From NCBI RefSeq assembly GCF_900112165.1, contig NZ_FOKY01000001.1, positions 124,001 to 188,000 of the forward strand: DNA of 64,000 nucleotides, read 5' to 3'. Below, one piece after another: positions 1-64,000 of the stretch; within the stretch, counting starts at the first letter, position 1, and every line of letters starts with the position of its first letter. This DNA comes from Brevinema andersonii (GTDB taxonomy: Bacteria; Spirochaetota; Brevinematia; Brevinematales; Brevinemataceae). The notes below the pieces were generated by a model. It searched no databases, had not been told where the DNA came from, and worked only from the letters and a program-made list of their open reading frames with translations. A program made the position numbers and the translations under genes.

Positions 1-667
1 AAATTTTGCCCATATTGCCATAGGATTCTTCACGACTGCCCGGCAACAATGCAACAATAGGCAATTTCGAAGAAAAAGTAGGAGTATTACGATCTAACAA
101 ATCCTGCATCAGATTGCCACAATAATAGGCAGAAATACCGCTTTCTTTGAGATCTTGAGTGGTAATTTCATCACGCGCAAAGACTGTTGCCGCATATTTT
201 TTGATATATTTTTTCTCAATTCTGAAATGCGATTGGATATAATCGGATTTTGCTGTAGGAATAAAGACCAATGGGACATCATAAGTTCGAAGCGCGGGAA
301 TAGCTGTTACCATCAGAAGAAAATCGCCAACGGCTATTACCAGTTCCATACCGTTACTACCCCAATTTTTAATAAAACGGGCCAATTTGAAAGGCGTAAA
401 TAAAGCTCCTACTTTGACATCAGAGAAAAATCCTCTCCAAGATCGGGTCGGAAAGCCACCCGATGGAGTCATGCCTCCTGAAAAAAAAGTCGGAAACTGA
501 GCATCATGAAACCACTTACCAGAACTTACCAACGATCCGCCTACAAACATAAATTCCTGATACAAATTAAGCTCTTTAAGCCGTGTACGCATAGCTTTCA
601 TAAGAACAACGGCCATCATTTCTTCGGCATAACCGTTAGCGATTATACAGATAATTCGCTTATTCAC
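1..667 (-). CDS. LpxB-related glycosyltransferase (lipid-A-disaccharide synthase-related), 3' end cut by window
   Basis: About 222 residues are visible, read from a GTG at 665-667; GGAG lies five bases before it. The rest of the gene is beyond base 1. The reading frame is absent from simple ATG-based calls but is open throughout. The protein has the start of an LpxB/GT19-like fold: an N-terminal segment with IIANGYAEE, a central SGGMTPSGG stretch, and the family-typical LPGSREE about 15 residues before the window edge. The similarity is to the LpxB-related group rather than to true lipid A disaccharide synthase, so the acceptor is unknown. It is the last visible gene of the murE-sugar operon, 64 bases after the GT4 gene. 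The likely role is in a glycolipid or lipid-linked glycan (inference). Confidence 0.6.
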   Translation of the reverse strand, partial: MNKRIICIIANGYAEEMMAVVLMKAMRTRLKELNLYQEFMFVGGSLVSSGKWFHDAQFPTFFSGGMTPSGGFPTRSWRGFFSDVKVGALFTPFKLARFIKNWGSNGMELVIAVGDFLLMVTAIPALRTYDVPLVFIPTAKSDYIQSHFRIEKKYIKKYAATVFARDEITTQDLKESGISAYYCGNLMQDLLDRNTPTFSSKLPIVALLPGSREESYGNMGKI

Positions 668-731
668 AATGACTCCTCATCAATAATTTTTATTATAACT
701 TATCATAAAAATTTCCGCAAGAAGACCGAAT

Positions 732-1772
732 TTAGGAAAATTTTTCTAATTCATGCATTAAAAGGTCAAGCGAGATCTCTTTATTAAAAATTTTTGCACG
801 AATTTTGCCTTTTTCCGCGAGTTCCTGACGTAACCTAGAATTTTCCAGCATAAGTCGCATTTTTTGAGCAATATCATCAATATCATAAGGATCCGCATAC
901 AAAACCGCATCCCCGCAAACCTCTCTATGCGCAGGAATATCCGATACCAATACAGGACATCCCAATGCCATTGCTTCGAGTGGAGGCAAACCAAACCCTT
1001 CATAAAACGACAAACTGCAGAAAAAAAGTGCATTCCGGTACAAGGAAACTAGTTGTTGATCATTCATGCGACCCAAAAATTGAATACATGGATCAATATA
1101 CTTATTATCAACAGAGGCAAAATGATGAGTTGCACCTCCAGCAAGCTTTAGAGTCACATTGGTTTTTTGCTGAGAAAACGCTTTTAGCAAACTGGAATAG
1201 TTTTTTCTAGGCTCTATACTGGCAACCGACAGAATATATTTTTTTTTCTCAGCAATAGGCCTTTGAATTTCACTTGAAAAAATACTATCAAGCCACAATG
1301 GCAGCACAAGTATTCGCTCTGAATCCACACCAAAACAGTTGATAATTTCATCTTTGGAAAACTGGCTGACCGTCATAAGAAAACGGGCCCTTTTAACAAT
1401 CTGAGGAATAAGCACACGGTAGTAAAAAGCAAACGACCGCGAAAACCATTCTGGTTGACGCATGAACGCAGCATCATGGATCATCACTGCTTGATTCTTC
1501 ACAAAAATCGGAGCTGTATTCCCAAAATTAAGGAGAAAATCACATTTTTTCAGTGTCAATGGCAATTTAATCTGTTCCCAAAATAAAGAATAAGGTTTCA
1601 AAGCAGGTAATACCCGCAAAGGAAGCAGACTATCCTCAGATCCTCTGAAAGGGGGTGTAAACACCTGAAGATCAACAACTCTACCTGCAAGTTCCTTTGT
1701 AAAATTCATCGCAACACGCTGAACTCCTGTTATATTTTGAGTTAAGAAGCGGCCATTGACAACTAGGTGCAT
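732..1772 (-). CDS. GT4-family (GT-B fold) glycosyltransferase
   Basis: This 346-residue protein fits the retaining GT4 family, which moves a sugar from a nucleotide-sugar donor. The C-terminal donor site shows SVASIEPRKN (about 182-191) and the diagnostic EGFGLPPLE (258-266), followed by GCPVLVSDIPAHREV. There is no signal peptide or membrane segment, so it probably acts at the inner face of the membrane. I chose the ATG at 1770-1772 because GGAGGG sits just before it; an upstream in-frame start would add eight residues and lacks a site. The start overlaps the end of the aminotransferase by 10 bases, so the two are probably translationally coupled. Donor and acceptor cannot be told; the neighbours suggest an amino-deoxy sugar. 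Confidence 0.85.
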   Translation of the reverse strand: MHLVVNGRFLTQNITGVQRVAMNFTKELAGRVVDLQVFTPPFRGSEDSLLPLRVLPALKPYSLFWEQIKLPLTLKKCDFLLNFGNTAPIFVKNQAVMIHDAAFMRQPEWFSRSFAFYYRVLIPQIVKRARFLMTVSQFSKDEIINCFGVDSERILVLPLWLDSIFSSEIQRPIAEKKKYILSVASIEPRKNYSSLLKAFSQQKTNVTLKLAGGATHHFASVDNKYIDPCIQFLGRMNDQQLVSLYRNALFFCSLSFYEGFGLPPLEAMALGCPVLVSDIPAHREVCGDAVLYADPYDIDDIAQKMRLMLENSRLRQELAEKGKIRAKIFNKEISLDLLMHELEKFS

Positions 1773-2944
1773 ATTCCCTCCATGACTGTACCACACACAC
1801 GTGCAACCATTTCAGGAGTAAGTAAAGTATGCAATGGTAATGAAATTTCATTTTGATAAACGGAAAAAGAGTTAGGACAATAAGCTTCGGAATCATAGAA
1901 AGATATTGCGCTCATCAAAGTGAGAGGTTTGTAGTGGACGTTAACTGACACTCCACAATCAAAACAATATCGCATTAATCGATTACGTTGATACTCATCG
2001 AAACCATTAATTCGCAGCGGAAATAAATGCGCCGCATGATCGGGCCTAAATTCTGGAAGCATAAACTGCTCTTTATTTTTGAAATAATCAAAATAAGCAG
2101 CAAAAATTTGACGGCGTTTAGGAAGAATATTGGTTTCATAGCGCCGAAACTGCGATAACCCCAATGCTGCCGTTATATCAGGCATATTCATTTTATACCC
2201 TGGCATACGGATATCATATTCCCAAGACCCATCTAAAAATTTTTCACGAGCAGATCGATCCTGCCCATGCAATGCATAAGTCTTCAGCATAGAATAAAAT
2301 TCATCATCAATTTGTTCGTCACCAAACGAGTAAAAGCTTAATGCTCCACCTTCGGAAGTCGTTAAATTTTTCACTGCATGAAATGAAAATACACGCATAT
2401 CCGCAAAATCATGCCGCCCCTGATCCAGTGCACCTAATGAATGTGCAGAATCCGTCAGCACAAGAATTCTGCCTAAAGCTTCTTGATAACGGTTAACTGG
2501 CTGGATTTTTTGTGCACAAGCTAGAGCATTTATTTTAGGATAATCCGGCAAAGCTCCTCCAAAATCAACAGGAATAATCGCCTTAGTATTTTGCGTAATT
2601 TTCTGCGCTACAGATTCCGGATCGATAAAAAAACTATTTTCACCAACATCTGCAAATACAACCTTTGCGCCGGTATGTTTAATAGCATTTGCAGTAGCTG
2701 CAAAAGTATAAGGAGTAGTAATAACTTCGTCACCAGAGCCAATACCATAAGCTTTGAGTGCTAAAAAAAGACCAGAAGTTGCAGAGTTGAGTAGAAGCGT
2801 ATAACGTGCATTTAAATAATTATTGAGATGCGAAGAGAATTCATTACAAACAGCTCCAGATGTAATCCAACCTGACCTCAACACACGGACAACAGCATTA
2901 ATATCGTCTTCAGAAAGATCAGGAGGTGCAAATTCTATTTTCAT
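1763..2944 (-). CDS. DegT/DnrJ/EryC1/StrS-type PLP sugar aminotransferase
   Basis: This 393-residue protein belongs to the PLP-dependent sugar aminotransferases (ArnB/PseC/WecE type), which convert a 4-keto sugar nucleotide to its 4-amino form. The N-terminus FAPPDLSEDDINAVVRVL and SGWITSG are typical. SATSGLFLAL (54-63) contacts the cofactor phosphate, D165 in LTDSAHS pairs with the PLP ring nitrogen, and K192 in FSFHAVKN is the expected Schiff-base lysine. The start ATGA overlaps the stop of the dehydratase gene by four bases (2941-2944). Together with that dehydratase it would make a UDP-4-amino-4,6-dideoxy-hexose. The exact sugar product is inferred, not shown. Confidence 0.88.
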   Translation of the reverse strand: MKIEFAPPDLSEDDINAVVRVLRSGWITSGAVCNEFSSHLNNYLNARYTLLLNSATSGLFLALKAYGIGSGDEVITTPYTFAATANAIKHTGAKVVFADVGENSFFIDPESVAQKITQNTKAIIPVDFGGALPDYPKINALACAQKIQPVNRYQEALGRILVLTDSAHSLGALDQGRHDFADMRVFSFHAVKNLTTSEGGALSFYSFGDEQIDDEFYSMLKTYALHGQDRSAREKFLDGSWEYDIRMPGYKMNMPDITAALGLSQFRRYETNILPKRRQIFAAYFDYFKNKEQFMLPEFRPDHAAHLFPLRINGFDEYQRNRLMRYCFDCGVSVNVHYKPLTLMSAISFYDSEAYCPNSFSVYQNEISLPLHTLLTPEMVARVCGTVMEGICT

Positions 2945-4215
2945 ATATTCATGCCTGCATAATGAGAAATATACTTATTAAAAAGTGCAAAAATTTCTTC
3001 TTTCGAGCCAAATGACGCAGCATCTACAAACTCAGCATAAAGTAGATTTATTTCCTTCTCGGACCAAATGGAACCTGAATCTTCTAAAATCAACAGTTTT
3101 TCATGAGGCGAAGCTAAAATTTTTTCAAAAGAATGAATCAGTTCTTCGGAAAATTTTTCGCCACCGCGATTGCCGATCACATTAACACAGCTTTGTGAAG
3201 GCTCTACTCCGTAATAAGCACAGAGTTTTTCAAGGAGCTCGCCCAACGCAATAGGAACTCCCATATCAAAAGAAAACAAATTCCCATAATCCATAGTTCC
3301 CGCCAACAGCACCAAACGAACCGCTTCATGAATAGACATAAAATAACGCACCATATTTTTATCAGTAATTGTAAGAGGCCGATTATGCGCAATTTGTTCT
3401 AGAAACGTAGGAACAACACTACCCGTCGATCCGAAAACATTCCCAAACCTCACCGTTGCAAATCGGCAATCAGGAATCAGAGCATCCATGGATAAACATA
3501 TTTTTTCGGCAATGCGTTTAGACGCCCCTAACGCTGATACTGGATTGACAGCTTTATCAGTAGAAACGAGCACAAAACGTTCAACTTTCCATTCAGCAGC
3601 AAGAGATACCAACTTTTTTGTACCAAGAATATTGGTTTTAACAGCTTCTTCGGGATACATCTCAAGAATAGGAACATGCTTATGGGCAGCAGCATGAAAA
3701 ATGGTATTAGGCTTGTGCTCGAGAAAAACCCGTCGCAACTTTTCTTCATCACGAACGTCACCCAGCACAGCCTTAAAATTTCTATGATGACCATGCTTCT
3801 TGATCAACTCATTAATGGAGTTTTCGCCATGCCCAAAAGCAATGACCTGCTTGATTGGCAGGCTCAAAAGATGCGCAACAATTTCCGAACCGATATAGCC
3901 TTCGCCGCCCGTGACTAGAATAACCCGATTTCGATAAAAAGACTCCAAAACAGACTGATCAACAGGTGTCTCCGGCCGCGAAACAATATCCTTAAATTCC
4001 GGAGGAGACGCTATGGCATTCTGCCTAATCAAATCACCAAGGCTCAGCATACGAAATTCTGTTTCGGGGAGTTTTTCAATTTCTTCAGGAGACAACGGTG
4101 CTGACAACAAGCAAATCTTTGTATCAGATTCTGTTAGTTTAATTAAATCTTCGGCATTTTTCAGCCCATGAAGCGCCAAAGTACTTTGCACATCAGAAGT
4201 TATAAGAATTTTCAT
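2941..4215 (-). CDS. CapD/FlaA1-type UDP-N-acetylglucosamine 4,6-dehydratase (short soluble form)
   Basis: This 424-residue SDR-family protein has the NAD(P)-binding TGGEGYIGS at 102-110, an FHAAAHKHVP motif near 173-182 and STDKAVNP at 218-225. The active-site lysine is K233 in ALGASKR; the usual YxxxK tyrosine is replaced by leucine, as CapD/WbpM-type enzymes replace it with methionine. The long CapD form carries four N-terminal membrane helices; here there is only about a 95-residue soluble N-terminal segment. The ATG at 4213-4215 overlaps the murE stop as ATGA and has AGAGGGTGG in front; a longer in-frame start 12 codons upstream lies inside murE. The product would be a 4-keto-6-deoxy UDP-sugar that feeds the next gene. 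Confidence 0.85.
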   Translation of the reverse strand: MKILITSDVQSTLALHGLKNAEDLIKLTESDTKICLLSAPLSPEEIEKLPETEFRMLSLGDLIRQNAIASPPEFKDIVSRPETPVDQSVLESFYRNRVILVTGGEGYIGSEIVAHLLSLPIKQVIAFGHGENSINELIKKHGHHRNFKAVLGDVRDEEKLRRVFLEHKPNTIFHAAAHKHVPILEMYPEEAVKTNILGTKKLVSLAAEWKVERFVLVSTDKAVNPVSALGASKRIAEKICLSMDALIPDCRFATVRFGNVFGSTGSVVPTFLEQIAHNRPLTITDKNMVRYFMSIHEAVRLVLLAGTMDYGNLFSFDMGVPIALGELLEKLCAYYGVEPSQSCVNVIGNRGGEKFSEELIHSFEKILASPHEKLLILEDSGSIWSEKEINLLYAEFVDAASFGSKEEIFALFNKYISHYAGMNI

Positions 4216-5675
4216 AATCCACCCTCTCTGCCCCATAAATTCTGAATACATTGTTCGTCCGAAAAATAAATCTTTTCAGTACCGATAATTTGATATTTTT
4301 CATGTCCTTTTCCTGCAACTAGCACAATATCACCAGGTTCGGCTAAACTATATGCCAAATGAACTGCTTTAGCTCTATCAGGTTCGACATAAAGATTCTG
4401 TCGCATTTTAGGAAATCCTCCTAAAATATCATCGATAATCGATTGGGGATCTTCTGTACGGGGATTATCAGATGTAACTATAATAGCATCCGATTCTAAA
4501 ACTGCTTGTGCCATCAGTGGACGTTTAGTTTTATCACGGTCGCCGCCTGACCCGAAAACCGTAATTAGACGGGTATCTTCTGTTTGAACCATTTTTAACA
4601 CAGCAACCGCTTGTTTCAATGCATCCGGTGTATGAGCATAATCAACAACAAATACAACACGATCCGGAGCAGTTAATTTTTGCATTCTGCCAGGCACTTG
4701 TACAGACTCAAGAGCTTCAGCAGCTTGGTTGAATTGCAAATATTTCAATACAGCATAAGCAGCTAAAGTATTGTATACATTAACAAGTCCTGGAATCGAA
4801 GTGGATAATGTTTCACCAGAAACTTCAAAACGCGAACCTTGTGCAGAAATTTCATAAACCAAAGCGTTCAGCGAACCTGCATTTTCCAGAGAAAAAGATT
4901 CTGATGGCACGCCGCGCTCGCCTAGCACCTGCAAAATTTGCTGTCCGTAGGGACAATCAGCATTAATAAAAGCTTTTTTATTTTTTTTCGGCGATGGACC
5001 AAGAATATCAGTGAAAAATCGCCGTTTCGCCAAAAAATAATCTTCTATTGTTTCGTGAAAATCCAAATGGTCCTGGGTGAGGTTGGTGAAAATAGCACAG
5101 TCAAATGCCAAACCCTCAACACGGCCTAAACTTAAGGCATGTGAAGACACTTCCATAATAACAAACTTTATCTGCGAATCTTCTGCAGACTTAAGCATCC
5201 GTACTAAAGTCAAAAGATCAGGAGTAGTATTGAGAGCAGGCAAACTTTCCAAACCAATACGCCACTCCGTAGTTCCGAAAAAAGCGGTTTGTTCGCCTAA
5301 ATTCCGAAGAGCTGTATCGATTAGTGTTGCAGTGGTAGTTTTTCCATTGGTACCTGTCACACCGATCAGACAGAGTTTACGGTCGGGGTAAGCATAAAAT
5401 TCTAGTACCAAACGGGATAATTCTTTTGGAAGGTTGTCAGAACCAAAAAACAGAGCATCTGGAAACTGATCAGCAAATTCTTGTTTTCTGCTGTCAGACA
5501 CCACAAAATAACGGCATCCGCGCCTGTAAGCATCAGGCACAAAAACATGCAGATCCTTTTCAAAACCAGCATATGCTACAAAAAGTACACCAACTTCTGC
5601 GTTTCTGGAGTCATTTTCTATTGACAGAATCTCAGTATCATAGGGAGCGTCAGAAAAAAAATCATGTAATCTCAT
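4212..5675 (-). CDS. murE: UDP-N-acetylmuramoyl-L-alanyl-D-glutamate--diamino acid ligase
   Basis: MurE adds the third residue to the peptidoglycan stem peptide in the cytoplasm, using ATP. At 487 residues it is the normal length. The ATP loop GTNGKTT is at 108-114, the Mur-ligase lysine region FLAKRRFF lies in the middle domain, VDYAHTPDAL marks the C-terminal domain, and GKGHE is at 455-459. The substrate-selecting loop reads DNPR (403-406), the form associated with meso-diaminopimelate enzymes; Treponema and Borrelia use L-ornithine, so the diamino acid here is worth testing. GAGGAATA precedes the ATG. It is the first gene of the envelope operon and is driven by the promoter at 5697-5725. 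Confidence 0.95.
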   Translation of the reverse strand: MRLHDFFSDAPYDTEILSIENDSRNAEVGVLFVAYAGFEKDLHVFVPDAYRRGCRYFVVSDSRKQEFADQFPDALFFGSDNLPKELSRLVLEFYAYPDRKLCLIGVTGTNGKTTTATLIDTALRNLGEQTAFFGTTEWRIGLESLPALNTTPDLLTLVRMLKSAEDSQIKFVIMEVSSHALSLGRVEGLAFDCAIFTNLTQDHLDFHETIEDYFLAKRRFFTDILGPSPKKNKKAFINADCPYGQQILQVLGERGVPSESFSLENAGSLNALVYEISAQGSRFEVSGETLSTSIPGLVNVYNTLAAYAVLKYLQFNQAAEALESVQVPGRMQKLTAPDRVVFVVDYAHTPDALKQAVAVLKMVQTEDTRLITVFGSGGDRDKTKRPLMAQAVLESDAIIVTSDNPRTEDPQSIIDDILGGFPKMRQNLYVEPDRAKAVHLAYSLAEPGDIVLVAGKGHEKYQIIGTEKIYFSDEQCIQNLWGREGGL

Positions 5676-5696
5676 TATTCCTCACAGTTCTTTCAT

Positions 5697-5725
5697 ATTA
5701 TAATTTATAATTAGCAATAGTGCAA
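5697..5725 (-). promoter_or_regulatory. Sigma-70 promoter of the murE operon
   Basis: On the minus strand TTGCAC (5720-5725) is followed by a 17-base spacer and a perfect TATAAT (5697-5702), about 22 bases before the murE start. It is back to back with the ruvB promoter; the two -35 boxes are five bases apart. Confidence 0.75.
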
Positions 5726-5730
5726 GACAG

Positions 5731-5759
5731 TTGACAAAAATATCCTCTAGCCTTAGAAT
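5731..5759 (+). promoter_or_regulatory. Sigma-70 promoter of ruvB
   Basis: TTGACA (5731-5736), a 17-base spacer and TAGAAT (5754-5759) lie 27 bases before the ruvB start. The match is near-consensus and the position is right for a short leader. Confidence 0.75.
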
Positions 5760-5786
5760 ATAGGAGATTAAATTCAAGGATACGGA

Positions 5787-6824
5787 ATGATAAAAGAAAG
5801 CATGGTCAACCCTCTAAAGAACGACGGTGACAATGACGACTCTCTACGCCCTAGAAAACTTGATGATTTTATTGGTCAGACAAAGCTCAAAGGTAATTTG
5901 AGTGTGTATATTGAAGCCTCAAAAAAACGAAAAAGCTCTCTTGATCATGTTTTGCTGTATGGGCCTCCGGGCTTGGGGAAAACAACGCTCAGCCATATTA
6001 TTGCTGAGGAGCTTCAGGCTCCGATCCGGGTTACTTCGGCACCAACACTAGAAAAACAAGGCGACCTAATGGCGTTACTAACCACACTTCAAGAGGGTGA
6101 AGTATTATTTATTGATGAAATTCACCGTCTGCGCAAAACACTCGAAGAAATTCTCTACTCGGCAATGGAAGATTTCAAAGTGGATATCATCATTGGTGAA
6201 GGCACCGGCGCTAAAACTTTATCATTTGCTTTGCCGAGATTTACTCTCGTAGGAGCAACAACTCGAGCAGGATCGCTTTCGGCTCCTCTGCGGTCGCGTT
6301 TCGGAATTATCGAACGAATGGAATTTTATTCTATTGAGGAGCTATCTCAAGTTATTACTCGTTCTGCAGGGATTCTTGATATAGGAATTGACGAGTCAGG
6401 GGCTCAGGAGCTTGCTCGACGGTCACGTGGTACTCCTCGTATTGCCAACAGGCTTTTGAAACGCATTGCCGATTTTGCCTTAGTGGAAGATTTAGCTATT
6501 GTGCATGATATTTTCATTCATAAAACCCTTGAAAAACTTGAAATAGACAAAGAAGGCCTAGATGCACTTGACAGAAAGCTTCTACAAATTATCATCGAAT
6601 ATTATCAGGGCGGTCCCGTAGGTATATCGGCTTTAGCAGCAACACTCAACGAAGAAATTGAAACCCTTGAAGATGTTATTGAACCCTATCTTATCCAAAA
6701 TGGCTTTGTTCAACGGACGCCGCGGGGACGTATGGCCTCCCATAAAGCTTATGAGCACCTTGGGCAAAAAAATCCAGCACCCCCTACGGAAATTAATAGC
6801 TTATTTAGAGACCCAACAGATTAA
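5787..6824 (+). CDS. ruvB: Holliday junction branch-migration ATPase RuvB
   Basis: RuvB is the hexameric AAA+ motor that drives branch migration at Holliday junctions with RuvA. The 345-residue protein has Walker [10 protein letters not shown] (59-67), Walker B DEIH (110-113), sensor 1 GATTRAG (156-162), the arginine-finger region RSRFG (169-173), and the winged-helix C-terminus with QRTPRGR. AAGGA six bases upstream supports the ATG at 5787; a second ATG five codons in is less likely. ruvA and ruvC are not beside it. It has its own promoter divergent from murE and seems to be monocistronic: the next gene, rpsD, has a separate promoter. Confidence 0.97.
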
Positions 6825-6872
6825 TTTTTCTTAAAATACACAAAAATACTCAATCATTTTACAAAAATTTCC

Positions 6873-6901
6873 TTGCAAAAAGAATAAAAATACCTTATAA
6901 T
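6873..6901 (+). promoter_or_regulatory. Sigma-70 promoter of rpsD
   Basis: TTGCAA (6873-6878), a 17-base spacer and a perfect TATAAT (6896-6901) precede rpsD. The untranslated leader would be about 55 bases. Confidence 0.75.
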
Positions 6902-6962
6902 AGAAAGTATCATTAATTTTGTGCAGGCTGCGCACGAATTAAGAACTATGCAGGAGAATCTC

Positions 6963-7574
6963 ATGAGAAAAAATGGACCTAAGGTTAGAATTTCGCGCTA
7001 CTTAGGAATCGCCGTAACACGAAAAGCGGCAAAAATTATGGAAAAAAAACCTCATGCACCCGGACAAGCCGCTGCAAATAAAAAATTCCGTGGAAAAATG
7101 TCTGTTTATAAAACACAGCTTTTAGAAAAACAGAAAATACGTGCTCAATATAATATTTCTGAAAAGCATATGCGCCGCTACTATACAGAAGCTGTACGAT
7201 TAAAAGGAAATACTGTAGAATTATTAGTACAGCTTTTAGAACGTCGTTTAGATGCTTTTGTATATAGAGCAGGATTTTCTTCTTCGATATATGGAGCACG
7301 CCAAGCCGTTAATCACGGTCACTTTCTTGTTAACGGCAAAAAAGTTGATATTCCTTCATATCAAATAAAAATAGGCGATATTATTTCTCTTAAAGAAAAA
7401 AGTAAGAATAAAGAAATCTTCGTGAATGCTGTAGCTGATGGTTCGATTATCATTCCTGGATATGTTGAAAGAGATGCTACTAAAATGTCTGCACAAATGT
7501 CATACTATCCGACACGAACAGAAGTACCTGTTATTGGAGATATTCCCCTTATTATTGAGTTTTACTCACGCTAA
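6963..7574 (+). CDS. rpsD: 30S ribosomal protein S4
   Basis: S4 is a primary 16S rRNA-binding protein that nucleates the 30S body. The 203-residue product starts MRKNGPKVRISRYLG and contains the S4 RNA-binding domain (LERRLDAFVYRAGF, GARQAVNHGHFLVNGKKVDIPS). There is no N-terminal zinc-cysteine cluster, so it is the zinc-free form. I chose the ATG at 6963 because GGAG stands seven bases upstream; the open frame begins 14 codons earlier at a GTG without a site. In many bacteria rpsD sits in the alpha operon between rpsK and rpoA; here that position is empty and rpsD stands alone with its own promoter, upstream of dnaE. Autoregulation cannot be judged. Confidence 0.97.
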   Translation: MRKNGPKVRISRYLGIAVTRKAAKIMEKKPHAPGQAAANKKFRGKMSVYKTQLLEKQKIRAQYNISEKHMRRYYTEAVRLKGNTVELLVQLLERRLDAFVYRAGFSSSIYGARQAVNHGHFLVNGKKVDIPSYQIKIGDIISLKEKSKNKEIFVNAVADGSIIIPGYVERDATKMSAQMSYYPTRTEVPVIGDIPLIIEFYSR

Positions 7575-7593
7575 CCCTAAATACAATAATAGC

Positions 7594-7617
7594 AAAGGGA
7601 AGGTTCGCCTTCCCTTT
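7594..7617 (+). terminator. UUCG-capped hairpin between rpsD and dnaE
   Basis: A perfect 10-bp stem, AAAGGGAAGG with CCTTCCCTTT, encloses a TTCG tetraloop. It lies 20 bases after the rpsD stop and 14 bases before dnaE. No real T-run follows (ATTCTAGG), so it may be a leaky terminator or an RNA-stability element instead of a full stop. Confidence 0.65.
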
Positions 7618-7631
7618 ATTCTAGGAGATAT

Positions 7632-10600
7632 ATGAGTTCTTTTGTTCCTTTACATGTTCAATCACATTATTCTATTCTGCATGCAATACCAACTATTGAT
7701 GAACTAATTGAAAAGACACTTGAATATAAATATACTGCATTTGCGCTTACAGACAGAAACAATATGCATGCGGTTCCTGAATTTGGAAAAAAAGCATTAA
7801 GCTCTGGGATAAAACCGATTTTTGGGACACAGCTGGATATTATGGAAGAATCAAGATTTTCACGACGACCCCAAAAAGGTGAACCTGAAATTCCCAGTTA
7901 TTCTCTTATTTTACTAGCGAAAAATCACACTGGTTATCAAAATTTATTAAAAATCATTTCCAATGGATACGATGACGGCAATTTTGGACGTTTTAATGCT
8001 GATAAAAATTTACTTAAAGATTTTTCTGAAGGACTTATTTGTCTTTCATCTGATTACACAGGTGAACTCTGGCACTACGCTTACAAAAAAAATATTGACA
8101 AACTTCATCAAACAATCAATTTTTATCAAGAACTTTTTGGAAAAGACAATTTTTTTATTGAAATTCAAGATAGAAATATTCCTCAAGATAAAACAGCTAA
8201 CCATATTCTAATAGAATCTGCATATCAGTTTGATATTCCGCTTATTGCATCCAATCCAGTTAAATATATGCAACCAGAAGATTTAATTTTACTCGATATC
8301 GTAACATGTATTAAAGAAAAAGAAACAATGGCAAACACATCTCCACGTAATGGTACTGAATATTTCAAATCAGAAACTGAGATGTATGAATTATTCAAAG
8401 ACATTCCAGAAGCCATTACCAATACAAAATATGTAGCTGAATCTTGTGAATCCATTCCATTTCAAGCGGAAGGAGACCAAAGTCCACAATATGCTGTACC
8501 ACTGGGAATGACAAGTGAACAATTTCTGCGTGAAAAAAGCATGCAAGCACTAACCTTAAAATTCAACGGAAATTTACCACCAAAATATAAAGAACGCTTA
8601 GATTGGGAACTTAATATGATTTGCAAGATGGGATTTCCGAACTATTTTTTAGTAGTTGGTGATTTTGTACAGTATGCTAAAAAAAATGGTATTTTGGTTG
8701 GTCCAGGGCGAGGATCAGCTGCAGGAGCTTTGCTTAGTTATGCTCTGGATATTACTAATATTGACCCTTTAAGATATGATTTGCTTTTTGAAAGATTTCT
8801 GAATCCCGAACGCGTCTCAATGCCGGATATTGATATTGACTTTGAAGACGAACGGCGTGATGAAGTAAAAGAATATTTACGTACACGCTATGGTAACGAT
8901 AAAACAGCTGACGTTGTCACGTTCGGCTACAACAAAGCAAAAGCAGTATTAAAAGATGTAGGACGTGTTTTGGATATTCCACTCAAACGAGTCAGCGAGA
9001 TTTCAGCGTTAATGGATGCTAATGCAGACCTTGCACAACAGTCTGAGGTTTTATCCGAACTAAAAAATATTCTCAATGGTCCTAATGAACAAGAAATTCA
9101 ATGGATCTTATATTCTATTCAATTAGCAAACCGCATCCGCAACTTAGGCACTCATGCTTCTGCATTGATTGTTTCGAGGCGAAAGCTTTCGGATATTGTG
9201 CCTCTATACAAAGATCGTTCTAATACTGTTACAACACAGTTTGAAGGTAAATACCTTGAAGACAATGGTTTGCTTAAGATGGATATTCTTGGGCTTTCCA
9301 ACTTGGGAATCATTAAAGACTGTCTGCAACAAATTTTTATTCACTATCACAAACGTATCGATCCCAACGAAATACCACTGGACGATCCAAAAGTTTTTGA
9401 ATTATTCAGTTCGGGACGAACAGCAGGCATTTTTCAATTCGAATCTCAAGGCATGACCTCATACATCAAACAGCTGCAGCCAACCAATATTGAAGATTTA
9501 ATTGCCATGAATGCTCTGTATCGCCCTGGACCTATGGATAATATTCCGTCATTTATCCAGCGCAAGCATGGCTTACAAGAAATTGATTGTTATCATCCCG
9601 ACCTTGAGCCCGTTCTCAAGAATACATACGGCATTATTGTTTATCAAGAACAAGTTATGCAGATTGCGCAGATACTTTCAGGATTTTCTCTGGGTGAAGC
9701 CGATGTTGTACGTCGGATCATGGCTAAGAAAAAACCAGACGAACTTGAAAAAATACGTCCGCAATGGATCAACAGAGCTGTTGCACGAGGATATGATGCT
9801 TCATTAGCAGAACATTTATTTCAATTGCTGATCCCATTTTCAAATTATGCCTTTAATAAGTCTCATGCTGTGGCATATTCAGTACTGGCATACCAGACAG
9901 CTTGGCTGAAAGTACATTATCCTGCAGAATTTATGGCATCTTTAATGAGTTTTAACACTAACAAACATGAAGATTTAGCAAAATATATAACCGAAATCCG
10001 AAAAAGCAACATTGATATACTTGCTCCTGATATTAATATCAGTGAAGGAAATTTTACCGTAGAATATAAAAACAAAATTCCTTATATTCGTTATGGTTTC
10101 AATGCTATTAAAGGATTAGGAGAAAAAGTCAGCGAAGAAATCACCCGTGAGCGAAAATGGGGAGGAAAATATCGCAGTGTTGAAGATTTTGTTGAACGCA
10201 CAGCTAATAGTAGCGATATTCGAAAAAATAATACAGAAATTCTTATCAAAGCAGGTGCTTTTGATTCTCTTTTTGATCCTAAAGAAGTAATAGTGGAAAA
10301 AGCAATTATTTTAAATCCGCAAAATCTCAATATGTTATATTCTTACTATGAAAAAAAAGAAACAGATCCCGATGCAAATTTTTCTTTATTTTCAATTGAA
10401 GAAATAAAAGCTGCTTCAGACGGAGGATTAAAATTCGACAGAAATATTCCTCCCCTTACTACTCAACAAGAATTTCAAAATGAAGTTAAAGTTTTCGGAT
10501 TTTATTTTACTGGAAAACTATTCAATACAATTTACCAAAAAACCGGAAAATTAAGTAGTTATAAAGACGAATTAAAAGAAATTCTGCCTCTCAATACTCA

Positions 10601-11111
10601 GATCAGTTTACTGGGCTATGTTAGTGATATCAATATTATGCATAGCAATAGACGGTCTTGGGGACGCTTTACATTAAATACAGAAAATGATGCTATTATA
10701 TTATTTTTATTTGGCGATAAATTAGAAAAATTTGAACAAACTGTAACGGAACATAGTTTTATTTTTCTCAAAGCACAAATTATCGAAAGAAAAAATAAAA
10801 AAGAAGCAGAAAATACTATCGAAAAAACATATGATATAATTGATTTTATTTTGCTGGACAAAACACCTACTTTAAATGAAGTTCATATTTTACTTCCGGA
10901 AATCATTCCTTCAGAAAATTATACTACTTTACAGCAACTACAACAATTTGCAAAAGAAGGTTATCAGCAAAAAGCACATATTACTATTGTTTTTCATATT
11001 AACAAATACAACAATCCTTTAAAATCTAATGCTACTTACCGAATTAAAAAATCACCAGAACTATTGACATTGCTTGATTCTCCACTATTTTTAAGTTATT
11101 GGTTTTTATAG
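7632..11111 (+). CDS. dnaE: DNA polymerase III alpha subunit
   Basis: DnaE is the replicative polymerase catalytic subunit. At 1159 residues it matches the usual DnaE1 length. The active-site aspartates are D399 and D401 in PDIDID, with the third in MDILGL (about 551). GPGRGSAAGALLSY and NKSHAVAYSVLAYQTAWLK are standard. The N-terminal PHP domain is decayed: the expected HxH reads H8-V-Q10, the DHG motif reads DRN (41-43), the following Glu is Q67, and the later DVHY-type motif reads PVKY. It therefore probably has no metal-dependent PHP exonuclease activity. The C-terminus is diverged (OB-fold region). GGAGATAT precedes the ATG. Its stop overlaps the convergent PNP gene by six bases. Confidence 0.97.
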   Translation: MSSFVPLHVQSHYSILHAIPTIDELIEKTLEYKYTAFALTDRNNMHAVPEFGKKALSSGIKPIFGTQLDIMEESRFSRRPQKGEPEIPSYSLILLAKNHTGYQNLLKIISNGYDDGNFGRFNADKNLLKDFSEGLICLSSDYTGELWHYAYKKNIDKLHQTINFYQELFGKDNFFIEIQDRNIPQDKTANHILIESAYQFDIPLIASNPVKYMQPEDLILLDIVTCIKEKETMANTSPRNGTEYFKSETEMYELFKDIPEAITNTKYVAESCESIPFQAEGDQSPQYAVPLGMTSEQFLREKSMQALTLKFNGNLPPKYKERLDWELNMICKMGFPNYFLVVGDFVQYAKKNGILVGPGRGSAAGALLSYALDITNIDPLRYDLLFERFLNPERVSMPDIDIDFEDERRDEVKEYLRTRYGNDKTADVVTFGYNKAKAVLKDVGRVLDIPLKRVSEISALMDANADLAQQSEVLSELKNILNGPNEQEIQWILYSIQLANRIRNLGTHASALIVSRRKLSDIVPLYKDRSNTVTTQFEGKYLEDNGLLKMDILGLSNLGIIKDCLQQIFIHYHKRIDPNEIPLDDPKVFELFSSGRTAGIFQFESQGMTSYIKQLQPTNIEDLIAMNALYRPGPMDNIPSFIQRKHGLQEIDCYHPDLEPVLKNTYGIIVYQEQVMQIAQILSGFSLGEADVVRRIMAKKKPDELEKIRPQWINRAVARGYDASLAEHLFQLLIPFSNYAFNKSHAVAYSVLAYQTAWLKVHYPAEFMASLMSFNTNKHEDLAKYITEIRKSNIDILAPDINISEGNFTVEYKNKIPYIRYGFNAIKGLGEKVSEEITRERKWGGKYRSVEDFVERTANSSDIRKNNTEILIKAGAFDSLFDPKEVIVEKAIILNPQNLNMLYSYYEKKETDPDANFSLFSIEEIKAASDGGLKFDRNIPPLTTQQEFQNEVKVFGFYFTGKLFNTIYQKTGKLSSYKDELKEILPLNTQISLLGYVSDINIMHSNRRSWGRFTLNTENDAIILFLFGDKLEKFEQTVTEHSFIFLKAQIIERKNKKEAENTIEKTYDIIDFILLDKTPTLNEVHILLPEIIPSENYTTLQQLQQFAKEGYQQKAHITIVFHINKYNNPLKSNATYRIKKSPELLTLLDSPLFLSYWFL

Positions 11112-11915
11112 ATTTGCTGTATTACAAATCAACAAATGGCCAACAATAGAAGCAAGTCGACCACCAGCTGACTTTCCTTGTTGTAATACTTCTTCATGAT
11201 TTATAGGAACCGCCCCCAACCCAGCTGCTTGATTAGTAATCATCGAAAAACCAAGTACCCTCATTTTGTAATACCGCGCTAAAATAGTTTCCATCACAGT
11301 CGACATCCCTACTGCATCTATTCCTAATTTACGGAACATTTGCACTTCAGCTGGCGTTTCGTACTGAGGACCCAGCACTGAACCATATATTCCAGATTTA
11401 ACACCAAATGCTTCACTAAGATGAGGTAGTAAACTAACATCATAAGCATTCTGCATATCTAGAAAACGTTGATTTCCTTCTACTCCAATCAATGGAGAAT
11501 CATTCTGCGTTTTGATATGATCGGAAATAAGCATAATATCACCCACATGAATATCTGGATTGATTGAACCAGCCGCATTCGTCAATATTGCTGTACGAGC
11601 GTTAAGTTCTCCAGCAACAGCAATGGGAAACGCAGTTGTAAAGGCATCATGACCTTCGTACATATGGCGTCTCCCTTGCATCAACAAAACATTCTTGCCA
11701 TGATGCTCAACATATACGAAATTACTTGAATGGCCCGCAACACTAGAACTATTCATATTGGGCACTTGATGATAAGGAATAATTTCCTTATCCGGAAAAA
11801 TATCAACGATAGAAGACAATCCAGAACCTAAAACTACAGCAATATCAATTTTTTTAATATTTTTACTTCTAAAAAAGTCAACTGTTTCAAAGATTTGTTG
11901 TTTATTATATGGCAT
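11106..11915 (-). CDS. Purine nucleoside phosphorylase, trimeric (class I/PunA-type) family
   Basis: This 269-residue enzyme splits purine nucleosides with phosphate to base and ribose-1-phosphate, for salvage. Family motifs in order: VVLGSGLSSI, AGHSSNFVYVE, MQGRRHMYEGHD (phosphate site), TNAAGSINPDIHVGDIMLI, and the purine-site region VGMSTVMETILARY with MITNQAAGLG. The start at 11915 follows GGGAGGCTAT; the open frame continues 32 codons further into yebC but that part does not belong to the family. The gene is 10 bases after yebC and likely co-transcribed with it. The substrate range (guanosine/inosine versus adenosine) is not certain, but the asparagine in ITNQAAG is the usual 6-oxopurine determinant. 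Confidence 0.92.
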   Translation of the reverse strand: MPYNKQQIFETVDFFRSKNIKKIDIAVVLGSGLSSIVDIFPDKEIIPYHQVPNMNSSSVAGHSSNFVYVEHHGKNVLLMQGRRHMYEGHDAFTTAFPIAVAGELNARTAILTNAAGSINPDIHVGDIMLISDHIKTQNDSPLIGVEGNQRFLDMQNAYDVSLLPHLSEAFGVKSGIYGSVLGPQYETPAEVQMFRKLGIDAVGMSTVMETILARYYKMRVLGFSMITNQAAGLGAVPINHEEVLQQGKSAGGRLASIVGHLLICNTANL

Positions 11916-11925
11916 ATAGCCTCCC

Positions 11926-12672
11926 TTAACTATGAAACTCTTGAGCTGCTTGCGCATCAAGATCAGCATTACTGGACACACTCGACACATCATCCAAGTC
12001 TTCCAAAGCATCTACCAATTTGAGAAAAGATATTGTTTTTTCCTTATCGAGTGCAATTTTATTTTGAGGTACTTGAGTAATTTCAGAACTATTAGGTTTA
12101 AAGCCAGCATTTTCTAAAAAATCACTCACTGTATTGTAGTTTTCTAAGGAAATAAATACTTCAATAACCCCATCTTCAGAAATTACATCATCAGCACCTG
12201 CCTCTAATGCCGCTTCCATCAAATTGTTCTCATCAACTAAAGTACTATCAAATACCATATACCCTTTCATATTAAACATCCAAGCAACACAATTCGGCTC
12301 ACCCAAACTTCCTCCAAATTTCGAGAACACATTACGAACATCAGCTGCAGCTCTATTTTTATTATCCGTCGTCACATTCACCAATACCGCAACTCCTCCA
12401 GGACCATATCCTTCATAAACAAATGATTCATAATTCACACCATCAAGCTCACCTGATCCACGTTTAAGTGCGCGTTCTATATTATCTTTGGGCATATTAG
12501 CACTGCGTGCTTTATCAATAGCTGCTCTCAACCGTATATTCAAACCAGGATCGGAACCATTTTTTGCTGCAATAATAATATCTTTAGCTAGCTTTGAGAA
12601 CAAATTACTACGTTTTGCATCTTGTGCACCTTTTCTATGTTTTATATTGGCCCATTTACTATGACCTGCCAT
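11926..12672 (-). CDS. YebC/PmpR (TACO1) family protein
   Basis: This 248-residue protein begins with the family signature MAGHSKWANIKHRKGAQDA and carries FSKLAKDIIIAAKNGG-like, ARSANMPKDNIERALKRG and YEGYGPGGVAVLV motifs. YebC proteins have been described as transcriptional regulators and, more recently, as ribosome-associated factors that ease translation of proline stretches; which applies here is not visible. The start at 12672 follows AAGGGGTGAAT. The gene lies after a hairpin at 12691-12714 and 10 bases before the PNP gene. YebC often neighbours ruvC/ruvAB; here ruvB is only 6 kb away but in a different unit. Confidence 0.93.
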   Translation of the reverse strand: MAGHSKWANIKHRKGAQDAKRSNLFSKLAKDIIIAAKNGSDPGLNIRLRAAIDKARSANMPKDNIERALKRGSGELDGVNYESFVYEGYGPGGVAVLVNVTTDNKNRAAADVRNVFSKFGGSLGEPNCVAWMFNMKGYMVFDSTLVDENNLMEAALEAGADDVISEDGVIEVFISLENYNTVSDFLENAGFKPNSSEITQVPQNKIALDKEKTISFLKLVDALEDLDDVSSVSSNADLDAQAAQEFHS

Positions 12673-12690
12673 ATTCACCCCTTATATAAT

Positions 12691-12714
12691 AAGGGCAATC
12701 AAAAGATTACCCTT
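12691..12714 (-). terminator. Hairpin between OmpL47-like gene and yebC
   Basis: A 10-bp stem (AAGGGTAATC with GATTGCCCTT on the transcribed strand, one G-U pair) has a UUUU loop. It follows the OmpL47-like stop by 23 bases. The tail is A/T-rich but without a solid T-run, so termination may be partial. Confidence 0.5.
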
Positions 12715-12737
12715 AACAATATTTTATATTGGATTTT

Positions 12738-13955
12738 TTACTCAGTAACAGGAGATATTTCGCCAGAAGGTACTTCATTACTGGCTTCAACAGCTAATGT
12801 AGTAGGTTCTTCTTCTGTAGGCACTACAACAGAATCAGTATCTTTCTCATTTTTTTCTTCTTCAAATGAATTAGATGAATTCTCTTCTTCAGTCATAGGT
12901 TGAGAAGATTCGGTAGTCATGCTATTCTCGTCACCAATATAAGATGCATCACCTGAAGGAGCTTGCATATCAACAACAACACTATACACAACTTCCTCAC
13001 TTTCATTTCCGACAATATCAACAGCTTTCACTTTGATATCATATTCATCAGCATCTTTGAGCCTAATCGCAATTTCTTCATCATATTTTTGATATTCACC
13101 ATCATTAATAGAAAATAAAATCTTATCCACTTTGGTCTCATTATCAAACGCACCCACATAAATAGGATCACGTGAAGAAATATAACGAATACCATTAGTT
13201 TCATAGGCACGGGCAAAAACATCAACAACAGGAGGTGTAGCATCTAAATATAAAGTTGTTTTCCGAACTTCTGTAACATTGCTGACCATATCAGTAGCTT
13301 TATAATACAAATGCAAAATAGTATTTGAAGAATATCCTAGGTTTGATAAAGTAAATTCATTTTCATACCGGACAAAATCTTGATTATTAGTGGAAAACTC
13401 AGTAAATGCAACACCTGTTATATCATCAAACATTTTAAATCTAATCTTTGTATTCAACCCAACATAAGTATATCCAGACGCCTTATAGGGTATCGGATCA
13501 AATAAAGGTTCTAATACTCGAGGCGCCGTAGCATCAATATACACCTCAAAAACTTTGGAATAAGACACATTTCCTACTCTATCAACAAATTTATAAGAAA
13601 TTGTATGATTACCCTCTTCTGTTAATGCAATAGGAGCTTTATAAAAAGCATATTCACCTCCGTCAATGGAAACAAATATATTTTCCAATCCTGATTGTTC
13701 ATCAACACCTTGTACTTCAAAGCGAGCCATTGGCGAAGCATAAAGCATATCACCCTGTTTTAAGGTATAACCCACATTATCAACAAACATTTTTTCTGTA
13801 GGAGATGTCTCATTTTCAAGCACAGATGTTTCTTGTTGTTCTGTATCAACGGCAACCTCTTGAGCAGGTTCTTCAGGAGCCGTTACTTCAGCTTCTTGGG
13901 CATAAAGCATTACAGTTGTAAATAAAAATGAAGTTATAAGCCACTTTTTTTTCAT
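12738..13955 (-). CDS. Exported protein with OmpL47-type Ig-like repeats
   Basis: This 405-residue protein starts with a clear signal peptide (KKKW, a hydrophobic run, then LYAQ). The mature part holds about three repeats of roughly 95 residues with the pattern of the OmpL47 domain: a line like FVSIDGGEYAFYKAPIAL, then GNHTISYKFVDRVGNVS, then VYIDATAPRV. The same pattern returns at TLYLDATPPVV and VVVDMQAPS. The last 75 residues are a Ser/Thr/Glu-rich tail. OmpL47-type domains are known from Leptospira and treponemal envelope proteins; the function is not established. I use the ATG at 13955 (after AGAGG) because it gives the signal peptide at the N-terminus. It is probably periplasmic or surface-located. 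Confidence 0.75.
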   Translation of the reverse strand: MKKKWLITSFLFTTVMLYAQEAEVTAPEEPAQEVAVDTEQQETSVLENETSPTEKMFVDNVGYTLKQGDMLYASPMARFEVQGVDEQSGLENIFVSIDGGEYAFYKAPIALTEEGNHTISYKFVDRVGNVSYSKVFEVYIDATAPRVLEPLFDPIPYKASGYTYVGLNTKIRFKMFDDITGVAFTEFSTNNQDFVRYENEFTLSNLGYSSNTILHLYYKATDMVSNVTEVRKTTLYLDATPPVVDVFARAYETNGIRYISSRDPIYVGAFDNETKVDKILFSINDGEYQKYDEEIAIRLKDADEYDIKVKAVDIVGNESEEVVYSVVVDMQAPSGDASYIGDENSMTTESSQPMTEEENSSNSFEEEKNEKDTDSVVVPTEEEPTTLAVEASNEVPSGEISPVTE

Positions 13956-14012
13956 TGTTTTTCCTCTCAAAGAATTAAAATTTCACTATACTACTGTAGT
14001 TTCTACTACCGG

Positions 14013-14576
14013 CTAATTACCATTTAATTGGGCATGAAGTGCCTGTTCTTCTTCACTGTCAAGAATACTTTTTGTATTTAAGACAACGTAAATTTCTTCC
14101 CCTACATGCAAAATACCCAAAATAACAGCCTGATTCATATGACCCATTGCTTCCGCATTTTGAATATCAGAATCATTTGCAGTAAGAATTTTATCCAAAT
14201 TATCTACTAACAACCCAACAAGTACAGAACCTATTTTTACAATAATCAGTTTATAGGAAGATGTTTTTACCTGTTGATGTTTATTGCCAACATCCTTTTC
14301 ATGAGAAGATTTGGATTCTAATGACAACTCACTCTTGGGCAGATCAAAAAAATTATCTCTATTTTGTTCTTCAACAGACCATTTTTGAGAATATATTTTT
14401 TTATGTATAGAGATAATAGGTGTTATTCTTCCCCGAAGATTAATAACACCTTCAACAAAATCAGGAAAATTAGGCATATATGTCATTGTATTTTCGCGAC
14501 ACACTTCCTGTACATCCATTATTTCAATACAATAGCGATTACCTACAGCTTCGAAAGCCACAAATTGCTTTTCCAT
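14013..14576 (-). CDS. CheW-like chemotaxis adaptor with inserted loop
   Basis: CheW couples chemoreceptors to the CheA kinase. The 187-residue protein has the CheW pattern QFVAFEAVGNRYCIEIMDVQ at the start, then FVEGVINLRGRITPIISI (41-57), then VGLLVDNLDKIL (120-131) and ILHVGEEIYVVLNTKSI. Residues 63-106 are an extra hydrophilic loop, rich in Ser, Lys and Asn, that splits the two halves; ordinary CheW proteins are about 150-165 residues. The start at 14576 is chosen because the family begins there; upstream codons run through the promoter. No other chemotaxis gene is adjacent. It could be the main CheW or a secondary adaptor. Confidence 0.85.
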   Translation of the reverse strand: MEKQFVAFEAVGNRYCIEIMDVQEVCRENTMTYMPNFPDFVEGVINLRGRITPIISIHKKIYSQKWSVEEQNRDNFFDLPKSELSLESKSSHEKDVGNKHQQVKTSSYKLIIVKIGSVLVGLLVDNLDKILTANDSDIQNAEAMGHMNQAVILGILHVGEEIYVVLNTKSILDSEEEQALHAQLNGN

Positions 14577-14613
14577 AAACAAAACCTGCCAAAATAACAC
14601 AATCAGATTAATT

Positions 14614-14642
14614 ATTATATTACTTTTGGAAAAAAATCGCAA
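14614..14642 (-). promoter_or_regulatory. Sigma-70 promoter of the cheW-like gene
   Basis: TTGCGA (14637-14642), 17 bases, then a perfect TATAAT (14614-14619) on the minus strand, 37 bases before the start codon. Confidence 0.7.
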
Positions 14643-14673
14643 GTATTTGAATCAAAAATACCTGAGAATCTTG

Positions 14674-16125
14674 TTATTTTTTAAAAAAATTAATCGATAT
14701 GCTATCATGACGCCCTATTTTTGCATCCACTTCTTCCAGATAAAAATACCATTCAATAGACTCTAAAGCTACCATAAAATCATATGGCAAAGGAAAAAAT
14801 GGCGATCGCACTGTTTGCAAAACTTGTGCCGCATTAATATAAAAACGTCCTCCATATATAGTCTTGCTAATCCGCTGAAATGCAGGAGGTACTTGACTAA
14901 GAAAACCTTTTCTATTCTCATAAATATTATGCACTAATTTATTCAAACTGTCTTCGGAAGTAGTAATTATAGCATGCCCTTCAGCTAAACCAAACCAAAC
15001 AACAAAATCACCAGTATCCCAACCATAAAAATTACGAGTAAAAAGCGATTTACCTTTAATTTTTTTACCATTTTTATGAGCCAAATTGACAGTGTTTACA
15101 AAAAATTGTTCTACTTTATCTTGGCTCACTACAGGACTGATTAATGTGACATCAATATTTTTTGTTTGAATATCAAACGCACGTACTATATAAGAGTTTC
15201 TCCCGCCCATATAGCGGAAAAAACCATCTTTCAAATTAATACCGGCTTGTTCGAATTTATTAAGAAGATTTTTCACACCCAATTCATCCGCCTTATCGAT
15301 AGCCCCTATTGCATCAATGAAAGCAGAGGTATCTAAATAAGTTTGCCCTATTAATGCCGCTGTTCCATCTTCGTAATCAAGAAAATTGATTCTTTGTGTT
15401 TTGTAAGGAACCATACTCTTTCGCAATGCTGATTGTACCTGTGGATCCTTATAGACTGTATATAGATCCAATGTAATATCATCGTAGTTGATGCTGAAAA
15501 TGCCGCCGATCCTGTCACCTTCTGGAAAAGGGTGTAACTTCAGGGAAGATTTGCGTTCATTCAAATAATTAGCTGTCATCCAAACAAAATTCTGATCCCA
15601 ACGAAATGACAAAGCTTTAGCAATTTGTTTAAATTCAGAAGTATTTTGCAGACCCTTAAAGCGATAAAATTCCAATATTTCCGGAGAAGCAGAAAAAATA
15701 ATAAAATTTCCTTCAATACGATACGGCATAGGTACAGGCAGACGATCGAGATAAGATGTCAAAAGGTTTTTATTTTTTATTGTAAAAATCATATAACCTT
15801 TCTTTGGAGCAAGATGAACATAAGCTACAGCACCATTCTCATCAATGCCGATAGAAGCAGCTCCATGGGGATTTAAAATGCTAACACCTAAACGATCCCT
15901 TAAACGTGCCCGCAATAAAGAGATACTTTTTTCATATTCAGCACCGGTAAACTTTTTGATTAGCTGAAGGAGATCACCAGAACCAGTTTTGAGGACAGGA
16001 ACAAAAAGCGCTAATTCACCATCCAGCACATATGGTGCTATCTCAGGATTTGCAAAACCAAAGCCTGGAAAAAACAGTAAGAAAAAAAATATGATTTTGT
16101 TTTTTGACATTACTTTATAATCCAT
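14674..16125 (-). CDS. Secreted or lipid-free periplasmic protein of unknown function
   Basis: I do not recognise this 483-residue protein with confidence. It has a typical signal peptide (KNK, then FFFLLFFPGFGFA) and a mature part of alternating beta and alpha segments with no membrane helix. Phrases such as YVHLAPKKGYMIFTIKN and DFVVWFGLAEGHAIITTSEDSLNKL resemble DUF3352-type proteins, but this is a weak impression. The start is ambiguous: the ATG at 16125 has AAGGA four bases upstream, but the promoter -10 box ends only nine bases away, which would leave almost no leader. The ATG at 16110 would give a leader of about 17 bases and a signal peptide starting MSKNK. It is transcribed separately from cheW. 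Confidence 0.7.
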   Translation of the reverse strand: MDYKVMSKNKIIFFFLLFFPGFGFANPEIAPYVLDGELALFVPVLKTGSGDLLQLIKKFTGAEYEKSISLLRARLRDRLGVSILNPHGAASIGIDENGAVAYVHLAPKKGYMIFTIKNKNLLTSYLDRLPVPMPYRIEGNFIIFSASPEILEFYRFKGLQNTSEFKQIAKALSFRWDQNFVWMTANYLNERKSSLKLHPFPEGDRIGGIFSINYDDITLDLYTVYKDPQVQSALRKSMVPYKTQRINFLDYEDGTAALIGQTYLDTSAFIDAIGAIDKADELGVKNLLNKFEQAGINLKDGFFRYMGGRNSYIVRAFDIQTKNIDVTLISPVVSQDKVEQFFVNTVNLAHKNGKKIKGKSLFTRNFYGWDTGDFVVWFGLAEGHAIITTSEDSLNKLVHNIYENRKGFLSQVPPAFQRISKTIYGGRFYINAAQVLQTVRSPFFPLPYDFMVALESIEWYFYLEEVDAKIGRHDSISINFFKK

Positions 16126-16134
16126 TTTTCCTTA

Positions 16135-16163
16135 ATTATAACTTTTTTTCTCAAAATTTTCAA
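16135..16163 (-). promoter_or_regulatory. Sigma-70 promoter of the secreted-protein gene, close to its start
   Basis: TTGAAA (16158-16163), 17 bases, TATAAT (16135-16140) on the minus strand. Transcription would begin near 16128, which makes an ATG at 16125 nearly leaderless. Confidence 0.65.
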
Positions 16164-16200
16164 CTTTACAGAACTTTTAGGAAAAATAACTGCTAAAGTC

Positions 16201-16229
16201 TTGCAAAAATCGCAAGAAAATCGTATTCT
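16201..16229 (+). promoter_or_regulatory. Likely promoter of the ABC transporter gene, with a dyad on the -35 box
   Basis: TTGCAA (16201-16206), 17 bases, TATTCT (16224-16229). The -35 box is half of a small inverted repeat, CTTGC (16200-16204) and GCAAG (16212-16216), that could be an operator. The -10 is a moderate match. Confidence 0.45.
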
Positions 16230-16235
16230 TTATAT

Positions 16236-16257
16236 AAGTGTTAATTAAGTGTTAATT
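16236..16257 (+). repeat. 11-bp perfect tandem repeat upstream of the ABC transporter gene
   Basis: AAGTGTTAATT occurs twice in a row with no gap (16236-16246, 16247-16257), in the region expected to be the transcript leader. The 11-base period is about one DNA turn, so two proteins could bind the same face. It may also be chance in AT-rich DNA. Confidence 0.8.
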
Positions 16258-16293
16258 TTTTGGACTTGATCTAAAACAATAAGGAATTCAACA

Positions 16294-18021
16294 GTGAAAC
16301 AAGTGACTCCGATTAGGCGTTTATTTTCCATGCTCCGGCATTACAAACTCCAGCTGACTATCTCTGTGATTTCCGCATTGCTTTTTGTTACAGGACGCAC
16401 TGGCATATCAACCTTAATCGGAGATTTTATCAACGGCGTTTTCATCACTCAAAATTTATCCCTCCTTAACGTAAAAACAATTGGTATTTTATTTGGATTT
16501 GCTTTTTTATGGTCAGGAGCTCAGTATACAATGTACTTGTTTTCTGGCAAGCTGGCTATACGCGTAGCTCACACCCTGAGAAGCCGTCTCTACCAAAAGC
16601 TCGTCAAACTGCCAGTTTCATACTACAGGACGCATGATTCTTCAGAAATTTTGTCAATCGCTTCCAACGATATCACTTTGGTTGAAACTTTTTTGACAAA
16701 TGTTATGGTACAATTACTAGCCCAGCCATTGACTGTCATTGCTATAATAAGCATGATGTTCGTAATTAATTGGAAATTATCGCTGTATTTTATTGTTTTA
16801 GGGCCGGCTATTGCCCTGATTTTAGGCCTAATAGGCACACAGGTGCAGAAACTTGGACGGAGCATGCAAGAAAATATTGCTCATCTGACAAAAATTTTCG
16901 CTGAAACTATTCGTCATATTATTGTAATTAAAGGTTTTAACAGTGAACATACAGAAATTGCCCGCTTTAAGAAAAAAAATGATCATCAATTGGATCTAGC
17001 GGATAAAGAAATTAAAATTAGGCTGCTTGCATTACCTGCATCAGACTTTTTAGGAATTACGGCCGTTATTTTACTATTAGCTCTAGGAGCTGTTGGCATC
17101 CGTGCTGGAATCGCAGATACAGCATCCGTTACAAAATTTGTTGCTATGGCTATTGTGCTTTCGGAACCTATCTCTTCATTTAATCAACTTATTTTGGTTG
17201 TTAAAAAATTGGGGCCTTCGCTGGAAAGAGTATTTAATATTTTAAACACTCCAGAAGAACACGAAACAGGCATTGATATCGGCTCTATCAAAGGCTATAT
17301 TCAATTTGAATCGGTTAATTTTTGGTACGTTCCAGAACGACAGATTCTTTATGACATCGATTTGGAAATACAGCCGCGCGAAACCATTGCTTTAATTGGC
17401 ATGAGCGGCTCAGGGAAAAGCACACTAGTATCGTTGATTCCGAAACTTTTCAAGCCTGAATCAGGAAAAATCCTCATTGATGGAAAAAATATTGCTGAGT
17501 TCAGTGCCTCATCGATCCGTGAAAAAATTGCTATTGTTACTCAGGATACTAGTCTTTTTAGCGATACCATACGAAACAATATTACACTGTCCAAGCCTAA
17601 TGCTACTTATGATGAAATTGTGGCTGCAACAACACTAGCCAATGCCCACCAATTTATTGACAAATTTCCGCTAAAATATCAAACTGAAGTTGGAGATTAT
17701 GGTAGCAATCTTTCTGGAGGAGAGCGGCAACGTATTATTCTCGCGCGGGCAGTGCTCAGAAAACCTCAGATTCTGCTGCTTGACGAACCTACTAGTGCCT
17801 TGGATGCCGAATCAGAACAAGCTGTTACCCAAGCACTTGAAAATATCTACAGACATCAAACAACAATTATTATTGCCCATAAGCTGTCAACAATAGAAAA
17901 AGCAGATCGGATTGTTGTCATGCAGGACGGCCGTATTATTGAATATGGCACTCATCAAGAACTATTAGCACTTAAAGGACTTTACACAAAACTGCGGACT
18001 CTGAACAAACATACAATATAG
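16294..18021 (+). CDS. MsbA/exporter-type ABC transporter, half-transporter (TMD-NBD)
   Basis: A 575-residue fusion of a six-helix exporter membrane domain (about 1-320) and an ATPase domain. Walker A GMSGSGKST is at 369-377, the Q-loop region IVTQDTSLFSDTI follows, the signature LSGGE is at 473-477, Walker B ILLLDE is at 493-498, and the switch histidine is in IIIAHKLST. As a half-transporter it should work as a homodimer unless a partner exists elsewhere. Lipid, glycolipid or peptide export are all possible; MsbA-like lipid export is only one option. The start is a GTG at 16294 with AAGGA eight bases upstream. It is followed after 11 bases by the ParB-N gene, with an AGAGGAGG site between, so the two are co-transcribed. 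Confidence 0.92.
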   Translation: MKQVTPIRRLFSMLRHYKLQLTISVISALLFVTGRTGISTLIGDFINGVFITQNLSLLNVKTIGILFGFAFLWSGAQYTMYLFSGKLAIRVAHTLRSRLYQKLVKLPVSYYRTHDSSEILSIASNDITLVETFLTNVMVQLLAQPLTVIAIISMMFVINWKLSLYFIVLGPAIALILGLIGTQVQKLGRSMQENIAHLTKIFAETIRHIIVIKGFNSEHTEIARFKKKNDHQLDLADKEIKIRLLALPASDFLGITAVILLLALGAVGIRAGIADTASVTKFVAMAIVLSEPISSFNQLILVVKKLGPSLERVFNILNTPEEHETGIDIGSIKGYIQFESVNFWYVPERQILYDIDLEIQPRETIALIGMSGSGKSTLVSLIPKLFKPESGKILIDGKNIAEFSASSIREKIAIVTQDTSLFSDTIRNNITLSKPNATYDEIVAATTLANAHQFIDKFPLKYQTEVGDYGSNLSGGERQRIILARAVLRKPQILLLDEPTSALDAESEQAVTQALENIYRHQTTIIIAHKLSTIEKADRIVVMQDGRIIEYGTHQELLALKGLYTKLRTLNKHTI

Positions 18022-18032
18022 AGGAGGCTTTC

Positions 18033-18416
18033 ATGAAAATCGGAGTAGAAAAAATTATTGTCAAAGAGAGGATCCGTAAAGATCTTGGCAATTTGGAACC
18101 GCTTAAAAATAGTCTCTCGGTCCATGGACAACTCCATCCTATTGTCATTACTACTAAAAATGTTTTGATTTCAGGGGAACGCCGTCTTACAGCCGCGAAA
18201 GAGTTAGGATGGCAAGAAATTGATGTGCTGGTCAAAGATATCGATCCTGAAACTGCTTTAGCAATTGAGCTGGAAGAAAATATAACACGCAGAGATTTCA
18301 ATGCAGAGGAATTAAGTAATGGTCTCAAAAAACAAAAAAAAATGCACAATAATATTTTCTATAAAATAGCACATTTTTTCAAAAATATAGTAAAAAGATT
18401 TCTTAAAAAAACATAA
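18033..18416 (+). CDS. Small ParB/Srx N-terminal domain protein without a DNA-binding domain
   Basis: This 127-residue protein is only the ParB N-terminal (CTPase-fold) domain. It has the first ParB box HGQLHPIVIT, the phosphate-binding ISGERRLTAAKELGW (46-60), and the second box ELEENITRRDFNAEE. It ends just where the helix-turn-helix of Spo0J/ParB would begin; instead there is a short, strongly basic tail (KNIVKRFLKK). It is therefore not a full chromosome-partition ParB, and there is no ParA next to it. An AGAGGAGG site precedes the ATG. Being sandwiched between an ABC exporter and an exported zincin is unusual; whether it binds CTP, ATP or nucleic acid is unknown. Confidence 0.8.
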   Translation: MKIGVEKIIVKERIRKDLGNLEPLKNSLSVHGQLHPIVITTKNVLISGERRLTAAKELGWQEIDVLVKDIDPETALAIELEENITRRDFNAEELSNGLKKQKKMHNNIFYKIAHFFKNIVKRFLKKT

Positions 18417-18426
18417 AAATATAAAT

Positions 18427-20361
18427 ATGATTAATAAAATATATTTATTTTCTCTTTTCTTGACACCCGTACATTTATCTGCTAGCATCTTAGATACTGT
18501 CTCTATTAAAGGTACTGTGCATTTTGATCATAAAATTCCAGCTCTTAATGGTAAATTTGTCTATACCATTCACAATAATAGCCAATCTGCGCAGCAAACT
18601 TGGTCTGTTGTGGTACATCCTGATGTTCAAATTCTGTCATTAACCCAGCAAAATACAGAAGCATCATTCACTGTAAAGCCAAGTGGCAATTACAAGCTGA
18701 TTGTTATTACATTACCTTATAAAATAGAACCCGATAAAAGAACAAAAATCACTATTAAAACGGCATTGCTTACTCAAAATAAAGATGCACGATTTACAGT
18801 AACAGAAAAATTTGTTTTTCTGGATGCGCGGAAGATATGGTTTCCGCTTCCTGACAACGATTTGGAAGCGAACTTAGAGCTCGAGATATCAACAAGCAAT
18901 GATTTGTATCCTGTAATAGGAAGTGCTTTAATCAAAGGAAAGACAAACCTTCCGGGAATTCGCACTTCTTCTTGGAAAAACGAACTATCTTCTTTAGGGT
19001 TGAGCTCGACTCTCATTATCACCGATAAGCCAAGACATCAAATTGATAATATTTATGTATACACGGAAAATACCAATCTTGTTCAAATTGTGAAACGAGA
19101 ATTTTTACCGTTTTGGAACATTATTCGACAAAAGCAATATAGATTTCCTCTGAGTCAATTTCATATTATGCCTATTGATCTGACTATTCCTGGAAAATCA
19201 GAAGAATTCGCTGATGGAGAATTTTTAGGCAATCTTATTTTTATTGATAATAAATTAAGCAGCCTAGCAGTAAAAGAGTCGAAAACTAATTTTTATTTTT
19301 CCGGGCCTGCCGATAAACGCCTTATCGAAACATTGATCCACGAAACATATCACAGTTACTTTCCGGGATTATTACGGCATGATCCGACAGATGGCCTTTT
19401 CATTGAAAGTCTTGTGCAGTATATGACGTGGTCTGTCATTAAGGAACTTGACCCCCTCTGGGCTAAGAATATACAAAAAAGAAATCGATTTCTTTTACAA
19501 AATTTAGCAATTCAAAATTCTGAGAATTATTTATGGGATTTTCTTTTTAATACGAGCATACTTATTGCAAGTTTCGAAAATTCATCATTCAGCAGTTTTG
19601 AGCTTGCAGACACCCTCGTTGAAAAATACCGCTATATTACATTTAACAAACAGGATCTCATTGAAACTGCTTCACTTCACCGCTCTTCTGAAGAAAGCGG
19701 AGAATCAAACAAAATAAATTCAGAGTTACTTAAACTCACAAACCAAAAGCAATTCTTTAACAGTTCTATCAGTGCCATCGCAACAAATTTTATTATTACC
19801 ATTACTAATAAAAGTATCGGCAGAAAGAAAAAAATATGGACCATACCTGTAGAAACGACAGTTTTACAAATTGAACATAACTATCCCCAAGAATGGCAAG
19901 GACAACTGACTTGGATAAAAAATGATAAAACAAATACGATTTCTCTGCTTATTCCAAAAGATTCGGTATGGATTACAAATCTGCCAGGAAATATTTCTCA
20001 AGCATTTATCCAATCCGATTTAGATCCTATGGAATTATATTTAGCAGATAATATTTTAGATCCTTCATCGGATCAAGGTTACCAGCTGATCAATTTACTC
20101 AATAAAAGCAAAAACCTCGACACGCATCCTAAAATTGAATTCACAGAAAACACTTTACAAAAAATAAAAAGTTTGAAAGAAAAAAATTTTTTATTTTCAT
20201 GGGATAATACTGTTAATACAGGAAAATCCACAACAGAAATGTTTATTTTGGACACACAGAATAATAAAAAAGGATACATTCAAATAATCTTTAATAAGGA
20301 AAATGATAATTTCAAAATTCTTGAAATTATTGATCCTTTAAAAATAAATGACCCAGAGTAA
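18427..20361 (+). CDS. Exported M1-like (gluzincin) metallopeptidase, putative
   Basis: A 644-residue protein with a signal peptide (NKIYLFSLFLTPVHLSA). An N-terminal beta-rich part (about 25-200) resembles the first domain of M1 aminopeptidases. The zinc site is HETYH at 305-309 with a candidate third ligand E327 in GLFIES. The gap from the second His to that Glu is 17 residues; classical M1 enzymes have 18, so the match is close but not exact, and a substrate-binding GxMEN motif is not obvious. The C-terminal half is helical. No clear ribosome site precedes the ATG, which lies 10 bases after the ParB-N gene, so translation may be coupled. It would act in the periplasm or be surface-exposed. 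Confidence 0.65.
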   Translation: MINKIYLFSLFLTPVHLSASILDTVSIKGTVHFDHKIPALNGKFVYTIHNNSQSAQQTWSVVVHPDVQILSLTQQNTEASFTVKPSGNYKLIVITLPYKIEPDKRTKITIKTALLTQNKDARFTVTEKFVFLDARKIWFPLPDNDLEANLELEISTSNDLYPVIGSALIKGKTNLPGIRTSSWKNELSSLGLSSTLIITDKPRHQIDNIYVYTENTNLVQIVKREFLPFWNIIRQKQYRFPLSQFHIMPIDLTIPGKSEEFADGEFLGNLIFIDNKLSSLAVKESKTNFYFSGPADKRLIETLIHETYHSYFPGLLRHDPTDGLFIESLVQYMTWSVIKELDPLWAKNIQKRNRFLLQNLAIQNSENYLWDFLFNTSILIASFENSSFSSFELADTLVEKYRYITFNKQDLIETASLHRSSEESGESNKINSELLKLTNQKQFFNSSISAIATNFIITITNKSIGRKKKIWTIPVETTVLQIEHNYPQEWQGQLTWIKNDKTNTISLLIPKDSVWITNLPGNISQAFIQSDLDPMELYLADNILDPSSDQGYQLINLLNKSKNLDTHPKIEFTENTLQKIKSLKEKNFLFSWDNTVNTGKSTTEMFILDTQNNKKGYIQIIFNKENDNFKILEIIDPLKINDPE

Positions 20362-20525
20362 ATATCCTTGAATAAACTACTTTTAGCTTATATATTTTTA
20401 TAAGATTTGATAAAGATTTATACATCTAAAATTAACAAAATTAACATTATAGTACTTATGGATTTATGCGTTTTTATGAGCTCAGCAAAATAAAAGATCA
20501 TATAATACAATTTTAATAATATAGC

Positions 20526-20558
20526 AATAAAGACTGCTTAAATTAAGCAGTCTTTATT
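20526..20558. terminator. Bidirectional terminator between the zincin gene and flaA
   Basis: A perfect inverted repeat with 16-base arms around one central base: AATAAAGACTGCTTAA and its complement. It starts 164 bases after the plus-strand stop and ends four bases after the flaA stop, with A/T-rich sequence on both sides. It can end transcription from both directions. The 160 bases before it hold no gene I can support. Confidence 0.85.
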
Positions 20559-20562
20559 ATTT

Positions 20563-21564
20563 CTAGTTACCTGCAGCTTGCTGCTGTTGATTTGTAGTTG
20601 CATCTTCAGAAACTTGTTTTAATTTCAGAAGATTTCTTCTTAAAAGTAACTCTTCAGCTAGCTTCTGAGAAATAGAAACTCTTTTATTAATAGCTTCTGT
20701 AGAAATAATATGCCAAATCGCTTCATCATCTATATCTGCATCTTCTCGATAAACAGCATAATCATAATCCATAGTTACATCTTTTACATAAGTAATAAAA
20801 TACTGACTATCTTGACCTTCAGGTTTATAAAAAGCTAAAGAATCAAATTTAACATAAGGTAAAGAATAAGGATATAAAGGATTTTTAGTTGGTGTCCAAT
20901 CATTAACATCTTCTAAATAATAAGGATTATGCCATCCAAGACGTCTCCAACCTTCATAATATAAAGATCCCATACCAAATTCTATTAATTGATTAAATTC
21001 ATTCCGAACTCGAATTCCTGCATTATATTTAAAATTAAGACCATACATCCATGATTGAACAGATCTTATTTGGCCAACATTAACTAACAATCCTATAGCC
21101 AAACCATTATCCTTGTTATTATCATCTTGCGAAACAAATTTTCCATCGGTATAAGTTGGTGAAAAATAAAAAGGTTTAGTCACAGTAGCCCAAAATGCAT
21201 TCTTCCAAGGATGAAAATTTAAACGAATACCTAGTACGTTACCATATTGTTTGCTAGGAGTATTTTTCGTCAAAGAATCTTTATCATTTTCAACTGTTTT
21301 GGATGACGCATTCAAAACAACTCTCCAATTTTCTAGATTCCAATCATCTGCTTCAAATTTGAAATCAGGCCATCCTCCGTTACGGATATCTAACTCAGGT
21401 TTTTCTGCAACAATCTGCTCATAAACTTCTTGATCTTTCTCCATAACCTGACGAATATTATCGTTGTAGGTCGTAAAATCAATCAAGGTGCTTTCGATTG
21501 CATTTATTGGCACAAAGACACCAAGAGCTAACATAAACGAAATGACAATTTTTACTTGTCTCAT
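20563..21564 (-). CDS. flaA: Periplasmic flagellar filament outer layer (sheath) protein FlaA
   Basis: FlaA forms the sheath around the FlaB core of spirochaete periplasmic flagella. The 333-residue protein has a signal peptide ending near INAIE and the FlaA pattern: NWRVVLNASSKTVEN, GIRLNFHPWKNAFW, the VNVGQIRSVQSWMYGLNFKY block, a GSLYYEGWRRLGWHNPYY segment, and YFITYVKDVTMDYDYAVYRE near the C-terminus. It ends with a Gln-rich tail. AAGGAGAGG precedes the ATG. It is monocistronic, with its own promoter and the terminator at 20526-20558. Some spirochaetes carry several FlaA paralogues; no other is in the window. Confidence 0.88.
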   Translation of the reverse strand: MRQVKIVISFMLALGVFVPINAIESTLIDFTTYNDNIRQVMEKDQEVYEQIVAEKPELDIRNGGWPDFKFEADDWNLENWRVVLNASSKTVENDKDSLTKNTPSKQYGNVLGIRLNFHPWKNAFWATVTKPFYFSPTYTDGKFVSQDDNNKDNGLAIGLLVNVGQIRSVQSWMYGLNFKYNAGIRVRNEFNQLIEFGMGSLYYEGWRRLGWHNPYYLEDVNDWTPTKNPLYPYSLPYVKFDSLAFYKPEGQDSQYFITYVKDVTMDYDYAVYREDADIDDEAIWHIISTEAINKRVSISQKLAEELLLRRNLLKLKQVSEDATTNQQQQAAGN

Positions 21565-21642
21565 AGTCCTCTCCTTAGGAAATTTTACCTATCCTTTGTA
21601 TTTTTTTTCGGTTAATAATACTTTTTTCAAGCAATATATTGT

Positions 21643-21671
21643 ATTTTGCTATTTTTTTTATATATTGTCAA
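21643..21671 (-). promoter_or_regulatory. Likely flaA promoter
   Basis: A perfect TTGACA (21666-21671) with CAAAAT 17 bases later (21643-21648) on the minus strand. I looked for a sigma-28 type sequence and saw nothing convincing, only ACCGAAAA near 21609 with no matching upstream box. The rest of the 237-base gap is very A/T-rich. Confidence 0.45.
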
Positions 21672-21801
21672 GAAAAATAATATTTTTTCCTTAAAAATAT
21701 TTCGGAAACTAAACCTTTAAAAGTTTAATATTTTTAGAAAAATTTTCTATATTTTTCTCGTATACAAAATTACTGAACATAATTATAGAGAGCAAGAGAA
21801 T

Positions 21802-22332
21802 TTAAAATTTATTTTTCAAATTAATTCCTTTATCAAGCAACATATCATTCCAGTACAATCCATTTAGACCACCCTCAACAAGAAAATATACCATTTCAAC
21901 ACTTGTATTTTCCTTCAATGTTTTAAATAACAATTTCATATCTGTATCGATATTATCATTTTGAAGATCTCTTACAAAAAAACTGTTCCAATCGAGCACT
22001 AAATTTTTCATCTGGCTGTCGTGATAAATTCCCAAAATTTGAGATTCAGAAGAAAAAGGAATTTTTGCATCATAATTTAAACCTCCAGAAATATAAAGAC
22101 GCACTAATGCTTGAAGTGGACTTTCAAATTGTAAAGGTTTAATTCTCCGTCTTTCATGTAAAAATTTGCTGTTATTTTTGTTTTGGTAATAAAAAGTATT
22201 TGTTGCAGCAACAATAAAAACTAAACGTATAACAGTAAATAAAACAAATCCAATAAAAACAAAAAATGATTCTTTTTTAAAACGGTATAACAAAAATTTT
22301 AATTTTGCTGCAATTTTTTTAAAAATATTCAT
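21802..22332 (-). CDS. Membrane-anchored GerMN-like protein
   Basis: A 176-residue protein with a short basic cytoplasmic start, one membrane helix (about 23-43, FFVFIGFVLFTVIRLVFIVAA) and a periplasmic domain. That domain has the look of a GerMN (spore germination/sporulation) fold: PLQALVRLYISGG, then a hydrophobic line with LVLDWNSFFVRDL, and a C-terminal VEMVYFLVEGGLNGLYW. In other bacteria GerMN domains often accompany Amidase_3 enzymes in cell-wall remodelling, and here the amidase gene is directly upstream with a four-base overlap. The domain call is moderate; the function is inferred from context. Confidence 0.6.
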   Translation of the reverse strand: MNIFKKIAAKLKFLLYRFKKESFFVFIGFVLFTVIRLVFIVAATNTFYYQNKNNSKFLHERRRIKPLQFESPLQALVRLYISGGLNYDAKIPFSSESQILGIYHDSQMKNLVLDWNSFFVRDLQNDNIDTDMKLLFKTLKENTSVEMVYFLVEGGLNGLYWNDMLLDKGINLKNKF

Positions 22333-23399
22333 CGAGTGAATCCTTCAGTTTTATTATACTCTTCGATAAACCGAGAAACTCCTCTAAAAATTCCTTCAGC
22401 CAGATTATTTTGATAATCCTCAGATTTGAGTTTTAGGCTTTCTGAAGGACTGGACATATATCCTACTTCTATCAAAATCGACGGTACTGTATTATATTTT
22501 AACACAAAAAAATTAGCTTTCTTAAGACCGCGTCCCAACACATGACCACTACGTAGGATATCATCATAAACATAGTGAGCAAGCCACTCAGATTGTTTGC
22601 GCGTACTGTCACGAACAAGATCTGCTAAAATCGAATACAAAGTATCAGTTTGCCGGATATCTTCTACCGTAAAACCAGCATTTTCAAGACGTTCCACTTC
22701 CAAAGCTTCAGGATCACTAGCTTTATCAGATAATGTATATATTTCCAGTCCTTCTACTTTTTTATTAAACGCAATATTTCCATGCACAGAAACAAAAAGA
22801 ATATTCTTTTTGGTGGACCAGCGCGCAGTTTTGGAAACTCGTTCTTCCAAAGAAACAAAATTATCAGACTTTCTTGTTACATAAATCGATAAATCTTTAT
22901 TGTTCGAACGAAATAATGCATGTGTTTTTTTAACCAGCGTCAATACCAGTCTCTTTTCCTCAATAGCATTTGCTATGCCGCCAGGGTCTTTCCCACCATG
23001 CCCAGCATCCAAAACAATAGCATCAATAGGTACAAAAGTGGGCTTGTTCTGAGGATATGTAGGAGGTTTTGGTGCTTTTTGCGTAGGAACTAATGTTTGG
23101 CGTTTTGAAGTATCTATTTGATCTTTATTTTTAAGATATTCTTCTACCATTTGCTCACGTCCGGAACCTTTGATTTCAGAATATTGAGGCTCTTCTCGAA
23201 CCTGATTAGTAATTTGTTCAGGAGTAACAAATGATTCTTGGATTGTCTTAGGTGGCACTGTATTAGTTTGAGGAGGTACTTGATGCTGATTTGTCGATTT
23301 TTTCGGCACAACAACAAAACTTTCCTTTACTTTTTGAGAAAAAACAACATTTTGAAAACTAAGTAACATCAAAATAATAAAATAAAATCTACACTGCAT
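22329..23399 (-). CDS. N-acetylmuramoyl-L-alanine amidase (Amidase_3)
   Basis: A zinc amidase that removes stem peptides from peptidoglycan. The 356-residue protein has a signal peptide (CRFYFIILMLLSFQNVVFSQ), a Pro/Gln/Thr-rich linker to about residue 120, and the catalytic domain: H134 in LDAGHGG, E147, H206 in VSVHGN and E311 in SILIEVGYMS are the expected zinc ligands and catalytic glutamate. I chose the ATG at 23399 because GAAGGG is six bases upstream and it gives a clean signal peptide; upstream in-frame starts lie inside coaX. It is 10 bases after coaX and overlaps the GerMN-like gene by four bases. Likely role: cell separation or wall turnover. Confidence 0.9.
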   Translation of the reverse strand: MQCRFYFIILMLLSFQNVVFSQKVKESFVVVPKKSTNQHQVPPQTNTVPPKTIQESFVTPEQITNQVREEPQYSEIKGSGREQMVEEYLKNKDQIDTSKRQTLVPTQKAPKPPTYPQNKPTFVPIDAIVLDAGHGGKDPGGIANAIEEKRLVLTLVKKTHALFRSNNKDLSIYVTRKSDNFVSLEERVSKTARWSTKKNILFVSVHGNIAFNKKVEGLEIYTLSDKASDPEALEVERLENAGFTVEDIRQTDTLYSILADLVRDSTRKQSEWLAHYVYDDILRSGHVLGRGLKKANFFVLKYNTVPSILIEVGYMSSPSESLKLKSEDYQNNLAEGIFRGVSRFIEEYNKTEGFTR

Positions 23400-23409
23400 T
23401 AACTTCCCT

Positions 23410-24336
23410 TCAAATTTCATCCACTGGTTGATCTTCCGATGGAAAATTATCATTTTTCGTATTATATTCTGCCTGTGTGTCTTCCTGAGGTATTAAGTCA
23501 TCAACTTTGAGTTGATCAATAGATTTTTGCCAAGAAGGCATTAATGCTAATCCATATGCCACCAAATCCTCTCGTACTGTATGAGCCAAACGAATATACG
23601 GGCTCACACTATACGCACGACCTCCTGTTAGCACTAAATTTATATCTCCTTCAAGAGCTGCATCTCGTTTCATTCGGCTGAAAAGTGATTCTACCATGAC
23701 AGCATGACCCATAAAAATTCCGCTCGACAAAGCTTGTTCTAGCGTAGTACCCAATAATTTCTCCGGGGTTGGCAATTGAGACATAGAAAGAAGATGCGGA
23801 GCACGTAACAACAGTCCATTATAACTAGCATCAAGCCCTGGTGCAACAATACCACTAAAAAATATTTCCGCATTTGTAATTAAATCTATGGTTGTTGCAG
23901 TGCCTAAGCTAGCTAAAAAATTAGATCCACCATACATTTTATACAGACTGTACGCAGCTAATAAACGATCAGACCCAACTGATCCTGAAACAAAAGTTGT
24001 ATCAATTGGAACCATAGCATCAAAAACAAAAGGCGAATCCGCAGGCAGATAAAATAAATCCGTATTAAATTTACAATGAGGGTTAAAAGATTGGGGGCTA
24101 TCATAACCTAAAAAAACTCTAAGTGCTAAAAAAATTTTCCAACTAACACATGAAATCCTTTTTTCTGCAATAGCAAAACCAGGATTTAATGTAACAAGGT
24201 CATCCAAAAAATATTTCCAACGCTCCGGTTCAAATAAATCTGGTGAAGGCCGAGACTTTCGAGCAATAATATTATTATCATTATCAAAAAGATATGCTTT
24301 AATATTCGTATTTCCAATGTCAAAAGCAGCAATCAC
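23410..24336 (-). CDS. coaX: Type III pantothenate kinase
   Basis: CoaX phosphorylates pantothenate, the first step of coenzyme A synthesis. The 308-residue protein shows the ASKHA ATP motif FDIGNTNIKAY (5-15), the pantothenate-site region DRLLAAYSL, LASLGTATTIDLI and the GIVAPGLDASYNGLL motif. It is longer than the usual 255-260 residues because of a roughly 35-residue acidic C-terminal tail after LALMPSW. The start overlaps the gatB stop as ATGA (24333-24336). In many bacteria coaX is paired with birA; here the neighbours are gatB and a wall amidase. Confidence 0.92.
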   Translation of the reverse strand: MIAAFDIGNTNIKAYLFDNDNNIIARKSRPSPDLFEPERWKYFLDDLVTLNPGFAIAEKRISCVSWKIFLALRVFLGYDSPQSFNPHCKFNTDLFYLPADSPFVFDAMVPIDTTFVSGSVGSDRLLAAYSLYKMYGGSNFLASLGTATTIDLITNAEIFFSGIVAPGLDASYNGLLLRAPHLLSMSQLPTPEKLLGTTLEQALSSGIFMGHAVMVESLFSRMKRDAALEGDINLVLTGGRAYSVSPYIRLAHTVREDLVAYGLALMPSWQKSIDQLKVDDLIPQEDTQAEYNTKNDNFPSEDQPVDEI

Positions 24337-25772
24337 TGAAGTTTCTCTTTCAAAATCTTATTTGCAAGCACAGGATTTGCTTGTCCTTTTGTTGCTTTCA
24401 TTAATTCTCCAACAAAAAAACCAAACAGTTTATCTTTACCGGCTTTGTACTGTTCTACTTGTTGTGGATTATTATCTAATATTTTTTGAATTAATACTTC
24501 TAATTCAACTGTATTACTCACTTGTTTTAAACCTCTTTCTTCCACCAAAACAGATGCTTTTTTCCCCGTACTTAACATGCTGTCATAAACATCTTTCGCA
24601 ATTTTGCCGCTAATCGTGCCATCATGAATCAAATTCAATAATTCCGCAGTATCTGAAGGAGTAATTTTTTGAGAAAATTGAATAATATTTAATTTTTGAT
24701 CATTCATTCGACTCATTGTTTCCGTCAAAATCCAATTTGCTGTCTTTTTAGGATCTTGTTGTGCTAACTGTAAAGTTTCTTCAAAATAGTCTGCTAATTT
24801 TGGGTCATCTACTAAAGTATTACAATCATTCAGAGGAAGCGAAAACTGTTCCAAGTAACGCGACCGTTTTTCAAATGGTGATTCCGGGATCGATTTTTTC
24901 CAATTATCAATCTTTTCCTGGGAAAGTATAACATCAACAAGATCCGGTTCCGGAAAATAACGGTAATCTGCTGCTGTAGCTTTTGATCTCATGCTAAATG
25001 TTTGATTTTTATTCGCATCAAACAACCTGGTTTCTTGTTCGACCGTGCCTCCCGACTCTAAAAGTGCAATTTGACGCTCAATCTCGTAATCAATCGCTTT
25101 ACGAATGCCATTAAAAGAATTAAGATTTTTAATTTCTACTTTTGTCCCAAACTCAGAAGCACCAACTTTTCTAACTGACACATTAGCATCACAACGTAAA
25201 GAACCTTCTTCCAAATTAACATCACTAACATCCACATATCTCATTAAGGTGCGAAGCTCGCGTAGATAAGTATATGCTTCCTCAGAACTACGCATATCTG
25301 GTTCTGAAACAATTTCCAATAAAGGAGTTCCAGCACGATTTAAGTCAACTCGGCTAAAATTTTCATGCTCATTATGTATCAACTTACCGGCATCCTCCTC
25401 AAGATGCATGTGATGTATCATAATTTTACGTTTTGTCCCATCACTTAAATGTACCGGAATATATCCTCCAGTGGCAATAGGGAAATAATTTTGAGTAATT
25501 TGATAGCCTTTTGGCAAATCAGGATAAAAATAATTTTTTCTATCAAAGCGCGATAATAAATTAATACCAGAATTAAGTGCTAATCCTGCTAAGACCGCTT
25601 TCTCAACAGCTGCTTCATTTAAAACAGGTAAAGCACCTGGATAACCAAGGCATACAGGACATACAGCAGTATTAGGAGTCAGTCCAAAACTCAAAGGGCA
25701 AGTACAAAATATTTTTGTTTGAGTATTTAGCTGCACATGCACTTCCAATCCTATTACTGGTTCATAACTCAT
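24333..25772 (-). CDS. gatB: Aspartyl/glutamyl-tRNA amidotransferase subunit B
   Basis: GatB is the kinase/transamidase subunit that, with GatC and GatA, turns Glu-tRNA(Gln) (and Asp-tRNA(Asn)) into the amide form. The 479-residue protein has the start PVIGLEVHVQLNT, the zinc site region FCTCP...CPVC, the central YFYPDLPKGYQITQ, DLNRAGTPLLEIVSEPDMRS, and the C-terminal YqeY-like helical domain. GGAGG is five bases before the ATG. gatA and gatC are not in the window. It starts the gatB-coaX-amidase-GerMN run of overlapping genes, just after the terminator that ends the ribosomal cluster; a TATAAT lies upstream but without a good -35 box. Confidence 0.96.
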   Translation of the reverse strand: MSYEPVIGLEVHVQLNTQTKIFCTCPLSFGLTPNTAVCPVCLGYPGALPVLNEAAVEKAVLAGLALNSGINLLSRFDRKNYFYPDLPKGYQITQNYFPIATGGYIPVHLSDGTKRKIMIHHMHLEEDAGKLIHNEHENFSRVDLNRAGTPLLEIVSEPDMRSSEEAYTYLRELRTLMRYVDVSDVNLEEGSLRCDANVSVRKVGASEFGTKVEIKNLNSFNGIRKAIDYEIERQIALLESGGTVEQETRLFDANKNQTFSMRSKATAADYRYFPEPDLVDVILSQEKIDNWKKSIPESPFEKRSRYLEQFSLPLNDCNTLVDDPKLADYFEETLQLAQQDPKKTANWILTETMSRMNDQKLNIIQFSQKITPSDTAELLNLIHDGTISGKIAKDVYDSMLSTGKKASVLVEERGLKQVSNTVELEVLIQKILDNNPQQVEQYKAGKDKLFGFFVGELMKATKGQANPVLANKILKEKLQ

Positions 25773-25845
25773 AAAGCCTCCAAAAACAAGAGAATATTAA
25801 TACATTATATAATATTTTTAAATTAAACTGAAATTTTAGAAAGAT

Positions 25846-25869
25846 AAAAAAATTCCCCGAAAACGGGGA
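25846..25869 (-). terminator. Intrinsic terminator after rplQ
   Basis: On the transcribed strand a TCCCCG/CGGGGA stem with a TTTT loop is followed by seven T. It sits 25 bases after the rplQ stop and marks the end of the translation cluster. Confidence 0.85.
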
Positions 25870-25893
25870 CATATATTATAAAAAGAAAGAATA

Positions 25894-26253
25894 TTATTCT
25901 GATTCTACTAGTTCAATTACAGCCATTTCTGCTCCATCTGCCGGACGAAAACCAAGTTTAGAAATACGCAAATAACCGCCTTGTTTATTTTGAAAACGGG
26001 GGGCTATATCATCAAATAATTTAACCATAATTGTTCTATCATAGATTTTTTTAAGAACAAGTCTTTTATTATGAAGACTATTTGTTTTTGCTTTTGTAAT
26101 TAGCTTTTCTGCAAAAGGACGCAGTGCTTTTGCTTTTGTTAAAGTTGTTTTCACACTTTCATATTTGAATAATGATTGCGCTAAGTTACGAAAAAGAGCA
26201 TTACGCATGCTTCGAGATTTACTTAATTTTGCAATTTTCTTTCCATGACGCAT
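25894..26253 (-). CDS. rplQ: 50S ribosomal protein L17
   Basis: A 119-residue protein starting MRHGKKIAKLSKSRSMRNAL, the classic L17 N-terminus, with TLTKAKALRPFAEKLITKAK and the C-terminal GGYLRISKLGFRPADGAEMAVIEL. L17 lies near the exit tunnel of the large subunit. It is the last gene of the cluster, 30 bases after rpoA, which is the standard alpha-operon end, and is followed by the terminator at 25846-25869. Confidence 0.98.
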   Translation of the reverse strand: MRHGKKIAKLSKSRSMRNALFRNLAQSLFKYESVKTTLTKAKALRPFAEKLITKAKTNSLHNKRLVLKKIYDRTIMVKLFDDIAPRFQNKQGGYLRISKLGFRPADGAEMAVIELVESE

Positions 26254-26283
26254 TTAAAACTCCTTAAGTTTATACAATATCAT

Positions 26284-27249
26284 TTATTCACCCTTAATTT
26301 TAAGATTATAGAGTGCTAATTTTTCGTTAATCTCTGTAAGAGATTTTTTTCCGAAATTTTTAATTTTCATTAATTCATCTTTATCATAATTAAGTAATTC
26401 TCCAATAGTAGCAATATTTTCACTTTGTAAACAATTTAAAGAACGTACTGATAAATCCAAGCTTTCTACAGAACGCTGTAAAATTTCATCCTCTGGAGAA
26501 ATACTCTCTGGCACCCCTGGAACAACCAATTCTTCGATAGGCTCAAAGTTCATAAACATAGAAAAATAACTTTTTAAAATAAAAGAAGCATCAGCTATTG
26601 CATCTGCTGGATCAATAACACCACAGGTCCATATTTCTAAAACAATTTTTTCACAATCTGTTTTTTCTCCAACTCGAAATTCTTCAATTAAAAAATTAAC
26701 TCTATCAATAGGAGAAAAAATAGCATCAATAGGAATAACCGATATTTCATCAATTTTTGAAAGAGCATCCTCTGCAGAGCGGTACCCTCGCCCAAATTCT
26801 ACTTCTAAATCCATTATCAAATGCGCATCTTCTCCTAAAGTGGCAATAACTAAGCCAGGATTCGCTATCTCTACAGTAGAATCAACTTTTAAATCACCTG
26901 CTGTTAAAATACCAGGACCATGTTTTTCTAGATGAATTCTTTTATAATTACTATTATCATTAAGATATATCGCTACTTTCTTCAAAGCTAAAACAATATC
27001 TGTAACATCTTCCTTTACATATTTAACAGCATCAAACTCATGATTCACTCCTTCAATTTTTAAAGATGTTAAAGCATAACCTGGAATGGCACTTAACAAT
27101 ATACGACGCAAGGAATTAGCAATTGTTACCCCAACACCTTTATCAAAGGGATAAATATAAAATTTTCCATACCTATTTTCATAAGTATTTTGTTCATACT
27201 TTAATTCATAAGGAAGAATTAATTCTTTTAAAAGTTCTCTATGAGCCAT
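26284..27249 (-). CDS. rpoA: RNA polymerase alpha subunit
   Basis: The 321-residue alpha subunit dimerises to nucleate RNA polymerase assembly. The N-terminal domain shows GVGVTIANSLRRILLSAIPGYA and the alpha dimer region; the C-terminal domain has the helix-hairpin-helix SLDLSVRSLNCLQSENI and MKIKNFGKKSLTEINEKL that touches UP elements and activators. Length is normal. It follows rpsK directly; rpsD, which often lies between, is instead at 6963-7574. Confidence 0.98.
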   Translation of the reverse strand: MAHRELLKELILPYELKYEQNTYENRYGKFYIYPFDKGVGVTIANSLRRILLSAIPGYALTSLKIEGVNHEFDAVKYVKEDVTDIVLALKKVAIYLNDNSNYKRIHLEKHGPGILTAGDLKVDSTVEIANPGLVIATLGEDAHLIMDLEVEFGRGYRSAEDALSKIDEISVIPIDAIFSPIDRVNFLIEEFRVGEKTDCEKIVLEIWTCGVIDPADAIADASFILKSYFSMFMNFEPIEELVVPGVPESISPEDEILQRSVESLDLSVRSLNCLQSENIATIGELLNYDKDELMKIKNFGKKSLTEINEKLALYNLKIKGE

Positions 27250-27264
27250 ATTTACCTTCCTATT

Positions 27265-27657
27265 TTACGCGCGCCGTTTTTTGCGGGGACGGCATCCATT
27301 ATGAGGAATAGGTGTCACATCTCGTAAACTTTTAATGCTAACACCCGCAACATCAACAGCTCTAATAGCTGACTCCCTGCCAGGTCCAGGTCCCTTAACA
27401 CGAATATTAGCATACTGAAGTCCATGAAATTTCGCATCTTCTATCGCTTTTTCACAAGCAAGCTGTGCAGCAAAGGGGGTCCCCTTTTTTGTACCTTTGA
27501 AACCACCAACCCCAGAACTTGCCCAAGAAATCACATTACCATTCATATCTGTAACAGTAATAAGAGTATTATTAAATGTTGCTTGAATATGCACTATCCC
27601 TTCGACAATATTTTTTTTATCTTTTTTACGCTTATTAGAGCTTTTTAGTTTTGCCAT
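27265..27657 (-). CDS. rpsK: 30S ribosomal protein S11
   Basis: The 130-residue protein has the S11 core [36 protein letters not shown] and the end [21 protein letters not shown]11 lies on the platform of the small subunit near the mRNA exit. It sits nine bases after rpsM, as in most alpha operons. Confidence 0.98.
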
Positions 27658-27666
27658 AATATCCTC

Positions 27667-28032
27667 TTATTTCTTTTTAATCGCATTCGCACGAGCACCT
27701 TTCCATGATCGTGCATTTGTACGAGTTCTTTGTCCGCGCACAGGAAGCCGTTTTCTATGGCGGAGCCCTCTATAAGAGCCAATATCAATTAAACGCTTGA
27801 TATTCATTGAGCGTTCTGTTCGAAGATCACCTTCGACTTTAAAGTCCTTGTCTATAACATCACGGATCAAATTTAACTCATCCTCTGTAAGATCACGGAT
27901 TTTCTTTGATTTATCGATCTGCGTTGCTTCGGTAATTTTTAACGCTGAATGTCGGCCAATACCATAAACATATGTGAGACCAATCCACACAGCTTTATTA
28001 TTTGGAACTTCGCGTCCAGCAATACGTGCCAT
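27667..28032 (-). CDS. rpsM: 30S ribosomal protein S13
   Basis: The 121-residue protein starts [26 protein letters not shown] and ends with the basic tail [20 protein letters not shown], the S13 pattern. S13 is in the small-subunit head and contacts the P-site tRNA and L5. It is 11 bases downstream of rpmJ. Confidence 0.98.
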
Positions 28033-28043
28033 ATATGCCTCCG

Positions 28044-28172
28044 TTAGGCTCTTTTTTGACCTTTTTGTCTTTGTTTATGCTTAGGATTTTCACAGATCAC
28101 TCTGAGAATCCCATGCCGACGAATCATTCGGCATTTTTCACACATAGGTTTTACTGATGCTCTCACTTTCAT
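28044..28172 (-). CDS. rpmJ: 50S ribosomal protein L36 (zinc-ribbon form)
   Basis: A short frame of 42 residues, start at 28172 after GAGGCG, that reads [20 protein letters not shown] and then [18 protein letters not shown]. The C-x2-C ... C ... H ligand set (C11, C14, C27, H32) is the zinc-binding form. It lies between infA and rpsM, the usual place. The last residues GQKRA are a slight extension over the common 37-38 residue form. Confidence 0.95.
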
Positions 28173-28183
28173 GAAACGCCTCT

Positions 28184-28405
28184 CTATTTATAACGATAAA
28201 CTATTCTTCCTTTGCTCAAATCATAAGGAGATAATTCTATACTAACTTTATCACCAGGAAGAATTTTTATATAATTGATTCTCATTTTTCCAGAAATATG
28301 TGCTAAAATTTGTTGTTTATTTTCCAACTTAACCTTAAACATAGCCCCAGGTAACTGTTCCAAAACTATACCGTCAATCTTGATGACATCTTCTTTATCC
28401 ATCAT
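28184..28405 (-). CDS. infA: Translation initiation factor IF-1
   Basis: The 73-residue OB-fold protein reads [20 protein letters not shown], then [20 protein letters not shown] and ends with [12 protein letters not shown], the IF-1 pattern. IF-1 occupies the A site during initiation. The ATGATG at its start overlaps the adk stop by four bases, and GGAGG lies 13 bases before the first ATG; the second ATG (28402) is possible. Its position between adk and rpmJ, with no map gene, is like Gram-positive clusters. Confidence 0.96.
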
Positions 28406-29037
28406 ACTAGCTGAAGAACCTCCTTAAGGTTTTCAAAAACTTTTTCAATAGGCTGATTAGCCTGTACGACTTTAAGCAAACCGGCATCTTTATAGTAAGA
28501 AATTAAAGGCTCTGTTTCTATGCGATATATCTCTAAACGTTTAGCAACAGTTTCCGGCTGATCATCTTCACGTTGAATCAAAACCTCACCAGAAATATCA
28601 CAAATACCTTCCCTTTTAGGAGGATTAAGATAGATATTATACACTTTTCCTGAAGATTTTGCAATCCTTCTGCCGGATAATCTTTGAAAAATTATATTTT
28701 CTTCAATATGAAATAAAATAACATCTGTAGGAGTACAGAAATCTTTTAATAATTCTGCTTGGCGAAGATTACGAGGAAAACCATCCAAAATCCATCCATT
28801 TTCACAATCCGGTAATGATTCTTGGACCACTTGGAATGTCAAATCATCAGGCACCAACTCTCCCTTATTTACATAAGAGCGAATAATATTTGCAGTTTCT
28901 CCAACCCCATCTTTTATCATATGCCGAAAAGCATCACCTGTAGATAGTACAAAAACACCAAATTTCTGATTTAATAATTCACTTTGTGTCCCTTTGCCTG
29001 ACCCAGGATATCCTAAAAACACAATTCTTTTATTCAT
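28402..29037 (-). CDS. adk: Adenylate kinase
   Basis: Adk balances ATP, ADP and AMP. The 211-residue protein has the P-loop [10 protein letters not shown] (about 9-18), the AMP-site [10 protein letters not shown] and the long-type LID with [16 protein letters not shown] and the [13 protein letters not shown] segment. The LID has no zinc cysteines. The start lies inside the last codons of secY (eight-base overlap), so translation is coupled to SecY, as is common in spc operons. Confidence 0.97.
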
Positions 29038-30328
29038 AATAATGTCTCTTTTTAGGAGTTAAAAATCCATCTTTGTGATGCATATTAAGAAATGCTTCAA
29101 TTTGTCTTAATGTATTTAAGGATACACCAACTAAAATAATCAATGATGTTCCCCCCATTAAATAAGCCACATTTTGGGGCACTTTCAATCTATTGACAAT
29201 AAAAGTAGGCAAAAGAGCGATAATCCCTAAAAAAGTAGCTCCTGGCAAAGTTAGTTTATACAAAATATTAGATATATATTGCTCTGTTTCTATTCCAGGT
29301 CTAACTCCAGGAATAAAAGCATTTTGACGACGCAAATTTTCTGCTATATCATGGGGATTTAATTCTATTTCAATATAAAAGAAAGCAAAAAACAAAATCA
29401 AAATAAAATAAATAACAGAATACCATAATTCTCCAGGTTGAAGTGCTTGTGAAACCTGCTGTAAAAAAGGAACACGAGAGCCAAACCATTGAGCTAACTG
29501 TACTGGAAATACCAAAACAGCTGATGCAAAAATAATCGGGATCACATTAGTTGGATTTACCTTAAAAGGTAAATGAGTAGGTCCTTGAACCATATTACCT
29601 GCTCTGGAATATTGTACAGGAACTCGACGAAGCGCCAGTTCTTCAAAAACAACTGCCATGATAACCCCTATAAATAGTATCACTAAAAGTAAAGAAATAA
29701 TAGGATCTTGAGGAGTGTTAAATAGAGTATATAAAGCAGGAGGAAATTCAGCAACAATTCCGCTCAAGATAATCATAGAAACACCATTGCCTAGTCCATG
29801 TTCTGTAATTCTTTCACCAAGCCACATCAAAAGATAAGTCCCTGTAGCAACAGCAACTGTAAACAAAACAACAAAATGAGTGGGCTGAATTAAAATAAAC
29901 TGTCGAGCAATAGACCCATTGAATTGAAGGAGATAATTTCCATAAATAACTCCTTGTATTGTTGCAATAAATAATGTACCAATCCTAGAATATTGTTGAA
30001 TTTTTCTTCTACCTTCCGGACCTTCTTTTGCCAACTTTTCAAACGAAGGAATAATAACAGTAAGCAGTTGCATAACAATACTTGCAGTAATATAAGGAGT
30101 TACACCTAAAGAAAAAATAGAAGCTCTGTTTAAAGCGCCACCACTAAGAAGATTGACAAAAGCAATAAAATTATTAGTATCTGTTCCTACTGCTGCTAAA
30201 AGATTATTAACATGTATACCTGGAACAGAAATCTGTGTCCCCACACGAACAATAACCATAATACATAAAGTAAAAAATAACCGATTTCTAAGCTCAGGAA
30301 TACGAAACATATTGCTCAATATAGACAT
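29030..30328 (-). CDS. secY: Preprotein translocase subunit SecY
   Basis: SecY is the membrane channel of the Sec translocon. The 432-residue protein has about ten hydrophobic helices; PYITASIVMQLLTVIIPSFE and the cytoplasmic loop GNGVSMIILSGI are diagnostic, as are the DIAENLRRQNAFIPGVRPG segment and the conserved ISRF-type region. I chose the ATG at 30328 because AGAGGATAAG stands before it and it leaves 16 bases after rplO; a longer frame would overlap rplO. secE is at the far end of the same cluster. Confidence 0.97.
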   Translation of the reverse strand: MSILSNMFRIPELRNRLFFTLCIMVIVRVGTQISVPGIHVNNLLAAVGTDTNNFIAFVNLLSGGALNRASIFSLGVTPYITASIVMQLLTVIIPSFEKLAKEGPEGRRKIQQYSRIGTLFIATIQGVIYGNYLLQFNGSIARQFILIQPTHFVVLFTVAVATGTYLLMWLGERITEHGLGNGVSMIILSGIVAEFPPALYTLFNTPQDPIISLLLVILFIGVIMAVVFEELALRRVPVQYSRAGNMVQGPTHLPFKVNPTNVIPIIFASAVLVFPVQLAQWFGSRVPFLQQVSQALQPGELWYSVIYFILILFFAFFYIEIELNPHDIAENLRRQNAFIPGVRPGIETEQYISNILYKLTLPGATFLGIIALLPTFIVNRLKVPQNVAYLMGGTSLIILVGVSLNTLRQIEAFLNMHHKDGFLTPKKRHYYE

Positions 30329-30344
30329 CTTATCCTCTTTTAAA

Positions 30345-30803
30345 CTATGCCTGAACAACTACAATAGAACCAGATTGTTCAATTAAAACTGCAGCTTTTT
30401 TTGAAACTTTATGAGCATGTATTTTCAAATTTTTCGCAGTAAATTGCGTCTCCATCAATCCTTGAGCTAAAATCTTAACAGGATTGCCATTAGATTTAAT
30501 CAATCCTGATTTTACCAAAATATCTATTGTAACTTCCGTATTATCAGCAAAAATATTAAAAGCTTCAAGATTAACAACATTATTTACTATTTTGAAAATA
30601 TTTTTAAATCCTCGCTTTGGAATACGTCTATAGAGAGGCATTTGCCCTCCCTCAAAATACAGAGGAACTCCACCTCCAGATCGAGCTTTTTGTCCTTTAT
30701 TGCCTTTTCCGCAAGTCTTACCTGTACCATTACCTGTTCCACGGCCTACTCGCTTACGTTTTTTTACAGCACCATCATTTGGCTTCAGTATTAAATGACT
30801 CAT
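30345..30803 (-). CDS. rplO: 50S ribosomal protein L15
   Basis: The 152-residue protein has the L15 signature KRKRVGRGTGNGTGKTCGKG near the start and the GGQMPLYRRIPKRGFKN segment, then the alpha/beta C-terminus. L15 is a late assembly protein. It begins only 11 bases after the rpsE stop. The usual rpmD gene for L30, normally between rpsE and rplO, is not there. Confidence 0.98.
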   Translation of the reverse strand: MSHLILKPNDGAVKKRKRVGRGTGNGTGKTCGKGNKGQKARSGGGVPLYFEGGQMPLYRRIPKRGFKNIFKIVNNVVNLEAFNIFADNTEVTIDILVKSGLIKSNGNPVKILAQGLMETQFTAKNLKIHAHKVSKKAAVLIEQSGSIVVVQA

Positions 30804-30814
30804 CCATATACCCC

Positions 30815-31390
30815 TTATTTACCAAAAATATCAGCAACAGGTTTGCCACGCTTTGCAGCGACATCTTCAATATTATAGAGACGCGTCAATGCATCAAAAG
30901 TAGCTTTAATCAGATTTACCGGATTAGAAGAACGTAAAGATTTAGTTAAAATATCATGTACGCCTAGTAACTCTAATACAGGACGTACAGCACCCCCAGC
31001 AATAACTCCAGTACCTTTTGTCGCTGGTTTCATTAAAATACGTGATGCCTTAAATTGACCAACAATTTCATGAGGAATTGTTGATCCTTTTAAACGAATA
31101 GGAACTGCATTAGCAATAGCCTTATCTTTTGCCTTTTTTATAGCATCAGCCAATTCATTGGCCTTACCATAACCTAAGCCAACTTTACCCTTTCTATTGC
31201 CAACAACAACTGTCGCATTAAAACGAAATCTTTTTCCTCCAGGAATTGTTTTGGCAGCTCTACGCAAACTTACTACTTTTTCTTCCCATTCCGAAACAAC
31301 TTCAGTTCGCTCACGTTTTTCTCTGCGCACTTCACGACGATTTTCTTTCTTATCAGCCCGGATTTCCTGAGATTCTTTATTTTCACTCAT
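30815..31390 (-). CDS. rpsE: 30S ribosomal protein S5
   Basis: The 191-residue protein contains the S5 core EWEEKVVSLRRAAKTIPGGK, VGLGYGKANELADAIKKA and the C-terminal GGAVRPVLELLGVHDIL. S5 guards the mRNA entry tunnel and affects decoding accuracy. About 33 charged residues (rich in Lys, Arg, Glu) precede the core, roughly 20-25 more than in E. coli; this is a simple N-terminal tail and no alternative start with a site is visible inside it. Confidence 0.97.
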   Translation of the reverse strand: MSENKESQEIRADKKENRREVRREKRERTEVVSEWEEKVVSLRRAAKTIPGGKRFRFNATVVVGNRKGKVGLGYGKANELADAIKKAKDKAIANAVPIRLKGSTIPHEIVGQFKASRILMKPATKGTGVIAGGAVRPVLELLGVHDILTKSLRSSNPVNLIKATFDALTRLYNIEDVAAKRGKPVADIFGK

Positions 31391-31404
31391 AACTCGCCTC
31401 TGTT

Positions 31405-31770
31405 TTAAAATTCTATTCCTGTACTACGGCATGCATCTGCTAACGCTTTAATCTTACCGTGATACAAATATCCATTCCGATCAAATACAACTTTAGAAAT
31501 TTTTAATGACTTTAATTTTTCCCCTATTTTTTGTCCAATAATACGAGCCGCTTCAATATTATTCCCTAATTTTTCCTTACCAAACTCCGAAGAAAGAGAA
31601 GAAAACGAAGCTAAAACTTTATTATACATATCAACAACTTGAACATATAAGTATTTATTAGATCGGTATACAACCATACGCGGACGATCCTCGGATATTT
31701 GAAGATGCTTTTTACTTCGAAGCTTTCGTTTTTGATAACATTTAATCTTTCCGGACATGATATCGATCAT
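31405..31770 (-). CDS. rplR: 50S ribosomal protein L18
   Basis: The 121-residue protein has the L18 pattern RPRMVVYRSNKYLYVQVVD and a C-terminal FDRNGYLYHGKIKALADACR. L18 binds 5S rRNA with L5. AAGGAG is eight bases before the ATG at 31770; an ATG four codons further in is possible. The gene follows rplF in standard spc order. Confidence 0.97.
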   Translation of the reverse strand: MIDIMSGKIKCYQKRKLRSKKHLQISEDRPRMVVYRSNKYLYVQVVDMYNKVLASFSSLSSEFGKEKLGNNIEAARIIGQKIGEKLKSLKISKVVFDRNGYLYHGKIKALADACRSTGIEF

Positions 31771-31794
31771 TATTTATTCTCCTTATATTACGTT

Positions 31795-32343
31795 TTATTT
31801 CTTTTTACCGCTGGATTTTCCTTCTTTCAAACGCACAACTTCGTTCTGATAACGAATACCTTTTCCTTTATAAGGTTCTGGAGGTTTAATAAAACGAATA
31901 TTTGCAGCAACCTGACCTACAACTTGCTTATCAAATCCTTTGACATGAATCTGGTTAGCAGCTGGCTGCTCCAACATTACTTCTTCAGGAAATTTAAATA
32001 TTACCGGATGAGAAAACCCTACAGAACAATGTAATTCTTTACCTTTCACTTCCCAACGATAACCAATACCTTGAATTTCTAACTTTTTTACAAATCCTAT
32101 AGATACCCCTGTAAGGGCATTTCTAAACAAGGCCCAATATAAACCTTGCTTAGCTCGTGCCTCTTTAGAATCAATAGAACGATCTACAAAACACATACTA
32201 TCTTCAATACGCGGTTTTATCAAACCAACATCATAAGACTGAACAATTGTCCCTAAAGGACCCTTAAATGATACAGCCCCATTTTCTACCGTTACCGAAA
32301 TGCCAGATGGAATAGGCAAGGGCTTTTTTGCCAAACGAGACAT
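31795..32343 (-). CDS. rplF: 50S ribosomal protein L6
   Basis: The 182-residue protein begins MSRLAKKPLPIPSGISVTVE and shows the two L6 domains, ending with the IRFIKPPEPYKGKGIRYQNE signature. L6 lies near the sarcin-ricin loop and factor-binding site. The last residues are a Lys-rich tail. Order and spacing are standard. Confidence 0.98.
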   Translation of the reverse strand: MSRLAKKPLPIPSGISVTVENGAVSFKGPLGTIVQSYDVGLIKPRIEDSMCFVDRSIDSKEARAKQGLYWALFRNALTGVSIGFVKKLEIQGIGYRWEVKGKELHCSVGFSHPVIFKFPEEVMLEQPAANQIHVKGFDKQVVGQVAANIRFIKPPEPYKGKGIRYQNEVVRLKEGKSSGKKK

Positions 32344-32353
32344 AATTTTTCTC

Positions 32354-32734
32354 CTACCAAATATAACAAAGAACTTCGCCGCCCACTCCTAAAGATCGTG
32401 CTTCTTTATCAGTAATAACCCCTTTAGATGTTGTTAAAATTGCAATTCCATAATTATTATAAACACTAGGAATAGAATCTTTCCCAACATACACACGGCG
32501 CGATAGTTTACTAACCCTTTTAAGGTCATCAATAACACATTTATCATCAATATATTTTAAATAAACATCCAGCGTATAAGGATCTGAACTATCCTTATAA
32601 GAATCAATATATCCTTCACGTTTCATAATTTTTAATAATTCTTCAATAAGCTTTGTTTTTTTTACTGTTGTCTTAGAAAGCTTGCGCATTGCAGCATTTC
32701 TTATTTTTGTCAAGCTGTCTGCAATAATGTCCAT
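32354..32734 (-). CDS. rpsH: 30S ribosomal protein S8
   Basis: The 126-residue protein begins MDIIADSLTKIRNAAMRK and ends in GIAILTTSKGVITDKEARS and GGEVLCYIW, the S8 fold that binds 16S helix 21. In E. coli S8 represses the spc mRNA near rplE; no copy of that site was identified here by eye. Standard position between rpsN and rplF. Confidence 0.98.
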   Translation of the reverse strand: MDIIADSLTKIRNAAMRKLSKTTVKKTKLIEELLKIMKREGYIDSYKDSSDPYTLDVYLKYIDDKCVIDDLKRVSKLSRRVYVGKDSIPSVYNNYGIAILTTSKGVITDKEARSLGVGGEVLCYIW

Positions 32735-32773
32735 AAAATTCCTCTCAATTTTTGATATTTAAAAGCTTCAATT

Positions 32774-32959
32774 TTACCAAGATGATTTTGTAACACCAGG
32801 GATGAGTCCTTGAGAAGCTAATTTGCGGAAACATAGGCGACAAACTCCAAAATCTCTAATATATGCACGTGGACGACCACAAATATTACATCGATTGTAC
32901 GCTCGAGCACTAAACTTAGGAGCCTTCTTCCATCTCTGGATCATTGACTGTTTTGCCAT
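32774..32959 (-). CDS. rpsN: 30S ribosomal protein S14, zinc-binding short form
   Basis: The 61-residue protein has both zinc pairs, CNIC and CRLC, and the [20 protein letters not shown] stretch. It is the short, zinc-dependent (C+) S14. It lies between rplE and rpsH as usual. Confidence 0.98.
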
Positions 32960-32971
32960 TATTTCCTCCGT

Positions 32972-33721
32972 TTACTTCTGCCGGAACGGAAAACCAAAAT
33001 GTATTAACAAACTTTTGGCTTCAATATCCGTACGCGCTGTAGTAACAATAGTAATATCCATACCACGAACTTTATCAATTTTATCATAATTGATTTCAGG
33101 AAATACTATTTGTTCCATCAATCCAAAAGAAAAATTCCCTCTTCCATCAAAACCACTTGCTTTGACTCCACGAAAATCTCGTACACGTGGTATTGCAACA
33201 GAAATTAATTTATCAAGAAAATCAAACATCCTATTATTACGAAGAGTAACTTTTGCTCCAATAGGCATACCTTCACGTAACTTAAAATTGGAGACAGATT
33301 TTCTAGCTATTGTTTTTGTTGCCTTTTGACCTGATAACAAAGTTAAATCATTAACAGCAGCATCCACTATATTTTTATCATTAATAGCAGAACCTACACC
33401 CATATTAACAATAATTTTTACAACACGAGGAATAGCCATACTGGATTTATAAGCAAATTCTTTCTGTAATGCGGGACAAATTTCCATTTCATATCGCTGC
33501 TTAAATCTTGCTTGATAACTATTAGGATTTGTTCTCAATAGATTTTTCTTAGAAGTCTTTGTTTTACTTGATTCAGAAACATTCGTAGATTTAGTTTTAC
33601 TCATTATTTTTTCTGTCCCTGAAGCAATATCAGACCCCTCTTTTTTCTTAGAGGAAACTTTTTTTACAGTTTCCTTAGTTCCTGCTTTTTTTGCAGAAAC
33701 AGACTTTTTTTCTTCAGCCAT
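32972..33721 (-). CDS. rplE: 50S ribosomal protein L5 with long N-terminal extension
   Basis: L5 binds 5S rRNA and contacts the P-site tRNA in the central protuberance. The family part starts near residue 66 ([20 protein letters not shown]) and continues with [34 protein letters not shown] and [20 protein letters not shown]. Total length is 249 residues against about 180 usually. The extra 65 residues are a low-complexity Lys/Ser/Thr/Glu tail. A shorter start at an internal Met (residue 40) would still leave a 26-residue extension and has no clear ribosome site, while the full-length ATG at 33721 is 15 bases after rplX. The tail is probably real. Confidence 0.95.
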
Positions 33722-33736
33722 TCATCAGCCTCTCAT

Positions 33737-34048
33737 TTATTCAAAGATATAATCAGAACCTTTTGCCTTACGTTTTTTATTACCTTCATTATCAACAAAA
33801 AATTCAACACGAACACCTTTATTTAACTTCGGACAAAAAAGCATCACATTTGAAATATGAATAGATGCTTCCTTTTCCAATATTGTTCCATTAGGATATT
33901 CTTGATTTTTTTTCACAGTCTTCTTTATCAAATTAACACCTTGGACAAGCACACGCTCTTTAGCTGGAAACACACGAAGCACTTTACCTCGACGCCCCTT
34001 ATCAGACCCAGAAACAACAATAACTTCATCATTTTTTCTAATTTTCAC
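33737..34048 (-). CDS. rplX: 50S ribosomal protein L24
   Basis: The 103-residue protein has the KOW motif KNDEVIVVSGSDKGRRGKVL and the GVNLIKKTVKKNQEYPNG segment. L24 starts large-subunit assembly. The start codon is GTG, with AGGAG six bases upstream. Standard order after rplN. Confidence 0.97.
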   Translation of the reverse strand: MKIRKNDEVIVVSGSDKGRRGKVLRVFPAKERVLVQGVNLIKKTVKKNQEYPNGTILEKEASIHISNVMLFCPKLNKGVRVEFFVDNEGNKKRKAKGSDYIFE

Positions 34049-34057
34049 AGCATTCTC

Positions 34058-34426
34058 CTAAAAAACTTCGGGAGCAAGGGAAACAATTTTCATAAAATCT
34101 TTCTCCCTTAACTCGCGTCCAACAGGGCCAAAAATACGAGTTCCGCTGGGTTCATTCTTTTTATTGACAATAACCGCAGAATTGCGATCAAAGCGGATAG
34201 AAGAACCATCAGTACGGTTAATTTCCTTTTTTGTACGTACAACCACAGCACGTACAACATCCCCCTTTTTAATCGAGGAATTAGGAACAGCACTTTTTAC
34301 TGCCGCAATAAAAACATCTCCAATAGATGCATATCGACAGCGCGTACTACCAACTACATGAATACATTCAATAATTTTAGCTCCACTATTATCGGCAACA
34401 TCTAATCGGGTTCCAAGCATAATCAT
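34058..34426 (-). CDS. rplN: 50S ribosomal protein L14
   Basis: The 122-residue protein has the L14 signature [20 protein letters not shown] and [14 protein letters not shown], ending [12 protein letters not shown]. It lies at the subunit interface. GGAGGG is seven bases before the ATG. Confidence 0.98.
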
Positions 34427-34443
34427 AATTTTTCCCTCCCAAA

Positions 34444-34698
34444 TTAATCCCGATTTTTCTCAAGGACTTCTAATAAAGTCCAACGTTTACAACGACTATG
34501 AGGAATAGATTCAGCAATCAATACTCTATCACCCATATGAGACATATTTTGCGCATCATGCACCATAAATTTTTTACGTTTAGGCACATATTTTTTATAG
34601 AGTGGATGTTTTTCACGAGTCATTACTGTAATAATACGGGATTTATCCATTTTATCGCTAGTAACAATTCCGGCAAAAGTTTTTTGCTTAGATTCCAT
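34444..34698 (-). CDS. rpsQ: 30S ribosomal protein S17
   Basis: The 84-residue OB-fold protein has the S17 pattern [32 protein letters not shown] and [20 protein letters not shown]. It starts one base after rpmC ends, so the two are closely coupled. Confidence 0.97.
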
Positions 34699-34699
34699 A

Positions 34700-34906
34700 C
34701 TATCCTTCCAATTTCAATTCCGCTTCACGGATCAAAGTATTAATTCGGGCAATAGTACGTTTTATTCCTCGAATTTCCATAATATTCTTAGGACGTTCTA
34801 TCCGAGATTTAAAACGCATATGCATAATTTTTTCTTGTAACTGCTGTTTCATGGAAATTAATTCTTTTTCCGATAAAGAACGCAATTCTTGAATATTGTT
34901 CGCCAT
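34700..34906 (-). CDS. rpmC: 50S ribosomal protein L29
   Basis: The 68-residue protein has the L29 two-helix pattern NIQELRSLSEKELISMKQQL and IRGIKRTIARINTLIRE. The start at 34906 is chosen: GAGGG from the end of rplP stands five bases upstream, and the stop of rplP (34908) is two bases away. An earlier in-frame start would overlap rplP. Confidence 0.96.
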   Translation of the reverse strand: MANNIQELRSLSEKELISMKQQLQEKIMHMRFKSRIERPKNIMEIRGIKRTIARINTLIREAELKLEG

Positions 34907-34907
34907 T

Positions 34908-35324
34908 TTAGCCCTCGACTCTTTTGACAAATTTTACCTTAATAGGTAACTTATGACCGGCACGTCGGAATGCTTCTACTGCCTTTTCTTCAGAAACACC
35001 AGTAATTTCAACTAGCACACGACCCGGTCGCACAGGAACAATCCAACCATCAGGTGAACCTTTACCTTTACCCATGCGCACCCCTTCACCTTTAGATGTG
35101 TAAGGAGTATCAGGAAAAATACGGATCCAAACTTTCGCTCCTCTCTTAAGATAGCGATTAATAGCAACACGAACCGCTTCAATCTGTCTATTAGTAAGCC
35201 ACGCAGCATCTAACGCTATAATTCCAAAATCGCCAAACGATACAATATCTCCGTCGTGAGTAGGAGAATTATTAATTTTCGGACGATGTTGTTTTCTATA
35301 TTTTACCTTGGACGGCATCAACAT
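34908..35324 (-). CDS. rplP: 50S ribosomal protein L16
   Basis: The 138-residue protein begins [14 protein letters not shown] and has the L16 core [40 protein letters not shown] and [21 protein letters not shown]16 organises the A-site tRNA region. AGGAG six bases ahead supports the first ATG. Standard order between rpsC and rpmC. Confidence 0.98.
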
Positions 35325-35352
35325 AGGGGTCTCCTAAGGTATATTTTTGTTG

Positions 35353-35967
35353 TTACTTTGCAAGCCAAACTTTTATTCCGATAATTCCCATTTGAGTTAA
35401 CGCTTCTGTTAAACGGTAGTCAATATCGGCACTTAAAGTATTAAGGGACATACGCCCTTCTTTGAATTCTTCACTACGGGCAATTTCAGCATTATTCAAA
35501 CGCCCAGAAATTCTAATTTTGATCCCTTGAGCACCAGCTCGCATCGCATTACGAATTGCCTGTTTTATCGCTCTCTTATAAGCAACACGTCTTTCTATTT
35601 GTGAAGCAATATCAGCACCAATAACAGCAGCATCCAATTCAGGCTGTTTAATTTCTTTCACGGAAAGAGATACTCTCTTACCATTTACCAATTTAGACAA
35701 TTTATTAGTAATAACTTCTATTTCAGCTCCTTTACGTCCAATTAATATACCTGGTTTTCCAGCAAAAACAGTCACATTAACTAGTTGCGGGAATCGTGCA
35801 ATTTCTATGCGGGATAAAAAAGCTCTTTTGTATTCTTTTTGAAGCATTTTACGAATCTTATAATCTTCTAAAAGAAATTCAGGATAAGCTTTTTCAGCAA
35901 ACCATGATGATTCCCACGGCTTGCTGACACCAACACGATATCCAATAGGATGTACTTTTTGTCCCAT
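35353..35967 (-). CDS. rpsC: 30S ribosomal protein S3
   Basis: The 204-residue protein begins MGQKVHPIGYRVGVSKPWES, carries the KH motif VFAGKPGILIGRKGAEIEVI and the C-terminal GRLNNAEIARSEEFKEGRMS. S3 forms part of the mRNA entry tunnel. The spacer before rplP is 28 bases. Confidence 0.98.
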   Translation of the reverse strand: MGQKVHPIGYRVGVSKPWESSWFAEKAYPEFLLEDYKIRKMLQKEYKRAFLSRIEIARFPQLVNVTVFAGKPGILIGRKGAEIEVITNKLSKLVNGKRVSLSVKEIKQPELDAAVIGADIASQIERRVAYKRAIKQAIRNAMRAGAQGIKIRISGRLNNAEIARSEEFKEGRMSLNTLSADIDYRLTEALTQMGIIGIKVWLAK

Positions 35968-35980
35968 GAAATTCTCCTTA

Positions 35981-36313
35981 TTATTGAGCCAAAACTAATG
36001 TTAAATGCGCTGTCGGACGATACATACGATCTGCACGACCACGTGCACGAGGCTTAAAACGAGCATATGCCGTGCCTTCATTCACAAAAATTGTTTGCAC
36101 AAATAATCCCGATGTATCCTGATTAGGATTTTTATGAATAAAATTTGCCCGTGCAGAATGCAAAACTTTATAAACCATTTTTGCACCTTTTTGAGGCATA
36201 TGATTAAGCATCGCCAAAGCATCATCAGCTTTTTTATCTTTTACCAAACGCGCAATACGACGAAGTTTCATAGAAGAAATTCTTAAAGATCTTCCTTTTG
36301 CTACAGTAACCAT
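35981..36313 (-). CDS. rplV: 50S ribosomal protein L22
   Basis: The 110-residue protein has the L22 pattern RISSMKLRRIARLVKDKKAD and the tunnel-hairpin end YARFKPRARGRADRMYRPTA. This hairpin lines the peptide exit tunnel and is a macrolide-resistance site; the sequence looks ordinary. Standard order. Confidence 0.98.
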   Translation of the reverse strand: MVTVAKGRSLRISSMKLRRIARLVKDKKADDALAMLNHMPQKGAKMVYKVLHSARANFIHKNPNQDTSGLFVQTIFVNEGTAYARFKPRARGRADRMYRPTAHLTLVLAQ

Positions 36314-36327
36314 GCATAACCCCTTAT

Positions 36328-36615
36328 TTATTTCTTAGCAACTTTCTTGGATCCAGCATGCCCACGGAACACTCTCGTAGGCGAAAATTCACCCAATTTA
36401 TGTCCAACCATATTTTCATTAATATAAACCGGTATAAACATTTTACCATTATGAACTTGAAATGTCAAGCCTATCATTTCAGGAAGAATAGTAGAACGAC
36501 GAGACCATGTCTTAATAGGCTTCGCATTACCAGAAACTATAGTCTCTTGAGCAGATACCACCTTTTTATATAAAGAAGCATCAATATAAGGACCTTTTTT
36601 AATTGAACGAGCCAT
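36328..36615 (-). CDS. rpsS: 30S ribosomal protein S19
   Basis: The 95-residue protein begins [19 protein letters not shown] and has [20 protein letters not shown] and [18 protein letters not shown]19 is in the small-subunit head next to S13. Confidence 0.98.
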
Positions 36616-36623
36616 ATTTCATC

Positions 36624-37457
36624 CTACCTTTTTTTCTTCGAAATAATATAACGATTCGATGTTTTATTCTTCTTACGTGTACGATAACCTTTAGACGGCA
36701 CACCTGTCGGTGATGTAGGCATTTTATACCCTTTTTGTTTACCGCGCCCACCGCCATGAGGATGGTCCGTAGCATTCATAGCCATACCACGCACTGTTGG
36801 TCGCCAACCTAAATGACGTTTTGTACCAGCATTACCATAAACAATATTTAAGCGTTCAGCATTTCCAACTTCACCAACAGTAGCCATACAACGAAGTAAG
36901 ACCATACGAATCTCACCCGAAGGCAAACTAATAAAAGCATAGCCATTTTCTTTACCATCTAATTTTACACTAGTACCAGCAGAACGGGCTAGCTGCCCTC
37001 CCTTTCCAGGCTTCAATTCTATATTATGAAGCACCGTACCAACTGGTATATTCTCTAAAAGCATAGCATTACCTACACGAACATCAACTTTAGCACCAGC
37101 GTTAACTTTATCACCAACTTTCAAACCATTTGGGGCTAATATATAAGCCTTTTCTCCATCCATATAATGTAATAAAGCAATCCGAGCTGTCCGATTAGGA
37201 TCATATTCAATGGCAACCACTTTTGCTTCGATATCCCATTTTTTTCGTTTAAAATCAATCATACGGTAAAATTGTTTATTACCCCCGCCCCGATGACGAA
37301 CAGTAACCCTACCCTGACTGTTACGGCCATTACCCTTACCACGAAGAGTCATCGTAATTAATGATTTTTCAGGTTCAGTTTTTGTAATCTCGGTATAATC
37401 AAATGCAACTTTATGACGAAGCCCGGGGGTTGTTGGTTTAAATCGTTTAATACCCAT
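36624..37457 (-). CDS. rplB: 50S ribosomal protein L2
   Basis: The 277-residue protein begins [17 protein letters not shown] and contains [20 protein letters not shown], the conserved GRRPTVRG-type [20 protein letters not shown] with the histidine needed near the peptidyl-transferase centre, and a basic tail. L2 is essential for subunit joining. Standard S10-operon position. Confidence 0.99.
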
Positions 37458-37469
37458 TTTATATCCCCA

Positions 37470-37754
37470 TTATTTCAAATAATCAATTGTACCAGATCTT
37501 AAGGTAACAATTGCCTTTTTTAATCGTTTTGTAAATCCTATTCGAGATACCTTTTTTGTGCGGAAATTCTTTTGTCGCGGCTTTACAATAATAGTATTTA
37601 CTTCTTTTACTTGGACATTATAATAAGATTCTATAGCTTGTTTGATTTGAATCTTATTTGCATCAATTATAACTTCAAATACATATTTATTTTTAGCTAT
37701 AAGTGCAGATGCTTTTTCTGTTATGATCGGCCTAACTAATATTTGACTTACCAT
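37470..37754 (-). CDS. rplW: 50S ribosomal protein L23
   Basis: The 94-residue protein has ILVRPIITEKASALIAKNKY, VFEVIIDANKIQIKQAIESY and a Lys/Arg-rich end. L23 sits at the tunnel exit and is the docking site for trigger factor and SRP. Its ATG overlaps the rplD stop by one base. Confidence 0.98.
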   Translation of the reverse strand: MVSQILVRPIITEKASALIAKNKYVFEVIIDANKIQIKQAIESYYNVQVKEVNTIIVKPRQKNFRTKKVSRIGFTKRLKKAIVTLRSGTIDYLK

Positions 37755-38395
37755 TATGAGCCTCGCTTTGCCAAAACACGGGCGTATTTTTCATCAATTT
37801 TACGAAGAGCTGCTTCAGAGATAAGAACATATTGTGCATAAAAAAGAGGAAGAATATCCATATAATCTACACCAAAAAATGATGTCTTTTGTAGATTACT
37901 AGACGCTTGAAGCATATGTGCTTGGTATTCTGCGTCAACTACCACAATTCTACCTTTAATAGATTCAAAATGATCAACTAATAAATTCCTAAAACTTTTC
38001 GTCCTGCTATCATTTATTTCTAATGATTCCACAACTCTAAGCACACCTTTTCTATAGAGTTCTGCTAAAATAAATAAATAAGCATTTGCTTTTTGTTTTT
38101 TATTAATATGCTGTCTATAACTACGTGGTTTAGGACCAAATATAATTCCACCACCCCTAATTAAAGGAGAATAAAAAGATCCACGTCTTGCACGGCCTAA
38201 TCCTTTTTGTCGAAATGGCTTAGCCCCTGTTCCTTTTACTTCAGAACGTGTTTTAGTAGATGCAGTCCCTTGACGTTCATTTGCCAAACGAGCTATTATT
38301 ACTTGATGAACACACTTTTCGGATGCATCATCCCAAATTGATGAAAGTTCCAATTCACGAACCTTGTCTTTACCTTTAAAAACATCAAACTTCAT
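37754..38395 (-). CDS. rplD: 50S ribosomal protein L4
   Basis: The 213-residue protein has the L4 tunnel loop TKTRSEVKGTGAKPFRQKGL and GRARRGSFYSPLIRGGGIIF, then the Rossmann-like C-terminal part. In E. coli L4 represses its own S10 operon; no leader for that is seen here. I use the ATG at 38395 because AAGGGG is seven bases before it; a GTG one codon earlier is possible. Confidence 0.97.
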   Translation of the reverse strand: MKFDVFKGKDKVRELELSSIWDDASEKCVHQVIIARLANERQGTASTKTRSEVKGTGAKPFRQKGLGRARRGSFYSPLIRGGGIIFGPKPRSYRQHINKKQKANAYLFILAELYRKGVLRVVESLEINDSRTKSFRNLLVDHFESIKGRIVVVDAEYQAHMLQASSNLQKTSFFGVDYMDILPLFYAQYVLISEAALRKIDEKYARVLAKRGS

Positions 38396-38399
38396 CACA

Positions 38400-39005
38400 T
38401 TACCCCTTCACTGCATCACGTACTGTTACATAACTTTGCTTACTTCCTGGCACAGATCCTTCTATAAAAAGAAGCCTTCTTTCAACATCCACTCTTAAGA
38501 GACGCTGACTTAAAACTGTAACCTTCTGATTTCCCATATGACCGGGCATTTTTTTACCTTTAAAAACTCGTGCAGGAAAAGTATTCTGACCAATAGACCC
38601 AGGTCTGCGATGCGTTTTCGAACCATGACTGGCAGGACCACCACCAAAATGCCATCGTTTCATAGCACCTTGAAATCCTTTTCCTTTCATAGTGCCACTT
38701 ACATCGACTTTATCTATTGATTCAAGAATCTCAGTATATCTTCCCTCTTGATATGGGCTGACATCCTCAATACGAATCTCTGAAACAAACTTAGGAATTT
38801 CTCGTTGCTTATTGCCTGTTTTTACCGTCTTAAAATCATAACCTAAAATAACAGCATTATATCCATCTTTCTCAACTGTACGAAATCCTAAAACATTCAT
38901 ATCAGAAAAATCTACAACAGTAACTCCACAAAGTGTGCCTTTACTATCATATAATTGAGTCATACCGAGTTTTTTGCCGATAATTCCGACGTTTTTAGCC
39001 TTCAT
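38400..39005 (-). CDS. rplC: 50S ribosomal protein L3
   Basis: The 201-residue protein has GIIGKKLGMTQLYDSKGTL, the central GFQGAMKRWHFGGGPASHGS and RRPGSIGQNTFPARVFKGKK, the L3 finger near the peptidyl-transferase centre. It follows rpsJ by 22 bases. Confidence 0.98.
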   Translation of the reverse strand: MKAKNVGIIGKKLGMTQLYDSKGTLCGVTVVDFSDMNVLGFRTVEKDGYNAVILGYDFKTVKTGNKQREIPKFVSEIRIEDVSPYQEGRYTEILESIDKVDVSGTMKGKGFQGAMKRWHFGGGPASHGSKTHRRPGSIGQNTFPARVFKGKKMPGHMGNQKVTVLSQRLLRVDVERRLLFIEGSVPGSKQSYVTVRDAVKG

Positions 39006-39027
39006 TGTATATCCTCGTCAAATTACT

Positions 39028-39330
39028 CTATTGTTTAATTTCAACTTCAACACCTGCCGGCAATTGAAGTTCCATTAAAGCATTGATCAGCTCCGTCGTA
39101 GGTTCAAAAATATCAATCAAACGTTTATGCGTTCGCATTTCAAACTGTTCTCTTGAATTTTTATCTACATGAGGAGATCGCAATACCGTATATTTTTTAC
39201 AGTGAGTAGGAAGTGGGATAGGTCCTGCGACCTTTCCACCTTTACTTTTTACAGATTCTACTATCGACTCTGCAGATTGCTCAATCAAAACCGCATCATA
39301 AGCTTTCAGCCTTACTCTTATTCTGTTCAC
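39028..39330 (-). CDS. rpsJ: 30S ribosomal protein S10 / transcription factor NusE
   Basis: The 100-residue protein has [40 protein letters not shown] and [20 protein letters not shown]10 also binds NusB and NusG in antitermination. The start codon is GTG; AGAGGA is about 10 bases upstream. It follows tuf by 16 bases, so it is probably read from the str promoter. Confidence 0.98.
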
Positions 39331-39346
39331 TTTATTGAAGTCCTCT

Positions 39347-40525
39347 TTATTCTAAAACTTCTGTAACAACACCAGCACCTACCGTTCTTCCACCCTCACG
39401 AATAGCAAAACGCATACCTTGCTCAATACCAATAGGGACAATAAGTTCGATTGTCATCTGTACGTTATCACCCGGCATTACCATATCTGCACCTTTAATA
39501 TCTACAATATTTCCGGTAACATCAGCCGTTCTGATATAGAACTGAGGTCTGTAGCCTTTATGGAAAGGAGTTTTACGTCCACCTTCCTCAGGTTTAAGAA
39601 CATATACCTCAGCATTTACTTTTCTATGAGGAGTAATAGATTTAGGCTTTGCAAGAATCATACCACGACGAATCGCATCTTTATCAACACCACGAAGTAA
39701 AATACCTGCATTATCGCCAGCTTCCCCTCTCTCAAGTTGCTTACGAAACATCTCAACACCAGTACATACAGATTTGCTAGTATCAACATAACCAATAATT
39801 TCAACTTCATCGCCAACTTTAACAACACCACGCTCAATACGTCCAGTTACTACCGTACCTCTACCTGTAATAGAAAATACATCCTCAACTGGCATCAAGA
39901 AATCTTTATCTAATTCACGGGTAGGTTCAGGGAAATAAGCATCCATGGCATCTATTAATTCTTTAATAGAATCCCATTCCCCATTTTCAATAGCAGCACG
40001 AGCAGAACCACGAATAACAGGTGCATTATCCCCATCAAATTTATAAGAATTAAGCAATTCCCGAATATCCATTTCAACAAGATCAATGAGTTCTTCATCA
40101 CCCTTATCAATAAGATCAACTTTATTGATAAATACCATAATAGAAGGAACATTAACTTGGCGTGCTAATAACACATGTTCACGAGTTTGAGGCATGACAC
40201 CATCTGTTGCAGCCACAACAAGAACAGCACCATCCATTTGTGCAGCACCAGTAATCATGTTTTTGATATAATCAGCGTGTCCTGGACAATCAACATGAGC
40301 ATAATGACGCTTATCTGATTGATATTCCACATGAGCTGTATTAATGGTAATTCCACGAGCTTTTTCTTCAGGAGCTCCATCGATTTCCTCATATTTTTTT
40401 GCATCTGCTTTACCTTGGGTAGCAAGATAATTAGTAATAGCAGATGTTAAAGTTGTTTTCCCGTGGTCAACGTGACCTAGGGTTCCCACATTCAAGTGAG
40501 GTAGCGAACGATCAAATGTAGCCAT
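39347..40525 (-). CDS. tuf: Elongation factor Tu
   Basis: EF-Tu carries aminoacyl-tRNA to the ribosome. The 392-residue protein has the G1 loop GHVDHGKTT (17-25), switch I with [13 protein letters not shown], the G3 DCPGH, G4 NKVD, and the domain 2/3 sequences ending [11 protein letters not shown]. It is the normal length. It lies between fusA and rpsJ, with a 71-base gap before it that holds a small GCCG/CGGC hairpin of doubtful meaning. No second tuf is present near trnT, where it often stands. Confidence 0.98.
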
Positions 40526-40596
40526 TCAGGTCCTCCGTATGCCGTTATTAACCGGCAGTATATATTTTTTATTAAATTATACATAATGTATAAATA

Positions 40597-42666
40597 TTAA
40601 TTTTCTTTCAATTTTTCCCAAAGATTTTTAGGTAGTGGTTCATAATGAGAAAACTCCATTGAATAAGTTCCTCGACCCTGAGTCATCGAACGCAAGTCCG
40701 TAGCATATCCAAACATTTCCCCTAAAGGAACAAAACTATCTATTTCTTTAGCACCATGCTTAGTTTCTGTTCCCGTAATTTTTGCTCTACGCCCAGAAAG
40801 ATCACCTAATACAGATCCTTCATAACCATCAGGAGCTATTGCTACAACTTTCATAATAGGTTCAAGAATAATAGGATCAGCTTTTTGCATAGCCGCTTTC
40901 ATTGCCATAGAACCTGCTAATTTAAATGCTAACTCTGATGAATCAACATCATGATAAGATCCTTCATATAATCTAACTTTCACATCAACAACAGGATAGC
41001 CAGCCAAAACACCAGAAGCCAAAGCTTCTTCGCAACCCTTTTGAACAGCAGGAATATATTCTTTAGGAATTTTCCCACCTTTGATATCATCAATAAAAAC
41101 AAAACCTTCTCCAACTTCAGAGGGCTCTATTTCTATCAAAACATGTCCATATTGACCTTTACCGCCAGATTGTTTTGCATATTTTGTTTCTTGCTGAGCT
41201 TTAGAACGTATGGTTTCACGATAAGCAACCTGAGGTTTTCCTATATTCACTTCTACCTTATGTTCGCGTTTAAGTCTATCACATAAAATTTCCAAGTGAA
41301 GTTCTCCCATTCCAGAAATAATCGTTTGCCCAGTCTCTTCATTAGAAGAAACTCTAAATGTAGGATCTTCATCCTGCAGCTTTCTCAAACTTTCTCCTAA
41401 CTTATCAACATCTTCCTTCGTTCTCGGCTCAATAGCAACAGAAATAACAGGCTCAGGAAAATCAATAGCCTCTAAGAAAATAGGAGCATTTTCTGCTGTT
41501 AAACTATCACCTGTAATTGTATCTTTCATACCAACAATGCCAATGATATCACCAGCAGTTACTAAATCAACTTCTTCCCTTTTATTAGCATGCATCCTCA
41601 TCAAACGAGAAATGCGCTCTTTATTACCCTTATTAACATTCAGAACATAAGACCCTTTCTCTAATGTCCCTGAATAAACACGAGCAAATACCAACTTTCC
41701 GATATACGGATCTACCATCACTTTAAAAGCAAGCATAGCAAGAGGTTCCTTATCATCAGCATGTCTAACAACTTCTTGACCATCAGGTGTAATTCCTGTT
41801 ACAGGAGGAACATCTACCGGAGAAGGTAAATAGTCACGAACTCCATCCAAAAGTGGTTGAATACCTTTATTCTTAAGCGCCGCACCACAAAAAACAGGAT
41901 ACATACGTCCATCGATAGTCATAATACGAATTGCTTTTTTAATTTCTTCAACACTCAAACTATCAGTTTCAAGATATTTATTCATTAATTCATCATTCGC
42001 TTCTGCAACGGTTTCAATAAGATTATGACGCCAAAATTCAGTATCATCTTTCATTCCAGGAGGAATCTCAGCAACAGTATATTGCAAATTATCATCCTTA
42101 TCATCCCAAAGTAATGCACGCATCTCAACAAGATCAACTACACCTTTAAAATTATTTTCAGAGCCTATCGGAAGTTGAACCGGTGTCCCCTTAACACCAA
42201 GTTTTTGATGCATTGAATCAACAGACATCATGAAGTCAGCCCCCATTTTATCCATTTTATTCATAAATGCCAAACGAGGGACATTATATTTATTAGCCTG
42301 TCGCCACACAGTTTCTGATTGAGGTTCAACACCTGCTGCTACATCAAAAACCGCTACTGCACCATCAAGAACTCTTAATGAACGTTCTACCTCTGCTGTA
42401 AAATCAACATGTCCTGGCGTATCAATAATATTTATTTTTATATCATCCCAATAACAAGTCGTTGCTGCTGAAGTAATAGTAATTCCACGCTCTTTCTCTT
42501 GCTCCATCCAATCCATTTCAGAAGCACCCTCATGAGTCTCGCCAATTTTATGAGTTTTCCCAGTAAAAAATAAAATACGTTCTGTTATCGTTGTTTTTCC
42601 CGCATCAATATGAGCAGCAATCCCGATATTTCTTAATTTATTTTTAGCATATTTCTTTTCAGCCAT
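40597..42666 (-). CDS. fusA: Elongation factor G
   Basis: EF-G drives translocation. The 689-residue protein has the G1 loop AHIDAGKTT, switch [23 protein letters not shown] and NKMDKMG, then domains III to V, ending with the conserved [17 protein letters not shown]. Spirochaetes often have a second EF-G paralogue elsewhere; this is the str-operon copy and looks complete and canonical. Located between rpsG and tuf. Confidence 0.97.
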
Positions 42667-42678
42667 AATAAATCCTTA

Positions 42679-43152
42679 TTACCACTTGTAATGAGCAAAA
42701 GCGCGATTCGCTTCAGCCATTTTCAAAGTATCAGTACGCTTTTTAATACTAGCACCAGCATTATTAAAAGCATCCAATAATTCTTTTCCTAATTTCTCTT
42801 CCATAGAATGTTCACGTCTTTTACGAGCAAAATCCACAATCCAACTCAACGCTAAAGCTAGTTGCCTTTCAGGACGAACCTCAACAGGAACCTGATAAGT
42901 AGCACCACCAACCCGACGAGATCGAACTTCAACTGGCGGTTTAACATTATTAACAGCAGTTTCAAGAGCCATGAGGGGCTCATTTTCTGTTTTTTCTGAT
43001 AAAAATTTCATAGCATCATAGACAATAGATGTAGCTAGGCTTTTTTTACCATTTAACATCACTCGATTTACCATTTTTGTAACTAACAAGCTACTGTACT
43101 TCCCATCTGGAAGCAGCGGCCGAAAATGTGCTTTTACTTTTTTTCTAGGCAT
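42679..43152 (-). CDS. rpsG: 30S ribosomal protein S7
   Basis: The 157-residue protein starts [19 protein letters not shown] and shows [41 protein letters not shown]7 starts head assembly and contacts E-site tRNA; in E. coli it represses the str operon. The start at 43152 is the family start; the frame is open 16 codons upstream but without a site, while AGAGG is nine bases ahead of this ATG. Confidence 0.97.
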
Positions 43153-43230
43153 AAAATAAAACCTCTTTTCCGTCTTGCTTTTTAAAGCAAATCTCTTCAA
43201 CTTTATATAATGTTTACTCGGAACTAAGTA

Positions 43231-43605
43231 CTAACTTTTAGGGAGTTTAGATCCATATTTAGACCGACCCTGTCTTCGATTATCAACACCCATAGAATCC
43301 AGTGTACCTCGCACAATATGATAACGAACACCAGGTAAATCTTTCACACGACCACCACGAATCAACACTACAGAGTGTTCTTGCAAATTATGACCAATAC
43401 CTGGGATATAAGCTGTAACTTCCACGCCTGTTGTCAAGCGCACACGAGCGATCTTACGAAGAGCTGAATTTGGTTTTTTAGGTGTCATCGTTGTAACACG
43501 AGTACACACACCTCTTCTCTGCGGATTAGAACGTAGAGCAGGAGACTTTGTTTTTCTTTCTGAGGCTTGGCGGCCAAAACGTACCAACTGATTAATTGTA
43601 GGCAT
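43231..43605 (-). CDS. rpsL: 30S ribosomal protein S12
   Basis: The 124-residue protein starts [20 protein letters not shown] and contains [20 protein letters not shown] with the wild-type lysine at the streptomycin site and [17 protein letters not shown]. The start at 43605 is the family start with GAGGA eight bases upstream. It begins the str gene group and has its own strong promoter at 43652-43681. Confidence 0.98.
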
Positions 43606-43651
43606 TATACAAATCCTCTTTATTCTTCTTAAATAGATATACATTCACTGT

Positions 43652-43681
43652 ATTATAAAACAAAACAATAGCTTTTGTCAA
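43652..43681 (-). promoter_or_regulatory. Sigma-70 promoter of the str gene group
   Basis: Perfect TTGACA (43676-43681) and perfect TATAAT (43652-43657) with an 18-base spacer on the minus strand, 46 bases before the rpsL start. It allows rpsL-rpsG-fusA-tuf and probably the S10 genes to be made independently of rpoBC. Confidence 0.82.
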
Positions 43682-43759
43682 TCTCCGAATAAAACATAGA
43701 TTAACAAAAGCATCTAAAAATTTCTATTCCCTCACAATTATTTCGCACAAATTCTGGAT

Positions 43760-43830
43760 AAAAATCTTCTGATATTATTTAATTCAGAAGATATTTCTGA
43801 AGAAAGTGCCAGAATATATCTTCAGAAATA
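43760..43830 (-). terminator. Competing hairpins, terminator-like, downstream of rpoC
   Basis: In transcription order: hairpin A has 12-base arms (43819-43830 with 43792-43803) and a 15-base loop; hairpin C has nine-base arms (43784-43792 with 43764-43772), an 11-base loop, and runs into TTTTT, which looks like a terminator. Between them, hairpin B (43795-43801 with 43783-43789, five-base loop) shares bases with both. A and B exclude each other, and B and C exclude each other. The layout resembles an attenuator switch, or a simple double terminator. The stems are A/T-rich. Confidence 0.6.
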
Positions 43831-43909
43831 CATAAAAGTAGTAATTATGACAAAATTATAGATTATTTTTCCTATTTTGTCTAGTCTTTTGCATATTTTT
43901 TCAATTCTT

Positions 43910-46900
43910 TTAAGATTTTTTTCCTAAAATTTTCAATGAGTCATAATGTTTAATACCTGTACCTGCAGGAATCAATTGACCAATCACTAAATTTTCCTTT
44001 AATCCTTGAAGAGTATCAACAGCACCTTTTAATGCAGCACCCGATAAAACTTTAGGAGTCTCTTGGAAAGAAGCAGCTGATAAAAAGCTTTCTGTAAATA
44101 GTGCAGCTTTTGTAAGACCCATCAGCACAGGTCTAGCTTTTGCTGATTCACCGCCCTGACTCACGACATTTTCATTTTCCTTACTGAAAATATGACGATC
44201 CACCGTTTGGCCAATAATAAATTCTGTATCACCAGGATCTGTAATTTCTACTTTTCGAAGCATTTGTCTGATAATAATAGAAATATGTTTTTCATTAATT
44301 TCTACACCTTGAAGCCTATATACAGCTTGGATTTCTTCCAGCAAAAATTGTTCTACAGCATTCTGGCCCAATACACGCAAAATATCATGAGGAGAAACAA
44401 CTCCATCACAAAGCGGCTCCCCAGCTTCAACTTTATCGCCAATGCGGACATAAATATTCTTTCCCGTAGAAATAACATGACTAAAGGTCCGTCCGTTAGA
44501 TGCACGCACAACAATTGTATATTTACCCTTTTTATGGTCAATGGATTCTACGATACCATCAGATAGAGAGATAACAGCTGCATTTTTAGGTTGCCGGGAT
44601 TCAAAAAGTTCCGTAACACGAGGAAGCCCACCAATGATATCTTTTGTACGACGTTTCGCCATAGGTCTTCGTGCAACAGTATCACCAGCCTTGACCATAC
44701 TACCTTCTTCGACAGCAAGCGAAACCCCTGTAATTAACATAAAACGTTCTAACTCATTTCCTTCCTGATCAACCACTAAAAGCAAACTTTTATCTTTTTC
44801 TATTTGTCCATCTACTTCTTTTTCAGCAAAACGAATGATACCGTCAAACTCACAAACATAAAGTTCATTATAAGGATCAAATTCAACTAGTGCTGTTCCA
44901 CGCTTGACAATAGATTCTGCTGAAACAAGCAGTTTAGAGCCCACACGTACAGGATAATTATATTTCTGAGACTCTAAAGCTAACAGAACAGAACCTTCCT
45001 TCTGAAGGCGTACTCTACGACCAAAACGAACTTCTTCGCTATTCTTAAGTATGGCAACAGTATGCTCACTCGCCACGTCTTTTCCATTGAGGCGATCAGC
45101 TTCAGAAGGATCTGCAATATTAGCAACAGGAATCTGAGCCAAAATTTTCTGAACCTCTATACTTCCTTTACGAGTAATAATTTTTTCAAGACCGGTTTCA
45201 GTTTGACGTTCAACTACATTTTCCGGTACAGAAAGAATATAAGCATCATAGCCTAGAGCTAACTGATTGTCTTCAAGTGATGTAGCCGCAGTGCCACCAA
45301 TATGAAAAGTTCTCATCGTTAACTGCGTACCTGGCTGACCAATAGATTCAGCAGCAATAATTCCAACAGCTTCTCCAATATTTACTGTATCTAATTGAGA
45401 CAAATCCCAACCATAACATTTACCGCAAACACCTTGATCTGCTTCACACGTCAACACAGAACGAATACGAATTTTATCAATATCAGCTTCTTCAATTCTT
45501 TTCACCGCTTCTCCATCAATAATTTCATTAGCAGGACAAATAAGTTCTCCATTTCTCGGATCAAAAATATCCATAGCAGCAACGCGGCCCAAACATCGAT
45601 CGGCCAGTGTTTTTATAATTTCTTCACCCTGACGTACTGCTTCAAGCTCCATATAACGCAGAGTGCCACAATCATGAGTAGTAATAACAACATCCTGTGA
45701 AATATCCACTAACTTACGCGTGAGGTAACCAGCATCAGCTGTTTTAAGAGCCGTATCTGCTAGACCCTTACGAGCACCATGACTAGAAATAAAATATTCA
45801 AGCACAGAAAGACCTTCTTTAAAGTTTGAGCGGATCGCCATTTCAAGAATTTCACCTGAAGGCTTAGCCATAAGACCACGCATTCCAGCCAACTGCCGAA
45901 TCTGTTCCCGACTGCCTCGCGCTCCGGAATCCATCATTATATAAAGGGCATTGAATCCATCTTCACTGTCTTTCAGTTTGTTTTCAACAAGTTTTTTAAT
46001 ACGTTCGTTTGCACTAGCCCAAAGGTCAATAACCTGATTGTATTTTTCATCATAAGTAATAAGACCACGTCGAGCATTATCCTCAATTTTACGGACTTCT
46101 TCTTCGGTTTTAGAGACAATACTGTATTTTTCTTCAGGAATTTCAACATCCGCAATGGAAATAGTAACACCCAGTTTCGTCGCATGACTATAACCAATTG
46201 ACTTAAGATCATCTGCTAACTTTGCCGTCTCTTTAATCCCATAAATCTTATAACATTGAGCGATTAAATTTTCAATACGCTTTGAAGTAAATGTTTCATT
46301 AACAAATCCAATTCGCGAAGGAATAACTTGATTAAAAATCACACGTCCTGCTGTGGTTTCTACCCAATTATTATCAACTTTATAAAGTATCCAATCTTCG
46401 TAAGCAATTTTCTTGCTGTCTGCCGCATAAAGCAATTCCGGATAAGAATCAAACTTTTTCAAACGTTCTGGTCTATGAAGTTTAGGCTTGGTGAGATGGT
46501 AAATACCCAATACCATATCCTGAGTTGGGTAGACAATAGGACGTCCATTTGCAGGGTTCAGAAGGTTACGGCTAGATAACATCAGAATCCATGCTTCAAT
46601 TTGAGCCTCAGGAGAAAGTGGAACATGTACAGCCATTTGGTCACCATCGAAGTCTGCATTATAGGCATGACAAACTAATGGATGTAGCTGTATGGCTTTT
46701 TCCTCAACTAAAATAGGCTCAAACGCTTGAATACCCAATCGATGCAATGTTGGTGCACGATTAAGAAGAACAGGATGATTTTGAGCTACTTCTTCAAGAA
46801 TTTCCCAAACTTTTTCATGTTCAATTTCGATATAGCGTTTTGCAGCTTTGATATTAGACACAAATTCCTTTTCAACTAACCCCCGCATAACAAACGGCTT

Positions 46901-47995
46901 AAAAAGCTCCAAAGCCATCTGTTTTGGAAGCCCACACTGATGAAGCTTAAGATTGGGTCCAACAATAATAACAGAACGTCCAGAATAATCAACTCTTTTC
47001 CCTAAAAGATTTTGCCGGAATCGCCCTTGCTTGCCTTTAAGGATGTCTGACAAAGATTTAAGAGGACGGTCACCGCCGCCGGTCACAGGATGGGCTCTAC
47101 GAGAATTATCAAACAAAGAGTCAGCAGCATCTTGAACCATTCGCATTTCATTTTTGATAATAATATCAGGAGCATTTACTGATTTTAATTTTTTAAGTCT
47201 GTTATTTCTGTTAATTAAACGCCGATAAAGATCATTGATATCAGAAGTAGCAAATCTCCCACCATCTAGTGGAACCATAGGACGCAAATCGGGAGGTAAA
47301 ACTGGTACAGCATCCAGTACAACCCATTCTGGCTTATTTTTCGAACGACGGATATCTTCTGCCAATTCAAGACGTTTTATTACTTTTTTGTCGCTTTTGT
47401 TTTGATATTCATTAGTTGCACGAAGTTCATCAGCTAAAGCATCCAAATCCAGATTCCGCAAAATTTGACGAATCGCACCTGCACCAGCTCCTGCAGTGAA
47501 TGCTTCTTTATAACGATCCCTATATTCATCATATTCTTCATCAGTCAATACCTGATTTGGAGAAAGATCCGTTTCCCCAGCATCAATAACAATATATTTT
47601 TCAAAATATAAAATACTTTGAATATCACTAGGAGCAACATCTAACAGTATAGCAATTTTAGAAGGGATAATACGGTAATACCAAATATGGGCTATAGGAT
47701 CTACAAGTTCGATATGACCGGTACGATAACGTCGAACTTTGGATTCCGTCACCTCGACACCGCAACGGTCACAGCAAATGCCTTTATAGCGAATCGAACG
47801 GAACTTTCCACACGAGCATTCGTAATCGCGTGTCGGCCCAAAAATACGTTCACAGAACAAGCCATCTTTTTCTGCTTTTAAGGTGCGGTAGTTGATTGTT
47901 TCGGGCTTCAAGACCTCACCGTGCGACAATGAACGCACTAAATCAGAACTCGCCAGATGCACCGAAATCGAACCAAATCCTTGCATTCCTTTCAT
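43910..47995 (-). CDS. rpoC: RNA polymerase beta-prime subunit
   Basis: The 1361-residue subunit carries the catalytic aspartates in [13 protein letters not shown]. The N-terminal zinc ribbon is C-S-C-G ... CDRCG, the second zinc site is in the [16 protein letters not shown] segment, and [19 protein letters not shown] is the conserved rudder/lid region. Trigger loop and bridge helix sequences ([19 protein letters not shown]) are intact. Length is normal for a bacterium without large insertions. It starts 33 bases after rpoB. Confidence 0.98.
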
Positions 47996-48028
47996 AATTA
48001 TTAGCCTCTCTATTTTTTCTTATCTTCA

Positions 48029-51000
48029 TCAAACCAAATGAACGCGCATATCGAGCATTTCTTTTTCTTTTTCGTTCAACGGCACACGTTTCCCGTTTTT
48101 ATCATAAACTTGTATATCAAGCGCAAGCCCACGCAATTCCTGAACAAGCACATTGAAAGATTCAGGAATGTTAGGAGCCGTAACATTTTTACCTTTGATG
48201 ATGCCTTCATAAACACGTACGCGCCCATCGGTATCATCAGACTTAACGGTCATCATTTCTTGAAGAAGATTAGCTACACCGTATGCTTCAAGTGCCCAAA
48301 CTTCCATTTCCCCAAGCCGCTGACCACCAAAGTTAGCCTTACCGCGGAGAGGCTGCTGCGTAACCAAAGAATACGGACCGACAGATCGGGCATGAAGTTT
48401 ATCGTCAACCATATGATGTAATTTCAGAACATACATCACACCGACAAACACCGGCTTTTCAAAAAATTCACCCGTACGCCCGTCTCGAAGATGATACTTT
48501 CCGTCTTTTTTCAGTTTTACAATATCCCAATACTCTTTAATCTGCTCTTCCGCCTCGCCGTAACGCGAACGCTCTTCACGAAGCTCTTTGAGCAACTTAT
48601 CGTTAGCAAGATCAATTTGTGTTTCTATTTGCTCAAGGCTTGCTCCCTGAAATGCAGCACACTGATACTTCACACCAAGCTTAAGCCCGGCATATCCCAA
48701 AAGTGTCTCAAACAGCTGACCCAAATTCATACGGGAAGGCACTCCTAGCGGATTAAGCAACACATCAACAGGACGTCCATCCGGCAGGAACGGCATATCC
48801 TCTTCACGCATAACACGGGACACAACACCTTTATTCCCGTGTCTCCCGGCAATTTTGTCACCGGGTTTGATTTTTCGTTTTTTCGCAAGATATACTTTTA
48901 TCAACTTAAGAACACCAGGAGAAAGTTCATCACCATTTTTGATAGTGAAAACTTTAACATCAACAACAACTCCATCCTCGCCGTGAGGTACTCGTTGTGA
49001 AGTATCACGTACATCTTTTGCTTTTTCACCAAAAATTGCATGCAACAAACGGAATTCAGGAGTTTCGGTAGGTTCACCTTTAGGAGTCACTTTTCCAACT
49101 AAAATATCTCCAGGTTTCACATAGGCGCCAATACGTACAATACCATCCTCATCCAAATTGCGCAAGGCATCTTCACCTACATTCGGAAGCTCGCGCGTAA
49201 TTTCTTCAGCACCTAATTTCGTTTCAAGTGCAGGACACTCAAAAACCGTAGTATATATAGAAGTAAAATCATCATCTTTAATGAGCTTTTCTGACAAAAG
49301 AACAGCATCTTCATAATTGTATCCATTCCAGGGCATAAACGCAACTACAGCATTTTTCCCTAAAGCTAGTTCTCCTTGTTCTGTACCAAAACCATCCGCT
49401 AAAATATCACCAGGAGACACCTTATCTCCAACATTGATAACAGGTTTCTGATTAAAGCTTGTATCTTGATTAGTGCGCCGGAATTTAGAAAGTTTATACG
49501 ATGTAGAACCTTTTTTTGTTTTCAGAGTGATAGAAGTGGAATCAACAGCAGTAATTTGACCTTCTTCCTGAGCTAAAATAACAGCACGTGAATCACGAGC
49601 TACATAATATTCCATCCCTGTCCCAACAATAGGTGAAGTCGCTTTAAGAAGAGGCATAGCTTGGCGTTGCATATTTGAACCCATCAAAGCACGGTTAGCA
49701 TCGTCATGCTCGATAAACGGAATCAAAGCCGCCGACACTGATAAAAGTTGCAATGCAGAAACATCCATTAATTGTACTTTCGATTTAGGAACTAATTCAA
49801 ATTCACCCTTATAACGCACGCGTGGAAATTCTTCCAATATGTTGAAATCACGATCCATCTCAACATTAACGGGCACAATATACATATTTTCTTCTTCATT
49901 TGCGGACAAATAAACAATTTCCTGAGTAACTTTTCCATCTTTAACAACAAGATATGGGGTTTCAAGAAAACCGTAATGATTAACACGTGCAAAAATAGCT
50001 AATGACACAATTAAACCAATATTAGGACCTTCAGGTGTTTCAATAGGACATACTCGGCCATAATGTGTATAGTGAACGTCACGAACTTCAAATCCTGCTC
50101 TATCACGTGACAAGCCTCCTGGCCCCAACGCAGACAAACGTCTTTTATGAGTTAATTCGCTAATAGGATTTGTTTGATCCATAAATTGGGACAGCTGGCT
50201 CATTCCAAAAAAATCATTAATAGCAGACATAATAGGCTTAATACTAATAATATTTTGAGGAGACAAATCTTCAATTTCACGAGTCGATAGTTTTTCGTAA
50301 ATAGATTTTTCAACTGTGGAAAATGCCGATGTAATAGGCGCAACAATCAATTCACTAACACTACGGACACGACGGTTCCCTAAATGATCAACATCATCAA
50401 CAGGTTCTTCTTCATTCGCAACTGCAATTAAATGCCGGAGTGCTCTCGAAATATCTTCAAAAGAAAGAGTATAAGAAGTTAAAAGTGCATCCCTATCCTG
50501 TTTTTCAAGATCATTATACAATTTCATCACTAATTTATAGCGTCCAACTTCTCCAAGATCATAATAACGATTATTGAAGAACATATTATTTAAATCACGA
50601 ACAATAACATCAAATGGTGCAGCCTCACCGGGATGCAAAATACTATATATTTTTTTGACTGCTTTCTGCATGTTATCTTTTGCATCATCTTTTTCAAGCG
50701 TATTGACTAATGTTTTATTCTTCTGCAAGGATTCTGAAGTAATAATTTTGACAGAATGAACACCTTTTTGAAAAAACTGATTGACAGTGTTAGGAAACAA
50801 TTTATCCATAGCTGAAGCTATAACATTATTTTCAGCATCATAAACAGTTTCACCAAGGTATTGACCTACTAGGCGGCTAACAGCTTCAGAAGAATCATCA
50901 AGTACAACTTCCTGCATATCAAAAAATCTAAGTATAATATCTTCAACAGTCATTCCTAAAGCACGTAACAACATAGTAACAAGAACTTTACGTCTCGAAT

Positions 51001-51550
51001 CGATACGAACATACATCAGATCTTTTTTAGTATCAATCAAAAATTCAAGCCATGATCCTTTTTCAGGAACTATCTTGGAAGAATATTCCTTATTTTTTGC
51101 ACTAAAAAGTACACCCGGTGACTTATAAATTTGATTAACAACAACACGTTCTGCTCCATTTATGATAAACGTGCCTCTATTGGTCATAATAGGAAAATCA
51201 CCAATATAAATATCTTTTTCTTTAATTTCGCCTGTTTTTCTGTCGATAAGACGAAAAATCACTTTCAACGGTGCACTATAAGTGAGATTTTTATCAAAAG
51301 CTTCTTCTTGTGTATATTTAAGCTCGCCAACCTCGTAATGCACATATTCGATAACAATATTACCATCCGTACTTTCTATGGGGAAAGTCGAACTGAATAC
51401 ACCTTCTAAGCCTTTTTTTTCACGATTTTTAGGGTCAACGTCAGCTTGTAGAAACTCCTGAAAAGAATCCAACTGAATCGCAAGAAGATCCGGAGCATCT
51501 GTTTGTGTTTGGAATTGGGCAAAAGACACACGTTCTAACTGCTTTGCCAT
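48029..51550 (-). CDS. rpoB: RNA polymerase beta subunit
   Basis: The 1173-residue beta subunit contains the rifampicin-pocket region GMSQLSQFMDQTNPISELTH followed by KRRLSALGPGGLSRDR, the KPGDKIAGRHGNKGVVSRV segment and the C-terminal clamp connector. Residue S473 (codon 50132-50134) corresponds to E. coli Ser531; Borrelia and several treponemes have Asn there. The start at 51550 follows GGAG by six bases; an ATG four codons upstream is the alternative. Length lacks the long lineage insertions seen in proteobacteria. A possible weak promoter (TATAAT at 51600-51605) lies in the gap after rplL. Confidence 0.98.
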   Translation of the reverse strand: MAKQLERVSFAQFQTQTDAPDLLAIQLDSFQEFLQADVDPKNREKKGLEGVFSSTFPIESTDGNIVIEYVHYEVGELKYTQEEAFDKNLTYSAPLKVIFRLIDRKTGEIKEKDIYIGDFPIMTNRGTFIINGAERVVVNQIYKSPGVLFSAKNKEYSSKIVPEKGSWLEFLIDTKKDLMYVRIDSRRKVLVTMLLRALGMTVEDIILRFFDMQEVVLDDSSEAVSRLVGQYLGETVYDAENNVIASAMDKLFPNTVNQFFQKGVHSVKIITSESLQKNKTLVNTLEKDDAKDNMQKAVKKIYSILHPGEAAPFDVIVRDLNNMFFNNRYYDLGEVGRYKLVMKLYNDLEKQDRDALLTSYTLSFEDISRALRHLIAVANEEEPVDDVDHLGNRRVRSVSELIVAPITSAFSTVEKSIYEKLSTREIEDLSPQNIISIKPIMSAINDFFGMSQLSQFMDQTNPISELTHKRRLSALGPGGLSRDRAGFEVRDVHYTHYGRVCPIETPEGPNIGLIVSLAIFARVNHYGFLETPYLVVKDGKVTQEIVYLSANEEENMYIVPVNVEMDRDFNILEEFPRVRYKGEFELVPKSKVQLMDVSALQLLSVSAALIPFIEHDDANRALMGSNMQRQAMPLLKATSPIVGTGMEYYVARDSRAVILAQEEGQITAVDSTSITLKTKKGSTSYKLSKFRRTNQDTSFNQKPVINVGDKVSPGDILADGFGTEQGELALGKNAVVAFMPWNGYNYEDAVLLSEKLIKDDDFTSIYTTVFECPALETKLGAEEITRELPNVGEDALRNLDEDGIVRIGAYVKPGDILVGKVTPKGEPTETPEFRLLHAIFGEKAKDVRDTSQRVPHGEDGVVVDVKVFTIKNGDELSPGVLKLIKVYLAKKRKIKPGDKIAGRHGNKGVVSRVMREEDMPFLPDGRPVDVLLNPLGVPSRMNLGQLFETLLGYAGLKLGVKYQCAAFQGASLEQIETQIDLANDKLLKELREERSRYGEAEEQIKEYWDIVKLKKDGKYHLRDGRTGEFFEKPVFVGVMYVLKLHHMVDDKLHARSVGPYSLVTQQPLRGKANFGGQRLGEMEVWALEAYGVANLLQEMMTVKSDDTDGRVRVYEGIIKGKNVTAPNIPESFNVLVQELRGLALDIQVYDKNGKRVPLNEKEKEMLDMRVHLV

Positions 51551-51628
51551 GAAATTCTCCATTTATAATTTGATTGATCCCGCACTTTGATCATGCAGGA
51601 TTATAGAAATATAGAGCAACATGCATAC

Positions 51629-51651
51629 AACCCCTATCTTGGATAGGGGTT
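51629..51651 (-). terminator. rplL-rpoB intergenic hairpin (attenuator or processing site)
   Basis: A perfect 10-bp stem, AACCCCTATC with GATAGGGGTT, and a three-base loop, 21 bases after the rplL stop. There is no T-run after it. E. coli has a partial terminator and an RNase III site in the same gap, which sets the ratio of L7/L12 to polymerase; a like role is inferred. Confidence 0.7.
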
Positions 51652-51672
51652 TGCACAATGAATGAAAGGGGG

Positions 51673-52050
51673 TTATTTAATTTCAACAACAGCACCAGCT
51701 GCTTTAAGTTTTTCTGCAATTTGATCAGCTTCTGTTTGCTCAATACCCTCTTTTAGAGGTTTAGCACCTGCACTTTCTGCCATTTCTTTTGCTTCTTTAA
51801 GTGCCAAACCAGTAATTTCACGAATTACTTTAATAACTTCGATCTTACTTGCTCCTGGATCTTTAACAAACACAGAAACCGTAGTATTACCTGAGTCTGC
51901 ACCTGAGTCTGCACCTGCTGCACCAGCAACTGCAACCGGAGCAACAGCTTTTACATCAAATTCTTCTTCTATTTTTTTACGAAGATCATTCAATTCTAAA
52001 ACTGTCATTTCCTTGATTAAATCAAAAACTTTTGTTACATTATCTGCCAT
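51673..52050 (-). CDS. rplL: 50S ribosomal protein L7/L12
   Basis: The 125-residue stalk protein has an N-terminal dimerisation domain, a flexible hinge (about 37-53) and the C-terminal factor-binding domain with KIEVIKVIREITGLALKEAK and EGIEQTEADQIAEKLKAAGA. The hinge holds a 12-base tandem duplication (51889-51900 and 51901-51912) that repeats four residues (GADSGADS). Standard position between rplJ and rpoB. Confidence 0.98.
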   Translation of the reverse strand: MADNVTKVFDLIKEMTVLELNDLRKKIEEEFDVKAVAPVAVAGAAGADSGADSGNTTVSVFVKDPGASKIEVIKVIREITGLALKEAKEMAESAGAKPLKEGIEQTEADQIAEKLKAAGAVVEIK

Positions 52051-52089
52051 AATAAAGCTCCTTGGCTAATTTTTTTAATTAAATAATAA

Positions 52090-52581
52090 TCAAGCACCTT
52101 CTTTTTTAGAAGCAAGTGCTTCTAAAGTACCATTAAACATAGAAAGAACAGAATTTAATCCACCAGCAACCATCGCAATAAGTTCAATACGTCCGGGAAG
52201 TTTTGAAATCTCAATAATTTCAGCTTGGGTATATTCTGTCCCTGTAATAAATCCAGCTTTAAATCCAATTTCTTCATTTTCTTTAGCAAAATCACCTAAA
52301 ATTTTAATAGCTGCCATTGCATCCTGTTTCCCAAGAACAATCATTGTCGATTCTGAAAGATATTGATTCATACTAGTTATGTTATTTTCTTCTAATGCTC
52401 TCTTGAGCAAGCGATTTTTCATGACACGTGCCCTTGCTCCGACATTATAAAGATTTCTGCGCAGTACATTTCCCGCAGATACAGTTAACCCCTGAAAGGA
52501 ACAAATAACAAATCCATCAGCCTCACTAATTTCTTGAGTAACCATTTTCGTTAATTCAATTTTTTCTGCCTTTTTTAACAT
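52090..52581 (-). CDS. rplJ: 50S ribosomal protein L10
   Basis: The 163-residue protein anchors the L7/L12 dimers on the stalk. GFVICSFQGLTVSAGNVLRR, RARVMKNRLLKRALEENN and the C-terminal helix with LNSVLSMFNGTLEALASKKE are typical. In E. coli L10 with L7/L12 represses its own mRNA; the upstream spacer here is only nine bases, so no such leader is visible. Confidence 0.97.
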   Translation of the reverse strand: MLKKAEKIELTKMVTQEISEADGFVICSFQGLTVSAGNVLRRNLYNVGARARVMKNRLLKRALEENNITSMNQYLSESTMIVLGKQDAMAAIKILGDFAKENEEIGFKAGFITGTEYTQAEIIEISKLPGRIELIAMVAGGLNSVLSMFNGTLEALASKKEGA

Positions 52582-52590
52582 TTTTTTATC

Positions 52591-53304
52591 CTACGCTGTT
52601 AATTTTTTAAAATCAATACGGATAGAAGGACCCATAGTAGATGTAATTACAAGCGTTTTAATATATTCACCTTTTAAATCTATAGGTTTATTACGCATAA
52701 TTAATTGGTGAATAGCCATCACATTCTCTGCCAAATCTTGATCGGATTTCGTCTTCTTACCAACAACAATATGAACATTACCTGTTTTATCAGCACGCAC
52801 TTCTACTTTACCAGCTTTAAATTCTTTAATAACTCGCTCTACTTCTAAAGTTACATTCCCTGTTTTAGGAGAAGGCATTAATTTCCTACGACCCAATCCT
52901 GAAGCAATAACAGCTAACTTAGGCATCATATCAGGAGTGGCCACAACTGCATCAAATTCAAACCAACCATCTTTAATTTTTTGGATAAGATCATCAGAAC
53001 CAACAAAATCAGCACCAGCATTTTTAGCTTCAGTAGCCTTATCTCCCTCGGCAAATACGAGTACTTTGAATTCTTTACCGACATTATGAGGCATCACTAC
53101 CGTATCACGTATATTATGCTTTTGTTTAATATTCAAATTATAATGCAATTCTATTGTTTCATCAAACTTAGCTGTAGCCAATTCCTTAACCATTTTAACC
53201 GCTTCATCTAATCCATAAGGAACCAAAAGATCAAATTTTTGAATAGCTTCAATTTGTCTTTTTGTACCCTTATAGCGAATACCATTACGCTCAATCACTT
53301 TCAT
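52591..53304 (-). CDS. rplA: 50S ribosomal protein L1
   Basis: The 237-residue protein has GDKATEAKNAGADFVGSDDL, PKLAVIASGLGRRKLMPSPK and GKVEVRADKTGNVHIVVGKK. L1 forms the mobile stalk that moves deacylated tRNA, and in other bacteria represses rplKA. It lies two bases after rplK. Confidence 0.98.
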   Translation of the reverse strand: MKVIERNGIRYKGTKRQIEAIQKFDLLVPYGLDEAVKMVKELATAKFDETIELHYNLNIKQKHNIRDTVVMPHNVGKEFKVLVFAEGDKATEAKNAGADFVGSDDLIQKIKDGWFEFDAVVATPDMMPKLAVIASGLGRRKLMPSPKTGNVTLEVERVIKEFKAGKVEVRADKTGNVHIVVGKKTKSDQDLAENVMAIHQLIMRNKPIDLKGEYIKTLVITSTMGPSIRIDFKKLTA

Positions 53305-53306
53305 CG

Positions 53307-53741
53307 TTAAGCCTCCGTCTCAACGCCCATATTTCGGGCTGTACCTTCGATGATACGGATTGCCGCCTCAATATCAAATGCATTTAAATCAGGCATTTTG
53401 AGTTCAGCAATTTTCCTAACTTGCTCTTTACTGAGCGTCCCAACCTTATTTTTATTAGGTTCTGATGATCCTTTCGCTATACCTAACTCTTTCAGAATAA
53501 GATTGGATGCAGGAGGAGTTTTTAGTACAAACGTAAAAGACCGATCCGTATAAATCGTAACTTCAACCGGAATTACAAAACCTACTTTATCTTTTGTTAC
53601 TTCATTGAATTGCTGACAAAATGCCTGCAATTGTATCCCTTTTGGACCTAACGCAGTACCTACAGGAGGTGCAGGATTGGCTTGACCAGCAGGAATCTGC
53701 AACTTCACAACAGAAGAGACCTTCACATTAGGGGATGCCAT
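53307..53741 (-). CDS. rplK: 50S ribosomal protein L11
   Basis: The 144-residue protein has [40 protein letters not shown] and [20 protein letters not shown]. The N-terminal prolines needed for thiostrepton binding are present. L11 forms the GTPase-associated centre with L10-L12. It follows nusG after 60 bases. Confidence 0.98.
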
Positions 53742-53801
53742 ATATTTCTCCCATTATTTTCTATTAAAACCAAGCAGCAGTAGAAGCACCTGCTGTCAAT
53801 T

Positions 53802-54365
53802 TTATATTTTTTGTACCTGATTAAATTCCAATTCTACAGGTGTCAAACGTCCAAATATCTCTACAGCAACCACAAGCATCTCTTTTTCGCCGTTAATTTC
53901 ATCGATAACACCTTCAAAATCTTTAAATGGACCATCAACAATACGGATTTTTTCATTTATATCCCATATCTTAGCAGTTTCAGCATAATTTCCAGAAGCA
54001 ATATCACCAGTCTTTTCAAAAATACCACGCACTTCTTCAAAAGTTAAGGGAGCTGGTTTACGATTACCGCCGCCTGCAGTGAGAAACATCCCCACTCCCA
54101 CAATATTCCGAATATCAGCATATACAGCCTTCCATGCCATTTCATCTTCAGGCAGATCAAGTTCAACAAGAACATAACCAGGATACAATTTATGCTTTTG
54201 AACAACTTTTTTATTGCGTTTTTCGACAACTATTTCTTCTTCAGGAACTCTAACATCAATAAGAACATCACGCAAACTGCCACCATTCTTCTTTTCTAAA
54301 AGTCTTGAATAAACTTTATTTTCAAATCCAGTCTGCACCTGGATCACAAACCATCCTCTTGCCAT
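53802..54365 (-). CDS. nusG: Transcription termination/antitermination factor NusG
   Basis: The 187-residue protein has the NGN domain GWFVIQVQTGFENKVYSRLL, KLYPGYVLVELDLPED and a C-terminal KOW domain with EKIRIVDGPFKDFEGVIDEI. It binds RNA polymerase and S10. The ATG at 54365 overlaps the secE stop (TAATG); the open frame runs 13 codons further upstream, inside secE, but that start is unlikely. Confidence 0.97.
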   Translation of the reverse strand: MARGWFVIQVQTGFENKVYSRLLEKKNGGSLRDVLIDVRVPEEEIVVEKRNKKVVQKHKLYPGYVLVELDLPEDEMAWKAVYADIRNIVGVGMFLTAGGGNRKPAPLTFEEVRGIFEKTGDIASGNYAETAKIWDINEKIRIVDGPFKDFEGVIDEINGEKEMLVVAVEIFGRLTPVELEFNQVQKI

Positions 54366-54547
54366 TATCGCATCAATCCTTGAAGCAGAATTCGCACAAT
54401 CCAATCTATGCCAAAAAGTAAAGCTGAAAAAACAGCAACAAAAATAAGCACAGCAACGGAAGCACGAACTACCTCATCTTTTGAGGGCCAAGAAGCTTTT
54501 TTAAGCTCTTCGACCGAACCCTTCAAAAATTCTAATAATTTTGTCAT
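54365..54547 (-). CDS. secE: Preprotein translocase subunit SecE
   Basis: A 60-residue single-helix SecE: the amphipathic LLEFLKGSVEELKKASWPSK ahead of the membrane segment ASVAVLIFVAVFSALLFGID. SecE clamps SecY together in the translocon. It follows trnW and overlaps nusG by one base, a common arrangement. Confidence 0.94.
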   Translation of the reverse strand: MTKLLEFLKGSVEELKKASWPSKDEVVRASVAVLIFVAVFSALLFGIDWIVRILLQGLMR

Positions 54548-54570
54548 ATTCTTTATCCATATAGTTTCTC

Positions 54571-54642
54571 AGGGCAGGAGGGACTCGAACCCCCAACACT
54601 CGGTTTTGGAGACCGACGCTCTACCATTGGAGCTACTACCCT
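54571..54642 (-). tRNA. trnW: tRNA-Trp (anticodon CCA)
   Basis: A 72-base cloverleaf on the minus strand. The acceptor stem AGGGTAG pairs with CTGCCCT at all seven positions with one G-T pair. The anticodon loop CTCCAAA reads CCA, and the T loop has GGTTCGAGT. The 3' CCA is not encoded. It lies between rpmG and secE, a common bacterial site for trnW. Confidence 0.96.
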
Positions 54643-54647
54643 AGTTT

Positions 54648-54803
54648 TTACTTCACTTCTTTATGCAAAGTATGCTTTCGCTCACGCGGGCAGTATTTTT
54701 TCAGTTCCAACTTCGTACGTTGCTGTGTCATTTTTTTTGTTTTTGTGGTGGTATAATTGCGTTCCGCACAGCTTTCACATTCGAGGGTGATTATTTGAGC
54801 CAT
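54648..54803 (-). CDS. rpmG: 50S ribosomal protein L33, zinc ribbon incomplete
   Basis: A 51-residue frame (start 54803), reading [20 protein letters not shown], a basic middle and [16 protein letters not shown] at the end. This is L33. The zinc form has two C-x2-C pairs; the first (C9, C12) is present, but in the second only C38 remains and the partner is Glu41. It may bind zinc poorly or be on the way to the zinc-free form. It lies between the two tRNA genes, as in many genomes. Confidence 0.94.
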
Positions 54804-54825
54804 TATTTTCTCCTTTGTCAACACA

Positions 54826-54898
54826 AGCCCACAATCGGAATCGAACCAATGACCGCTTCCTTACCATGGAAGTGCTCTACCTACTGAGCTATGTGGGC
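54826..54898 (-). tRNA. trnT: tRNA-Thr (anticodon GGT)
   Basis: A 73-base cloverleaf on the minus strand. The acceptor stem GCCCACA pairs perfectly with TGTGGGC, the anticodon stem CTTCC/GGAAG encloses ATGGTAA (anticodon GGT), and the T loop has GGTTCGATT. CCA is not encoded. It is the first transcribed gene of the translation cluster, directly after the promoter at 54913-54941. Confidence 0.96.
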
Positions 54899-54912
54899 AA
54901 AATACTCAAGAA

Positions 54913-54941
54913 ATTATAAATTATTTTTTTAAGAATGTCAA
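54913..54941 (-). promoter_or_regulatory. Perfect-consensus sigma-70 promoter of the translation cluster
   Basis: TTGACA (54936-54941), exactly 17 bases, TATAAT (54913-54918) on the minus strand, 15 bases before trnT. All 12 box positions match consensus. The sequence upstream is A/T-rich (possible UP element). Confidence 0.88.
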
Positions 54942-54977
54942 TCATTCGTCTCTTTTTTTACAAAAATATATCATAAT

Positions 54978-55006
54978 TTGTTAAATATCGCAATTTTTGC
55001 TATAAT
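54978..55006 (+). promoter_or_regulatory. Sigma-70 promoter of the Nudix-like gene
   Basis: TTGTTA (54978-54983), 17 bases, a perfect TATAAT (55001-55006), 19 bases before the ATG at 55026. It points away from the translation cluster promoter. Confidence 0.72.
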
Positions 55007-55025
55007 TTCGCATAATGGAGGACTT

Positions 55026-55631
55026 ATGGTAAGAAAATTCACCGCAGAAGATATTATTCACTTCCCCGAAGTGCAGATTTTACAACATAAACGTAGCAAC
55101 GGAACTTACAAAGATTATTTGATTATTAAACGCAAAGATTTTATTTCCTGCTTCGTCACAATTGACCATCATATTGGCATTTTTGTAGAACAGTACCGAC
55201 CAATCATTAAACAAAAAACATTTGAAGTGCCAATGGGCAAAATAGAAGTATCCGACCCCAGCAGAGACCACACTGTACATCGAGAACTAGCAGAAGAAAT
55301 CAATTTGATACTTCAACCTCACCCACATATAATAGTGAAAAATCGCAAAAACGGAACTATATCACACCTATATTTTTTGGAATGGAAATTAAAATATTTA
55401 GGATTTGAATATCCCAGCCCTGGATTTTCAGATTATAAAAATTATCGTTATATCTTGCAATTAATGACAAGCAATCGAAATTTTCATCAATTGACAGAAA
55501 AATACGAATTATTTTCCCAAGAACCTCAGCTAAAAGTTGTTAGTCGGCCGTTGAACGAAGCGCTTTTTGATGAAATCTGCGGAATTACACGTCACTACTT
55601 GACGGATTTTTTGTATCGCTGCAAAAAATAA
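55026..55631 (+). CDS. Nudix-like hydrolase, ADP-ribose pyrophosphatase type, slightly atypical box
   Basis: The 201-residue protein has the layout of the ADP-ribose pyrophosphatase group: FVEQYRP (53-59), then EVPMGKIE, then a Nudix box with intact catalytic REUXEE (R86-E91, RELAEE). The box is not perfect: the first Glu is Asp77 with one extra residue before the REL, and the late Gly is Asn93. It may still hydrolyse nucleoside-diphosphate derivatives, or may have drifted. The start at 55026 follows GGAGGACTT. Its 3' end overlaps the convergent folate gene by 47 bases. Confidence 0.7.
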   Translation: MVRKFTAEDIIHFPEVQILQHKRSNGTYKDYLIIKRKDFISCFVTIDHHIGIFVEQYRPIIKQKTFEVPMGKIEVSDPSRDHTVHRELAEEINLILQPHPHIIVKNRKNGTISHLYFLEWKLKYLGFEYPSPGFSDYKNYRYILQLMTSNRNFHQLTEKYELFSQEPQLKVVSRPLNEALFDEICGITRHYLTDFLYRCKK

Positions 55632-56175
55632 TTCTGCTCTCTGTAAGGATCGCATCCATTGTAATATCATGCCTATCAACAGGAATTTTTGGTAAAATCG
55701 CCTGCTCAAAGCACACACCTACCTTAAAGGCTTGGGGAAATATGCTCAAAAAGCGGTCATAATAACCGCCGCCGCGTCCCAATCTACCTCCTGAAGCATC
55801 AAACGCTAATCCCGGCACAAAAAATACATCAATTTTTTGATGATGAATAGGAGTTTCTGGTGCAAGAATACCAAATGTTCCAGGCTTCAACTGCTGAAGA
55901 TTTGATACAGTACAAAAATGCATACTTTTGCAACAGATACGTGGAAATAGTATCTTTAAACGAAGCTGGAGTGCTTTTTCAGCCAACAGACTCAAATCAG
56001 GCTCGAAATCTATCGCTGCATAAAAAGCACATACACCACTCTGAGGCAAAAGATGTTCTCCACGGAGGCATAATTGCTTGCTTTTCTCGTATTTTTCAGA
56101 AATAGAAATAGAGAAAAGTTTAAAACTTTTCTCTATTTCAGAACGTAACATTTTTTTTCGACTACTAATATCCAT
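55585..56175 (-). CDS. 5-formyltetrahydrofolate cyclo-ligase
   Basis: This 196-residue enzyme makes 5,10-methenyl-THF from 5-formyl-THF with ATP. The family signature VPGLAFDASGGRLGRGGGYY, then DRFL, is complete (120-143), and FEPD plus KILFPRI are typical. The start at 56175 gives the usual length; no ribosome site is visible, and the gene begins only four bases after the UVR gene stop, so translation is probably coupled. It converges with the Nudix-like gene and overlaps its last 47 bases. Confidence 0.87.
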   Translation of the reverse strand: MDISSRKKMLRSEIEKSFKLFSISISEKYEKSKQLCLRGEHLLPQSGVCAFYAAIDFEPDLSLLAEKALQLRLKILFPRICCKSMHFCTVSNLQQLKPGTFGILAPETPIHHQKIDVFFVPGLAFDASGGRLGRGGGYYDRFLSIFPQAFKVGVCFEQAILPKIPVDRHDITMDAILTESRIIFCSDTKNPSSSDV

Positions 56176-56179
56176 AAAT

Positions 56180-56716
56180 TTATTTTTGGCTGAGCATGTT
56201 GATTTGATCCCGTAAAACTGCCGCTTCTTCATAACGTTCTTCTTTGATAGCGGTGTCAATTTCTTTGAGCAATGTTTCTATTTTACGTGCCACCCAAAAC
56301 TCCTTCTCTTCTTCTAAAATTTCATTGACTAACTGTTGATGCTCAAGATTATCAGGATCATATTCGTTCTGCAGCATGGTTTTATCAATAAGAACCTCGG
56401 CATTTGATTCAATTCCCAAAAGCAAAGCTTCCATAAAACCACAGCTTATCTGAGCATCGTCTGTTTCAACCAAACACTTGATTGTACTGTCTCGTAGAAA
56501 AATATAAACACGCTTCAAACTAATATTATGATAGCGCATGATATTACTAGCATAGGATTTTACGTTATCTTCCAAAGCTCTTTCCAATGCACACAGTTCT
56601 TGAGTTGTGATAATAGTCGAAAAATGCCCCAAATCCGTGTACAAATATAAAACATGTTTTCGATCAACATTGATTGTTGTAATTTTTTGTATATTTATCA
56701 TATGTTTGTTAACCAT
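56180..56716 (-). CDS. Bifunctional-nuclease-like (DUF151-type) protein with UVR motif
   Basis: A 178-residue protein. The N-terminal 115 residues look like a diverged DUF151/BFN fold: a beta pattern and GFMEALLLGIESNAEVLIDK in the place of the BFN DAIALALR segment. Residues about 148-175 are a UvrB/UvrC motif, IDTAIKEERYEEAAVLRDQI. Proteins of this pairing are known in spirochaetes and other phyla, but the activity is not certain. The start at 56716 has GAGGG five bases ahead; the frame runs 28 codons further upstream, past a hairpin, and that start is less likely. Confidence 0.7.
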   Translation of the reverse strand: MVNKHMINIQKITTINVDRKHVLYLYTDLGHFSTIITTQELCALERALEDNVKSYASNIMRYHNISLKRVYIFLRDSTIKCLVETDDAQISCGFMEALLLGIESNAEVLIDKTMLQNEYDPDNLEHQQLVNEILEEEKEFWVARKIETLLKEIDTAIKEERYEEAAVLRDQINMLSQK

Positions 56717-56735
56717 GTTAACCCTCTTCCTTATT

Positions 56736-56757
56736 AAAAAATAATGCTTAGCATTAT
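56736..56757 (-). terminator. Weak intrinsic terminator after the 575-residue gene
   Basis: ATAATGC and GCATTAT form a seven-base stem with a TAA loop on the minus strand, followed by five to six T. It lies 43 bases after the upstream stop and 20 bases before the UVR gene start. The stem is A/T-rich, so it may leak. Confidence 0.5.
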
Positions 56758-56799
56758 AATAAGAGCCATCTAATCGAACATTCGATTCTTTCAGAACCA

Positions 56800-58527
56800 T
56801 TATTCTGTTAAAAGATATTGAGGGATAATTTGCGGCTGGATCAAACGGATACCCAACCCTGATAAATCCGAACGATTAAGCATCCAGCTCATTGTATGGA
56901 CGATCACTTGAGCCAAAGCTACAGCATCTTTAACAAGCATCTCATTAACTATTTTATTGGAATTTTTAACTTTCAAAACAATAGGTTCATCCCAACTACC
57001 AACAATGGTTTCCCCACTTTCTTGAAGCTTGATGAGACGTGAAAAAATAATATCATATTCCTGCATGAGCCTGCTAAGTGTATTACGCACATTGTATGAA
57101 GCACGCGCCAATTCTTTTTCTTTTTGTTCCGATTGCAGACGTTGGGCAGCTGTGTGAGAACGGCTAAGTTCATTATGATCACGTAGTAAGCGAAGATAAT
57201 CATTCACCATTTCATAAAACTGGTTAAGGCGGTTACTGAGATTGGCGAGTTCTTTTTTAGGATCGTAACGACCAATCGAACCGTCGGACAAAATATAAAA
57301 ATTTAGAACAGAATTCCATAAAAACGAAAATTCACTATCAAAAAAATCAATAATCGCATAAGCATACAAGAGCTTGTCAGAGGGCTCAAAAAGCGAACGC
57401 AAATCATTATTTTCTTTAAACTTTTTATAATAAGAATTAAAATCAACAGATTTAATAAGGAAATCGACACCTTCGCGGACAGTATCATTGGGAAATTCCA
57501 CTCTAGCAAACAAATCGGAATCTTCAGAAGAATCTGCTTCGGAAAGATCCATTTGAGATTTTTCCTGATCCTCAATATCTTTAAGCATGTGAATTTGTTT
57601 CCATTCTTCAGCATAAGAGCCGATTTGTTTTGTATTTTTAATATTGAGAAACTCATCAAGAGTGAGAACTTTTTTTCGGGCGATACTTTCATCAGCACAG
57701 TAATAATTCATCAAATTATCCATTTCCCAATAAAACTGATCCCATATGAAATCAAAAAAACAATCTATTTTATCTTGAGAATAATTTTTAGCAGCAGCTT
57801 CTGGACTGCAACGTGTAAATCTTTGTAATACAAGCATACAAGCTACTTTAATACGCGCTGCATGAGGCTTGAGGAGATATAAATCAGCAAACAGCGGCTT
57901 AAGATCATCTTTTGCTGTAAAAACACTTTTACGGATAGTTCTTTCAAGACTCTCAAATAATTGATCATTGTAAAGAGAAAAAATTCGGTATGCAAATTCA
58001 TAATCCTGAAGGCTGTTCATTCGATAAAATTGCTCGCGAAATTCCAGTGACTGAAGATTATTGGTAGAAAAAACAGGATCTAAAAAAAATTTCAAACTGA
58101 GAAGTATATTTCTATAACGAATTAACACCAAACGGATAAATCGATGACGAAAATCTGTAGCGGAAAAATTAAAAATCCAAGATATAACACAATTGAGCTT
58201 AAATCCCCATAATGTAAACAAAGAAGGTTTTTTTTGTCCAGTCTCTGCAACTTGCAGAGGAGTTTTAACACCCTGGAGCATAGCAGACGATTTTTTTGAA
58301 TGTTCAGGTTTTTTAGCAGATGATTTAGCTCTACGAGGTGCTTCAGAAATAACAGGCTTCGAAGAAGTAGAAGATGCTGACTTGCTTGTTTTTTCTTCAG
58401 AATCCAAATCAACAACCCGACCTCCAGCTTTTTTGAAGTCTTCAAACATTTTTCTTCGAGTCTCGAGGTCTAGATTTTCAATGTCAAGCCTTTGTTTTAT
58501 CGATTCTAATTTTGAACGACCTGTCAT
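56800..58527 (-). CDS. Conserved-looking protein of unknown function, 575 residues
   Basis: I do not recognise this protein. Residues 1-45 look helical and charged; 46-98 are a low-complexity Ser/Lys/Ala/Pro linker; the rest (about 100-560) is mostly helical with many aromatic residues, e.g. FDFIWDQFYWEMDNLMNYYC and YAYAIIDFFDSEFSFLWNSV. There is no signal peptide or clear membrane helix, so it is probably cytoplasmic, perhaps peripherally membrane-bound. A spirochaete-specific family is possible. It is 15 bases after the TldE-like gene and before the UVR gene, with a weak terminator following. Confidence 0.7.
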   Translation of the reverse strand: MTGRSKLESIKQRLDIENLDLETRRKMFEDFKKAGGRVVDLDSEEKTSKSASSTSSKPVISEAPRRAKSSAKKPEHSKKSSAMLQGVKTPLQVAETGQKKPSLFTLWGFKLNCVISWIFNFSATDFRHRFIRLVLIRYRNILLSLKFFLDPVFSTNNLQSLEFREQFYRMNSLQDYEFAYRIFSLYNDQLFESLERTIRKSVFTAKDDLKPLFADLYLLKPHAARIKVACMLVLQRFTRCSPEAAAKNYSQDKIDCFFDFIWDQFYWEMDNLMNYYCADESIARKKVLTLDEFLNIKNTKQIGSYAEEWKQIHMLKDIEDQEKSQMDLSEADSSEDSDLFARVEFPNDTVREGVDFLIKSVDFNSYYKKFKENNDLRSLFEPSDKLLYAYAIIDFFDSEFSFLWNSVLNFYILSDGSIGRYDPKKELANLSNRLNQFYEMVNDYLRLLRDHNELSRSHTAAQRLQSEQKEKELARASYNVRNTLSRLMQEYDIIFSRLIKLQESGETIVGSWDEPIVLKVKNSNKIVNEMLVKDAVALAQVIVHTMSWMLNRSDLSGLGIRLIQPQIIPQYLLTE

Positions 58528-58542
58528 ATAATTCTCCTTAAT

Positions 58543-59874
58543 TTATTTGGAAGAAACATTCGCTTGATGAAAAAGCATATAAGGTGCAAACAGTGATCCC
58601 TCCTGATATAGCGTATCCCCCAATCCTCCTATGTTATTTAATAATTCAAAAGAATTTCCCGAAATCATAGTGTCTTTGATGCGACCCTTGAGAACACCAT
58701 TTTGAATAAGAAAGGCACTTTCGCCAAGCACAGAAAAATCTCCTGCTAGGACGTTGGATTGTCCTTCTCCCAAAGCTCCTGCCAACAAGATACCATAATC
58801 AATCGAATTAATCAAGGATTCAAGAGGCATATCACCCGCTCCAATTACGCGATTAGTAAATCCCGGAGCAGGCAAAGATCCAAATGATCGGGTTGCATGC
58901 CCTGTTGTTTGAGTATTCATTTTTTGAGCAGTTGCACAGTCGTAAATGAAATTTTTAAAAACGCCGTCCTTGATAATATCAAGAGACTTACTGACTGTTC
59001 CTTCATCATCGAAAGGAGTAGCAGATCCATATTTATAGAGAGGATCATCCACTAAAGTCAATTTTTCATATGCAACAAATGCGTCTATTTTATCGGCAAA
59101 AAAAGACATACCTTTATAAAAGGTCTTGCCGTTTGCGGCAATTAGCAAGGGATCAAAAACCAAATCCAATGCTGATGGTGCAATAATAATAGGAAATACT
59201 CCGCTTTTTATGGGATAAGTACTGCGAGAAAGTTCGACACGTTTTTGGAGCAGCTCAAGAATCCGAATAAAATCAAAAGGTTCATCATAAAAAGGAGCAC
59301 CTTCATAAATTTCTAAGAAAGAACCATCAGGAGCTATTTCAAAAAGCCCAGCTGTAAGGTAAAGTACTGATTCTGCATAACTACCTTCAAAGCCCTCTGT
59401 ATTTTGCAAAAAAAACCGGCTGTAACTAATGTGAACTGATGTAGAAATTTTTGCTTGAGGGGCAATTTTTTTCACTTCTAGCATTAGTTGGTAAGCAATT
59501 TCTTTGAGGTCCTGCTTAGAATAGGAGCAGTTTTTTTCCGAAAAAAGCCATGGAATAGATTGGTAAGCCGAAGCAGAAGGTAATTTAACAGATAATTTTT
59601 CTCCAAATAAAGCCGATTCACGAGCATTGCCGATCATTTTTTCTATTAAAACTGGATCATTTATAAATGAATTGCCCACACGGCTATTTTCGAAAACGCG
59701 ACATCCTAATGACGAAGAAGAAACATCATCTACTGTTTGAAGCTTATCATACTCAAACGCAACAGTCTGCGAACAGCTTGTTTGAGCAAAAACATCACCG
59801 TTGGAAATTAAATGTACAGCGCGTCCGACAGCTTCTTGAAGCTGCTGCTCGTGAATGGCATCAGGTTTAATCAT
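58543..59874 (-). CDS. TldE/PmbA-like metalloprotease subunit
   Basis: A 443-residue protein of the TldD/PmbA family. Family features: TSCSQTVAFEYDKLQTVDDV at the N-terminus, the central PIIIAPSALDLVFDPLLIAA, FDDEGTVSKSLDIIKDGVFK, and the C-terminal SNVLAGDFSVLGESAFLIQN with NSFELLNNIGGLGDT. TldE partners TldD in trimming modified peptides; TldE itself lacks the HExxH helix, and none is seen here. tldD is not in the window. The start at 59874 has AAGGAG seven bases ahead and overlaps the propeller gene end by eight bases. Confidence 0.85.
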   Translation of the reverse strand: MIKPDAIHEQQLQEAVGRAVHLISNGDVFAQTSCSQTVAFEYDKLQTVDDVSSSSLGCRVFENSRVGNSFINDPVLIEKMIGNARESALFGEKLSVKLPSASAYQSIPWLFSEKNCSYSKQDLKEIAYQLMLEVKKIAPQAKISTSVHISYSRFFLQNTEGFEGSYAESVLYLTAGLFEIAPDGSFLEIYEGAPFYDEPFDFIRILELLQKRVELSRSTYPIKSGVFPIIIAPSALDLVFDPLLIAANGKTFYKGMSFFADKIDAFVAYEKLTLVDDPLYKYGSATPFDDEGTVSKSLDIIKDGVFKNFIYDCATAQKMNTQTTGHATRSFGSLPAPGFTNRVIGAGDMPLESLINSIDYGILLAGALGEGQSNVLAGDFSVLGESAFLIQNGVLKGRIKDTMISGNSFELLNNIGGLGDTLYQEGSLFAPYMLFHQANVSSK

Positions 59875-61216
59875 AGAATGCTCCTTGAATTGGTGCTTCT
59901 TCTTGAAAAAGATAAATCCCAATGCCTCCTGCTAACGTTCCAAACCACAAATGCGAACGCTCGCGAGTAATTGTAGTAACATTAAGATCAGGCAAACCGT
60001 CTTTAAGAGACAACCTATGCCAATTTTTCCCATCAAAAACAGTCGCACCAGCTCCCAGAGTGCCAATCCATAAATTACCATCAACAAAAGCAAGACTTTC
60101 TATATAATCGGAATTTAATTCTTTATAACCGTACTGCCTGATTATTTTTCCAGAATCTTTATCCAGCCGGAGCAAGCCCTGGCCATAAGTACCGATCCAA
60201 AATTCATTATTTGACTCACCGGGCAAAAACGTATGAGCAGTCACATTAGACAAAAAAGGGGTCAGTTTATTATTTTGATAGACGAAAATGCCTTGATCTG
60301 GACTGGCAACAAATAATTTGTCATCGATTTTAAGAAGATCAGAGATGCTTTTCGACGAAATAATATTAGTCCAAGCTATGCCATCAGCGCTACGGAATAC
60401 CCCTCGATACAGTGTTGCTGCATAGAAGCTGCCGTTTTCAAAAATAAAACGCTTGAACCTAGTATCAGCAAATTGTGGTATTTTGATCCATTGAGAAGAT
60501 TTTTTATCGTAGTAAGCAAGCCCAGACTGCGTAGCAGCCCAAACTCTGTCTTTTTGAACAAGAATATCACGAATATAAAATGATGGCAGAGCACTGTTTC
60601 TGGGGTTAAAAATTTCCAACTCTGAACTGCTGCGCGTAAACCGCGCCACCCCTCCTGACCACAAACCAATCCAAACATCATCCCCATCAAAGGCAATAGC
60701 ACTGACAGCATTATCTGGAAGAGCATCCATTCTCGAAAAATAACGCCAGACAATACGCCGTTTGAGAATGAAAATATCATCTTTAAGCACTGATTTATTT
60801 TTTAGATAAATTAATTCTTCCACAGCCCTGTTGATATAAAACAGAGCCTCTGCGCGTTTCTGTTGTGCATAGAGATAAAATGCTGCTTGATAAGCTGCAT
60901 AAATTTTCTGAGGGTGGCGGCCTATATGCTGATAAGCACGAATATAATAGACTATTGCCTCATCAAACTGTTTGCGCTGGATTGCTCTATCACCCGCAAG
61001 CACATAAGCCTTAACAAAATCAACTTGCTTAAATGAGGCTGGAGCTAAGTCTTTCCAGCGATCGAGAAGTGGAAGTTCATTTTTTTGATAAAGTTTGGTA
61101 ATAATATCGGTCAGCTCATACTGCTGAACGGGAAGTTTTTTTATATCTTCAAAATCCACCGCATAAACCCATAGCGGTAGAAACAATAGTGCAGTTATTT
61201 TTAATACCGGTGCCAT
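59867..61216 (-). CDS. Periplasmic protein with TPR-like and beta-propeller repeats
   Basis: The 449-residue protein has a signal peptide (KITALLFLPLWVYA), a helical TPR-like part (about 60-150, with FDEAIVYYIRAYQHIG) and a propeller (about 165-440). Propeller blades repeat lines such as DGDDVWIGLWSGGVARFTR, NEFWIGTYGQGLLRLDKDSG, GNLWIGTLGAGATVFDGKNW and SHLWFGTLAGGIGIY. These match the two-component-regulator propeller type, here without any kinase domain. It is exported, and the role is unknown; binding of a ligand or protein is likely. GGGG precedes the ATG. Confidence 0.75.
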   Translation of the reverse strand: MAPVLKITALLFLPLWVYAVDFEDIKKLPVQQYELTDIITKLYQKNELPLLDRWKDLAPASFKQVDFVKAYVLAGDRAIQRKQFDEAIVYYIRAYQHIGRHPQKIYAAYQAAFYLYAQQKRAEALFYINRAVEELIYLKNKSVLKDDIFILKRRIVWRYFSRMDALPDNAVSAIAFDGDDVWIGLWSGGVARFTRSSSELEIFNPRNSALPSFYIRDILVQKDRVWAATQSGLAYYDKKSSQWIKIPQFADTRFKRFIFENGSFYAATLYRGVFRSADGIAWTNIISSKSISDLLKIDDKLFVASPDQGIFVYQNNKLTPFLSNVTAHTFLPGESNNEFWIGTYGQGLLRLDKDSGKIIRQYGYKELNSDYIESLAFVDGNLWIGTLGAGATVFDGKNWHRLSLKDGLPDLNVTTITRERSHLWFGTLAGGIGIYLFQEEAPIQGAFYD

Positions 61217-61330
61217 AGATCCCCTTTTATTAAAATTTCAATTCCAAATTTAGATGGAAAACAATAAATAAATTATAATATATTTTACGATTTGATGCTA
61301 TAAAAAAAACAAATATTAAAAAAAATAATT

Positions 61331-62002
61331 ATGATAAAAAAGCTAATTCACTATTTTTTGAAAAATCCCTGCCTTAATTGTGGTTCGAAACAGACTTTTC
61401 CTTATTTTCATATATGTGGCTCATGTGCTAACGATCTAAAACCTGTAAGGAATACACCTTATATCTGCTCTATTTGCCATAGTTTTAAGGGGATATCAGG
61501 TACCAAATGTTATAACTGCAAAAATCTTCAAATTTATTGGGATTCTTTAGAATCATGTTTTTGGTACAAAGATTTTGTGATTAAAGAACTGGTTCATGCA
61601 TTTAAGTTTCAAGGATACCGTACTGCTGAATATGATTTAGTAAGGATTTTGGCAAAATTCTTAACACCTTATCAAGGACGTGAAGCTGTTATTATTCCCT
61701 GCAGCCGCACCACGTATTGGAATTTAGGATTCAATCCTGTGAAGCAAATTTTAAAACACTTCAACATTAAAGCTGTAGAATGGAGCGTAAAAACCGATCC
61801 ATCTATAGCACAGAAAAACCTTTCCGGAAAAGAAAGAAAATCCCGGCGTGACTTTCTAAAGCTGAACACAAAAAATATCCCCAATGAAGTTTTACTCATA
61901 GACGATATCATCACGACCGGCAGTACTGTTAATGAGGCAGCACGCCTTCTCAAAAATGCTGGAGCCCAAAAAGTCAATATATTGGCTTTTTTCCGTAATT
62001 AA
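61331..62002 (+). CDS. ComF-family phosphoribosyltransferase-like protein
   Basis: A 223-residue protein with an N-terminal double zinc ribbon (C14/C17, C29/C32, C46/C49, C60/C63) and a PRTase fold. The PRPP motif VLLIDDIITTGST is complete (187-199). ComF/GntX proteins act in competence in some bacteria and have unclear roles elsewhere. It is not evidence of natural competence by itself. No ribosome site is obvious before the ATG. It may be co-transcribed with the TPR gene 86 bases downstream. Confidence 0.88.
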   Translation: MIKKLIHYFLKNPCLNCGSKQTFPYFHICGSCANDLKPVRNTPYICSICHSFKGISGTKCYNCKNLQIYWDSLESCFWYKDFVIKELVHAFKFQGYRTAEYDLVRILAKFLTPYQGREAVIIPCSRTTYWNLGFNPVKQILKHFNIKAVEWSVKTDPSIAQKNLSGKERKSRRDFLKLNTKNIPNEVLLIDDIITTGSTVNEAARLLKNAGAQKVNILAFFRN

Positions 62003-62088
62003 ATAAGCCATTAGAAATATATAGAAACACAGAAAAAATCCGAAAATAAAATACGGAAAAATTTATAGAAGGAAGAAATAATTTTGTA

Positions 62089-64000
62089 ATGGATTTTTCT
62101 AAAATTTTTGATGCTTACTCCAACTCAGAAAGCGCCAGCGAGAGAACCCAAGAGATCAATAATGCTCCAGAATTGCCAGGGAATATCAGCTACGCATTAC
62201 GTGAATCTTTTGCTGTCGAGAATGATATAGAACAATCTGATGAACCTGCTATTGAACCACAAACCAAAAACTCGGAAGAATTAGACCTAGATCAAAGTAT
62301 TCTAGATTCTCTATCAGGATTAGATGAACCTGTTTACACAGAAGAACAAACAGATAATGAACCTGTTCAAGATTTTTCTATAGAAAATGATAGTCCCAAT
62401 ATGTCTTTAGATGATATGATTGTATCTCCGGAAGAAATAGAAAATGAATTTGATTTAGAAGGTTGGGATGAAAATGACATTATTGAAGGAAGCCAAGAAA
62501 ATACTCCCGAACTTCTTAAAAAAGAGGAAGATAACACAACAATCTCTTTATTTGATGAATCAGATGCATTAGCAAATAACTTTGATGATATTTCTTTAAA
62601 TATTAATGAAGAGGTTCAATTTGATGAAATTCCCAGCACTTTCAATGAATTTGATATCGAATCACCAGATGAACTTTATAATGACTACCAGCAAGAAGAA
62701 ACTGTCACAGATTTAGAAGATTCTGGTGAGCTCAATAATTTTCAAGATATTGATACAGAATTACCGGATTTCAATGAAACAGAATCGGAAATTACTGAAG
62801 AAATTCCAGAAACAAATGAAAACTTTGATTTTGAAAACCAAGAAAATCAAGCACGGTTTGATTTATGGAAAGATGATAATTCATTATTAGATATTTCCAG
62901 TATCAGACTTGATGAAGAACGCATCTTTTCAATCCGAGAAAAAATCAATACCATTCAAGATAAAGATTTACGCTTTGAACTTAGAAATATCATTTTAGAA
63001 CCTCAATTTCATAAAGAATATTTCGATGAATTAGTCTCCTTGCTACTGACAGATGCCGAAGAAACAAAAATCAAGCAATTTCTTGACAAACACCTTGAAA
63101 GGCTTGATAACGAATCTATTCCTCTTTCCAGCATCAGTGAAACAAGCCGTTCTACTTTTTTTGCTGATGATGTCGAATCATTCGAGCACTTTAAAGAAGA
63201 TTTTTCTAAAGCCGTTAAAAAAATCGTGCTTATTGCCGTTATTTTTATTACATTTGGTATCGCTTCATGGACATTTATAGCACAACCAGTCCGCGTTGAA
63301 AATTTATATAAAAAAGGTTTGTTAGCTGTCCAAGAAACTCGTTTTACGGAAGGCGAGAGTTTGTTTAATCAGGCCCAGCAGACAGCAGGAAAACCCAGTC
63401 TTAAATGGAATTTAAAATTTGCATCAGTCTATGCAGCCAAAAATATGATTCAGCTTGCCGAAATAAAATATAAAAATGCACTCATCATCGAGCCCAAAAA
63501 TATTGCCGCCGCCAAACAAGCCGCTGATTTCTATACAAATTTGACACCTCCTGATTTTTCAGCAGCTATCAATATTTTCAATAAGTTGAGTTCTATATAC
63601 CCTAACAATTTCGAAGTCTGGGATTATTATGGTGGGTTATACATGGCAAAAGCCGAAGCTATCAGAAATGATCAAGCCATTCAAACAGAAATATATTATC
63701 AAGCCGCAGATATTTACAAAAATTTCATTCTCAACAACTTAAAAAATATTGCACCTTACTATCGTATGATCGATATCTACATAAAAACTGATAACATTCA
63801 AAAAGTAAAAGAAATTTATAATATTGTTGAACAGCTACATCCTAAATTTCTCAACCTTGATGTTCTCACAAAACTGTTGGCATATTATATAGACCGGCGA
63901 GAGCTAGCTGATGCTGAAAAGATTTTCCGACTTGTTATACCATTTGTCGATAGGAATATTCAAAAAATGCCTGCATTCCAAAAATCGTTGCAGCAGCATT
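62089..64000 (+). CDS. Acidic membrane-anchored TPR protein, FlcA-like, 3' end cut by window
   Basis: An open frame of at least 637 residues from ATG 62089 to the window end. Residues 1-280 are very acidic and Asn/Ser-rich (about a fifth Glu), 280-375 are mixed helical, one membrane helix follows at about 380-399 (VLIAVIFITFGIASWTFIA), and the rest is helical TPR-type repeats that would be periplasmic. The order, long cytoplasmic part - one helix - periplasmic TPR, resembles the spirochaete flagellar collar protein FlcA (BB0326 in Borrelia) but I cannot prove homology by eye. Only a weak ribosome site (GGAAG, 14 bases away) precedes the start. Confidence 0.7.
   Translation, partial: MDFSKIFDAYSNSESASERTQEINNAPELPGNISYALRESFAVENDIEQSDEPAIEPQTKNSEELDLDQSILDSLSGLDEPVYTEEQTDNEPVQDFSIENDSPNMSLDDMIVSPEEIENEFDLEGWDENDIIEGSQENTPELLKKEEDNTTISLFDESDALANNFDDISLNINEEVQFDEIPSTFNEFDIESPDELYNDYQQEETVTDLEDSGELNNFQDIDTELPDFNETESEITEEIPETNENFDFENQENQARFDLWKDDNSLLDISSIRLDEERIFSIREKINTIQDKDLRFELRNIILEPQFHKEYFDELVSLLLTDAEETKIKQFLDKHLERLDNESIPLSSISETSRSTFFADDVESFEHFKEDFSKAVKKIVLIAVIFITFGIASWTFIAQPVRVENLYKKGLLAVQETRFTEGESLFNQAQQTAGKPSLKWNLKFASVYAAKNMIQLAEIKYKNALIIEPKNIAAAKQAADFYTNLTPPDFSAAINIFNKLSSIYPNNFEVWDYYGGLYMAKAEAIRNDQAIQTEIYYQAADIYKNFILNNLKNIAPYYRMIDIYIKTDNIQKVKEIYNIVEQLHPKFLNLDVLTKLLAYYIDRRELADAEKIFRLVIPFVDRNIQKMPAFQKSLQQH

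Follow-up and report, generated by a model that had tools for sequence, protein, structure and literature searches.

We asked what the gap between rpoC and rpsL of Brevinema andersonii encodes, since three hairpins that exclude one another had been noticed there and read either as an attenuator or as two simple stacked terminators. The window is the whole stretch of DNA that was analysed (64,000 nucleotides), and the genes and elements of this locus lie on its minus strand. The upstream neighbour is rpoC (43910..47995; PF04998 in the C-terminal part, E 9.9e-20), whose stop is at 43910. Downstream lies rpsL, coding for ribosomal protein S12 (43231..43605; PF00164, E 3.9e-39), which has its ATG at 43605 and is the first gene of the str operon, here rpsL-rpsG-fusA-tuf. 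Pfam searches confirmed the RNA polymerase subunit, S12, S7, EF-G and EF-Tu around the element. Gene and gap labels are unreliable in parts of 55-64 kb, where wrong frames were picked, and no argument depends on these.

Analysis of the minus strand revealed the three hairpins exactly where the earlier note had placed them, with 12/12, 7/7 and 9/9 pairs formed. Hairpin 1 (arms 1:2, 43830-43819/43803-43792) has 12 pairs, the alternative middle hairpin (arms 2:3, 43801-43795/43789-43783) has 7 pairs in this copy, and hairpin 2 (arms 3:4, 43792-43784/43772-43764) has 9. The arm coordinates are such that the middle hairpin shares bases with the other two and excludes both, as had been claimed. The reported run of five T after the last stem is present (TTTTATCC), but one T belongs to the stem and four follow it (TTTT at 43763-43760).

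The energies of the hairpins alone, calculated with Vienna, were -13.0 kcal/mol for 1:2, -5.9 for 2:3 and -9.2 for 3:4, and the predicted minimum fold consisted of 1:2 and 3:4 side by side (-22.2 kcal/mol). The 2:3 pairing is the weakest and was never the predicted minimum; when segment 1 was removed the minimum still kept 3:4. In a growing RNA whose 3' end lies between 43782 and 43770, another predicted fold is briefly the best one (-16.2 to -16.8 kcal/mol), and in this transient fold segments 3 and 2 are bound by segment 1 together with a portion of the loop. The fold of the 101-nt stretch had a z of -2.84, equalled in 1/200 shuffles, and the triple hairpin overlap was reached in 1/500 dinucleotide shuffles of the 265-nt gap. 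Using as criterion a chain of three overlapping hairpins, each with at least 7 perfect pairs and loops of 3-30, no second site was found on either strand of the 64-kb window except the complementary strand of the same site. The exact pattern of hairpin 1 matches once in its genome, and a dispersed repeat was rejected, a DNA search having given no second strong copy of the gap in that genome among the matches listed.

The hairpins are flanked by two promoter-like sequences. P1, a sigma-70-like promoter (TAGACA-17-TATAAT, 43855..43883, minus strand) with 11/12 matches, lies upstream of the hairpins, and P2 (TTGACA-18-TATAAT, 43652..43681, minus strand) with 12/12 matches lies before rpsL. The distance of 79 bases from the hairpins to the str promoter, given in the earlier note, is right when measured to the -35 of P2 (43681-43652). 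Only 8 promoter-like sites with at least 11/12 matches occur in the whole window on both strands, and the two in the rpoC-rpsL gap are those flanking the hairpins. When the gap strand was simulated 2000 times with a first-order model, 0.05% of the simulated sequences contained two such sites and 1.65% contained at least one. The P1 transcript would start near 43848, which would place the beginning of the hairpins about 18 nt past the start. Because P2 is downstream of the element, an attenuator at this place would act only on P1 transcripts or on read-through from rpoC. Around the P1 -10 region, GACAAAAT on one side and ATTTTGTC on the other form an inverted repeat (43855-43883 and surroundings, minus strand), which could be an operator or could have arisen by chance. 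Elsewhere in the window, another 12/12 promoter (54941-54913) is directly followed by two tRNA genes (54826-54898 and 54570-54642, minus strand), upstream of a long run of minus-strand genes beginning near 54404.

The class is represented by 18 genomes in the collection, and rpsL was located in 17 of them. The four genomes of the family, namely that of the window and G001, G002 and G003, all carry the element upstream of rpsL. P1 is kept wherever the contig reaches that far (3/3), with 12/12 matches in both relatives concerned, G001 and G003; P2 is conserved in 4/4, with 11 or 12 of 12 matches in the other three genomes. The order of genes has changed in the relatives: by eye, rpoC of G001-G003 has a GC-rich terminator-like hairpin of its own right behind it and then other frames, and the homologous element sits upstream of rpsL. 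In G001, where a single contig carries both rpoC and the element, the rpoC terminator and then a different reading frame lie between the two; the element is thus associated with rpsL rather than with rpoC. In G001 and G003 (L053, L055) the distance from P1 to the loop exceeds that in the window genome by 61-66 nt, and by eye additional small hairpins seem to be present between P1 and hairpin 1. A further sequence, AAAAGTGTAA, found before rpsL in the 5' UTR (L053, L054, L055), resembles AAAAGTGTGA, which follows the putative pseudoknot strand (described below) in G001 and G003; this resemblance was not seen in the window genome.

A covariance model, R1, was built from G001-G003 only, with the window copy left out. 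R1 found the window copy (43732..43835, minus strand; the whole conserved RNA element) with 41 bits and E 2.5e-6, the next match in the window having 15.8 bits, and across the genome of the window copy this was the sole match at E up to 0.1 (E 6e-5). Searches of 23 rpsL or rpoC loci matched four, the family members, and 0 of the 19 others, which belong to 13 further genomes of the class. The six loci designated f3 and f4, whose rpoC-rpsL gaps are about 120-130 nt with one similar promoter by eye, gave no match to R1. Among 392 genomes of the phylum, searched with stricter filters at which some weak matches are lost, six matched: the four family members, G214 and G266. The latter two were rejected as carriers, their matches being without the loop and standing before frames other than rpsL. 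An exact pattern of the loop, the spacing and CCAGAA..GTG occurred in 9 of the 392 genomes, the four of the family and five others (G067, G156, G171, G237 and G374), and these five were taken as chance matches, judged from the matched letters.

Covariation, the absence of which had been named, along with that of read-through, as what would refute the earlier reading, exists. In a four-row alignment (A4) fitted to the model, 10 of 21 pairs changed on both sides, a value that none of 500 shuffles reached and that was at most 4 when the pairing was slid; the sample is four sequences, of which G001 and G003 are close, and the shuffles ignore relatedness. Hairpin 1 alone showed both-side changes at 5 of 13 model pairs (2/500 shuffles; at most 1 when slid) with 98% of cells paired, although its count of pair types was ordinary (146/500 shuffles). 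A manual count on hand-aligned arms gave the same both-side changes for hairpin 1, and RNAalifold on the same four rows predicted nearly the same two hairpins with 20 pairs. The U-G pairs at columns 17/40 and 21/35 of the alignment fit an RNA read on the minus strand. The three relatives alone showed weak covariation (3 pairs, 49/500 shuffles), and thus its strength comes from the added window copy, which is absent from the model. Hairpin 2 differs in register between genomes, is variable in sequence and has 84% of cells paired. Together, the comparison of the four copies makes it close to certain that an RNA structure is conserved, the conservation of hairpin 2 being less certain than that of hairpin 1.

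In the apical loop of hairpin 1, the stretch AUUCUGGCACU (43805..43815, minus strand), whose last U is paired in the model, is identical in 4/4 genomes. Also invariant in 4/4 is CCAGAA (43752..43757, minus strand), a putative pseudoknot strand that complements UUCUGG of the loop (43814-43809). Only three runs of at least 4 letters are invariant in all four copies, AGATA, ATTCTGGCACT and CCAGAA, and the only ones of at least 6 are the loop and its complement. For a random 6-mer of the same composition, the probability of complementing the loop would be 0.0014, or 0.06 over about 45 windows. The loop/CCAGAA helix never varies, so it is without covariation support. The GUG after CCAGAA could pair with the CAC of the loop as well. 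The invariant loop, its putative pseudoknot with the 3' strand and P1 had all been missed in the earlier note.

The competing 2:3 pairing was compared between genomes. It is possible in 4/4, with 6-8 duplex pairs each though the stem letters differ, and it is weak, very weak in one of them, with hairpin energies of only -0.9 to -4.4 kcal/mol. That it is possible in all four follows from arms 1 and 3 being related within each genome and differing between genomes. When segment 3 was shuffled, the observed duplex energy was reached by 0.7% of shuffles in the window genome, 1.6% in G001, 0.2% in G003 and 3.4% in G002, the segment limits being hand-chosen and G001 and G003 close rather than independent. 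Pairings across genomes, with arm 2 taken from one and arm 3 from a different one, served as a control. Arm 2 of the window genome was clearly best with its own arm 3 (-6.0 vs -0.8 to -1.9), as was that of G002 (-3.4 vs 0.4 to -1.7), and that of G003 was barely so (-5.0 vs -4.9 with G002), while arm 2 of G001 reached -1.5 with its own arm 3 vs -3.9 with that of G003 and -3.1 with that of G002, its own thus not being the best. These values support a competition in three of the four genomes, where 2:3 would be a transient state or one driven by a ligand.

The attenuator logic suggested for the hairpins stands only in part: the alternative middle pairing recurs in 4/4 genomes, weakly in G001, but the terminator half is not conserved. 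A U-run after 3:4 occurs only in the window genome, G001-G003 having A-rich linkers there, and a search of the stretch from the element to P2 in the four family genomes revealed neither a terminator nor any other output that is conserved. The 20524-20560 region of the window, between convergent genes, holds a bidirectional terminator-like hairpin of 15 pairs (-17.3 kcal/mol) with T-rich tails on both strands, much stronger than the hairpin at 43764. The comparison of the four genomes also bears on the other proposal of the earlier note, two simple stacked terminators; as plain intrinsic terminators ending rpoBC transcription, we regard these as improbable. The 3:4 hairpin (-8.8 to -9.2 kcal/mol) with its TTTT in the window genome agrees with it, as does the GC-rich hairpin that stands right after rpoC in the rearranged relatives, none having been seen at that place by eye in the window genome. 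Yet relatives whose rpoC has a terminator of its own still conserve the element, which stands there before rpsL; the U-run is not conserved, and the invariant loop and its complement serve no terminator and are left unexplained.

The arrangement of the promoters allows another reading, in which P1 drives a free small regulatory RNA that acts in trans and stops short of P2; its position at rpsL would then be an inherited neighbourhood. The strong P1 directly upstream (3/3 visible) and the separate strong P2 downstream (4/4) speak for this reading, and U runs are found between CCAGAA and P2 in 4/4 sequences. Against it, the element stays with rpsL where rpoC is separated, and the best hairpin preceding one of these U runs reaches no more than -5.2 to -6.2 kcal/mol in three of the genomes, while in G003 it is above the -3 cut, these not being the same hairpin across genomes. 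We consider a small RNA of this kind the less likely reading, and cis control of the str operon likely.

Searches for a trp-type leader peptide over segment 1 gave only ATG-TAT-TTC-TGA, without a Shine-Dalgarno-like stretch. One open frame is shared and lacks a start codon in two of the four genomes. A translated upstream frame (leader peptide R-Y-I-L-A-L-S) to which the hairpins would be secondary has in its favour that both variable sites in the block AGATAYATTCTGGCACTNTCT are synonymous in that frame and that an in-frame ATG is present in G001 and G003. In the window genome and G002, however, a stop immediately precedes the frame, which contains no ATG, GTG or TTG. The frame of G001 ends after 19 aa, and the stems covary across the frame; together these points leave this explanation very improbable.

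Comparison with known RNA families indicated no counterpart. Rfam 15 (4227 models) gave only two tRNAs in the window at the gathering score; in the gap, at E up to 5, there were six matches of 14.2-21.3 bits against cut-offs of 58-86, and L001, L053, L054 and L055 together gave, at E up to 1, a single match, which lies outside the element and has 28.4 bits against a cut-off of 114. No tRNA or tmRNA was found in the four loci, and a literature search found no report of a Brevinema non-coding RNA. Mimicry of 16S rRNA, examined on the sense strand by sequence only, was not supported: 39-48 of 200 shuffles were as good as the core against its own 16S, 25/200 as good as the downstream block and 169/200 as good as the whole element. 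We think it most likely that the element controls the production of ribosome components, as an RNA absent from the family library used for the search.

Taken together, these results lead us to favour, with moderate confidence, a structured, probably switching and pseudoknotted leader RNA of the str operon, transcribed from its own P1 and restricted to one family among the genomes searched. In the resting state of such a leader, hairpins 1 and 2 would form and the pseudoknot would lock hairpin 1. A ligand would recognise the loop or the pseudoknot, the simplest candidate being a protein that the operon itself encodes, for instance S12 or S7, and would shift the balance between the resting and the 2:3 states, altering the amount of P1 transcript that reaches rpsL. 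P2 would provide expression independent of the ligand. In the window species the leader may act partly by termination at hairpin 2 (TTTT), and the relatives would have to act otherwise. A more far-reaching proposal, which we put forward only tentatively and hold to be doubtful, is an RNA switch of a new class controlling a ribosomal operon, in which the four arms are rewritten together, two exclusive folds are kept, the 11-nt loop and its 6-nt partner are fixed, and the output is species-specific, being termination here and something besides termination at hairpin 2 in the relatives. A spirochaete leader this compact, combining competing pairings with an unchanging loop, would offer a clear binding target, and the question of which ligand reads an rpsL leader would become testable with a small RNA; at stake is the str operon with S12, S7, EF-G and EF-Tu.

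The trp-type attenuator has competing hairpins ordered 1:2, 2:3 and 3:4. The Brevinema element has the same order and differs in being without a conserved leader peptide or terminator. Attenuators in the rpsL leader have been described in Listeria, Xanthomonas, Pseudomonas and Rickettsia (Naville and Gautheret 2010, PMC2965389), with a form that varies by lineage without a global consensus and a protein partner that is left open there; the word stem 'spirochaet' is absent from the main text of that paper. Like the attenuators described in PMC2965389, the Brevinema element precedes rpsL and can form alternative hairpins that exclude one another; it differs from them in the U-run, which is not conserved, in the invariant loop with its pseudoknot strand and in the promoter before the gene. 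In the rpsL motif of 'Candidatus Pelagibacter ubique' (Meyer et al. 2009, PMC2704228) a bulged stem is combined with a three-stem junction; as presented there, the motif is likewise a structured, lineage-restricted RNA in the same rpoC-rpsL gap. The Brevinema element, unlike it, has a consensus fold of two hairpins in a row and a putative pseudoknot between loop and 3' strand, and does not contain the bulged P1 stem leading to a three-stem junction described for Pelagibacter. In E. coli, for which the regulation of the str operon is well described, the S7 site is located between rpsL and rpsG and works at the level of translation, according to PMC10931766. The role suggested here, feedback by a ribosomal protein on its own operon, would be like that of the S7 site, while the Brevinema element is located upstream of rpsL and of P2. 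The available portions of PMC7247131 and PMC10319736 show no comparable leader. The element lies 5' of a ribosomal-protein operon in 4/4 family genomes, as is characteristic of ribosomal-protein leaders, and with the leaders as described in PMC2965389 and PMC2704228 it shares the place and the general idea, not the structure.
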